From Acidimicrobiales bacterium (GTDB lineage Bacteria; Actinomycetota; Acidimicrobiia; Acidimicrobiales; AC-9): a stretch of DNA of 35,253 nt. The translations under genes were made by a program, and so were the position numbers. The stretch covers positions 1 through 35,253 of the forward strand of contig DASXCO010000077.1 in NCBI GenBank assembly GCA_036491125.1, in the 5' to 3' direction. The notes beneath the pieces were generated by a model, which was not told the DNA's origin, made no database searches, and was given only the letters and a program-made list of their open reading frames with translations. Shown one piece after another: positions 1 to 35,253 of this stretch. Numbering within the stretch: the first letter of the stretch is position 1; the number at the start of each line of letters is the position of its first letter.

Positions 1-1
1 C

Positions 2-790
2 GACACCGCGTTCGCTCGCGCTGAGCAGGACGATGAGGTGAGGGTCGTGATCCTCGGCGGCGCCGGGCCGATGTTCTCCTCCGGTCACGACACCGGGTCG
101 TCGCTATACCAGGAGGAAGCGTGAGGTGGCAGTCGACCGCACCCGACGCAGTCGATCAACGGCGGCACTCGCGATGGCGTCGAACGTCTGATGCTCCAGG
201 AGTGGCACTACTTCTTCGAGAACACCCGGCGGTGGCGTAACCTCCGGAAGATCACGATCGGCCAAGCGCATGGCGACGTCTTCGCCGCCGGCCTCATGCT
301 CCTCTGGGCCTGCGACCTCATCGTGTGCGCCGAGGGCACCCGGTTCGCCGACGTCGTCGGCACTCGTCTGGGGATGTGCGGCGTCGAGTACTTCGCTCAT
401 CCGTGGGAGTTCGGTCCCCGCAAGGCCAAGGAGCTGTTGCTGACCGGTGACGCGATCGACGCCGACGAGGCGTACCGGCTTGGCATGGTGACCAAGGTGT
501 TCCCGGGTGATGCGCTCCAGGAGCACACGATCGAGCTCGCCCGGCGCATCGCCCAGCTCCCCACGATGTCGGCGCTGCTCACCAAGGAGGCCGTCAACCA
601 GACGGTCGACAACATGGGCTTCTACAACGCGCTCAACGCCTGCTTCACGCTGCACGAGCTGAACCACTCGCATTGGGCCTGGGTGAACGAGGACCGGTTC
701 CCCATCGCCAAGGAGGACGCCGGGATCCCCAACTGGCGGGAGGCCCCACCGATCGTGCCCGCGGTCAAAGACCGGGTGCGGGCGGACTGA
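2..790 (+). pseudogene. Crotonase-family (enoyl-CoA hydratase-like) gene, 5'-truncated and interrupted by an in-frame stop
   Basis: The reading frame that enters at base 2 (VVILGGAGPMFSSGHD, a crotonase oxyanion-hole region) meets TGA at 122-124 and then resumes in the same frame through HPTQSINGGTRDGVERLMLQEW to the stop at 788-790. Both halves belong to one crotonase of the subgroup with FENTRRWRNLRK and FADVVGTRLGMCG motifs. Between about 117 and 150 another frame reads KREVAVDRTR, so two compensating indels (sequencing, assembly or real) explain the break as well as a nonsense mutation does. A restart at the ATG of MLQEW (191) would lack the substrate-binding half. The positions of the two catalytic glutamates of classical hydratases hold Met and Val, so even an intact protein may not be a hydratase. 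The N-terminus lies outside the window. Confidence 0.6.
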
Positions 791-803
791 CTCCGTTACG
801 GCG

Positions 804-1586
804 CTAGCGGATCCGAGGCTCGATGCGCGAGCCGGAGCGAAACGCCTCTTGCCCTTGCTCCAGCCGTTCGCTCGTCGTGCCGAGCTGCAGGAACACGTTG
901 CCCAGGTCGATGGCCTGGCTTGCGGGGAGGTCCTTGGCCGCCCAGAGCGTCCGCAGCGTCGCCTGCACGGCATGTGGCGGCTGCGCGGCGAAGACGCTCG
1001 CCAGCCGGCGCGCCGCGGGGAGGAGCTCGGACGACGGGACGACCTCGCTGACCAGGCCGAGCCGCTGCGCGGTGGCGGCGCTGATGCGCTCATGACTTCC
1101 GGCGAGGGCCATGCGCAGCACCTCACCGAACGGCATGCGGCGGAGCAGGAGGATCGGCTCGAACGCCGCCACCATCCCATAGGTGACGTGAGGATCGAAG
1201 AAGGTGGCGTGCTCGGCGGCGATGATGACGTCGGACTCGCCGAGCATGTAGAACGCCCCGGCGCACGCCATGCCGTTGACCGCCGCGACCACAGGCTTCC
1301 ACAGCTCCTGGCTCTTCGGACCGAGGTCGCGACCCGGATCCTCGTAGGTCAGCGGGTCGAACGTGAACTCGGGCACGCTCGATCGGTCTATTCCCGTGCA
1401 GAACGCCTTCTCGCCCCGGCCGGTCAGCACGATGGCACGCACGTCGCTGTCGGATCGGAGCGCCTGCCACAGCCGCGTCAGCTCCTGTGTCATCGTGGGG
1501 TCGAACGCGTTGTGCACCTGCGGCCGGTCGAGGGTCACCGTCGCGATCCCGTCAGAGAGCTCGAGGGCCAGGGTCGTGAGGTCCAC
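804..1586 (-). CDS. Crotonase-family protein (enoyl-CoA hydratase/isomerase-like)
   Basis: A 260-residue crotonase fold protein starting at GTG (VDLTTLALELSDG). The frame is open much further upstream, but only from this GTG does the sequence look like the family (VTLDRPQVHNAF near residue 20, oxyanion-hole region CTGIDR, then VNGMACAGAFYML). It should act on a CoA thioester in the cytoplasm. The glutamates corresponding to rat crotonase E144 and E164 are replaced by Tyr (in AGAFYML) and His (in FFDPHVTYGM), so simple hydration is doubtful; isomerase, hydrolase or another crotonase-type reaction is possible. It is a close paralogue of the gene at 1725-2549, which it faces head to head across about 140 bases. 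No clear Shine-Dalgarno sequence precedes the GTG. Confidence 0.85.
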   Translation of the reverse strand: MDLTTLALELSDGIATVTLDRPQVHNAFDPTMTQELTRLWQALRSDSDVRAIVLTGRGEKAFCTGIDRSSVPEFTFDPLTYEDPGRDLGPKSQELWKPVVAAVNGMACAGAFYMLGESDVIIAAEHATFFDPHVTYGMVAAFEPILLLRRMPFGEVLRMALAGSHERISAATAQRLGLVSEVVPSSELLPAARRLASVFAAQPPHAVQATLRTLWAAKDLPASQAIDLGNVFLQLGTTSERLEQGQEAFRSGSRIEPRIR

Positions 1587-1611
1587 GCCGGAGCGTAGCC
1601 CGGGCCACCCC

Positions 1612-1656
1612 CGATCGGCCGGCCCGGGTCGGTACCCGCCCCCGGGCCGGTGATCG
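1612..1656. repeat. Long inverted repeat between divergent crotonase genes
   Basis: CCGGCCCGGG (1619-1628) is matched exactly by CCCGGGCCGG (1641-1650) across a 12-base loop. The arms extend outward as CGATC (1612-1616) and GATCG (1652-1656) with short bulges. This potential 15-bp stem occupies the centre of the divergent promoter region of two paralogous crotonases. It could be an operator for a dimeric repressor or an RNA hairpin in the leader of either gene. The repeat is directly visible; its function is inferred. Confidence 0.6.
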
Positions 1657-1724
1657 CCCGCACTCCGAATCCATTTGATGTAATTTGCCCGACGCCCGCC
1701 GATCAGTGCGGCGAGGGGGTACGG

Positions 1725-2549
1725 GTGGACAGCTTCGAGACGATTCTGTACGAAGAGCGGGACGGCGTCGCCGTGGTCACGCTCAACCGTCCCGAGGTCT
1801 ACAACGCCTTCAACTACGCCATGCAGTTGGAGCTGCGACAGGTCTGGAGATCGCTCCGGACCAACGACGACGTGCGCGCCGTCATTCTGACCGGCGCGGG
1901 CGACAAGGCCTTCTGTACCGGGATCGACCGCCAGGAGGCCATCCAGGAGGGCTACCTCGAGAAGAAGTCCACGCCGTCGAAATCCGGTCGGCAGTCGACG
2001 CCGTTCATGTTCAACGACCCCGGGGCGAATATCAACCCGAAGGAGAACGACCTCTGGAAGCCCGTCGTCGCCGCCGTGAACGGCATGGCGTGCGCTGGCG
2101 CCCTCTACATGCTCGGGGAGGCCGATATCGTCATCGCCGCCGAGCACGCCACCTTCTTCGACCCTCACGTCACCTACGGGATGGTGGCCGGGTTCGAGTC
2201 CGTGCACCTGTTCCAGAAGCTGCCCCTCGGCGAGACACTGCGCGTCGCGCTGCTCGGCGCCCACGAGCGCATGTCGGCTGCTCGGGCCCACCAACTCGGT
2301 CTGGTCTCCGAGGTCGTGCCCGCGGCCGAGCTCCTCGAACGTGCACTCTGGGTCGGAGACAAGATCGCGTCAGCGCCAGTGCTCGCCATCCAGGGAACCC
2401 TCCGCGCCATCTGGATGGCCAATGAGGTTGCCCGCCGCGAGGCGCTACGGCAGGTGTCGTTGTTCGTCTCGCTCGGCACGGAGCGCGAGAACCTCGCCGG
2501 CGGCGAGCAAGCGTTCAAGTCCGGTCGCCGCGAGTGGCGACTGCGCTAG
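1725..2549 (+). CDS. Crotonase-family protein (enoyl-CoA hydratase/isomerase-like), paralogue of 804-1586
   Basis: A 274-residue crotonase. The GTG at 1725 (VDSFETILYEERDG) is chosen because GAGGGGG lies just upstream at ribosome-binding distance and because family similarity begins here; the frame is open back to 1650. It shares long identical stretches with the divergent neighbour (LWKPVVAAVNGMACAGA, AAEHATFFDPHVTYGM), pointing to a local duplication and inversion. Like that neighbour it lacks both classical catalytic glutamates (Tyr and His at the equivalent positions), so the exact reaction on the acyl-CoA is uncertain. A loop of about 15 residues after CTGIDRQEAI is longer than in the paralogue. 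It ends shortly before the operator-bearing promoter of the aldehyde dehydrogenase operon. Confidence 0.85.
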   Translation: MDSFETILYEERDGVAVVTLNRPEVYNAFNYAMQLELRQVWRSLRTNDDVRAVILTGAGDKAFCTGIDRQEAIQEGYLEKKSTPSKSGRQSTPFMFNDPGANINPKENDLWKPVVAAVNGMACAGALYMLGEADIVIAAEHATFFDPHVTYGMVAGFESVHLFQKLPLGETLRVALLGAHERMSAARAHQLGLVSEVVPAAELLERALWVGDKIASAPVLAIQGTLRAIWMANEVARREALRQVSLFVSLGTERENLAGGEQAFKSGRREWRLR

Positions 2550-2556
2550 CGTTCGT

Positions 2557-2587
2557 TTTTGACTGCGACGTCAATATTAGCTATCGT
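2557..2587 (+). promoter_or_regulatory. Promoter with TTGAC-N6-GTCAA operator for the aldehyde dehydrogenase/P450 operon
   Basis: TTGACT (2559-2564) and TATCGT (2582-2587) are separated by 17 bases, a good actinobacterial sigma70-type promoter. The -35 box is the left arm of the inverted repeat TTGACTGCGACGTCAA (2559-2574). The 22 bases 2557-2578 recur without a mismatch at 6552-6573. A repressor bound here would cover the -35 box and spacer. The start at 2626 lies about 38 bases downstream of the -10 box and has its own ribosome-binding site. Confidence 0.65.
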
Positions 2588-2625
2588 CGGCCCAGCCGGG
2601 TCGTCGCGCGCGAAGGGGGCGACAC

Positions 2626-4107
2626 ATGGGTGGAACTGCGGGACCGAGGTCGGAGACGCGGATGCTCGTCGAGGGACGGTTGATCGACGCCGACTCCGAC
2701 AGGACCTTCGACAACGTGAACCCCGCCACCGAGGAGGTGCTCGGTGAGGTCGCCGACGCGTCGCCGGCGGAGTTGCGCCGCGCTATCGACGCCGCCCGCC
2801 GGGCGTTCGACGAGACCAGGTGGTCGACCGACCGGGCCTTCCGCCAGCGTTGTCTCGAGCAGCTCCAGGAGGCGCTGGAGGCCGAGCGGGAGGAGGTACG
2901 CGAGGAGCTGATCCTCGAGGTCGGCTGCCCCCGGATGACCACCCACGGCCCGGCGCTCGACCAGCCGCTCGACGGCGCGCTGCGCTACCCGGCCAAGCTG
3001 ATCGACGAGTTCGCCTGGGAGACCGACCTGCCCGACGCCCCCGGGCAATCGGGCGAGCCGAATACCCGTCAGGTCTGGAAGGAGCCGGTTGGCGTCGTCG
3101 GTGCCATCGTGCCGTGGAACTTCCCTTTCGAGGTCACGCTCAACAAGCTCGGCCAGGCCCTCGCCACCGGTAACACCGTGGTGCTGAAGCCGGCGCCGGA
3201 CACGCCGTGGAACGCGACTCGAATCGGTCGCCTCGTCGTAGAGCGCACCGACATCCCGCCGGGTGTCCTGAACGTTGTCACGTCGTCCGACCACCTGGTC
3301 GGCGAGGAGCTCACGCTCTCGCCCAAGGTCGACATGATCTCGTTCACCGGGTCGACAGCCGTCGGCAAGCGGATCATGGAGAAGGGCGCGGCGACGCTGA
3401 AGCGGGTCTTCCTCGAGCTAGGCGGCAAGTCGGCGACGATCGTGCTCGACGACGCCGACTTCACGACGGCGCTGATGGTCGGGATGGCCGTCTGCTTCCA
3501 CGCCGGGCAGGGCTGCGCCATCCCGACCCGGATGCTTCTCCCCCGCTCGCGCTACGAGGAGGGGGTCGAGCTTCTGAAGCAGTACTTGGGCGCGGCACCA
3601 TACGGCGACCCTCAGCGTCCCGACGTGATGATGGGCCCGCTGATCTCGGCGAAGCAGCGCGATCGGGTGCTCGGCTACATCGAGAAGGGCGTCAAGGAGG
3701 GCGCGACACTCGCCCTCGGCGGCGGCCGCCCGAAGGACTACCCGAACGGCTGGTACGTCGAGCCGACGTTGTTCACCGACGTCGACAACTCGATGACGAT
3801 CGCTCAGGAGGAGATCTTCGGGCCGGTGCTCGTTGCCATCCCCTTCGACGACGACGACGACGCCGTCCGGGTCGCCAACGACAGCCTCTACGGCCTCTCC
3901 GGAGGGGTCTTCTCGGGATCGCTCGAGCGGGCGTTGGCGGTGAGCCGCCGCATCCGCACGGGGACACTCAGCGTCAACGGTGGCGCCTACCACGGCGCCG
4001 ACATCCCGTTCGGCGGCTACAAGCACAGCGGCATCGGGCGCCAGAACGGCCTCGCCGGGTTCGACCAGTACCTCGAGATCAAGTCGCTGGCCTGGCCGAA
4101 GTCATGA
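2626..4107 (+). CDS. NAD(P)-dependent aldehyde dehydrogenase
   Basis: A 493-residue cytoplasmic enzyme of the ALDH superfamily that oxidises an aldehyde to the acid. Visible are PWNFP (163-167) with the cofactor-binding GNTVVLKPAP, FTGSTAVGK (240-248), the general-base glutamate E264 in LELGGKSA, the nucleophile C297 in GQGCAIP, and EEIFGPV near the C-terminus. Length is normal. The ATG is supported by AAGGGGG about 7 bases upstream. Its stop overlaps the P450 start by ATGA, so the two are translationally coupled and may oxidise successive oxidation states of one substrate. Expression is probably governed by the operator at 2557-2578. The natural aldehyde is unknown. Confidence 0.93.
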   Translation: MGGTAGPRSETRMLVEGRLIDADSDRTFDNVNPATEEVLGEVADASPAELRRAIDAARRAFDETRWSTDRAFRQRCLEQLQEALEAEREEVREELILEVGCPRMTTHGPALDQPLDGALRYPAKLIDEFAWETDLPDAPGQSGEPNTRQVWKEPVGVVGAIVPWNFPFEVTLNKLGQALATGNTVVLKPAPDTPWNATRIGRLVVERTDIPPGVLNVVTSSDHLVGEELTLSPKVDMISFTGSTAVGKRIMEKGAATLKRVFLELGGKSATIVLDDADFTTALMVGMAVCFHAGQGCAIPTRMLLPRSRYEEGVELLKQYLGAAPYGDPQRPDVMMGPLISAKQRDRVLGYIEKGVKEGATLALGGGRPKDYPNGWYVEPTLFTDVDNSMTIAQEEIFGPVLVAIPFDDDDDAVRVANDSLYGLSGGVFSGSLERALAVSRRIRTGTLSVNGGAYHGADIPFGGYKHSGIGRQNGLAGFDQYLEIKSLAWPKS

Positions 4108-5297
4108 CCGTCGCCAGCGAGAAGATCTACTACGACCCCTACGACTTCGACATCGACACCGACCCCTACCCGCTGTGGAAGCGGATGCGCGACGGGGCAC
4201 CGCTTTACTACAACGAGAAGTACGACTTCTTCGCGATCAGCCGCTTCGACGACGTCGAAAAGGGGCTGATCGATTGGGAGACGTACCGGTCCGGTCGTGG
4301 TTCGGTCCTCGAGATCATCAAGGCGAACATCGAGATACCGCCGGGAAGCATCCTGTTCGAGGATCCGCCCCTCCACGATCTGCACCGCGGGATCCTGTCG
4401 CGGGTGTTCACCCCGAGGCGGATGAACGCGATCGAGCCGATGGTGCGGGACTTCTGCGCCCAGACCCTCGACCCGCTCGTCGGCTCGGGGCATTTCGACT
4501 TCATCCGTGACCTCGGGGTGTACATGCCGACGCGCACGATCGGCTATCTGCTTGGTATCCCCGAACAGGATCAGGAGGCGATCCGCGTACGCCTCGACGA
4601 GGGCCTGCGACTCGGCGACGGCGAGGGCGCGCCGCCGGCACAAGCCGACTTCACCGGGGAGATGTTCGCCGAGTACATCGACTGGCGCGCCGAGCACCCG
4701 TCGGACGACCTCATGACCGAGCTCCTGAACGCCGAGGTCGAGGACCACACCGGTGCCACCCGACGACTCACGCGCCAGGAGATCCTCGGCTACGTCTCCT
4801 TGCTGGCCGGGGCCGGGAACGAGACGACGACGAGGCTGATCGGCTGGACCGGCAAGCTGCTCGCCGCCCACCCCGACCAGCGGCGCGAGATCGTAGAGAA
4901 CAGGACCCTGGTCCCGCAGGCGATCGAGGAGATCCTACGCTTCGAGGCGCCGTCGCCGGTGCAGGCGCGCTACGTCGCCCGCGACGTCGAGTATCACGGT
5001 CAACCAGTGCCGGAAGGCAGCGTCATGCTCCTGCTCAACGGCTCGGCCAACCGGGACGAGCGCCGTTGGCGGGATCCCGATCGCTTCGACATCCATCGCG
5101 AGTCCAAGCAGCACCTGGCCTTCGGCTACGGCATCCACTTCTGCCTCGGCGCCGCGCTCGCCCGTCTCGAGGGGCGGGTGGCACTCGACGAAGTGCTTCA
5201 GCGGTTCCCCGAATGGGAGGTTGATTGGGACGAGGCGGTGCAGGCCCGCACGTCCACCGTCCGCGGCTGGGAGCGGCTTCCCGTCGTCATCGGCTGA
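4104..5297 (+). CDS. Cytochrome P450 (soluble bacterial class)
   Basis: A 397-residue haem monooxygenase. The I-helix oxygen-activation motif AGAGNETT is near residues 235-242, the K-helix ExxR is EEILR near 275, and the cysteine-ligand loop FGYGIHFCLG places the haem thiolate at C347. There is no membrane anchor, as usual for bacterial P450s that take electrons from a ferredoxin; no ferredoxin or reductase gene is nearby. It overlaps the aldehyde dehydrogenase stop (ATGA), so the pair forms one operon and may hydroxylate and then oxidise a terpenoid-, steroid- or alkyl-type substrate. That substrate class is inferred only from the neighbouring CoA-oxidation genes. Confidence 0.93.
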   Translation: MTVASEKIYYDPYDFDIDTDPYPLWKRMRDGAPLYYNEKYDFFAISRFDDVEKGLIDWETYRSGRGSVLEIIKANIEIPPGSILFEDPPLHDLHRGILSRVFTPRRMNAIEPMVRDFCAQTLDPLVGSGHFDFIRDLGVYMPTRTIGYLLGIPEQDQEAIRVRLDEGLRLGDGEGAPPAQADFTGEMFAEYIDWRAEHPSDDLMTELLNAEVEDHTGATRRLTRQEILGYVSLLAGAGNETTTRLIGWTGKLLAAHPDQRREIVENRTLVPQAIEEILRFEAPSPVQARYVARDVEYHGQPVPEGSVMLLLNGSANRDERRWRDPDRFDIHRESKQHLAFGYGIHFCLGAALARLEGRVALDEVLQRFPEWEVDWDEAVQARTSTVRGWERLPVVIG

Positions 5298-5299
5298 GA

Positions 5300-5321
5300 G
5301 GAGCCACCAGCTGGTGGCTCC
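5300..5321. terminator. Bidirectional terminator hairpin between convergent P450 and amidohydrolase genes
   Basis: A perfect 22-base palindrome, GGAGCCACCAG followed directly by CTGGTGGCTCC, lies in the 36-base gap between the convergent genes. It can fold as a GC-rich stem with a tight loop on either transcript. No T-run follows on either side, so termination may be of the short-tail kind common in actinobacteria. Confidence 0.6.
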
Positions 5322-5333
5322 CTCTGCGCAACC

Positions 5334-6533
5334 TCAGGCTGTGCTGCCGACCGGCACGTCGGCGTTCATCAAGCGAGCGAGGTTCCCGCCCATGATCTTG
5401 CGGGCCACCTCGTCCGGCAGCCCCTCGAGCTCCTCGACGTACGTGGCGGGACTGGCGAGACCCTCGGCATGAGGGAAGTCCGACCCGAACAGCACGCGGT
5501 CGACACCAACGAGCTCGGCGACCGCGCCAAGGTCGTCCTCCCAGAACGGGCTGATGTGGATCTGTCGCTTGAAGACCGAGACGGGCTCCTCGAGAAAGTC
5601 CTGCGGCATCTTCTTGTAGACGTCGGCCAGGTTCTGCAGCAGCGGCTCGACCCAGCTGCTCCCGTTCTCGATCACCGCGACCTTGAGCTGTGGGAAGCGG
5701 GAGAGCGCACCGTGGCAGATGAGGGACGACACCGCGTCCTCGACCGGTCGCCACGCGTGGACCATCCGGAAGGCCTGAGGCTGGAACGGCAGCATCTCAC
5801 TGTCGGAGCCCACCCACTCGTTGGCGTAGCGATCGTAGCCGCTGTCGGACGAGTGCAGGGCGACGAGGATGCCATGGTCGACGACCCTCTCCCAGAAGGG
5901 GTCGAACTCCGGCAGGGCGAACGACCGGGGCCCACGGAACCCCGTTACCGGCGCGGGTCGGATGAGCACGACGCGAGCGCCGCGGGCTACGACCCACTCG
6001 AGCTCCTCGATGGCGCGATCGACGATCGGCAGCGTGATCACCGGCGTCGCGAAGATCCGTCCCTTGTAGTCGAAATTCCACGTCTCGTGCATCCACTCGT
6101 TGAGCGAGTGGATGACCGCATGCGTCGCTTCCGGATCGTCACGAAGGCGCTCCTCGAGCACGCTGGCGAGCGTCGGGAACATGAGCGAGCGATCGATGCC
6201 CTGCTCGTCCATGAGCTCGAGCCGCGGACCGGGCTCGCGGAATGCAGGAATCGAACGCATGGGTTCACCGAAGAGCGTACGGCGGTCCTTGCCCTCGGGG
6301 TTGCCGCGGCGAAAGTACTCCTCCATCGACCCCGGCCGGGCGACGACATCGAACGTCGGGTTCGGGATGTAGTTGCTGATGCGACCTTTGACGACGATCT
6401 TCGTGCGCCCCCGCACCTCGACGTAGTCCACGGCAGCCTTGTACCGGTCGGGCAGGAACTTCGTAAACGCGTCGCGCGTCTCGTAGAGGTGGTTGTCGGC
6501 ATCGAATACCGTGAAGTCACTCATCCTGGCCAT
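5334..6533 (-). CDS. Amidohydrolase-2 family protein (metal-dependent TIM-barrel hydrolase or decarboxylase)
   Basis: A 399-residue member of the amidohydrolase-related group that contains ACMSD-type decarboxylases. It shows the N-terminal DADNH metal-site motif, HSSDSGYDRY in the middle, the VIENGSSW strand, and the C-terminal FGSDFPHAEG aspartate motif. The frame has three close ATGs. The first (6542) overlaps the -10 box, so it is rejected; the ATG at 6533 sits seven bases after TATCAT, giving a leaderless message, and is chosen. The ATG at 6524 remains possible. It is divergent from the acyl-CoA dehydrogenase operon and shares its operator. Proteins of this group often accompany actinobacterial P450 and CoA-oxidation genes, where they may hydrolyse or decarboxylate ring-cleavage products; the substrate is unknown. 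Confidence 0.85.
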   Translation of the reverse strand: MARMSDFTVFDADNHLYETRDAFTKFLPDRYKAAVDYVEVRGRTKIVVKGRISNYIPNPTFDVVARPGSMEEYFRRGNPEGKDRRTLFGEPMRSIPAFREPGPRLELMDEQGIDRSLMFPTLASVLEERLRDDPEATHAVIHSLNEWMHETWNFDYKGRIFATPVITLPIVDRAIEELEWVVARGARVVLIRPAPVTGFRGPRSFALPEFDPFWERVVDHGILVALHSSDSGYDRYANEWVGSDSEMLPFQPQAFRMVHAWRPVEDAVSSLICHGALSRFPQLKVAVIENGSSWVEPLLQNLADVYKKMPQDFLEEPVSVFKRQIHISPFWEDDLGAVAELVGVDRVLFGSDFPHAEGLASPATYVEELEGLPDEVARKIMGGNLARLMNADVPVGSTA

Positions 6534-6540
6534 GTCGGGC

Positions 6541-6583
6541 ATGATAGTGCGTTTTGACTGCGACGTCAATATTGGAATACGCT
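6541..6583. promoter_or_regulatory. Back-to-back overlapping promoters built on the TTGAC-N6-GTCAA operator
   Basis: The palindrome TTGACTGCGACGTCAA (6554-6569) provides both -35 boxes. On the plus strand TTGACT (6554-6559) is followed after 18 bases by TACGCT (6578-6583), leading to the ATG at 6593. On the minus strand TTGACG (complement of 6564-6569) is followed after 17 bases by TATCAT (complement of 6541-6546), leading to the ATG at 6533. Both messages would be leaderless or nearly so. Bases 6552-6573 are identical to 2557-2578. A single bound repressor would silence both directions. Confidence 0.65.
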
Positions 6584-6592
6584 GCTACGGTG

Positions 6593-7732
6593 ATGCAGGA
6601 CCTGTCGGCCGACCAGCAGTTCTTCAGGGGGACCACGTCGAAGTTCCTCGATGAGCAGATGCCGACAGGTGAGCTGCGTCGCCGTCGCGACACTCAAGCC
6701 GGCTTCGACGAGAAGTACTGGCACCGGGGCGCCGACCTCGGTTGGACCTCGCTCCTGGTCGGCGAACACCTCGGGGGCGGCACCGTCAGCGGCGATGGCC
6801 TCGTTGACCTGAGCCTGGTCGCCTACGAGTTCGGCCGCCACGCCGCGCCGGGGCCGCTCGTGCCGGACAACATAGTCGCCGCCACCCTCGCCGCGGCAGG
6901 CACCGACGCGCACGCAGGCCTGATCGGTGATCTCCTGTCGGGCGGGTCGATCGCGTCCTGGGCGCTGAGCGAACCGCCGCCCCACGACCGTCTTGACGAC
7001 GTGACCCTCGACATAGGCGTCGACGGCGGCGACGTCGCGCTGAACGGCGTGAAGCGCCCGGTCGAATCCGCGCGACAGGCAGACCACCTGCTCGTGACCG
7101 GTCGCACGGGCACCGGTCTGACGCAGGTCCTCGTTCCGACCGACGCCGCTGGCGTCTCCGTGGAGCCGATGCGGACGGTCGACTTGACGCGGCGCTTCGA
7201 TCGCGTGATCTTCGACGATGTCAGGTTGCCCGCCAGGACGGTGATCGGCGAGGTGGGCGGTGCCGGCGGGCAGGTGGAACGCCAGCTCCAGATGGCCCTC
7301 GTCCTCGTCAACGCCGAGTGCGTCGGCGCCATGCAGACCGGCTTCGACATGACGCTCGAGTGGATGTTCGACAGATACTCGTTCGGGCGGCCGCTGGCGT
7401 CGTACCAGGAGCTGAAGCATCGCCTCGCCGATATGAAGACATGGCTGGAGGCGAGCCACGCCATCAGCGACGCGGCGGCCGCAGCAGTTGGGTCGGGCTC
7501 GCCCGACGGGGCAGAGCTCGTCAGCGCAGCAAAGGCGTTCATCGGTGAGTATGGCACCCAGCTGCTGCAGGACTGCGTGCAGCTCCACGGCGGGATCGGT
7601 GTCACGTTCGACCACGACCTGCACCTCTTCCTCCGCCGGCACACCGTGAACCGGGCCTTGTACGGCACCCCCGCAGAGCACCGGCAGCGGATCGCTGACC
7701 TGGTCGAACAGCAGAAGGGGGTAGTGGCGTGA
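6593..7732 (+). CDS. Acyl-CoA dehydrogenase, first partner of a pair
   Basis: A 379-residue flavoprotein-family protein (N-terminal helical domain, middle beta domain, C-terminal helical domain). The C-terminal motifs DRYSFGRPLASYQELKHRLADM and LHGGIGVTFDHDLHLFLRR are typical of the smaller partner in actinobacterial FadE pairs. The ATG at 6593 follows GTG at 6590, and both lie a few bases after the -10 box, so the start is leaderless; the frame extends upstream only into the operator. The stop overlaps the next acyl-CoA dehydrogenase by GTGA. Adjacent pairs of such genes form alpha2beta2 enzymes in mycobacterial cholesterol degradation, and the same is inferred here. The acyl chain is unknown. 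Confidence 0.88.
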   Translation: MQDLSADQQFFRGTTSKFLDEQMPTGELRRRRDTQAGFDEKYWHRGADLGWTSLLVGEHLGGGTVSGDGLVDLSLVAYEFGRHAAPGPLVPDNIVAATLAAAGTDAHAGLIGDLLSGGSIASWALSEPPPHDRLDDVTLDIGVDGGDVALNGVKRPVESARQADHLLVTGRTGTGLTQVLVPTDAAGVSVEPMRTVDLTRRFDRVIFDDVRLPARTVIGEVGGAGGQVERQLQMALVLVNAECVGAMQTGFDMTLEWMFDRYSFGRPLASYQELKHRLADMKTWLEASHAISDAAAAAVGSGSPDGAELVSAAKAFIGEYGTQLLQDCVQLHGGIGVTFDHDLHLFLRRHTVNRALYGTPAEHRQRIADLVEQQKGVVA

Positions 7733-8985
7733 GCACCGACGAGATCGAGAACGTCGAGGCCTTCCGGCAGCGGGCTCGCGCATGGATCCACGAGAACCTC
7801 CGCCCTGTCGGGCCGGTGGCGCTATCGCTGCGCCGGGAGCGAAGCGACGAGCAGGAGCTCGTCGCCGTCGCCCGCGACCGGGAGGTCCAGCGCATGCTGT
7901 TCGACGCAGGGCTGGCGGGAATCTGCATCCCCCCCGAGTACGGCGGCCAGGGTCTCACTCCCGACCACCAGCAGGCGCTCAACGACGAGCTCGCCGGCTA
8001 CGAGTTCGCCATGCGCCTGCAGGTGCCGACGTTCACGCCCTGTCTCGCGGTCCTGCTCGAGTTCGGCACCGAGGACCAGAGGCGTCGGCACATCCCCGCC
8101 ATCCTCAAGGGCGAGGAGATCTGGATGCAGCTCCTGTCCGAGCCGAGCGGTGGGTCCGATGTTGCCGGGGCGCTGACGAGTGCGGTCCGAGACGGCGACG
8201 AGTGGATCCTGAACGGCTCGAAGGTGTGGACGACGGGCGCCTGGTGGTCCGACTGGGGGCTCTGCCTCGCCCGGACGAACTGGGACGTCCCGAAGCACCG
8301 CGGACTCACGGTCTTCCTACTGCCGATCCACGAGCCGGGGGTCGAGGTGCGCCGTATCGAGATGCTCAACGGCAACAAGGAGTTCTGTCAGGAGTTCCTC
8401 TCCGACGTGCGCGTCCCCGACACCGACCGAGTCGGTGACATCGACGAGGGATGGACGGTCGGGACGGGGTGGATGTTCCACGAGCGGATGCTCTACAACT
8501 CACCGCTCGTCACTGTCCCCACCGGCACCACGCGCGGCAGCGCGAGCTCATCTTCGGCGCTCGACGTCGCCCGGGACGCCGGTCGGCTCGCCGATCCGAC
8601 GGTCCGCGACCTCATCGGGGAAGCGCGGATGCTCGACGTGGTCGGAGAGGAGCTGCAGCGCCGGATCGGTGATGGCATCGCGACGCAAACGATGTCCGGA
8701 GAGACGTCCGCCATCGGCCGTGTCTTCGTGGGCGTCGTCGCGGCGCGGCGGATGACCATACAGTTCGAGATCGCGGGCGCCGCCGGCGCGGCCTGGAGCG
8801 ACGACGACGGCGAGCTGACCCACTGCGGCACCGACTTCCTCATGCGCCAGACGTCCTGCATCGGCGGCGGCACCATCGAGATGGCGCGCAACGTCATCAG
8901 CGAGCGGGTCCTCGGCATGCCCCGGGAACGCACGCTCGATCGCGACGTGGCCTTCCGGGACGTGCCGCGAGCATCATCGCGATGA
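7729..8985 (+). CDS. Acyl-CoA dehydrogenase, second partner of a pair
   Basis: A 418-residue acyl-CoA dehydrogenase beginning at GTG inside the stop of the preceding gene. It shows the EYGGQG and LLSEPSGGSDVA motifs (residues about 65 and 140), the NGSKVWTTGA FAD/substrate strand, and a C-terminal GGGTIEMARNVISERVLG with E384. It should remove two hydrogens at the alpha-beta position of a CoA ester and pass electrons to ETF; no etf genes are in the window. Tight coupling with 6593-7732 suggests a heteromeric enzyme. The C-terminal tail after MPRERT is about 20 residues longer than usual and contains nothing recognisable. Confidence 0.9.
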   Translation: MSTDEIENVEAFRQRARAWIHENLRPVGPVALSLRRERSDEQELVAVARDREVQRMLFDAGLAGICIPPEYGGQGLTPDHQQALNDELAGYEFAMRLQVPTFTPCLAVLLEFGTEDQRRRHIPAILKGEEIWMQLLSEPSGGSDVAGALTSAVRDGDEWILNGSKVWTTGAWWSDWGLCLARTNWDVPKHRGLTVFLLPIHEPGVEVRRIEMLNGNKEFCQEFLSDVRVPDTDRVGDIDEGWTVGTGWMFHERMLYNSPLVTVPTGTTRGSASSSSALDVARDAGRLADPTVRDLIGEARMLDVVGEELQRRIGDGIATQTMSGETSAIGRVFVGVVAARRMTIQFEIAGAAGAAWSDDDGELTHCGTDFLMRQTSCIGGGTIEMARNVISERVLGMPRERTLDRDVAFRDVPRASSR

Positions 8986-9023
8986 AAGGTCCCGTTTCCT
9001 CGGCGATGGCGGCGCTACCGACG

Positions 9024-9052
9024 TTGCCAGTTTAGGAGAATTTCGTTATCGT
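9024..9052 (+). promoter_or_regulatory. Promoter for the SnoaL/acyl-CoA dehydrogenase operon
   Basis: TTGCCA (9024-9029), a 17-base spacer and TATCGT (9047-9052) lie seven bases before the GTG start at 9060. The -10 hexamer is the same as that at 2582-2587. No Shine-Dalgarno sequence fits between the -10 box and the start, so the message is probably leaderless. The TTGAC-N6-GTCAA operator is absent here, so this unit may be controlled differently from the one at 6593. Confidence 0.5.
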
Positions 9053-9059
9053 CACACCG

Positions 9060-9491
9060 GTGGCGACCCCGTCGGCCGAAGACGTCATCGAGCTGGAGCA
9101 GCTGCTGGCGCGCTATGCCCTCGGCATGACGAAGAGCGACATCGACGCGGTGATCGACGTGTTCACCCCCGACGGCTCCTACAGCGCCTTCGGCGATACT
9201 TACGGGCTCGCCGACTTCCCCGCGCTCGTCAAGGCTGCGCCCAAAGGACTCTTCCTCGTCGGCCCGCCCGTGCTCACGCTCGACGGCGACAGGGGCACCG
9301 GTGAACAGCCGCTGAGCTTCGTCGACCAGACCAACCACGATATGCGCATCGGGTGGTACACCGACACCTACCGGCGCACCGCCGATGGCTGGCGCCTGCA
9401 CACAAGGTCGATGACCTTCCTGCGGCGGAGCGGCGCTAAGGATTCCGGTCGAGTGCACGACCCCACGCGGCCCGCACCGACCGCTGGTTGA
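9060..9491 (+). CDS. SnoaL-like / NTF2-fold protein
   Basis: A 143-residue protein of the SnoaL-like alpha+beta barrel family. It has the N-terminal helix EDVIELEQLLARYALGM, the DIDAVIDVFTPDGSYSAFG segment, and the typical C-terminal strand YRRTADGWRLHTRSMTFLRR. Such proteins are cyclases, isomerases or hydratases acting on polycyclic or aromatic ligands, or have no known reaction. The GTG start directly follows the promoter. The stop overlaps the next start (TGATG), so it is co-translated with the following acyl-CoA dehydrogenase pair and may hydrate or isomerise their product. Ring-type substrates are a reasonable guess but not shown by the sequence. Confidence 0.8.
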   Translation: MATPSAEDVIELEQLLARYALGMTKSDIDAVIDVFTPDGSYSAFGDTYGLADFPALVKAAPKGLFLVGPPVLTLDGDRGTGEQPLSFVDQTNHDMRIGWYTDTYRRTADGWRLHTRSMTFLRRSGAKDSGRVHDPTRPAPTAG

Positions 9492-10621
9492 TGGAGCTCG
9501 ACGAGTTCCGGACGTCGCTCGACGCCTGGCTCGACGAGCAGGAAGGCGCCTTGGCCCCCGATCACGATGGACTCGGGACGTTGGACGAGCAGATGGCGCA
9601 GCTCACAAAGGTCAAGAGGCTCACGTTCGATGCCGGCTGGATGCGCTGGGGCTGGCCAGTGCGGGTCGGTGGGCTCGGAGGGACGACGCTGCCGCGCGCC
9701 TACCTGGGCGAGGCCCTCACGTCGCGAGACCTCGTCGAGCCAGGGATCTACTCCATGGCCGAGGTGCTGGCGCCGACGATGATCGACTTCGCCGCACCCG
9801 AGCTGGCCGCGACCATGGTCCCGCGGTTGCTCCGCGGTGACGAGACGTGGTGCCAGGGCTTCTCCGAGCCCGGCACGGGCAGCAACCTCGCGTCGCTGTC
9901 GTGCCGCGCCGTGCGATCCCACGGCGGCTGGCGGGTCACCGGTCAGAAGGTGTGGACGAGTCTGGCCCAGTACTCCGAGCGCTGCGTCCTCTTGACGAGG
10001 ACGGGCTCCGTCGAGTCGGCGCATCGCGGGATCACCGCGCTCTTCGTCGACATGGACTCGCCCGGTATCACGGTGCGGCCCATCGAGTCGATGCACGGCG
10101 TCGAGGAGTTCTGCGAGGTCTTCTTCGACGACGTGGCGGTGCCCTTCGACCGGACTCTCGGCGAGGAGGGCCAAGGCTGGTCGGTCGCCATGGACCTGCT
10201 CCCATATGAGCGCAGCACCTCGCTCTGGCACCGCGCCGCCTATCTGCACCGGCGGCTGCAGCAGCTCCTCGACGCGGCTCCGCCGGACACCCTCGACGCC
10301 GCCGAGGTCGGCCAAACGACCCAGCTGCTGTACGCCTTCCGAGCACGATCGAGGTCGACGCAGCACCGGTTGGCGCGGGGTGAGGACCTCGGACCGGAGA
10401 CCTCGATCGACAAAGTGCTGCTGGCCACGATCGAACAGGCGGTGTTCGACCTCGTGGGCGACGGCCTGGCCTCCGACCTGGCCATAGGCGATGGCACCAC
10501 CAGCGAGCGGTGGCGGACCGAGTTCCTCTACTCGCGGGCGGCCACGATCTACGGCGGCAGCGCCGAGATCCAGCGCAACATCATCGCCCGCCGCCTGCTC
10601 GACCTCGGGAGCGATCGGTGA
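9491..10621 (+). CDS. Acyl-CoA dehydrogenase, third of four
   Basis: A 376-residue acyl-CoA dehydrogenase. It shows GWPVRVGGLGGT near residue 55, CQGFSEPGTGSNLASLS near 120, the VTGQKVWTS strand, and the C-terminal IYGGSAEIQRNIIARRLL with E359. The ATG at 9491 overlaps the SnoaL stop (an in-frame TTG at 9488 also exists). The stop overlaps the following gene by GTGA. Together with 10618-11556 it forms a second large-plus-small acyl-CoA dehydrogenase pair in the same direction as the first, which suggests two successive or alternative dehydrogenation steps on related CoA esters. Confidence 0.9.
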   Translation: MELDEFRTSLDAWLDEQEGALAPDHDGLGTLDEQMAQLTKVKRLTFDAGWMRWGWPVRVGGLGGTTLPRAYLGEALTSRDLVEPGIYSMAEVLAPTMIDFAAPELAATMVPRLLRGDETWCQGFSEPGTGSNLASLSCRAVRSHGGWRVTGQKVWTSLAQYSERCVLLTRTGSVESAHRGITALFVDMDSPGITVRPIESMHGVEEFCEVFFDDVAVPFDRTLGEEGQGWSVAMDLLPYERSTSLWHRAAYLHRRLQQLLDAAPPDTLDAAEVGQTTQLLYAFRARSRSTQHRLARGEDLGPETSIDKVLLATIEQAVFDLVGDGLASDLAIGDGTTSERWRTEFLYSRAATIYGGSAEIQRNIIARRLLDLGSDR

Positions 10622-11556
10622 TCGACGCCGCGGCGCGGGAGCTGTTCGAGCGCGGCATCGGCCATGCGTTCGACCAACCCACCAGCGAAGCGGTCGACGC
10701 AGCCCTAGGCGAGCTGGGCTGGCACGACGCGCTGGCTGCCGACCAGCGCGCCGCGGTCTCGGCTCTCTTCCGGCGCCAGGGCGAGGTGAGCGCCACCTCG
10801 TCTGCGCTCGACTGGCTCCTCGCCAGCAGCCTCGGCGCCGACGGTGCCGTGGTGCTCCCCGCCCTCGGCCGATGGGACCCGCCCGGCGAGGTGTACGGGC
10901 CGCGGCTGCGGGTCAACGGGCTCTCGCGCCAGTCGATCGGTGACCGCGTCGTCGTGGTGGCAAGCGCCAGGGACAAGGACATCGCGTTCGACGTGCCGGC
11001 GGCCGATCTCCTGCTCAGACCGGTGCATGGGGTCGACCCGCAGCTCGAGCTCCTCGAGATAACCGGCGAGACGGTTGATGTCGACGGCCAACCCCTGATC
11101 GGTTGGGAGGCCGCCCTCGCCCTCGGGCAACTCGCCGTCGGCCACGAGCTCGTGGGCGCGTCGAGGGCGATGCTCGAGCTCGCTCGCGCCCACGCCCTCG
11201 AGCGCGTCCAGTTCGGGCGCCCGATTGCCACATTCCAGGCTATCCGCCACAGGCTGGCCGACTCGCTCGTCGCCATCGAGGCCGCTGAGGCCGTGCTGGA
11301 TGCCGCCTGGCTGGACCGATCGCCACAGACTGCGGCGATGGCCAAGGCCATGTCGGGGCGCAGCGCTCGGATCGCTGCCCGCCACTGCCAGCAGGTTCTG
11401 GCCGGCATCGGGTTCACGACCGAGCACGCGCTCCACCGCTACGTCAGACGGGTGCTCGTGCTCGACCTACTGCTCGGCTCGTCGAAGGCGCTCACGCGGA
11501 AGCTGGGCAGCGAGGTCGTCGCCTCGCGACAGCTGCCGCCCCTGCTCCCGCTGTGA
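10618..11556 (+). CDS. Acyl-CoA dehydrogenase-like protein, short partner
   Basis: A 312-residue protein starting at GTG within the previous stop. Only the C-terminal helical domain is strongly acyl-CoA-dehydrogenase-like (HALERVQFGRPIATFQAIRHRLADS, then QQVLAGIGFTTEHALHRYVRR). The N-terminal and middle domains are shortened by about 60 residues against the family norm and lack the usual SEP..GSD motif. It has no GG-(T/S)-x-E-I catalytic-type motif. This fits a non-catalytic, structural or flavin-sharing partner of the enzyme at 9491-10621. The gene ends 18 bases before the convergent P450. Confidence 0.82.
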   Translation: MIDAAARELFERGIGHAFDQPTSEAVDAALGELGWHDALAADQRAAVSALFRRQGEVSATSSALDWLLASSLGADGAVVLPALGRWDPPGEVYGPRLRVNGLSRQSIGDRVVVVASARDKDIAFDVPAADLLLRPVHGVDPQLELLEITGETVDVDGQPLIGWEAALALGQLAVGHELVGASRAMLELARAHALERVQFGRPIATFQAIRHRLADSLVAIEAAEAVLDAAWLDRSPQTAAMAKAMSGRSARIAARHCQQVLAGIGFTTEHALHRYVRRVLVLDLLLGSSKALTRKLGSEVVASRQLPPLLPL

Positions 11557-11574
11557 GGGTGATGGCGCGGTGAG

Positions 11575-12849
11575 CTAAGCCGGCTCGAACGTGAGGTGGA
11601 GGCGGTTGAGACCGCGGAGGATGTAGGTCGGCGCATACTCGTACCGGCGGGCGCCGGCGGGACCGTGGTGCGCTTCCGAGATTCGTATGTCGCCCATGCG
11701 GTCGAGCAGGCGCTCGATCGCCACGCGGGCCTCGGCCCTGGCGAGGGGCGCGCCCGGGCAGAAGTGGTTGCCGTGCCCGAAGGCCAGGTGCTCCCGCGCG
11801 TTCTCCCGGTCGACCCGGAACTCCGCCGGCGACCCGAATCGCCGGGGGTCGTGGTTGGCGGCGCCATTGAGGACCATCACGGTGGTCCCGGCGGGGAGGT
11901 CGACGCCGCCCACCGTCGTCGGTACCCGTGACAGGCGAAAGTCACCCTTCACCGGGCTCTCGAATCGCAGCACCTCCTCGACGAAGCTGGGGATGCGCTC
12001 GCGCTCGGTCCGCAGCAGATCCTGGAGGTCGGGGCGGTCAGCGATGAGCTGGAACGCCGAGCCGAGCAGGCGCACCGTCGTCTCCTGGCCGGCCGCGAAC
12101 AGGTTCGCGGCCACCCGCACGGCGTCGATCACCTCGGGCAGCGTGCCATCCGGGAAGGTGGCCGTCGCCAGCCCGGTGAGCACGTCATTGCGCGGATGGC
12201 GCCGTCGGTCCTCGATGTACAGGGAGAGCTCGCCGTAGAGGTACTCGAGGGGGCTGTGGCGCATCGTGTCGTCCGTGCTGCCCACCTGCCGGCGCTCGTG
12301 CGACCCTCCCTGCAGCACCTCGCGGAGCCGGGCCCGGGCTTCGGTGGGCACGCCCAGCAGATCGGCGATCACCAGCAGTGTGAACGGTCCGGCGAACTCC
12401 TTGACGATCTCGACCTCGCCCCGGGCGTGGAACTCCTCGATCTGCTGGTCGGCGAGCTCCCACATGAACGCCTCGTTCTCCTTGAGACGCTTTGGCGTGA
12501 TCAGCCGCATGAGCAGGCCACGATGCGCCTTGTGCGCGGGCGGGTCCATGGTCGTGATCTGGTCGCTCATCGGGAGCTCATCGCGGTGGCGCTCGATCAG
12601 CTCGCTCACGTCATTGCCCTCGAGCGGGGTGGGGAAGCCGGGGAACGGCCCCGACACCGAGTTGCACGAGGAGAACGTCTCTACGTCGTGGTAGACGGCA
12701 AGCGCCTCTTCGTACCCCGTAACCATCATCACGTCGTGGTGCCGCTCGCGGCGCACCGGGCACTCCTGGCGCAGGAAGTCGAAGTACGGGTAGGGGTCCT
12801 CGATGAGCGTCTGCTCGCGGAAGAAGTCGATGGCGTCGTAGTCGGTCAT
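11575..12849 (-). CDS. Cytochrome P450 (soluble bacterial class), second in the window
   Basis: A 424-residue P450 unlike the first in detail. The I-helix motif is AAGQETT (252-258), the ExxR motif EEVLR (291-295), and the haem loop FGHGNHFCPG with thiolate C364. Its start (ATG) overlaps the stop of the upstream crotonase at 12846-13631 (ATGA), so the order of translation is crotonase then P450. It converges with the acyl-CoA dehydrogenase run. No electron-transfer partner is adjacent. It may oxidise the same substrate family as the first P450 at another position; this is inferred from context only. Confidence 0.93.
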   Translation of the reverse strand: MTDYDAIDFFREQTLIEDPYPYFDFLRQECPVRRERHHDVMMVTGYEEALAVYHDVETFSSCNSVSGPFPGFPTPLEGNDVSELIERHRDELPMSDQITTMDPPAHKAHRGLLMRLITPKRLKENEAFMWELADQQIEEFHARGEVEIVKEFAGPFTLLVIADLLGVPTEARARLREVLQGGSHERRQVGSTDDTMRHSPLEYLYGELSLYIEDRRRHPRNDVLTGLATATFPDGTLPEVIDAVRVAANLFAAGQETTVRLLGSAFQLIADRPDLQDLLRTERERIPSFVEEVLRFESPVKGDFRLSRVPTTVGGVDLPAGTTVMVLNGAANHDPRRFGSPAEFRVDRENAREHLAFGHGNHFCPGAPLARAEARVAIERLLDRMGDIRISEAHHGPAGARRYEYAPTYILRGLNRLHLTFEPA

Positions 12850-13631
12850 GCCGGTCCCTTCGAGAGGAGGCGGTCGAGATTGGCCCGCAGCTCGGGCGAT
12901 GTGAACGACCGGTCCTCGGCGGCGAGGGCGAAGTCGATCGTCGCCAGCACGGCCCGCTGGAGGTGGAGATTGAGAATCCGCTTGGTGTCCTCGGTCGCCT
13001 GCTTGGGCAACTTGACGATGCGGTCGGCGCAGGCCAGCGCCTGGTCCACCACCCCGCCGTCGGGGCAGACATGGTTCACGAGCCCGATCTCGGCGGCTCG
13101 CCGGGCCGGGATGGGGTCACCGGTGAGCGCGTACTCCTTGGCCAGCTGCAGGCTGATGAGGAGCGGCCAGGTAACCGGGCCACCGTCGGCGGCCACCAGG
13201 CCCACCGCCACGTGCGGGTCGGCCAGGTGGGCGCTCTCGGCCATGAACACGATGTCGGACAAGGCCACGAGACTGCAGCCGAGCCCGACGGCCGGGCCGT
13301 TCACCGCGGCGATGATCGGCACGCGGCACGCGAGCATCCCGGTCACGATCTGCTTGCCGTCGGTCAGCGACTGCCGGCGCAGAGCGCTGTCCTTGGTCAG
13401 CTCGACCAGATAGGTGAAATCGCCACCTGCGGAGAACGCCCGGCCGTTGCCGGTCAGCACGACGGCGCGGGCGTCGTCGTCGGCGTCGATCTGCGGGAAC
13501 AGCTTGGCGAGTCCCTGGTGGAGCTGGTGGTTGGTGGCGTTCAGCTGCTCGGGCCGGTTGAGGCGGACGAGCCTGATCGGCCCCTGGGCCTCGACCTCTA
13601 TCACGGGCGGCACGTCGTATGCAGTCATCAC
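12846..13631 (-). CDS. Crotonase-family protein (enoyl-CoA hydratase/isomerase-like)
   Basis: A 261-residue crotonase with VRLNRPEQLNATN near residue 20, the oxyanion-hole region FSAGGDF near 70, and NGPAVGLGCSLVALSD near 110. It has the DPHVAVGLVAADGG variant instead of the classical PE motif, so the two catalytic glutamates are Ser and His here. This variant group is common in actinobacteria, and its reactions are poorly assigned. GTG (13631) is directly followed by ATG (13628); either can start. No strong ribosome-binding site is seen. A loosely operator-like TTGAC...GTCA element lies about 100 bases upstream at 13721-13738. Confidence 0.87.
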   Translation of the reverse strand: MMTAYDVPPVIEVEAQGPIRLVRLNRPEQLNATNHQLHQGLAKLFPQIDADDDARAVVLTGNGRAFSAGGDFTYLVELTKDSALRRQSLTDGKQIVTGMLACRVPIIAAVNGPAVGLGCSLVALSDIVFMAESAHLADPHVAVGLVAADGGPVTWPLLISLQLAKEYALTGDPIPARRAAEIGLVNHVCPDGGVVDQALACADRIVKLPKQATEDTKRILNLHLQRAVLATIDFALAAEDRSFTSPELRANLDRLLSKGPA

Positions 13632-13798
13632 GCCGGCCGTCCGAGGATGCGGGTGGCGACCGTGGCCGGCCTCACCCCGCGGTGGGTCAGGGCCGCTGCC
13701 ATCGGAAACATTCTTCTCGATGACGAGACCGCCGTCAATCAGACAGCGTATGTACGGTTCTCGTCACGCTCGCTGGCGACGACCGAGGGGCGTCGGTG

Positions 13799-14572
13799 CT
13801 ACCGACCCCGCCACACCGGCTTGCGCTTCTCGATGAATGCCATCGCGCCTTCCCTGGCGTCCGCGCTGCCAAACACCAACGGCTGCAACTCGCGGAGGCG
13901 CTCGGCTGCCCGGCCGGCGTCCGTCACGTTCAGTCGGACGAGCTCCTTGGTTGCCCCCACGCCCAACGGGCCATTAGCGGCGATTCGCTCCGCATACCCG
14001 AGCGCCGTGGGCATCACCTCGTCCGTTGCGACCACAGCATTGACCAGGCCGAGCTCATAGGCGCGGTCCGCGTCGACGCTGTCGCCGGTGAGGGCCATCT
14101 CCAGTGCGATGGCCAACGGGATCCTGGTACCGAGCAAGGTGCCGCTGCCTGCTGGGATCAGCCCTCTCTTGACCTCGGGCAGCCCGAACATGGCCTGGGA
14201 GGACGCGACGATGATGTCGCAGCTCAGGAGAAGCTCGAAGCCACCCGCCAGAGCTGAGGCGTTGGCGGCGCCGATTACCGGCACGGTGAGCTGGCCGTCG
14301 ATCAACCGACGGAAGCCTTCCATGCTGTCGGCGTCGCTCGGAGTCGACTGCTCCCCGCTGGCAAAGGCGCGCAGGTCCATCCCCGCGCAGAAAGCGCGGT
14401 CACCGGTGCCAGTGATCACGACGACCCGGATCTCCGGGTCCGCCTCCGCCTCCTGCGCCACCGCGCCGATGCCGTCGATCACCGTGGCGTTGAGCGCGTT
14501 CCTCGCCTCGGGCCGGTTCAGGCGGGCGACGAGGACGTTGCCACGCCGCTCGCGGACGAGCTCGTCGTTCAA
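13799..14572 (-). CDS. Enoyl-CoA hydratase (classical crotonase)
   Basis: A 257-residue crotonase that keeps both catalytic glutamates: one in AGGFELLLSCD and one in FGLPEVKRGLIPAGSG, with oxyanion-hole FCAGMDLRAF near residue 65. It is the only crotonase in the window with the complete pair, so it is the best candidate for hydrating the enoyl-CoA made by the acyl-CoA dehydrogenases. The start is TTG (MNDELVRERRGNVLV), overlapping the phosphotransferase stop as TTGA; translational coupling supports this unusual start, and no nearer ATG or GTG gives a full N-terminus. Confidence 0.9.
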   Translation of the reverse strand: MNDELVRERRGNVLVARLNRPEARNALNATVIDGIGAVAQEAEADPEIRVVVITGTGDRAFCAGMDLRAFASGEQSTPSDADSMEGFRRLIDGQLTVPVIGAANASALAGGFELLLSCDIIVASSQAMFGLPEVKRGLIPAGSGTLLGTRIPLAIALEMALTGDSVDADRAYELGLVNAVVATDEVMPTALGYAERIAANGPLGVGATKELVRLNVTDAGRAAERLRELQPLVFGSADAREGAMAFIEKRKPVWRGR

Positions 14573-15603
14573 CGGCCGTAGTCCGTGGTCTCGGCCAGCT
14601 CGGCGGCTCCCTTCATCAGATCGACGACGATCGGGCCGAAGGCCACGAGCTTCTCATCGTCACCCGCCCGCTGAAAGCCCCGTTCCAACACGATGGCAAG
14701 CTTCCACTTGGCGAGGATGACGTAGTAGTCGATGTCATCGACCTGCCGCCCCGATACCTCGGCGTAGTGCGAGAGGACCTGAGAACGGGACGGCATGCCC
14801 CGCAGGTCGACGTAGCTTGCCTCTGAGGCCTCCAGGGCCGTCGTATCCTCGGGCCAGCTCTGGATCATCCAACCGAGGTCCAGCTTGGGGTCGCCGACGG
14901 TACCCATCTCCCAGTCGACGATGGCGGCAAGGCTGGCCGGAGCGCCGTCCTTGTACATCACGTTGGCGAACTGATAGTCGCCGTGCATGATCCCCGGGAT
15001 GTAGTCGACCGGCCGATGCGCCTGCAGCCACGTCGTGGCGACGTCCATACCCTCCAGCTTCCGGCCCTTGATCCGCTCGAAGAACGTGGTCCAGCGTTCG
15101 ACCTGGCGGTCGTGGAAACCATCGGGGCGGCCAAGTCCCTGCAGGCCCTTGGCCCGCCAGTCGACCTTCGAGAGCAGGGCGATGCCCTCCGCCAGCTGGT
15201 AGCCCAGCCCGGCGCGTGCCCCAAGATCGGCGTCGAAGGGCGCCGGCCAGCTCTTCTGATCCATGGGTGACCAGCCGTCGACAAAGCCCATGAGGTAGAA
15301 CGTCCGGCCGAGCACCGACGGGTCGTCGCACATCGCGATGGCCGAGGTGTGGGGAACGTCGGTGCCGTCCAGCGCCTCGATAATGCGCCACTCACGGAGG
15401 ATCCCTTCGTCCCGGTCAGCTGGCGCGCCTGACGGCGGGACCCGGATCGCGCCGCGAAGCTCACCGCGGCGGATCTCGTAGATCTCGTTCTGCGACCCGC
15501 CCGAGAGAAAACGGTGCTCGATGGGCTCACCCTTGCCGGGCAGGCCGCTGTCATCCATCCATGTGGCAAGACGGTCGAAAGAGATCACGGGTTGCGTCGC
15601 CAT
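14569..15603 (-). CDS. APH-family phosphotransferase (FadE36-like / acyl-CoA-pathway kinase-like protein)
   Basis: A 344-residue aminoglycoside-phosphotransferase-fold protein. The glycine-rich LSGGSQNEIY (33-42), the catalytic-loop GIMHGDYQFANVMY with HGD at 207-209, and the metal-binding IVDWEMGTVGDPKLDLGW from about 228 are all present, so it should be catalytically competent. Proteins of this branch sit beside acyl-CoA dehydrogenases in actinobacteria and resemble the kinase domain of ACAD10/11, which phosphorylates 4-hydroxyacyl-CoAs; a similar role on a hydroxy-acyl-CoA is possible. The ATG is backed by GAGAGGAAGG eight bases upstream. It is cotranscribed with the enoyl-CoA hydratase that overlaps its stop. 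Confidence 0.85.
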   Translation of the reverse strand: MATQPVISFDRLATWMDDSGLPGKGEPIEHRFLSGGSQNEIYEIRRGELRGAIRVPPSGAPADRDEGILREWRIIEALDGTDVPHTSAIAMCDDPSVLGRTFYLMGFVDGWSPMDQKSWPAPFDADLGARAGLGYQLAEGIALLSKVDWRAKGLQGLGRPDGFHDRQVERWTTFFERIKGRKLEGMDVATTWLQAHRPVDYIPGIMHGDYQFANVMYKDGAPASLAAIVDWEMGTVGDPKLDLGWMIQSWPEDTTALEASEASYVDLRGMPSRSQVLSHYAEVSGRQVDDIDYYVILAKWKLAIVLERGFQRAGDDEKLVAFGPIVVDLMKGAAELAETTDYGR

Positions 15604-15673
15604 TACACCTTCCTCTCGTCACCTCCAGACTATTTCGCCAGCGCGCCAGTCGCCGCGACGGAGCACCACCGAG

Positions 15674-15688
15674 TCGTTGCAACAACGA
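15674..15688. promoter_or_regulatory. Operator-like palindrome upstream of the phosphotransferase operon
   Basis: TCGTTG-CAA-CAACGA is a perfect inverted repeat with a three-base centre, about 70 bases upstream of the minus-strand start at 15603 and in the divergent region shared with the LVIVD gene. It has the size of a TetR/GntR-type operator. No identical copy was noticed elsewhere in the window. Confidence 0.35.
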
Positions 15689-15739
15689 GACGATGAAGCG
15701 GTACACAGCCGCACCACGGCCAAGAAGTCACTCACCCTC

Positions 15740-15754
15740 GAGAAGACCGTTCTC
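15740..15754. promoter_or_regulatory. Operator-like palindrome beside the LVIVD promoter
   Basis: GAGAA-GACCG-TTCTC lies five bases before the TTGACA box of the putative plus-strand promoter. It could bind a regulator of the secreted-protein gene. It is short and seen once, so it may be chance. Confidence 0.25.
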
Positions 15755-15758
15755 AAAT

Positions 15759-15787
15759 TTGACATAGGGTCGATTCGTATATAAAAA
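15759..15787 (+). promoter_or_regulatory. Promoter for the LVIVD-repeat protein
   Basis: TTGACA (15759-15764) is followed by an unusually AT-rich run (TATATAAAAA, 15778-15787) in an otherwise GC-rich region. Spacing to TATAAA is 15 and to TAAAAA 17 bases. The coding start at 15831 lies about 45 bases downstream with GAGGG in front of it. Confidence 0.5.
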
Positions 15788-15830
15788 GGGCGGCTTGAGC
15801 TGGGGTTCGGTCGGTCCGAGGGTACGGCAG

Positions 15831-17261
15831 ATGATCACCCGTCAACGGGTGCTGAGGCTGGGCATCCTGCTGGTGCTGCTCGGGCTCGGGCTGCCGTTTG
15901 GGGCCCTGGCGGCGCGGGCCCAGCCGGTCGGGGATGGACCGGCGGTACGCGACATCGCCTGCGACCCGGGCGCCCACCCCGAGCACATGCAGGGCCGGGT
16001 CAGCGCCGCCGATGTCGCCGACGGGTACGCCGCAGCGGGCTACCGCTGCAACACGACGTTCGTTGGTCAGTACTCCAATGTGGGCGGCTTCCGCGTGCAG
16101 CCTTATGCCGACCGGGGGGGGCACGTGTGCGCGTACTACGACACGACGCTGCTGTTCCCGACCAACGCCTTGCAGGGCAGCACACACGACACCGGGGTGT
16201 TCGTGCTCGACATGTCCGATCCCGAGCACCCGGTACGCACGGCGATCCTGTCGACGCCCGCGATGCAGTCGCCACACGAGTCGCTCAGCCTCAACCAGGC
16301 GCGCGGGTTGCTGGCGGCTGACCTCGGTAACCCCTTCGCCTACCCCGGGTGGGTCGACATCTACAACGTCGCCAACGACTGCCGCTACCCGCAGCTCGAG
16401 TCCAGCCTGCCGGTCGGGGTGCTCGGCCACGAGGGCGCCTTCTCACCCGACGGGAACACCTTCTGGGTGACCTCAGCCGGCGGCGGGACGATGACGGCAA
16501 TCGACATCTCGAATCCAAGGGCTCCGAGGCCGCTGTGGACACAACTCGGCATCGAGACCCACGGCCTCAACATCAGCGACGACGGCAACACCGTGTACGA
16601 GGCCGACCTCGGCGGTATGCACCCCGCTGGCCTCGACATCGTCGATGTGAGTGCGATCCAACGGCGACTGCCCGGTGCAACCGGGCACCCCGTTGCCCGC
16701 CTCTCCTGGCCAGACGTCAGCCTTCCGCAGGTGCCGCTGCCCGTCACGATCGGCGGCCACCCCTACCTGGTGGAGGTCGACGAGTTCGCCACTGACGGGA
16801 CGTCCGGCGGGATCCCTGCCTCCGGATCCGACACGGGGGCTCACGTCGGCGCGGCCCGCATCATCGACATCGCCGCCCCGGCCCACCCGCGGGTCGTGTC
16901 GGAGATCCGGCTCGCCGTCAATCTCACCGCGAACCGCGCCGAGGTCTCGAAGGATCCCGGCGCGACCAGCCCGGTGCAGGGCTACGCCTCCCACTACTGC
17001 GCGGTCCCCCGCCGTGCCGACCCCGGCATCGTCGCGTGCTCGTTCATCTCGTCGGGGCTGCGGGTGTTCGACATCCATGACCCGCTCCATCCCAAGGAGA
17101 TCGCGTACTTCAACGCGCCGGTGCACAACAGCGGAGGGAACGCCGCGCTGTCCGCGCCGGCGTTCGATCCGGCCCACGGCCAGATCTGGTACAGCGACGG
17201 CAACGAGGGCTTCTTCGCCGTCGGGCTGACTCCATCAGCGCTGTCGTACTGGAGCCGCTGA
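15831..17261 (+). CDS. Secreted LVIVD-repeat protein
   Basis: A 476-residue exported protein. The start at ATG 15831 gives a proper signal peptide: a basic n-region (RQRVLR), a leucine-rich core and an AxA site (AARA before QPVG, about residue 30). An upstream TTG in frame would add 12 residues in front of the signal and is rejected. The mature part contains repeated beta-propeller-like blades of the LVIVD type (TGVFVLDMSDPEHPVR, MTAIDISNPRAPRPL, ARIIDIAAPAHPRVV, LRVFDIHDPLHPKEI). Six or more cysteines in the mature part could form disulfides outside the cell. No enzymatic motif is seen. It stands alone between the catabolic island and the CoA-transferase operon. Confidence 0.85.
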   Translation: MITRQRVLRLGILLVLLGLGLPFGALAARAQPVGDGPAVRDIACDPGAHPEHMQGRVSAADVADGYAAAGYRCNTTFVGQYSNVGGFRVQPYADRGGHVCAYYDTTLLFPTNALQGSTHDTGVFVLDMSDPEHPVRTAILSTPAMQSPHESLSLNQARGLLAADLGNPFAYPGWVDIYNVANDCRYPQLESSLPVGVLGHEGAFSPDGNTFWVTSAGGGTMTAIDISNPRAPRPLWTQLGIETHGLNISDDGNTVYEADLGGMHPAGLDIVDVSAIQRRLPGATGHPVARLSWPDVSLPQVPLPVTIGGHPYLVEVDEFATDGTSGGIPASGSDTGAHVGAARIIDIAAPAHPRVVSEIRLAVNLTANRAEVSKDPGATSPVQGYASHYCAVPRRADPGIVACSFISSGLRVFDIHDPLHPKEIAYFNAPVHNSGGNAALSAPAFDPAHGQIWYSDGNEGFFAVGLTPSALSYWSR

Positions 17262-17348
17262 CCGGCCACGCCTCATCCTGGCACGACCCGTGTGTGGCAA
17301 CGGGCCGACGGGGCTCGATGAGCGCAGTGCCGTGTCTGCCGCTAGCAT

Positions 17349-17373
17349 CATTATCGACGTCGATGTCAGAATG
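17349..17373. promoter_or_regulatory. Diverged third copy of the TTGAC-N6-GTCAA operator
   Basis: Read on the minus strand, this stretch matches about 17 of the 22 bases shared by 2557-2578 and 6552-6573, keeping TGAC, CGACGTC and the following AT-rich flank. It contains the perfect palindrome ATCGACGTCGAT (17353-17364). It lies about 65-90 bases upstream of the CoA-transferase start, in the right place to regulate that operon. The sequence match is visible; binding is inferred. Confidence 0.45.
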
Positions 17374-17437
17374 ACCTCGATGTGAGAATACGGCGTCTGA
17401 CTGGTCGACATGCCGGCGCAGAGCTCGGAGGAGTCGA

Positions 17438-18655
17438 ATGAGCGCAGTGATGGAGGGCGTCCGCATCCTCGAGGTCGCCGAGCATACGTTCGTGCCCGCG
17501 GCCTCGGCGTTGCTGGCCGACTGGGGCGCCGAGATCATCAAGATCGAGCCCGTGGAGCGGGGCGACGCCATGCGAGGCCTGGCCTCCACCGGAGTTGCCG
17601 TGGTCCCCTCCGACGTCCACGTCTTGCTCGAGCACTCCAATCGTGGGAAGCGGAGTCTCGCCCTCGACCTGAAGTCGGCGGAGGGCCTGGACATCCTCTA
17701 CAAGCTCGCGACCACGTCTGATGTCTTCCTCACGAACAAGCTCCCGAGCGTCCGCGAGAAGCTGAAGATCGACGTCGAGGACATCAGGGCCCACAACCCT
17801 CGAATCATCTACGTGAGGGGCACCGGCCAGGGTGAGCGCGGGCCGGACGCCAACAAGGGCTCGTACGACTCGCTCGCCTTCTGGGCCCGTGCCGGCGTCG
17901 CGGTCGGCGCCAAGCGCCCGGAGTACGACCTCGTGCCCGTCCCGCCGGCGCCCGGGTTCGGAGACTCGATCGGCGCCATGACGATCGCCGGCGGCATCAT
18001 GGGCGCGCTCTTCCACCGCGAGCGCACCGGCGCAGCAAAGGTCGTCGACGTGTCGCTCCTCGGCACCGGCCTGTGGGCCATGGGACAGGCCGTCGCCCTC
18101 TCGCTGCTGCTCGACAAGCCCTGGACGCCCCCGCCGGTGGAGGCCCTCTCGACCAACCCACTGGCGCGCAACTACACGACAAAGGACGGGCGTGTCCTCG
18201 CGTTCACGTGCCTCCAGGCAGGCAAGTACTGGCCGGAGCTCTGCGGGGCGATCGGGCGACCCGAGCTGGTGAACGATCCCCGCTTCGCCGACCATCCGTC
18301 GCTCACCACGAACTGCGGAGCGGCAACCGAGATCCTCGGCAGCGTCTTCGCCTCGGCGACGCTCGCCGAATGGCGAGAGCGCCTCGTCGACTTCACCGGC
18401 CAGTGGGCGGTGGTGCAAGACACCCTCGAGGCGGCCGCCGATCCCCAATCAGTGGCGAACGGCTACGTGCAGCCGTGCCGCACCGCCGAAGGAGTGCCGT
18501 TTCACCTCGTGGCCGCGCCCGTGCAGTTCGACGAGGATCCGGCGATCCCAGATCGGGCCCCCGAGTTCAACGAGCACGGGGACGCCATTCTTGCCGAGCT
18601 TGGGATCGACTGGGACAGCATCGTGGATCTCAAGGTCGGCGGCGTCGTCGCCTGA
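17438..18655 (+). CDS. CaiB/BaiF family (class III) CoA-transferase
   Basis: A 405-residue class III CoA-transferase that moves CoA between carboxylic acids through an acyl-aspartate intermediate. Seen are MEGVRILEVAEHTFVPAAS at the N-terminus, LLADWGAEIIKIEPVERGD, NRGKRSLALDLKS, and the catalytic aspartate D144 in GSYDSLAFWARAG. The start has GGAGGAG seven bases upstream. This operon could activate the acid substrate as its CoA ester, a step otherwise missing from the window since no CoA ligase is present. A diverged copy of the operator found at the ALDH and acyl-CoA dehydrogenase promoters lies just upstream, which supports a shared pathway. Confidence 0.92.
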   Translation: MSAVMEGVRILEVAEHTFVPAASALLADWGAEIIKIEPVERGDAMRGLASTGVAVVPSDVHVLLEHSNRGKRSLALDLKSAEGLDILYKLATTSDVFLTNKLPSVREKLKIDVEDIRAHNPRIIYVRGTGQGERGPDANKGSYDSLAFWARAGVAVGAKRPEYDLVPVPPAPGFGDSIGAMTIAGGIMGALFHRERTGAAKVVDVSLLGTGLWAMGQAVALSLLLDKPWTPPPVEALSTNPLARNYTTKDGRVLAFTCLQAGKYWPELCGAIGRPELVNDPRFADHPSLTTNCGAATEILGSVFASATLAEWRERLVDFTGQWAVVQDTLEAAADPQSVANGYVQPCRTAEGVPFHLVAAPVQFDEDPAIPDRAPEFNEHGDAILAELGIDWDSIVDLKVGGVVA

Positions 18656-18682
18656 TGATCCGATCATCTCCGAGGAGGAGTA

Positions 18683-19507
18683 ATGACACCCTTCAATGCC
18701 TATCGGTACGACGGCAAGCGGGTCTTGGTCGTCGGTGGCTCCAGCGGGATGGGGGCCGCTACTGCTGAGCTGGTGCACGACGCCGGAGCCGAGGTCGTGG
18801 TGATGGACTTCGCCGACGTCACCATGCCCGGCGTGAAGGGCATCCACGTCAACCTCGCTGAAGCCGGGTCGATCGACGTCGCCGTTGACGAATGCGGTGG
18901 TCCCGTAGACGCCCTCTTCTCGTGTGCCGGCGTGGCCGACGGCACGCCCGGTATCGAGAAGATCAACTTCATCGGCCACCGGCACCTGATCAACCGACTA
19001 CTCGCCAGAGGCATGCTCCCGCGCGGCTCGGCCATCGGCTTCATCTCCTCGGCCGCCGGGCTCGGCTGGGAGGCGAACCTGCCGCAGCTGAAGGAGTATC
19101 TCGACCTCAGCGATTTCGACGTCGCAGCCCGGTGGGCGCAGGAGCACGGCAAGGCCGACTACATGTGGAGCAAGCAGGCGATCTGCGCCTACGTCGCCCG
19201 CCAGGCCATGCCGTTGCTCAGGGAGGGCATCCGCATCAACGCCATCTGCCCAGGTCCCACGGATACGCCACTGGCCCAGCAGAACAAGGAGCTGTGGCTG
19301 GGGTTCGGCGCCGACTACCGGGCGGAGGTGGACATCGAGGCGTCGACACCGCTCGAGCAGGCGTATCCCCTGGTGTTCCTGTGCAGTGACGCGGCCGTGG
19401 CAGTGACCGGGATCATCGTCATCACCGATGCCGGCTACATGAGCTCCGGCATCACCGAGACGTTCCCAGCCGCGACGCCGATCGCCAACCTGCTGCTCGG
19501 CCGGTAG
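18683..19507 (+). CDS. Short-chain dehydrogenase/reductase
   Basis: A 274-residue SDR with the cofactor-binding GGSSGMG (18-24), the downstream SCAGVADG in place of NNAG, the serine strand ISSAAG, and the catalytic YMWSK (Y and K near 160 and 164). The pattern with a long insert between the serine and the YxxxK, and the C-terminal GIIVITDAGYMSSG, resembles 3-alpha-hydroxysteroid dehydrogenase-like SDRs. It should oxidise or reduce a hydroxyl/keto group with NAD(P). The gene follows the CoA-transferase by 27 bases with GAGGAGGAG before ATG, in one operon. Confidence 0.88.
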   Translation: MTPFNAYRYDGKRVLVVGGSSGMGAATAELVHDAGAEVVVMDFADVTMPGVKGIHVNLAEAGSIDVAVDECGGPVDALFSCAGVADGTPGIEKINFIGHRHLINRLLARGMLPRGSAIGFISSAAGLGWEANLPQLKEYLDLSDFDVAARWAQEHGKADYMWSKQAICAYVARQAMPLLREGIRINAICPGPTDTPLAQQNKELWLGFGADYRAEVDIEASTPLEQAYPLVFLCSDAAVAVTGIIVITDAGYMSSGITETFPAATPIANLLLGR

Positions 19508-19545
19508 ACGCGCTCCCTGAGCAGATCCTCCCAGATGGAGACTGA

Positions 19546-20301
19546 ATGAACTTCGAGCCCACTCCCACCAAATTGATCCCGGACCTGTCCTCCCGCGAGG
19601 AGTTGGTCCTGCTCGCCCGATGTCTGTGGCGGGAGGGCTACAACGACCATTTGGCTGGGCACATCACGTGCAACCTCGGAGACGGAACCGTTCTCTGCAA
19701 TCCCTGGCTCGTCACATGGGACGAGTTGCGTCCCCACCAGGTGATCCGGATCGATCTCGACGGCAACGTCGTAGAGGGCGATTGGCCGGTGCCGCTCGGA
19801 ATTCCGCTTCATCTCGCCCTGCACGCCGGTCGTCCCGGCGTCGGGTGGGCGGTCCACAACCATCCGCTCTACGGCACCGTGATGGCTGACATGAAGATCC
19901 TGCCGCCGCCGATGGACCAGAGCTCGACGCTCGGCGGAGGGCAGCTTGCCCTGGTCGATGAGTACGACGGGGGGGTCGACAACATGGTCGCGGCGCGGGA
20001 AGCCGTCGAACGGATGGGACAGGCCGACCTCGCCCTTCTCGCCGGCCACGGTGTCTTCATCGTCGGGTCGACGGCGCGGGCCGTGCACCAGCGGGCGGTC
20101 GCCCTCGAGCAGCGCTGTCAGAGGGCGTGGCACATCATGGCGGCCGGCCAGCCGCTTGCCACGCCGGTCCCCGACTGGTGGATCGACCGGATGTCACGCA
20201 GCGACGGCAACGGATTCATCGGTTTCTGGGAGGCGATGGTCCGCCAGGAGCTGCGGGCCGACCCCACCCTCCTCGAAGATCCTGGCCTGGCCGGCGAGTG
20301 A
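19546..20301 (+). CDS. Class II aldolase/adducin family protein
   Basis: A 251-residue protein of the class II aldolase/adducin fold. Zinc ligands of the family are visible: HNH at 104-106 (VHNHPLYG) and H168 in LLAGHGVFIVG. The glutamate that acts as base in fuculose- and ribulose-phosphate aldolases, usually a few residues before a conserved His, is replaced by Gly (PVPLGIPLHL near 85). Aldol cleavage of a sugar phosphate is therefore unlikely, and a decarboxylase or other lyase on a CoA-pathway intermediate is more plausible. It lies between an SDR and an aldo/keto reductase in one operon, and its stop overlaps the next start (GTGA). The start has a weak GGAGA in front. Confidence 0.82.
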   Translation: MNFEPTPTKLIPDLSSREELVLLARCLWREGYNDHLAGHITCNLGDGTVLCNPWLVTWDELRPHQVIRIDLDGNVVEGDWPVPLGIPLHLALHAGRPGVGWAVHNHPLYGTVMADMKILPPPMDQSSTLGGGQLALVDEYDGGVDNMVAAREAVERMGQADLALLAGHGVFIVGSTARAVHQRAVALEQRCQRAWHIMAAGQPLATPVPDWWIDRMSRSDGNGFIGFWEAMVRQELRADPTLLEDPGLAGE

Positions 20302-21224
20302 ACCCTCTCGGACGCACTGAGCTCGACGTCTTCCCAATCTGCCTTGGCGGCAACGTGTTCGGCTGGACTGCCGACGAACCGCAGTCCTTTGCCGTTCTCG
20401 ACGCGTACACCGCGGCCAGCGGCAACTTCATCGACACCGCCAACTCCTACCTCGTCGAGCACGGCCGCTCAGAGACGATCATCGGGCGGTGGATAGCCGA
20501 CCGCGCCACCCGCGACCAGATCGTCCTCGCCACCAAGGTCGGCGGCGGCCGCGGTCCGGTCCGCAACCTCCGGGCGAAAACGATCGAGAGCGAGGCCCAG
20601 GCCTCCCTCGAGCGGCTGCAGACCGACCACATCGACCTCTACTACGCGCACTTCGACGATCTGGAGACGCCGCTGGAGGAGTCGCTGGGCGCCTTCGACG
20701 CCCTCGTCCAGGCGGGCACCGTCCGCCACATCGGCGCCTCCAACTACACGCCCGAGCGGCTCACCGCCGCCATCAAGCTCCAGCGCGAACATGGGCTGGC
20801 GGAGTTCACAGTCCTACAGCCTCACTACAACCTGGTCGAGCGCGAGTTCGAACGTAGGATCCTGCCGGTCGCCGACGCCTCGGACCTCGCCGTCGTTCCC
20901 TACTTCGCGCTGGCCAAGGGCTTCTTGACCGGCAAGTACCGGCCGGGCGGAGAGGTCGTCCGGTCCGAGCGGGCCGACGCGGCGCGCGCCTATCTCGACA
21001 AAGGGGGGGCGACCGTGCTCGAAGCGCTCGACGAAGTGGCCTCGTCGCGCGACACCACGGTGCCAGCCGTCGCGCTCGCTTGGCTACTTGCCCAGCCGTC
21101 GGTGGCCGCCCCAATCGCCAGTGCGCGGACCACGGAGCAGCTCGAGCAGATCCTGCCCGCCGCGACACTCGAGCTCACTTCGGCTGAGGTCGACAGGCTG
21201 TCGGCAACCAAGCCACAGTCGTGA
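20298..21224 (+). CDS. Aldo/keto reductase
   Basis: A 308-residue NADPH-dependent oxidoreductase with the complete catalytic tetrad: D46 and Y51 in FIDTANSY, K80 in LATKVGG, and H118 in YYAHFDD. The NADP-binding C-terminal part ends with VAAPIASARTTEQLEQIL. The GTG start is inside the aldolase-like stop (GTGA), so it is coupled to that gene. It would reduce or oxidise a carbonyl intermediate produced by the operon. It ends 16 bases before the convergent patatin-like gene. Confidence 0.92.
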   Translation: MNPLGRTELDVFPICLGGNVFGWTADEPQSFAVLDAYTAASGNFIDTANSYLVEHGRSETIIGRWIADRATRDQIVLATKVGGGRGPVRNLRAKTIESEAQASLERLQTDHIDLYYAHFDDLETPLEESLGAFDALVQAGTVRHIGASNYTPERLTAAIKLQREHGLAEFTVLQPHYNLVEREFERRILPVADASDLAVVPYFALAKGFLTGKYRPGGEVVRSERADAARAYLDKGGATVLEALDEVASSRDTTVPAVALAWLLAQPSVAAPIASARTTEQLEQILPAATLELTSAEVDRLSATKPQS

Positions 21225-21240
21225 ACGACTCCCCCAAGTC

Positions 21241-22125
21241 CTACCACTCGGACCCGAGACGATCACCGACCGGGTCCTGGAGGCACGCGAGGGCGCGGTC
21301 TGTGGGTGCGCCACCAGGGTCGGAATGCATGAGGGCCTCACGGGCGTTCGTCAGACCGGCCCGTATCAGCTCGTCGGCGTGAGAGAAGTCGGAAGGCAGC
21401 ACATTGAGCGGCCACGGCGGCGGTAGGACGACGAGGCGTGCCTGGTTCCGCAGAGAGTTGATCTCGTGTCGGAGCCGCGAGTGGACGAGCATGTTGGAGG
21501 CCTGCACTGCCATGGCGACTGCGCCCGCCGGAGGACGCTCCAGGCGCGCGCTCATGCCCGTCGCGAGCACGTAAATGGTATCCGCTCCGAGCGACATCGC
21601 CGCGGCGATCGGCGTGTTGTCGGCCACGCCTCCATCCACGTAGAGGCGACCCTCGATATTGACCGGAGGGTAGATCCCCGGGATGGCAGCGCTGGCCAGC
21701 AGGGCCGGGAGCGCTGGGCCCGAGTCCACGAGCCGTTCGCGACCGGCGAGGAGATCCGTGACAACTACCCCAAGCTTGACGCGTGCGTCTTGAATGCTCT
21801 CGAGTCCGCCGAGTCGATCCTCCAGCAGGCGACGCAGGCCTCGGTTGGAGACCAGGTGATCCGAACGCCCGAGGAGCGCGCGGAGCGCAATGGCTGGACT
21901 GAGAGGAAACACGTCGCGACGCTTCGTCGAGCGCCAGGCATCCTGCAGCTCGCGGGCCGCCTCCGCAGTCTGCGGGTGTGTCGCCGCGAAACCTGCGTTC
22001 AGAGCCCCCGCAGACGCACCCACGAACACCTCGGCATGGACATCACGCTCATAGAGCGCTTCCAGCATTCCAGCCTCGATGGCGCCGAGTGACGCACCTC
22101 CCGCGAAGACAAAGGCCGTGCACAC
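21241..22125 (-). CDS. Patatin-like phospholipase / acylhydrolase
   Basis: A 294-residue patatin-fold lipid acylhydrolase. The oxyanion loop GGASLG (9-14), nucleophile S38 in GASAG, and the aspartate D164 in VDGGVADN form the complete Ser-Asp dyad. No signal peptide or membrane helix is seen. The start is GTG (VCTAFVFAGG), which places the glycine loop at the usual distance from the N-terminus. It lies 52 bases downstream of the DUF5996 gene on the same strand and may be cotranscribed. The substrate lipid is unknown. Confidence 0.88.
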   Translation of the reverse strand: MCTAFVFAGGASLGAIEAGMLEALYERDVHAEVFVGASAGALNAGFAATHPQTAEAARELQDAWRSTKRRDVFPLSPAIALRALLGRSDHLVSNRGLRRLLEDRLGGLESIQDARVKLGVVVTDLLAGRERLVDSGPALPALLASAAIPGIYPPVNIEGRLYVDGGVADNTPIAAAMSLGADTIYVLATGMSARLERPPAGAVAMAVQASNMLVHSRLRHEINSLRNQARLVVLPPPWPLNVLPSDFSHADELIRAGLTNAREALMHSDPGGAPTDRALACLQDPVGDRLGSEW

Positions 22126-22177
22126 GAACGCAGGCTAGCGGACCTTGCATCGAGCGAGCCCGGTCCCTCACCGTCAC

Positions 22178-23086
22178 CTACCCAGTCTCGAGCATTCTCC
22201 GGTCCCAGCCACCGAGCTCGGCCGCTGCCTCATACGTGCTCTGCAAGAAGGCCAGTAGCATCTCGTCGGGGTGGTGCGCCACCCGCACCGCTTCATACGG
22301 CAGCAGGAACTCGCCAAGGCGGGCTTCGTAGAAGGCAGCCTCGGGCTTGACGTGCCACTCGGCGAAGCCCTCGGGCTCGGGATAGGCGTAGGCATAAAAG
22401 GAGCCCTCGGCGCTCCCGCCCGGCCAGAAGCCGCAGCTACTGAGCTCATGGCTGTAGGCCAACTCCTGGACCCAGTCAGGGCAATTCGGCACTCCACCGG
22501 GGTGCCTGGGTGCCCGCCGGCCCGAGAACCGCGTCGCCGCGAGGTCAGCCGCGCCCCAGAAGAAGTGCACGGGGCTGGCCTTGCCCACGAAGCGGCCCCG
22601 GAATAGAGAGAAGACCCGGTGAGCCTGAAGAAGAGCGAGCCAGAAGCGCTGAGCGGCGGCGGCATCATAGGACCGATGCTCTTCGTCCTCCGCGAAGGGT
22701 ACGGTCTCAGGCAACTCGACCGGCCGCGCCAGGATGCTCACCGGTGTGTCGAGCGCATCTAGGGCTGCCATGGTCGCGGCGTAAAAGTCGGCCACCGAGC
22801 GAGGCTCGAGGAGGACCCTTCCGAACTTCCCGTCGGAGGTTCGCAGGTGAAGGATGTGGTCCACGAAGTCGAACTCAGCCTCGAAGCCGCGGCCTCCGGT
22901 GTGCATGAGCGAAGTCGTCAGCCCACGGGCCGACACATAGAGAGGGACCTGCCACCAGTGGTTGACCATGGGCTCCAGGGCCAGCCGGATCTTGCCGACG
23001 ATCTGGGTCCACAGCTGCAGAGTGTCGCGGGTCTCCTCCCACTCCGACAGAGTGATCCTGGGCCACGGCGACTCGTGGTTCGTCAC
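22178..23086 (-). CDS. DUF5996 family protein
   Basis: A 302-residue protein of the uncharacterised DUF5996 family. Recognisable stretches are WPRITLSEWEETRDTLQLWTQIVGKIRLA at the N-terminus, NHWWQVPLYVSARGLTTS, FDFVDHILHLRTSDG, and the aromatic block FFWGAADLAATRFSGR in the middle. No catalytic motif of a known enzyme class, signal peptide or membrane segment is visible. It lies between a pirin and a patatin-like gene on the same strand. I cannot give it a function. Confidence 0.78.
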   Translation of the reverse strand: MTNHESPWPRITLSEWEETRDTLQLWTQIVGKIRLALEPMVNHWWQVPLYVSARGLTTSLMHTGGRGFEAEFDFVDHILHLRTSDGKFGRVLLEPRSVADFYAATMAALDALDTPVSILARPVELPETVPFAEDEEHRSYDAAAAQRFWLALLQAHRVFSLFRGRFVGKASPVHFFWGAADLAATRFSGRRAPRHPGGVPNCPDWVQELAYSHELSSCGFWPGGSAEGSFYAYAYPEPEGFAEWHVKPEAAFYEARLGEFLLPYEAVRVAHHPDEMLLAFLQSTYEAAAELGGWDRRMLETG

Positions 23087-23104
23087 GCGACCGGGACCGC
23101 CTGC

Positions 23105-24115
23105 TCAAATCCCTGTGTGCTCGGCTCGCACCGGATCGGGATCGGGCACGTGGGGCATCAGCGCATTCGGCGGGATCCTGCCAAGACGACCAGCCTCGAA
23201 GTCTTCCAGGGCCTGCACGATCTCGTCTCGGGTGTTCATGACGAATGGTCCGTAGTGGGTCACAGGCTCTCGGATGGGCTGGCCGCCCAACACGAGGACC
23301 TCGAGGTGGACAGTGCTCGAGTCCTGCGTGTCGTCGGCACGAACGCGGATCCAGTCTCCCGGGCCGAGCGCCACCAGCTGGCCACGGTCAACCGGCCGCT
23401 CTGGAGTACCCACCCGACCCGATCCGGCCAGGACGTAGATGAGGGCGTTGAAGCCGGGGTTCCACGGAAGCTCCAGCAGCGCCCCCGGCGACACAGTTGC
23501 GTGCATGAGGGCCATCGGGGTGTGCGTCGATCCGGGGCCCTGGTGTCCGGCGAGCTCGCCGGCGATCACCCTCACCAGGGATGCTCCGTCTTCGGATGAC
23601 AAGAGCACGACCTGATCGGCCTCGAGCGGTTGGTAGGCCGCGGGGATCATCTTGTCCTTGGCCGGCAGATTGACCCACAGCTGAATCCCGTGGAACAGAC
23701 CACCCGAGACCACAAGCTCCTCGGGTGGGGTCTCGATGTGCAGAATCCCTCCACCGGCGGTCATCCACTGGGTGGCGCCGTTGGTGATGAGGCCCCCACC
23801 GCCGTTGGAGTCCTGGTGGGCGAAGGTGCCGTCGATCATGTAGGTCACGGTCTCGAACCCGCGGTGCGGGTGCCAAGGAGTTCCCTTGGGCTCGCCGGGG
23901 GCGTAGTCGACCTCGCCCATCTGGTCCATGTGCACGAATGGGTCCAGATCGGACATGCTCATTCCGGCGAAGGCTCGCCGCACCGGGAACCCCTCGCCCT
24001 CGAAGCCGCTCGGAGCCGTCGTGACTGACACCACGTGGCGCTGGGTCATGGCTTCAATGCTGGGACGGGGGATGCGGGGGAGGATCAACCAATCATCGGG
24101 AGTCACGGTGGGCAT
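23105..24115 (-). CDS. Pirin family protein (bicupin)
   Basis: A 336-residue pirin. The N-terminal cupin carries the metal-binding HPHRGFETVTYMIDG segment (near 80), followed by H and E in ILHIETPPEE. The C-terminal cupin ends with VLVLGGQPIREPVTHYGPFVMNT. Bacterial pirins bind iron and some act as quercetin-type dioxygenases or redox sensors. The start at ATG (MPTVTPDDW) follows GAGGAG at seven bases; an in-frame upstream GTG/ATG is rejected. A TATTTT sequence just upstream may be its -10 box. It is downstream of catalase on the same strand, consistent with an oxidative-stress group. Confidence 0.92.
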   Translation of the reverse strand: MPTVTPDDWLILPRIPRPSIEAMTQRHVVSVTTAPSGFEGEGFPVRRAFAGMSMSDLDPFVHMDQMGEVDYAPGEPKGTPWHPHRGFETVTYMIDGTFAHQDSNGGGGLITNGATQWMTAGGGILHIETPPEELVVSGGLFHGIQLWVNLPAKDKMIPAAYQPLEADQVVLLSSEDGASLVRVIAGELAGHQGPGSTHTPMALMHATVSPGALLELPWNPGFNALIYVLAGSGRVGTPERPVDRGQLVALGPGDWIRVRADDTQDSSTVHLEVLVLGGQPIREPVTHYGPFVMNTRDEIVQALEDFEAGRLGRIPPNALMPHVPDPDPVRAEHTGI

Positions 24116-24224
24116 AGCGGATCTCCTCAAAATAGGCGACGCCCCATCATTGCCTCGATTGCTCCGCTGCGCCGAGAGGAAGCTTTCTGGGTCGGAATTG
24201 CGCCGCCCACGGCCTACGGCCTCT

Positions 24225-25679
24225 CTAGCCGCTTCTGACTCCGTTGGCGATACGGTCGCCGAGCTCCTTGTCGATGCTGCGCCAGTATTCGAAGGCTCGC
24301 GCGAGGACGGGCTCGGACACGCCCTTGCTCAGATGGCCGACGACGTTGGACACGAGCCGGTCCCGCTGGCCGTCGTCCATCACGTTGCGCACCAGGCTGC
24401 CGGGCTGACCCCAGTCGTCATCGTCGCGGCGCAGGGTGTAAGCGGCGTGCATGAGCTCGCCGTCGGCTGCCCACCTCTCCACATAGGGGTAGTGCTGCGG
24501 ATCCGCTGCCGGGCCCCCCTTCGAGTTCGGGGCGTACACCGGGTCCGAGACATTCTCGACTCGCATCGCCCCATCCTTGCTGTAGCTGTGAGCGACCACC
24601 TTGGGCGCATTGACCGGAATCTGCTTGTAGTTGACACCGAGGCGGGCCCGGTGGGCGTCGGCGTAGGAGAAGACACGAGCCAGGAGCATCTTGTCTGGAC
24701 TGACACCAACACCCGGCACGAGGTTGTTGACCTCGAACGCCGCCTGCTCGATCTCAGTGTGGAAGTCGGTGGGGTTGCGATCGAGCGTCAGCCGGCCGAC
24801 TTCCTGCGGCGGATAGTCGGAATGAGGCCACACCTTCGTGAGATCGAACGGATTGAACCGGTAGGTCTTCGCCTCCTCGAACGGCATGATCTGGACCCTC
24901 AGCGTCCAGCTGGGGTGGTCGCCGCGCCGTATGGCCTCGAACAGGTCTCGCCGGTGGTAGTCACCGTCCTGTCCGGCGACCCGGTCGGCCTCTTGCTGGG
25001 CGAGGAAGTCGATGCCCTGGTCGGTCTTGAAATGGTATTTGACCCAGAACCGCTCGCCGTTGGCATTGGCCCACATGTACGTGTGGCTGGAGTAGCCGTT
25101 CATGTGGCGCCAGGACTTGGGGATCCCCCGGTCGCCCATCAGCCACGTCACCTGGTGGGCCGATTCGGGCGAGAGCGTCCAGAAGTCCCACTGCATGTCG
25201 TTGTCCCGCAGGTCGGAGTCGGCCCGGCGCTTCTGGGAACGAATGAAGTGCTGGAACTTCATCGGGTCGCGTACGAAGAACACGGGAGTGTTGTTGCCTA
25301 CGACGTCGTAGTTGCCCTCGGACGTGTAGAACTTCAGAGCGAAGCCACGCGGATCTCGCCACGTGTCCGGACTACCTCGCTCGCCCGCGACGGTCGAGAA
25401 GCGGATCAGAGTATCGGTCCTCGTCCCTGGCTGGAACACGGCGGCCTTGGTGTACCGGCTCACATCGGCCGTCACCTCGAAACGGCCGAACGCCCCCCCT
25501 CCCTTTGCGTGAGGCTGGCGCTCAGGGATGCGCTCCCGGTTGAAGTTCGCCATCTGCTCGATCAGATAGTGATCTTGCAGCAGGATCGGGCCGTCAGGAC
25601 CAACCGTCAACGAGTGCTCATCGCTTGGAACCGGAATCCCAGCGTCGGTCGTCGTGTGGGCTGGACGCTCGCTCGCCAT
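24225..25679 (-). CDS. Monofunctional haem catalase
   Basis: A 484-residue small-subunit (about 55 kDa) catalase that breaks down hydrogen peroxide in the cytoplasm. The distal histidine H57 is in [12 protein letters not shown], the distal asparagine in [13 protein letters not shown] (129-130), and the proximal haem ligand Y339 with R335 in [19 protein letters not shown]-binding-region residues are typical of the short catalases. The ATG is preceded by GGAAGGG at good distance. It could remove peroxide made by uncoupled P450s in the island, but it is located 10 kb away, so general stress defence is equally likely. Confidence 0.96.
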
Positions 25680-25728
25680 AGCGATCCCCTTCCTCTCGTC
25701 TTCACCAGCCTCGCGCCAGCCCAGTGAA

Positions 25729-25762
25729 CCGGCAACCCCAGGCTCATCGGGCCTGCTGCCGG
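25729..25762. terminator. Hairpin between glycosyltransferase and catalase genes
   Basis: CCGGCA (25729-25734) pairs with TGCCGG (25757-25762), and inside it CAGGC (25739-25743) pairs with GCCTG (25751-25755) around a seven-base loop, leaving a small bulge. It could end the minus-strand glycosyltransferase transcript before the catalase promoter. There is no T-run. Confidence 0.4.
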
Positions 25763-25763
25763 G

Positions 25764-25844
25764 CTACTGAGGGCGGAAAACGACCTTGAAGGGCGGGAGG
25801 ATGGCATGGCCGAAGCAGGCGCCGCACCGATGGGCAAAGCGCAC
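25764..25844 (-). CDS. Possible 26-residue peptide with a CxxC motif
   Basis: A short frame, GTG to TAG, encodes VRFAHRCGACFGHAILPP followed by FKVVFRPQ. It is in the same frame as the glycosyltransferase and begins 12 bases after its TAA, with GAGG a few bases before the GTG. The CxxC pair flanked by two histidines looks like half of a zinc knuckle. It may be a real coupled small protein, the remnant of a longer C-terminus beyond a premature stop, or chance in GC-rich DNA. Confidence 0.2.
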   Translation of the reverse strand: MRFAHRCGACFGHAILPPFKVVFRPQ

Positions 25845-25856
25845 GGTGGCCTCACG

Positions 25857-26930
25857 TTAGGAGGTGTCTTCGTCCACAACCTCCCGCAGGTTGGAGAAGA
25901 AGAGCCGCGCGGTCTCATCCCACGTGGGAAGGGACTGTGCTCGTCGGCGGGCGCTCGACGCGAGCCGGAGGCGGTAGGCGTCGTCGAGCGCTAGCTCTTG
26001 CATTGCCGACGCCAGAGCCTCGACGTCGCCGGGGGGCACGAGGACGCCCTGTTGCCCGTCCTCTGCGAGGTTGAGGAGATTTCCAGCCCGCCATCCGACC
26101 ACGGGAAGTCCTGCCGCCATGGCTTCGCCGTAGACGGTCCCGTACGGCTCCTTCCAACTAGGGAGGACGAACACGTCTGCGGCGGCGTACAACGCCGCCA
26201 CTCTCTCCTTGGTCACCGGGCCATGAACGACCACCCTTCCGGTCAAGTCGGCATCGCCCAGCCGGGTCATGATGCGTGCCGCGTAGGGGCGATCTTTGGC
26301 CTGATCGCCAACCAGGTGCAGGATGCCGGCCTCGGGCGGCAACCGGGCATAGGCGTCCAGAAGCGACAGGATCCCCTTGCGCGCGACCCAGTTCCCCACG
26401 CACAGGAAAGCAACGCGCCCTTCGGAGCGAAGCTCCGGGGTCGCCCCTTCAGGCGCGAGAGCGACGTCTCGACCCGGCGGCACGACCCTGATGCGATCCC
26501 GCGCAAACCCGCTCGATTCGAGCTGATCGGCCAAGGCCTGGCTCGCTGTGAGCAGGCGCCGCGCCCTACGGTAGGTCGAGCGGTCGAGAGCAGCCCGGAC
26601 GCGAGTCGCCAACGGGCTGTGGTCGATCCCACCGGGCGGCTGGTGAAGAATCGCCACCATCGGCAAGTCCAGCCGGTGGGTGGCGAGCCACGGCGCGAGC
26701 AGGCTCGCAACGATGCTGTCGACGACGATTACGTCCACACCTCGGCTCCGGGCCCGAGCGATGACGTCGCCCGCGCGCAGAGCGGAGGCCGGGAAGAAGC
26801 CGTCGGCAAAGGATACGAACCGGATCTTCGCTCCATGTCCCGGTGCGACATCGGCCAGCCGGCGGTGATAGAGGTAACCGCCGGTCACCTGGTCCGGCGA
26901 GCCAAGGGTCACAAGGGAGACGGCGACCAT
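25857..26930 (-). CDS. Glycosyltransferase (GT4-like, GT-B fold)
   Basis: A 357-residue retaining-type glycosyltransferase. The C-terminal domain has VGNWVARKGILSLLDAYARL, VVVHGPVTKERVAALYAAADVFVLPS, and the E-x7-E donor motif in EPYGTVYGEAMAAGLPVV. The N-terminus starts with a G-rich acceptor loop (VTLGSPDQVTGGY), so the ATG is well placed although no ribosome-binding site is clear. There is no membrane segment. It is the last gene of a minus-strand unit (MDR dehydrogenase, pterin-synthase homologue, glycosyltransferase) and probably glycosylates the product of that cluster. Cyanobacterial pterin glucosyltransferases are a known precedent for sugar transfer to pterins. Confidence 0.9.
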   Translation of the reverse strand: MVAVSLVTLGSPDQVTGGYLYHRRLADVAPGHGAKIRFVSFADGFFPASALRAGDVIARARSRGVDVIVVDSIVASLLAPWLATHRLDLPMVAILHQPPGGIDHSPLATRVRAALDRSTYRRARRLLTASQALADQLESSGFARDRIRVVPPGRDVALAPEGATPELRSEGRVAFLCVGNWVARKGILSLLDAYARLPPEAGILHLVGDQAKDRPYAARIMTRLGDADLTGRVVVHGPVTKERVAALYAAADVFVLPSWKEPYGTVYGEAMAAGLPVVGWRAGNLLNLAEDGQQGVLVPPGDVEALASAMQELALDDAYRLRLASSARRRAQSLPTWDETARLFFSNLREVVDEDTS

Positions 26931-26949
26931 GCGGCTAGGACGAGCTGGT

Positions 26950-27348
26950 CTAGTCGAGTGAGCCGACCGTGGCCCGGTAGCCGCCGAAGGCCACCGGTGA
27001 TTCCCAGACCCTCACCGTCAGCGTCTCTCCTCCGGCCGACCGAACGGCTGCTGCGATGGCGCCGTGCACCCAACGGGCGAAGATCTCCACCGTCACCGCC
27101 TCGGCGTCAACCGGTCGGATCGTTTCCAGATCCCGGTCGCGTACGCGGTCGATGATGTCGCTGAGGGCTCCATCGAGGAGGTCGAGGTCGCACACCATGC
27201 CCTCGTCGCCGAGAGTGGTACGTTCGATGAGCAGCTCTATCCGGTAGTCGTGGGCGTGGAGCTGACCCTCCGGGCCCTCCACCCCAGGCATCAGGTGGAG
27301 AGCACGTACTTCCTTCGCCGTACCGACCTGGTAGGTGGCCTCATCCAT
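26950..27348 (-). CDS. 6-pyruvoyl-tetrahydropterin synthase / QueD homologue with a degenerate active site
   Basis: A 132-residue T-fold protein. The family core LHAHDYRIELLIE and GMVCDLDLL is clear, and three histidines (H18, H31, H33) match the zinc ligands. The pterin-anchoring glutamate is kept as E116 in VWESP. The catalytic cysteine expected before the HxH motif is missing (residues 19-30 have none), and the Asp-His dyad region reads RDRDLE without His. Known PTPS or QueD chemistry is therefore unlikely, but binding of a pterin-like ligand is likely. A Streptomyces coelicolor PTPS homologue (SCO6650) is also described as lacking the catalytic triad. The start (MDEATYQ) overlaps the MDR stop by 8 bases; the longer open frame upstream is antisense shadow. 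Confidence 0.82.
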   Translation of the reverse strand: MDEATYQVGTAKEVRALHLMPGVEGPEGQLHAHDYRIELLIERTTLGDEGMVCDLDLLDGALSDIIDRVRDRDLETIRPVDAEAVTVEIFARWVHGAIAAAVRSAGGETLTVRVWESPVAFGGYRATVGSLD

Positions 27349-28363
27349 GACGCAGCGCCACGTGGAGGAGCTCATCGTCCTGGCGGTCGATGGCGTCGAA
27401 GGCCTCTTGTGCCTGGCCCAGCGGGAACTCGTGTGTTGCCAGTCGTTCAAGAGGCAGCTCCGCCAGAAGGTCACGGGTGACGGCCCGCCGCCGGGCGAGC
27501 GTCCACCGTGAACCCAGGCGGGCCGGAATGGTGGAGACCTGCGTGCTGCGCAATGAGAGCCGACGGCGGTGGAATGCACCACCCAAGGGAAGGCTGACCT
27601 CCTTGGTTCCGTACCAGGACGCCACCAGGGCACAGCCCTCGTGCGCCAAGAGCGCCAGCCCCCCAGCCAGTGCCGCAGGCTGCCCGCTGAGCTCGACCAG
27701 CAGCGAAACGCCGCCTCCGCCGGTGCAGTCATCGACCTCGTTGGCAAGCTGATCGGGTCCGACGGCCCGAATGCCGAGGGACTCTGCCGCTCGTCGTCGC
27801 CATGCCTTCGGCTCCGCTGCGATGACCAACGCTCCCGACCGCTGGAGCAGGCTGGCGGTCAGGATGCCGACCACACCCAGTCCGACCACGACGACATGCT
27901 CACGCAGCCTCTCACCCGCATCCAGGCTGATCTGCAGAGCAGTCTCGACGAGGGGAAACAGAGTGGCGACCCTGGCGTCGTCATTGCCGTCCAAGACGAT
28001 GACCTCGTCGTCTCCCAGGACAAACCGGTCCTGGTGCGGATGGAGGGCAACCACCAGCGTGCCTTCAGGCAGTCGTCCCCGCGACCGCTCCACGCGGCCG
28101 GCGCAGCTGTAGCCATAACGGAAGGGGTAACGGAAGGTGCCGGCAAGCGGGCCGATCGTCTCGTCAAGAGGTAGCTCCGGGTCCAGTTGACCACGAAAGG
28201 CCAGCATCTCGGTACCGGCGCTGATACCCGAGTAGTCCGTCCGGACGAGGACCTGCCCCTGGTCAAGATCTGTGCTCAAGGGTACTTCAACCACCTCGAC
28301 CCGCTTCGGGGCGACAAAATACAGCGCCTGCGCCTTCACCGATTCACCTGTCGATCCCTGCAC
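27341..28363 (-). CDS. MDR-family dehydrogenase (zinc-ligand-poor, BchC-like)
   Basis: A 340-residue medium-chain dehydrogenase. The N-terminal catalytic domain has TDYSGISAGTEMLAFRG where classical alcohol dehydrogenases carry the zinc-binding cysteine, so catalytic zinc is probably absent. The Rossmann domain is visible in VVVGLGVVGILTASLL (GxGxxG). This shape is like the bacteriochlorophyllide dehydrogenase BchC branch, which oxidises a side-chain alcohol on a heterocycle. Start options are GTG 28363, and GTG 28339 (VKAQALYF) with AGGTGA just before it; the second matches the family N-terminus better. It heads the minus-strand unit, facing the cyclohydrolase-reductase fusion gene. Confidence 0.85.
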   Translation of the reverse strand: MQGSTGESVKAQALYFVAPKRVEVVEVPLSTDLDQGQVLVRTDYSGISAGTEMLAFRGQLDPELPLDETIGPLAGTFRYPFRYGYSCAGRVERSRGRLPEGTLVVALHPHQDRFVLGDDEVIVLDGNDDARVATLFPLVETALQISLDAGERLREHVVVVGLGVVGILTASLLQRSGALVIAAEPKAWRRRAAESLGIRAVGPDQLANEVDDCTGGGGVSLLVELSGQPAALAGGLALLAHEGCALVASWYGTKEVSLPLGGAFHRRRLSLRSTQVSTIPARLGSRWTLARRRAVTRDLLAELPLERLATHEFPLGQAQEAFDAIDRQDDELLHVALRHG

Positions 28364-28372
28364 CTCACGAGC

Positions 28373-28378
28373 TATCCT
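28373..28378 (+). promoter_or_regulatory. Putative -10 box of the cyclohydrolase-reductase fusion gene
   Basis: TATCCT lies eight bases before the ATG at 28387, the same arrangement as the other leaderless starts in this window. No good -35 box is seen at 17-18 bases. The whole divergent region is only 23-47 bases long, so both directions must share control. Confidence 0.35.
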
Positions 28379-28386
28379 GCCTGCTC

Positions 28387-29775
28387 ATGGCCGCAAACCC
28401 TATTCGGTCGAAGACGGCGGGGAGCGACGGGGCGGTTCGTCTCGCAGGCAAACCATTGCTGGTGGCCAGGGTCGCCATGCCGACGTCCTACGGCACCTTC
28501 GACGCCCGAGCTTACGAATGTCCGTCTGGATCCATCTACCTGGCTTTGCTCAAGGGCGACGTCGCCGGCATGTCCTCGGTGGTGACGAGGCTGCACTCCG
28601 AGTGCCTGACCGGGGACACCCTGGGTTCGTTGCGCTGCGAGTGTGGCATCCAGCTGCGGCTGGCCATGCGGACCATCGCTGCCGCTGACCGCGGGCTGCT
28701 CTTGTACGCCACGGGCCACGAAGGCCGTGGTGTCGGCCTTGTCAACAAGCTCCGTGCCTACGTGGAGCAGGACAACGGTGCCGACACGATCGATGCCAAC
28801 GTCCGCCTTGGTCTCGCCGTGGACGATCGTGACTACGCCGATGGCGCCTCGGTCATCAAGGCGCTCGACGTGCGTTCGATCCGCCTGCTCACGAACAACC
28901 CCGCCAAAGTGGACGGCCTCCGCGCCGCCGACATCGAGGTTGCCGATGTCGCACCTTTGGCCACGGCTGCCCACGCCCGCAATCTCTCGTATCTACGGGC
29001 CAAGGAACATCGCCTGGGCCACCGTCGCCCCACGGGTGCAGCCGCCGATGAGGGCCCCGATCACGAGGCGATCGACACCAGTGATCTCCTGGGCCAGGTC
29101 TCGCCGCCCGCCGACCGCCCCTACGTCGTGCTGAAGTACGCCCAGACCATCGATGGCCGGATCGCCACCCGAACTGGCGACTCCAAATGGATAAGCGGCG
29201 ATTCAGAGAGGCGGATCTCCCATGCCCTACGCGCCGCCTGCGACGCCGTCCTCGTCGGGGTCGGCACCGTCATCCAGGACGATCCTCAGCTGACCGTTCG
29301 CATGGTGCCCGGTGTCTCGCCTCGCCGCATAGTCCTCGACTCCACCCTCCGCGTCCCGCTAACGGCAAAGATCCTCGAGGCAGATGCACCGACGACTATC
29401 CTCTCCACTGACCGTTCGGGCCGCGAGCTCCGCTCCTTGCTGCAAGCCCGCAGCATCAAGGTTTGTCTCGTCGATCCTGGCCCGGACGGAGTCGAGCTCA
29501 GGGCAGGCTTGGCCGCGCTGCGCGACGAAGGGGTGGAATCGCTCCTCGTCGAAGGCGGCGCAAAGGTGATCACATCGATGTTGGCGGCCAGGGTTGTCGA
29601 TCGTCTGATTGTCGGAGTTGCTCCGACGATCATGGGTCGGGGCACCGAATCCGTCGGAGCGTTGGGGGTCGACCGGGTCATCGACGGCATCCGGCTGACG
29701 GACCGGCGTGTGCATACGCTGCCCGACGACATCCTGCTCTCCTGGTCGGTCCAGCAAACAAGCCCTCGCCAGTGA
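28387..29775 (+). CDS. GTP cyclohydrolase II fused to RibD-type reductase domain
   Basis: A 462-residue two-domain protein. Residues about 25-215 are GTP cyclohydrolase II: zinc cysteines C73, C84 and C86 (HSECLTGDTLGSLRCEC), EGRGVGLVNKLRAY with the catalytic Tyr125, and D146/R148 in DDRDY, all matching E. coli RibA. Residues about 245-458 are the RibD C-terminal reductase fold (VVLKYAQTIDGRIATRTG, then LLVEGGAKV). The deaminase domain of RibD and any RibB domain are absent. It would open the GTP imidazole ring and reduce the ribose of the pyrimidine product, as in archaeal riboflavin synthesis, or reduce a pterin-like intermediate. With no ribE/ribH nearby, a dedicated role in this cluster is more likely than vitamin supply. 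Confidence 0.9.
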   Translation: MAANPIRSKTAGSDGAVRLAGKPLLVARVAMPTSYGTFDARAYECPSGSIYLALLKGDVAGMSSVVTRLHSECLTGDTLGSLRCECGIQLRLAMRTIAAADRGLLLYATGHEGRGVGLVNKLRAYVEQDNGADTIDANVRLGLAVDDRDYADGASVIKALDVRSIRLLTNNPAKVDGLRAADIEVADVAPLATAAHARNLSYLRAKEHRLGHRRPTGAAADEGPDHEAIDTSDLLGQVSPPADRPYVVLKYAQTIDGRIATRTGDSKWISGDSERRISHALRAACDAVLVGVGTVIQDDPQLTVRMVPGVSPRRIVLDSTLRVPLTAKILEADAPTTILSTDRSGRELRSLLQARSIKVCLVDPGPDGVELRAGLAALRDEGVESLLVEGGAKVITSMLAARVVDRLIVGVAPTIMGRGTESVGALGVDRVIDGIRLTDRRVHTLPDDILLSWSVQQTSPRQ

Positions 29776-30641
29776 GCCCGACCGAGCTACTTGATTCTCT
29801 ATCCGCGGCGGAGCGCCGAGCAGCAAGTCACCGCAGACGGTTCGCCGCGCATCCTCGTAGGGCGCTGCGTCTCTTCATGCATCGTGTCACCGGACCGGCC
29901 GAGGTTGAGTGCAGCCTCTTCACGGGTCAGCGGATGCGAGTCGTGCTGCCGGAGATCGTTGGAGCCGATATCTACCGGCGCTCCTACATCGAGCCGAGCT
30001 TGACCCGGGTGCTGCTCGACCATCTCCGCCCCGGCATGACGTTCGTCGACGTAGGGGCCCACTACGGCTACTACTCCATCGTGGCCAGCGAGGCAGTGGG
30101 GTCGCAGGGCCACGTCCTGGCGTTCGAGCCTGCTCCACGTACGTTCCAGGTGTTGTCGAGGAATGTGGGGCGGCTCGAAAACGTGACGGCTCACTCTCTG
30201 GCCGTGGCCTCGGAAAGTGGCACGAGCGATCTCCTTGATTTTGGCTCTTGTCACTCTGCTCTCAACACCTTGATGGGGAGTGCCAGGGTGCCGGAGGCGG
30301 AGCGCCGACGACTGCGCGGCACTACCTACCGCGTCCCTTGCGTAACGCTCGATGAGTTTCTGCTAGCAGCCGGTTTGATACCAGATATCGTCAAGCTGGA
30401 CGCCGAGGGCTCGGAGTTGTCGATCTTGCGGGGGATGCGCAGGATTCTCTCGGAGGGCAGCCCGATGGTCACGGTCGAGACTGGCGATTACGAAGGCATG
30501 CTGTCGCCAGCTACGACGGCGAGCGTCGACTTCTTGGACGCCTTTGGCTACCGGTGCTTCGAGTACTCGAATGGATTGCGCCCGCACGGCCGTCGGTCCA
30601 GATATGGCTACGACAACCTGTACTTCGTCAAGGATACGTAG
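29772..30641 (+). CDS. FkbM family SAM-dependent methyltransferase
   Basis: A 289-residue FkbM-type O-methyltransferase. The SAM-binding loop TFVDVGAHYGYYSIVAS, the acidic strand VLAFEPAPRTFQVLSRN, and the family signature IVKLDAEGSELSILRGM are all present. The GTG start lies inside the stop of the cyclohydrolase fusion gene (GTGA), a strong sign of a common function. FkbM enzymes methylate hydroxyls of sugars and secondary metabolites, so it may methylate the glycosylated product of this cluster. It converges with the SDR at 30679. Confidence 0.9.
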   Translation: MSPTELLDSLSAAERRAASHRRRFAAHPRRALRLFMHRVTGPAEVECSLFTGQRMRVVLPEIVGADIYRRSYIEPSLTRVLLDHLRPGMTFVDVGAHYGYYSIVASEAVGSQGHVLAFEPAPRTFQVLSRNVGRLENVTAHSLAVASESGTSDLLDFGSCHSALNTLMGSARVPEAERRRLRGTTYRVPCVTLDEFLLAAGLIPDIVKLDAEGSELSILRGMRRILSEGSPMVTVETGDYEGMLSPATTASVDFLDAFGYRCFEYSNGLRPHGRRSRYGYDNLYFVKDT

Positions 30642-30678
30642 ACATTCTGATCTCTCGACCCGGCGGAAGGTCAGCCGC

Positions 30679-31380
30679 TCATCCACCCTCGAAGCGGAAC
30701 TCGCTCTGCCAGCCGTCGTCAGATTGCACGATCGTCCAGTACGTCTCTGCGATCCGCGCCGGGTCGAAGGGTGTGTCGGGCGCGATCTGTCCGGCGACTG
30801 TGATGCTGGCGACGCGGATGCCGTCGTCCGCCACTTCGGCACCGAGGATGGTAGCCGCCGACCGCATGGCGGCTTTGCCGACCGAGAGGGTAGCCAGGGC
30901 GGGAATCGGGTAGTCGGCGAAGCCGCCGCCGGTGAAGAGGATGGTGCCGCCTCCTGCGGCCCGCATCGCCGGGACGGCGATTTGGGTGGCGACCACGCCG
31001 CTCACGACATCGACGTCGTAGGCGTGGTGCAGGTCGGCGACGTCACTGCCCAGCAGCGAGTCGGGCGCGGCCTGCGACGCGTGGTAGACCAACAGCCCGG
31101 GCGCGCCAGTGCCCGCATACAGGGAGTCGACGGTGGCCCGCAGGCCCTCGGGGTCGCCGGCATCCGTGGTGACGGTATCGACCACGGCGCCCGTGTCGGC
31201 CAGGCCCTTCGCCAGTCTGCCCAGCCCCTCGGCGCTGCGGGCCATCAGGGTGACGCGGTAGCCGCCCTGTGCGAACCGGCGTGCGATGCTGGCCCCGAGG
31301 CCGGGACCGGCTCCGATGATCAACAGGTGCCTGGGATCGATGGCCGGGACATCCGCCCGAGCGGAGCTCGTCATGGTCAT
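30679..31380 (-). CDS. SDR-fold protein lacking the catalytic tyrosine
   Basis: A 233-residue SDR-fold protein. The cofactor loop GAGPGLGASIARRF (near 23) and the following LMARSAEGLGRLA are good, so it should bind NADP(H). The serine strand reads ILFTGGGF, and the catalytic YxxxK reads LSVGK, so tyrosine is replaced by leucine and only the lysine remains. Normal SDR chemistry is doubtful; a redox-sensing or structural role is possible. The start at 31380 has GGAAAGG in front of it. It lies downstream of the LuxR-type regulator on the same strand and may be its target, with the palindrome at 31401-31417 directly upstream. Confidence 0.85.
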   Translation of the reverse strand: MTMTSSARADVPAIDPRHLLIIGAGPGLGASIARRFAQGGYRVTLMARSAEGLGRLAKGLADTGAVVDTVTTDAGDPEGLRATVDSLYAGTGAPGLLVYHASQAAPDSLLGSDVADLHHAYDVDVVSGVVATQIAVPAMRAAGGGTILFTGGGFADYPIPALATLSVGKAAMRSAATILGAEVADDGIRVASITVAGQIAPDTPFDPARIAETYWTIVQSDDGWQSEFRFEGG

Positions 31381-31400
31381 GACCTTTCCGAAACAGTGGT

Positions 31401-31417
31401 GACGGTCATCTACCGTC
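31401..31417. promoter_or_regulatory. Operator-like palindrome upstream of the SDR-like gene
   Basis: GACGGT-CATCT-ACCGTC is a perfect inverted repeat 21-37 bases upstream of the minus-strand start at 31380, just before its ribosome-binding site. Its position would overlap a promoter or transcription start. The neighbouring LuxR-family regulator is a candidate binder. Confidence 0.4.
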
Positions 31418-31605
31418 TTCCATCACCATCCTGAAGCTGGCCGGCGGCGGTGGCATCCACGAAACCCATAGTCCGGGGTGGGCCGGAGAGGTGAGGACTC
31501 AGGTTCGGCCGCCCGGTCTGGCCCGATTTGTCTCGTCAGCGGATCCCCGCCGGCTCAGCACGGGTCGACATGGGACCGATCCCGAACCAGGCGGTCGTAG
31601 TGCGC

Positions 31606-34353
31606 TCAGGTCCGTGGCGATGGACGCGAAGCGGACTCCAGCACGCGATGTGCAAGCTGGGTACGGGACCTGAGACCGAGCTTGCTGAAGACCTTGCGGA
31701 GGTGGTACTCGACGGTGCTCGGGCTGATGAACAGCTGCGCGGCGATCTCTTGATTGGTCGCCCCTTGGGCGACGAGCTGAGAGATCTGCCCCTCCTGGGG
31801 CGTGAGGTCGCTGCCCGTCTCGACGGTCCGTTTGCGTGTGCGCTCGCCTGTGGCGCGCAACTCGACCCGAGCCCGGTCCGCGAACCCGTCCATGCCGAAC
31901 TCGGTGAACAGTCCCTCCGCGGCGCGGAGCTGCTCACGCGCGTCTCGAGGCCGACGCTCGCGTCGCAGCCATTCGCCATAGAGGAGCCGGGTGCGGGCGA
32001 GGTCGAAGCGCAATGCCGTGTGCTCGAGCAGGTCGATCGCCTCGCGGTACAACTTCTCGGACTCCCCACCGTGGCTCAGCAGGGCGCGAGACCGCGCCTC
32101 GACTGCACGCGCCCAGTCCGTCCCGCTCGCTGAGGTGCCCTGCGCCAAGCGTTCCAGCGCCGGCGTCGCCGCCACGCCCTTCCCGACGCGGCTGGCCGCC
32201 TCGACCAGCTCGACCGTCGCCCACGGGGAGAACCACAGCTCGCACGGGTCCTCGAGTGCCCCCTCCGCGGCGACGAAAGCGTCCTCGTAGCGGGTGAGGC
32301 CGTTACACAGCACGGCGGTAGCCCAGCCCGCCAGGCTGAGCCCCATCCCCTCCCCCCTGGCGGCAAAGTCGTTCGTGCTGGCCTCGATCAGCTGACGGGC
32401 CTCGTCCTCACGACCTCGGAAGGCGGCGACCGCCAGTGCCGCGTAGGGCACCGTGCGGTTGTCGGTTGCGTCAGCCACCGCCTCGACCTGCACGACCAGT
32501 GAGGCCGCCACCGCCAGCTCGCCAGCGAACAGATGCACGCCTCCGCGGGTGCTCAAGGTGAGGGGCAGCACCGTGAGCGCACCGGCATCGCGGGCGACTT
32601 GGACCTGCCGAGCCGTCAGCACGTCCCAGCTGTCGTAGTCCCAGATGAACCCGGCGGCTCGGCCGGCCAGCCACGACCAGCGCAAGCGCTCCTCGGTGGC
32701 CACATCCTCGCTCCGGAATGCGCTCAGCGCCTGCTGCAGCACCGGGGTCCCGGACGCGTACTCCTCGGTGATCAGGAGCGCCAAACCGTCGAGCAGAAGG
32801 TCCGAGGCGCGGGGAGATTCCGGCGACCTCGGCGCTGAGCGTGCCGCCCGCGCCACCTCACGCGCACTGGCCCCTCTGGCCAGTCGGCCCGCGAAGAGCG
32901 CGGCAGTCAGTGCGTCGAGATACGTCTCCCGCGCCCGCCTCACGTCGAGGCGCTCGAGGCGCTGGGCCGCTTTCAGCAGAAGGGCCGGAGCGTCGCTCCC
33001 CCGATCCAACCCAAACGAGATCTGGGCTCGAAGTACGTCCAGCTGGGCACGCTGGGAGTCGTCCAGAGTCCCTCGCTCAGCCATCGTGGCAAGTCCGAGG
33101 GCGGCATCCAGTGCACCGGCTTGGCGCTTGGCCTCGGCGGCAACGAGCGCCCGCCCCGCCCGCCGCGCCGGGTCGACCGTCAATTCGGTCGACCGTTCCA
33201 TGAAGGCAGCGGCGGCGGCGAACCCCCCGCGTCCCTGGGCTCGCCCGGCAGAGAGGTCCAGCTCCGCAGCGACGTCCTCGTCGGGGCGCGAGGTCGCCTG
33301 GGCCCGGTGCCAGGCCCGGCGATCCGGGTCAATGACAGGATCGGTTGCCGCGGCCAGCGCCTGGTGCGCCTGCCGCCGCTCCTCCGCGGATGCGGCACCG
33401 TAGACGGCGGAGCGGACCAGCGGGTGACGGAACACAATCCCAGCGTTGAGCTCCAGCAGGCCTTCGGCCTCGACAGCCTCCGAGGGTGAAGCGGCAATGC
33501 CGAGCAGCTCGGCGGCACGCCACACCAGCACCGGGTCCCCCGTCGGTTCGGCGGCTGCCACCAGCAGGAGGCGCCGCGCCGGCGACGGGAGCCTGACCAG
33601 GCGGCGCCGAAAGCTCTCCTCGATGCGCCCAGCGAGCGGGACCGACATCGGCAGGCCGAAGCCGCCGGCCAGTTGAGTGGGGGTCAGCCCCCGTGGCAGC
33701 TCGAGCAGCGCCAGCGGATTGCCGTGCGTCTCGGCGACGATCCGATCCAGCACCGGCTCATCCAGGCGCTGGGGTAGGACTGAGCCCAACAATGCCCGAG
33801 CATCGTCGTCGGCCAGGCCCTCGACGACCAGCTCCGGAAGCCCGCTCACCTCATCGGTGAGGCCTCGCGCTCCGAACACGAACGCCATGGGCTCGGTCGC
33901 CAGGCGACGGGCCACGAAGGAAATCGCTTGGGCGGACGCTCGATCAAGCCATTGTGCGTCGTCGACGACGCAGAGCAGCGGCCGCTCAGCAGCGATCTCG
34001 GACAGCAGGGTGAGCACGGCCAGCGCCACCAGCAACCGATCCGGCGGGTCCCCTGTCCTTAGCCCAAATACGACACCCAAGGCGTCCCGCTGAGGCCCCG
34101 GGAGCCGCTCCATCCTGTCGAGGCCCGGGGCGCAGAGTTGCTGCAACGCCGCGTAGGCGAGCTCCATCTCCGCCTCGTTGCCACCGGTGCGAAGGACCTG
34201 GAAGCCTTCGGCGGACGTGATCGCCTGCTCCATCAGGGCCGTCTTGCCGACGCCAGGTTCTCCGAGCACCACGATCGCCCCGCCCTGGCCCTCCCCCGCT
34301 GCGAGCAGCAACCGGTCGAGAACATCGCGCTCGCTTTGCCGACCGAGCAGCAC
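31606..34353 (-). CDS. LuxR-family transcriptional regulator with AAA/STAND ATPase domain (LAL type)
   Basis: A 915-residue regulator. Walker A GEPGVGKT (31-38) and Walker B LLCVVDDAQWLD (near 125-137) form the N-terminal ATPase. The long middle is alanine-rich and helical, consistent with TPR-like ligand-sensing repeats. The last 70 residues are a LuxR helix-turn-helix (LTPQEGQISQLVAQGATNQEIAAQL, then STVEYHLRKVFSKLG). Such proteins use ATP and a ligand to switch on nearby operons. The start is GTG (MLLGRQSERD), the usual beginning of the family. It may control the SDR-like gene downstream or the isochorismatase/YceI genes upstream. Confidence 0.93.
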   Translation of the reverse strand: MLLGRQSERDVLDRLLLAAGEGQGGAIVVLGEPGVGKTALMEQAITSAEGFQVLRTGGNEAEMELAYAALQQLCAPGLDRMERLPGPQRDALGVVFGLRTGDPPDRLLVALAVLTLLSEIAAERPLLCVVDDAQWLDRASAQAISFVARRLATEPMAFVFGARGLTDEVSGLPELVVEGLADDDARALLGSVLPQRLDEPVLDRIVAETHGNPLALLELPRGLTPTQLAGGFGLPMSVPLAGRIEESFRRRLVRLPSPARRLLLVAAAEPTGDPVLVWRAAELLGIAASPSEAVEAEGLLELNAGIVFRHPLVRSAVYGAASAEERRQAHQALAAATDPVIDPDRRAWHRAQATSRPDEDVAAELDLSAGRAQGRGGFAAAAAFMERSTELTVDPARRAGRALVAAEAKRQAGALDAALGLATMAERGTLDDSQRAQLDVLRAQISFGLDRGSDAPALLLKAAQRLERLDVRRARETYLDALTAALFAGRLARGASAREVARAARSAPRSPESPRASDLLLDGLALLITEEYASGTPVLQQALSAFRSEDVATEERLRWSWLAGRAAGFIWDYDSWDVLTARQVQVARDAGALTVLPLTLSTRGGVHLFAGELAVAASLVVQVEAVADATDNRTVPYAALAVAAFRGREDEARQLIEASTNDFAARGEGMGLSLAGWATAVLCNGLTRYEDAFVAAEGALEDPCELWFSPWATVELVEAASRVGKGVAATPALERLAQGTSASGTDWARAVEARSRALLSHGGESEKLYREAIDLLEHTALRFDLARTRLLYGEWLRRERRPRDAREQLRAAEGLFTEFGMDGFADRARVELRATGERTRKRTVETGSDLTPQEGQISQLVAQGATNQEIAAQLFISPSTVEYHLRKVFSKLGLRSRTQLAHRVLESASRPSPRT

Positions 34354-34451
34354 CTACCTTGCCCCCCTGCTCACCTGGGGAGCCGAGCCTACCAGGCCGA
34401 CCCCTGCCTCGGAGGGGGCCAGGAGGACAAGGTGTGGCAGCTGCAGACGAT

Positions 34452-35066
34452 CTAGACGTCCTTCTGCAGACGCGAGGTGAGGACAATGTCAACGATGTCG
34501 GGGACTGTGTCTAGACGAGCCCAGTCCCGCTGCAGCTCGCACGCCAAGGACACCCAGCTGACGGGCTGCGCTCCGGCCTGCAGGATCCGCTCGAGACCGG
34601 CCCTGTGGGCCTCGGGGGAAGTCCCCCCCACGGCATCGACTACCGGGAACACTTCGTAGCCGCCCCGTAGGGCGTCGAGCGAGGGGAAGGCGAGGCAGAT
34701 TTCGCTCCACAGCGCGGTCATGATCAGCTTCTTGCGTCCCATGGCCTCGACCGCCTGGCGGAACTCGACGTCCTCCCAGGCGTTGAGCTGCGTTCGGTCG
34801 ATCTCGACGCTCTCGGCGAGTACCTCCTTGAGCTCAGGAACGGTGTGTCCTTGACCGTTGGCGACATTCACGGTCGAGAGGACCACCGGGAGGCCGAACG
34901 TCGTGGCCGTTCTGGCGACAGAGACGATGTTGCGTACCAGGAGCTCCTGGTCCACGGACTTGACGGCCTGCACCTGGCTCGGCTGATAGTCGATGACGAC
35001 CAACGCGCTGTTCTGGGGCGTGAGAAGGGGGTCGCTGAGTGGATCACGAATCGCCTCACTGGTCAT
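34452..35066 (-). CDS. Isochorismatase-family cysteine hydrolase (YcaC-like)
   Basis: A 204-residue hydrolase of the isochorismatase superfamily. The N-terminal aspartate D26 is in ALVVIDYQPSQ, and the nucleophile C124 is in ALWSEICLAFPSL. The catalytic lysine of the family near the NAW motif is not obvious: the segment reads IDRTQLNAWED, with Arg91 in the area. The closest branch appears to be YcaC-like proteins of unknown substrate. The start has AAAGGAG seven bases upstream. It follows the YceI gene by 24 bases on the same strand, so the two are probably one operon. Confidence 0.88.
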   Translation of the reverse strand: MTSEAIRDPLSDPLLTPQNSALVVIDYQPSQVQAVKSVDQELLVRNIVSVARTATTFGLPVVLSTVNVANGQGHTVPELKEVLAESVEIDRTQLNAWEDVEFRQAVEAMGRKKLIMTALWSEICLAFPSLDALRGGYEVFPVVDAVGGTSPEAHRAGLERILQAGAQPVSWVSLACELQRDWARLDTVPDIVDIVLTSRLQKDV

Positions 35067-35090
35067 CGGAGGACTCCTTTCGTTCGTTCA

Positions 35091-35253
35091 TCAGGCTTCC
35101 GGCTTCTGGAGGACCGCCTCGATCTCGAGGGTGATCTGGATCTTGTCGCCCACCACGACGCCACCACCCTCGAGGGGCATGTTGATGGTGATGTCGAAGT
35201 CCTTGCGGTTGATCTCGGTCGCGGCCGAGAAGCCGGCCCGGGTGCCACCGAAG
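35091..35253 (-). CDS. YceI family protein, C-terminal part
   Basis: The 53 C-terminal residues of a YceI-like lipocalin-fold protein run off the window edge. FGGTRAGFSAATEINRKDF, then GGGVVVGDKIQITLEIEA and the terminal EAVLQKPEA, are typical of the last strands. YceI proteins bind polyisoprenoid-type lipids, often outside the cytoplasm; whether a signal peptide is present cannot be seen. It is the upstream member of the isochorismatase-like operon. Confidence 0.85.
   Translation of the reverse strand, partial: FGGTRAGFSAATEINRKDFDITINMPLEGGGVVVGDKIQITLEIEAVLQKPEA

Follow-up and report, generated by a model that had tools for sequence, protein, structure and literature searches.

The five genes at positions 25857-30641 of the window (the whole 35,253-nucleotide stretch of Acidimicrobiales DNA that was analysed) probably constitute the actinobacterial form of a widespread GTP-derived pathway that is distinct from riboflavin synthesis and that follows the four steps proposed below. 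On the best reading, this is a dedicated route that starts from GTP, passes through 2,5-diamino-6-ribosyl(ribityl)aminopyrimidinone and ends in a pterin-like compound that is glycosylated and, in most cases, methylated. The features of the locus were as follows.

25857..26930, minus strand: GT4-family glycosyltransferase, 357 aa (Pfam PF13692/PF00534; PF13692, 101 bits)
26950..27348, minus strand: PTPS/QueD-fold protein, 132 aa, type I (PF01242, 65.6 bits; residue conservation; AF2 model)
27341..28363, likely start 28339, minus strand: MDR dehydrogenase (PF00107, 46.5 bits; motif survey)
28364..28386, no strand: very short divergent intergenic region between the two units
28387..29775, plus strand: GTP cyclohydrolase II (GCHII)-RibD_C reductase fusion, 462 aa (Pfam, NCBIfam, conserved fusion)
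28468..28950, plus strand: GCHII domain of the fusion (zinc Cys73/84/86, Tyr125)
29119..29739, plus strand: RibD_C reductase domain of the fusion (Pfam; best PDB match 6p8c)
29772..30641, plus strand: FkbM-family methyltransferase, 289 aa (PF05050, 68 bits; NCBIfam; adjacent orthologues)

All five named families scored above their Pfam cut-offs, which bore out the family calls of the original prediction; its coordinates were correct as well. Its description of a GCHII-RibD fusion held for GCHII (GTP_cyclohydro2, 178 bits) and for the RibD reductase domain (RibD_C, 173 bits), which share the single 462-aa frame, but the fusion had no deaminase domain. The tight packing that had been noted was also seen: there was a 19-base gap between the PTPS and GT4 genes, the PTPS and MDR genes overlapped by 8 bases, and the GTG start of the FkbM gene overlapped the stop of the fusion. 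The PTPS gene corresponds to 26950-27348, a longer open reading frame being over-extended. The divergent gap measured 23 bases, or approximately 47 if the MDR gene starts at the GTG that lies beside the ATG of its relatives. The divergent layout and the GCHII-RibD_C fusion were conserved in three other genomes (G002, G076 and G051), and orthologues of the FkbM gene adjoined in G002 (73%) and at locus L062 (55%). Pfam scans of the window revealed no rib or fol genes elsewhere in it, in agreement with the earlier statement that ribE, ribH and folate genes were not nearby.

Conserved co-occurrence of these families in relatives, on which the original prediction had been made to depend, was strong and reached far beyond the actinobacteria. 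A genome scan was queried with the MDR dehydrogenase alone and 63 of the resultant loci had flanks; since a PTPS gene lay within 2.5 kb of the MDR gene in 59 of these, the linkage is beyond chance. Within 8 kb of the MDR gene, GT4 was found at 60 flanked loci, RibD_C at 51 and GCHII at 49, as counted with domain-specific queries; models built from the same loci gave nearly equal numbers. The clusters spanned Actinomycetota, Chloroflexi, Spirochaetes, Proteobacteria and haloarchaea, the genomes included Streptomyces-like, Agrobacterium, Rhizobium, Halomonas and Haloarcula examples, and some clusters were on plasmids.

The GCHII domain of the fusion carried the zinc ligands (Cys73, Cys84 and Cys86) and the switch tyrosine (Tyr125, equivalent to Tyr105 of E. 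coli) expected of a riboflavin enzyme, and from these residues it is predicted to yield 2,5-diamino-6-ribosylamino-4(3H)-pyrimidinone 5'-phosphate (APy). Every GCHII-bearing bacterial cluster of the MDR scan had a Tyr-type enzyme. The GTP-opening step appears to have interchangeable forms, namely Tyr-type GCHII, Met-type GCHII with a creatininase and, in two haloarchaea, archaeal GCH III. In Natrarchaeobaculum, the gene for the archaeal enzyme (293 bits) lay beside the cluster MDR gene with a 4-base overlap; in Halovenus (L078), it was located downstream of MDR-PTPS-GT4 and scored 284 bits. GCHII was absent from the two haloarchaeal genomes that were searched, and each had a single RibD_C. Creatininase accompanied Met-type GCHII in six Streptomyces-like clusters, but it was found with Tyr-type GCHII in Halomonas, so it is not simply the partner of the Met-type enzyme. 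The best PDB match of the RibD_C domain (6p8c) is a 2,5-diamino-6-ribosylaminopyrimidinone phosphate reductase. The list of PDB matches leans archaeal, but an archaeal-type reductase found no clear backing in the RibD_C tree, where the cluster reductases were separate from the archaeal rows as well as from the sampled bacterial RibD rows.

The type I PTPS protein retained the zinc-binding histidine triad (H18/H31/H33) and the pterin-anchoring Glu116; the catalytic Cys was replaced by Glu27 and there was no Asp-His dyad, which refines the original PTPS assignment. H18, E27, H31, H33 and E116 were invariant over 22 diverse PTPS rows. The best PDB fold match of its AF2 model (pLDDT 94.8) was SCO6650 (3d7j) of Streptomyces coelicolor. 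Published COG0720 motifs are CxxxHGH for PTPS-I, CxxxxxHGH for PTPS-II and ExxHGH for PTPS-III (PMC2229834, PMC5041015). The ExxxHxH motif of the window protein fits none of these, although it shares with PTPS-III a Glu where the catalytic Cys would stand next to the zinc-binding His motif (PMC2229834, PMC5041015). A PTPS-III identity was ruled out by the spacing, which is longer by one residue, and the middle residue of HxH was mostly Ala or Ser; the protein could represent the unassigned PTPS-V of the COG0720 scheme. In a motif survey that covered 100 rows, the MDR dehydrogenase lacked the usual catalytic-zinc ligands, with SGISxGTE and YGYxxxG motifs and a GxGxxG cofactor motif; where zinc-dependent MDR alcohol dehydrogenases have the Cys and GHE His ligands, it had Ser/Gly and Tyr85. 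Its nearest NCBIfam family was BchC, with a score well under the cut-off.

In the proposed pathway, the first step is well supported: the GCHII domain would open GTP to give APy. The fused RibD_C domain would then be likely to reduce the ribosyl to a ribityl chain without deamination, so that the 2-amino-4-oxo edge would be kept. The MDR dehydrogenase may oxidise a side-chain hydroxyl, while the zinc T-fold PTPS protein could grip the 2-amino-4-oxo edge by its invariant Glu116, with zinc and Glu27 enolising the chain or closing it into a ring, for instance by attachment to the 5-amino group, which would form a dihydropterin. A sugar would finally be added by GT4 and methylated by FkbM. Of the route originally predicted, from GTP to a reduced, glycosylated and methylated pyrimidine or pterin, the opening of GTP and a role outside riboflavin synthesis were well supported; we infer the ring chemistry, the nature of the product (pyrimidine or pterin) and the groups that it carries. 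Literature searches found no published description of the product of the cluster.

The alternative that fared best, although it was considered unlikely, is that the ring stays unmodified and the product is a glycosylated ribityl-diaminopyrimidine with no pteridine, the T-fold protein acting in binding or epimerisation. The PTPS protein has neither the catalytic Cys nor the Asp-His dyad, and type II proteins have also lost one zinc His, which is consistent with this idea, as is the fact that the cluster encodes no enzyme, such as RibB, that would donate carbon for a second ring. However, the strict retention of Glu27 and the zinc His residues in type I proteins of both bacteria and haloarchaea argues for catalysis. 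Less probable still is a GTP cyclohydrolase I-independent pterin route, in which MDR oxidation of the ribitylaminopyrimidine at C2' and T-fold closure would give 7,8-dihydroneopterin phosphate, to be used for folate or in a biopterin-like way. The C2' ketone would correspond to the Amadori intermediate of established GTP cyclohydrolase I chemistry, and the T-fold protein keeps its zinc triad and pterin-anchor Glu. Nevertheless, FolE was present in the window's genome and, among 12 other cluster genomes searched, in 11, which makes a bypass unnecessary; the presence of a glycosyltransferase and of methyltransferases suggests a specialised product.

It was judged very improbable that the fusion backs up the rib operon as a second supply of riboflavin or flavin precursors, with the other genes as unrelated neighbours. 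Both fusion domains are homologous to riboflavin enzymes, and in Desertimonas flava (G102), which has RibE, the cluster GCHII is the only one. Against this idea, the window's genome has a complete riboflavin operon of its own on contig C59 (RibD, RibE, RibBA and RibH). The fusion is therefore not its only ribA, and the original prediction, which would have fallen had a sole ribA complemented riboflavin auxotrophy, was not refuted on this count. The deaminase and the RibB, RibE and RibH partners were not found in the window, and MDR, PTPS and GT4 genes were linked across phyla. In addition, a spirochaete (G107) has GCHII and RibD_C only in its cluster and lacks RibB, RibE and RibH; its cluster therefore cannot serve riboflavin synthesis. 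A role other than riboflavin synthesis is well supported. A queuosine or deazapurine branch is scarcely credible: QueD was the top-scoring NCBIfam name of the PTPS protein, but at 36.6 bits against a cut-off of 89.25 and without the CxxxHGH motif, a profile search favoured SCO6650 (6e-20) over QueD (3e-10), a separate QueD-like homologue lies on contig C135 of the same genome, and Pfam scans of the window found no QueE or QueC family.

Returning to the preferred GTP-derived pathway, clusters elsewhere also encode a CDP-alcohol transferase, a flippase-like protein and one more methyltransferase, which suggests a membrane-linked product in those lineages. No CDP-OH match was obtained in the window's genome at an E value of 1e-5; since it lacks the cluster-type CDP-alcohol transferase, a lipid anchor is unlikely in this lineage. 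On this reading, the product would be lipid-linked in some lineages but probably not in that of the window. One family of open reading frames labelled CDPOH2 was rejected as a CDP-alcohol transferase, being itself a weak sulfatase-superfamily match.

The suggested link to SCO6655 and SCO6650 of S. coelicolor proved correct. SCO6650 falls into the same PTPS subfamily, as type II (E = 3e-68), and Streptomyces-like genomes have MDR, PTPS, GT4, methyltransferase, flippase, creatininase and GCHII genes in an order that matches the SCO numbering; SCO6648-SCO6649 and SCO6651-SCO6654 are named by inference from that order. The SCO6648-SCO6655 region shares with the window the PTPS subfamily and an MDR-PTPS-GT4 core linked to GCHII. 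The window differs in its type I PTPS (ExxxHxH), its FkbM gene and its Tyr-type GCHII fused to RibD_C, and in having no creatininase, CDP-alcohol transferase or flippase-like gene, either adjoining or, by Pfam scans, elsewhere in the window; Streptomyces-like clusters carry Met-type GCHII with the creatininase. No RibD_C was found within 8 kb of the Streptomyces-like clusters, so the reduction step there may be unlinked or dispensable. Single proteins of S. coelicolor have been the subject of earlier studies; work by Spoonamore in 2006 reportedly showed that SCO6655 makes FAPy, with Met120 as the switch.

If the inferred product is right, it would resemble cyanopterin, limipterin and solfapterin in bearing a sugar on a GTP-derived pterin. 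To our knowledge, those compounds derive from GTP cyclohydrolase I products, whereas the first enzyme of the cluster is GCHII or GCH III. The toxoflavin and pseudoiodinine clusters likewise start a secondary pathway with a GCHII of their own, together with a homologue of RibD, and include methyltransferases (PMC9911603). They also encode WD-repeat and sulphatase-modifying-factor proteins (PMC9911603), neither of which was detected in the window by Pfam scans; the window instead has PTPS, MDR and GT4 and no deaminase.

More tentatively, it is possible that bacteria and haloarchaea have in common a new class of pterin-like compounds that derive from GTP, carry a sugar and are linked to the membrane in many lineages. 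A zinc-free dehydrogenase and a T-fold cyclase would make them from a ribitylaminopyrimidine, the GTP cyclohydrolase being swapped for non-homologous enzymes between lineages. Homologues of GCHII and PTPS are, as a matter of routine, assigned to riboflavin or queuosine synthesis, and here they appear to form part of a separate pathway. If true, this would offer a concrete explanation of why S. coelicolor has a GCHII that forms FAPy and a PTPS that looks inactive, and would point to a class of metabolites that comparative metabolomics could reveal.

All five families that the original prediction had placed in two compact divergent units were borne out, each passing its Pfam cut-off (5/5):

25857-26930, minus strand: GT4 glycosyltransferase, 19-base gap to the PTPS homologue
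26950-27348, minus strand: PTPS homologue (PTPS/QueD fold), 8-base overlap with the MDR gene
27341-28363, minus strand: MDR dehydrogenase
28387-29775, plus strand: GTP cyclohydrolase II (GCHII) fused to a RibD_C reductase domain
29772-30641, plus strand: FkbM methyltransferase, its GTG start overlapping the stop of the fusion

The flanking genes, catalase and pirin on one side and an SDR and a LuxR-type regulator on the other, were unrelated to the cluster; fatty-acid/CoA genes lay further left, and the window gave no tRNA or Rfam hit. A full-length DUF5996 protein (444 bits; family of unknown function) was encoded at 22178-23086.

On contig C59 the genome of the window (G000) carried a full RibD/RibE/RibBA/RibH set that includes a second GCHII; GTP cyclohydrolase I was encoded on contig C246. 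The fusion was thus not the only ribA of this genome, and the cluster is not the housekeeping riboflavin route. In a spirochaete MAG (G107, locus L068, single-chromosome record CP070696), GCHII and RibD_C each occurred exactly once, in both cases inside the cluster. No match to lumazine synthase, DHBP synthase or riboflavin synthase, families that were detected in all or most control genomes, was obtained in G107; its GCHII and RibD_C therefore cannot serve riboflavin synthesis. In Desertimonas flava (G102, L066) the cluster GCHII was the only one found, RibE was present, and RibB and RibH were sought and not found; this points either to gaps in the draft or to an unusual riboflavin synthesis in this species.

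In a search at E 1e-30 that covered the window's genome and 98 genomes taken as relatives, the MDR turned up in just five. Besides the window's own there were four, three of which (G002, G076, G051) had it adjoining PTPS and GCHII-RibD_C genes as in the window. Searching 84,980 species genomes with an MDR-only alignment as the query gave 80 loci, from Actinomycetota, Chloroflexi/Thermomicrobia, Spirochaetes, alpha- and gammaproteobacteria, one Rhodothermaceae MAG and haloarchaea. Neighbours were counted by separate domain queries at the 63 loci whose flanks extended 3 kb or more on each side. A PTPS homologue lay within 2.5 kb of the MDR at 59 of the 63 and, within 8 kb, there were GT4 (60), RibD_C (51), GCHII (49), class I methyltransferase (43), CDP-alcohol phosphatidyltransferase (42), flippase-like LPG_synthase_TM (31), FkbM (24) and creatininase (11) proteins. 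The partners thus recurred in a scan made with the MDR only. Near the weaker, non-cluster MDR relatives L197 and L199, domain queries found no cluster partners. An MDR match at E <= 1e-40, a count that includes some weaker, non-cluster relatives, was obtained in 48 of 397 drawn genomes of the phylum.

Several further features of these loci were observed. The MAG 'Thermoanaerobacterales bacterium' (L053, PKRH01000116.1; G076:C18) had the actinobacterial cluster form and grouped in the window's own order; its NCBI name looks wrong. A sulfatase/alkaline-phosphatase-superfamily-like protein of ~550 aa recurred beside the cluster in several phyla (L188:6827-8611, L106:4429-6072, L090:4114-5784, L203:7017-7886), with a shorter, weaker match in Haloarcula. 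Between PTPS and the first GT4, many actinobacterial clusters had another GT4 gene in the opposite orientation (L033:8198-9283, L044, L054-L062, L065), which in the window was lost or never present. In haloarchaea and Agrobacterium, part or all of the cluster was located with the MDR on large plasmids (L202, L203, L204, L205; pAt, pNG700), hinting at horizontal spread.

The opening of GTP to 2,5-diamino-6-ribosylamino-4(3H)-pyrimidinone 5'-phosphate (APy) is a well-supported first step. In the bacterial clusters examined, GCHII kept all three zinc cysteines, and the residue corresponding to the E. coli switch Tyr105 was Tyr everywhere but in the six Streptomyces-like clusters, where it was Met. 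SCO6655, with Met120, reportedly stops at the formylated product (FAPy), and Met120Tyr is said to restore APy. These six clusters also encoded a creatininase-family protein; the one scanned matched the archaeal FAPy deformylase ArfB weakly (37 bits versus a cut-off of 180), the MftE model scoring higher. However, the Halomonas group (L098-L120) combined a Tyr-type GCHII with a creatininase, an exception that runs counter to the simple expectation that the creatininase serves the FAPy-forming Met-type GCHII alone.

Domain queries found no GCHII or RibD_C near the nine haloarchaeal loci, and the two haloarchaeal genomes searched had no GCHII and a single RibD_C each. The data are consistent with these clusters drawing on the archaeal route, which already contains the intermediate. 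GCH III, the archaeal FAPy-forming cyclohydrolase, was found beside the MDR in two haloarchaea, with a 4-base overlap in Natrarchaeobaculum, where neither PTPS nor GT4 was annotated adjacent, and directly following MDR-PTPS-GT4-methyltransferase in Halovenus; on Haloarcula pNG700 a creatininase and a CDP-alcohol transferase lay near MDR and GT4. The occurrence of non-homologous enzymes with the same or a next-door product in the same cluster position is the strongest evidence for the first step.

APy would then likely be reduced to the ribityl compound, a step not universal within the clusters because the Streptomyces-like ones had no linked RibD_C. The RibD_C of the fusion lacked a deaminase, its best solved match was 6p8c, a reductase acting on a 2-amino compound, and the reductase domain tree did not settle its origin. 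Judged by family, the MDR would oxidise a side-chain hydroxyl and the T-fold protein would enolise or ring-close. The MDR was without catalytic zinc ligands (SGISxGTE; Tyr85 replacing the His of GHE) and retained the cofactor motif GxGxxG. Two PTPS subfamilies were distinguished. Type I (window, most actinobacterial MAGs, Chloroflexi, spirochaetes, haloarchaea) had invariant H18, E27, H31, H33, D54, E88 and E116 (22 rows), with the zinc triad kept, Glu at the Cys position of QueD and no Asp-His dyad; type II (Streptomyces-like, Rhizobiaceae, Halomonas) had GPAQxxHGA, with one zinc His lost. Type I also keeps the C-terminal Glu, the residue anchoring the 2-amino-4-oxo ring edge in the PTPS/QueD family. 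The type I motif ExxxHxH fits none of the published motifs, CxxxHGH (I), CxxxxxHGH (II) and ExxHGH (III) (PMC5041015), and in Plasmodium PTPS a Cys-to-Glu change at this site alters the chemistry (PMC2229834). A sugar on the product is likely, since GT4 was near-universal. In several lineages, the presence of CDP-alcohol transferase and flippase-like genes suggests that the product is lipid-linked and exported. The suggestion does not extend to the window, as G000 gave no match to the cluster-type CDP-alcohol transferase.

The proposed link to Streptomyces coelicolor, through SCO6650 (PTPS) and SCO6655 (GCHII), also held. Against structures, the window PTPS profile matched SCO6650 at E 6e-20 and QueD at 3e-10; SCO6650 was the top Foldseek match of the AF2 model (pLDDT 94.8), and the type II profile matched it at 3e-68. 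Six Streptomyces-like genomes of 7-11 Mb, all from one actinobacterial family, shared the order CDP-alcohol transferase / MDR-PTPS-GT4-methyltransferase-flippase / creatininase / GCHII, with conservation limited to these eight genes. Because their PTPS-to-GCHII span of six genes equals that from SCO6650 to SCO6655, SCO6648-SCO6655 is probably the same cluster; earlier work covers single S. coelicolor proteins.

Secondary pathways started by GCHII are already known for toxoflavin and pseudoiodinine (PMC9911603). The original prediction of a pathway from GTP to a reduced, glycosylated and methylated pyrimidine or pterin was broadly correct, and the pathway has a far wider distribution than was supposed.
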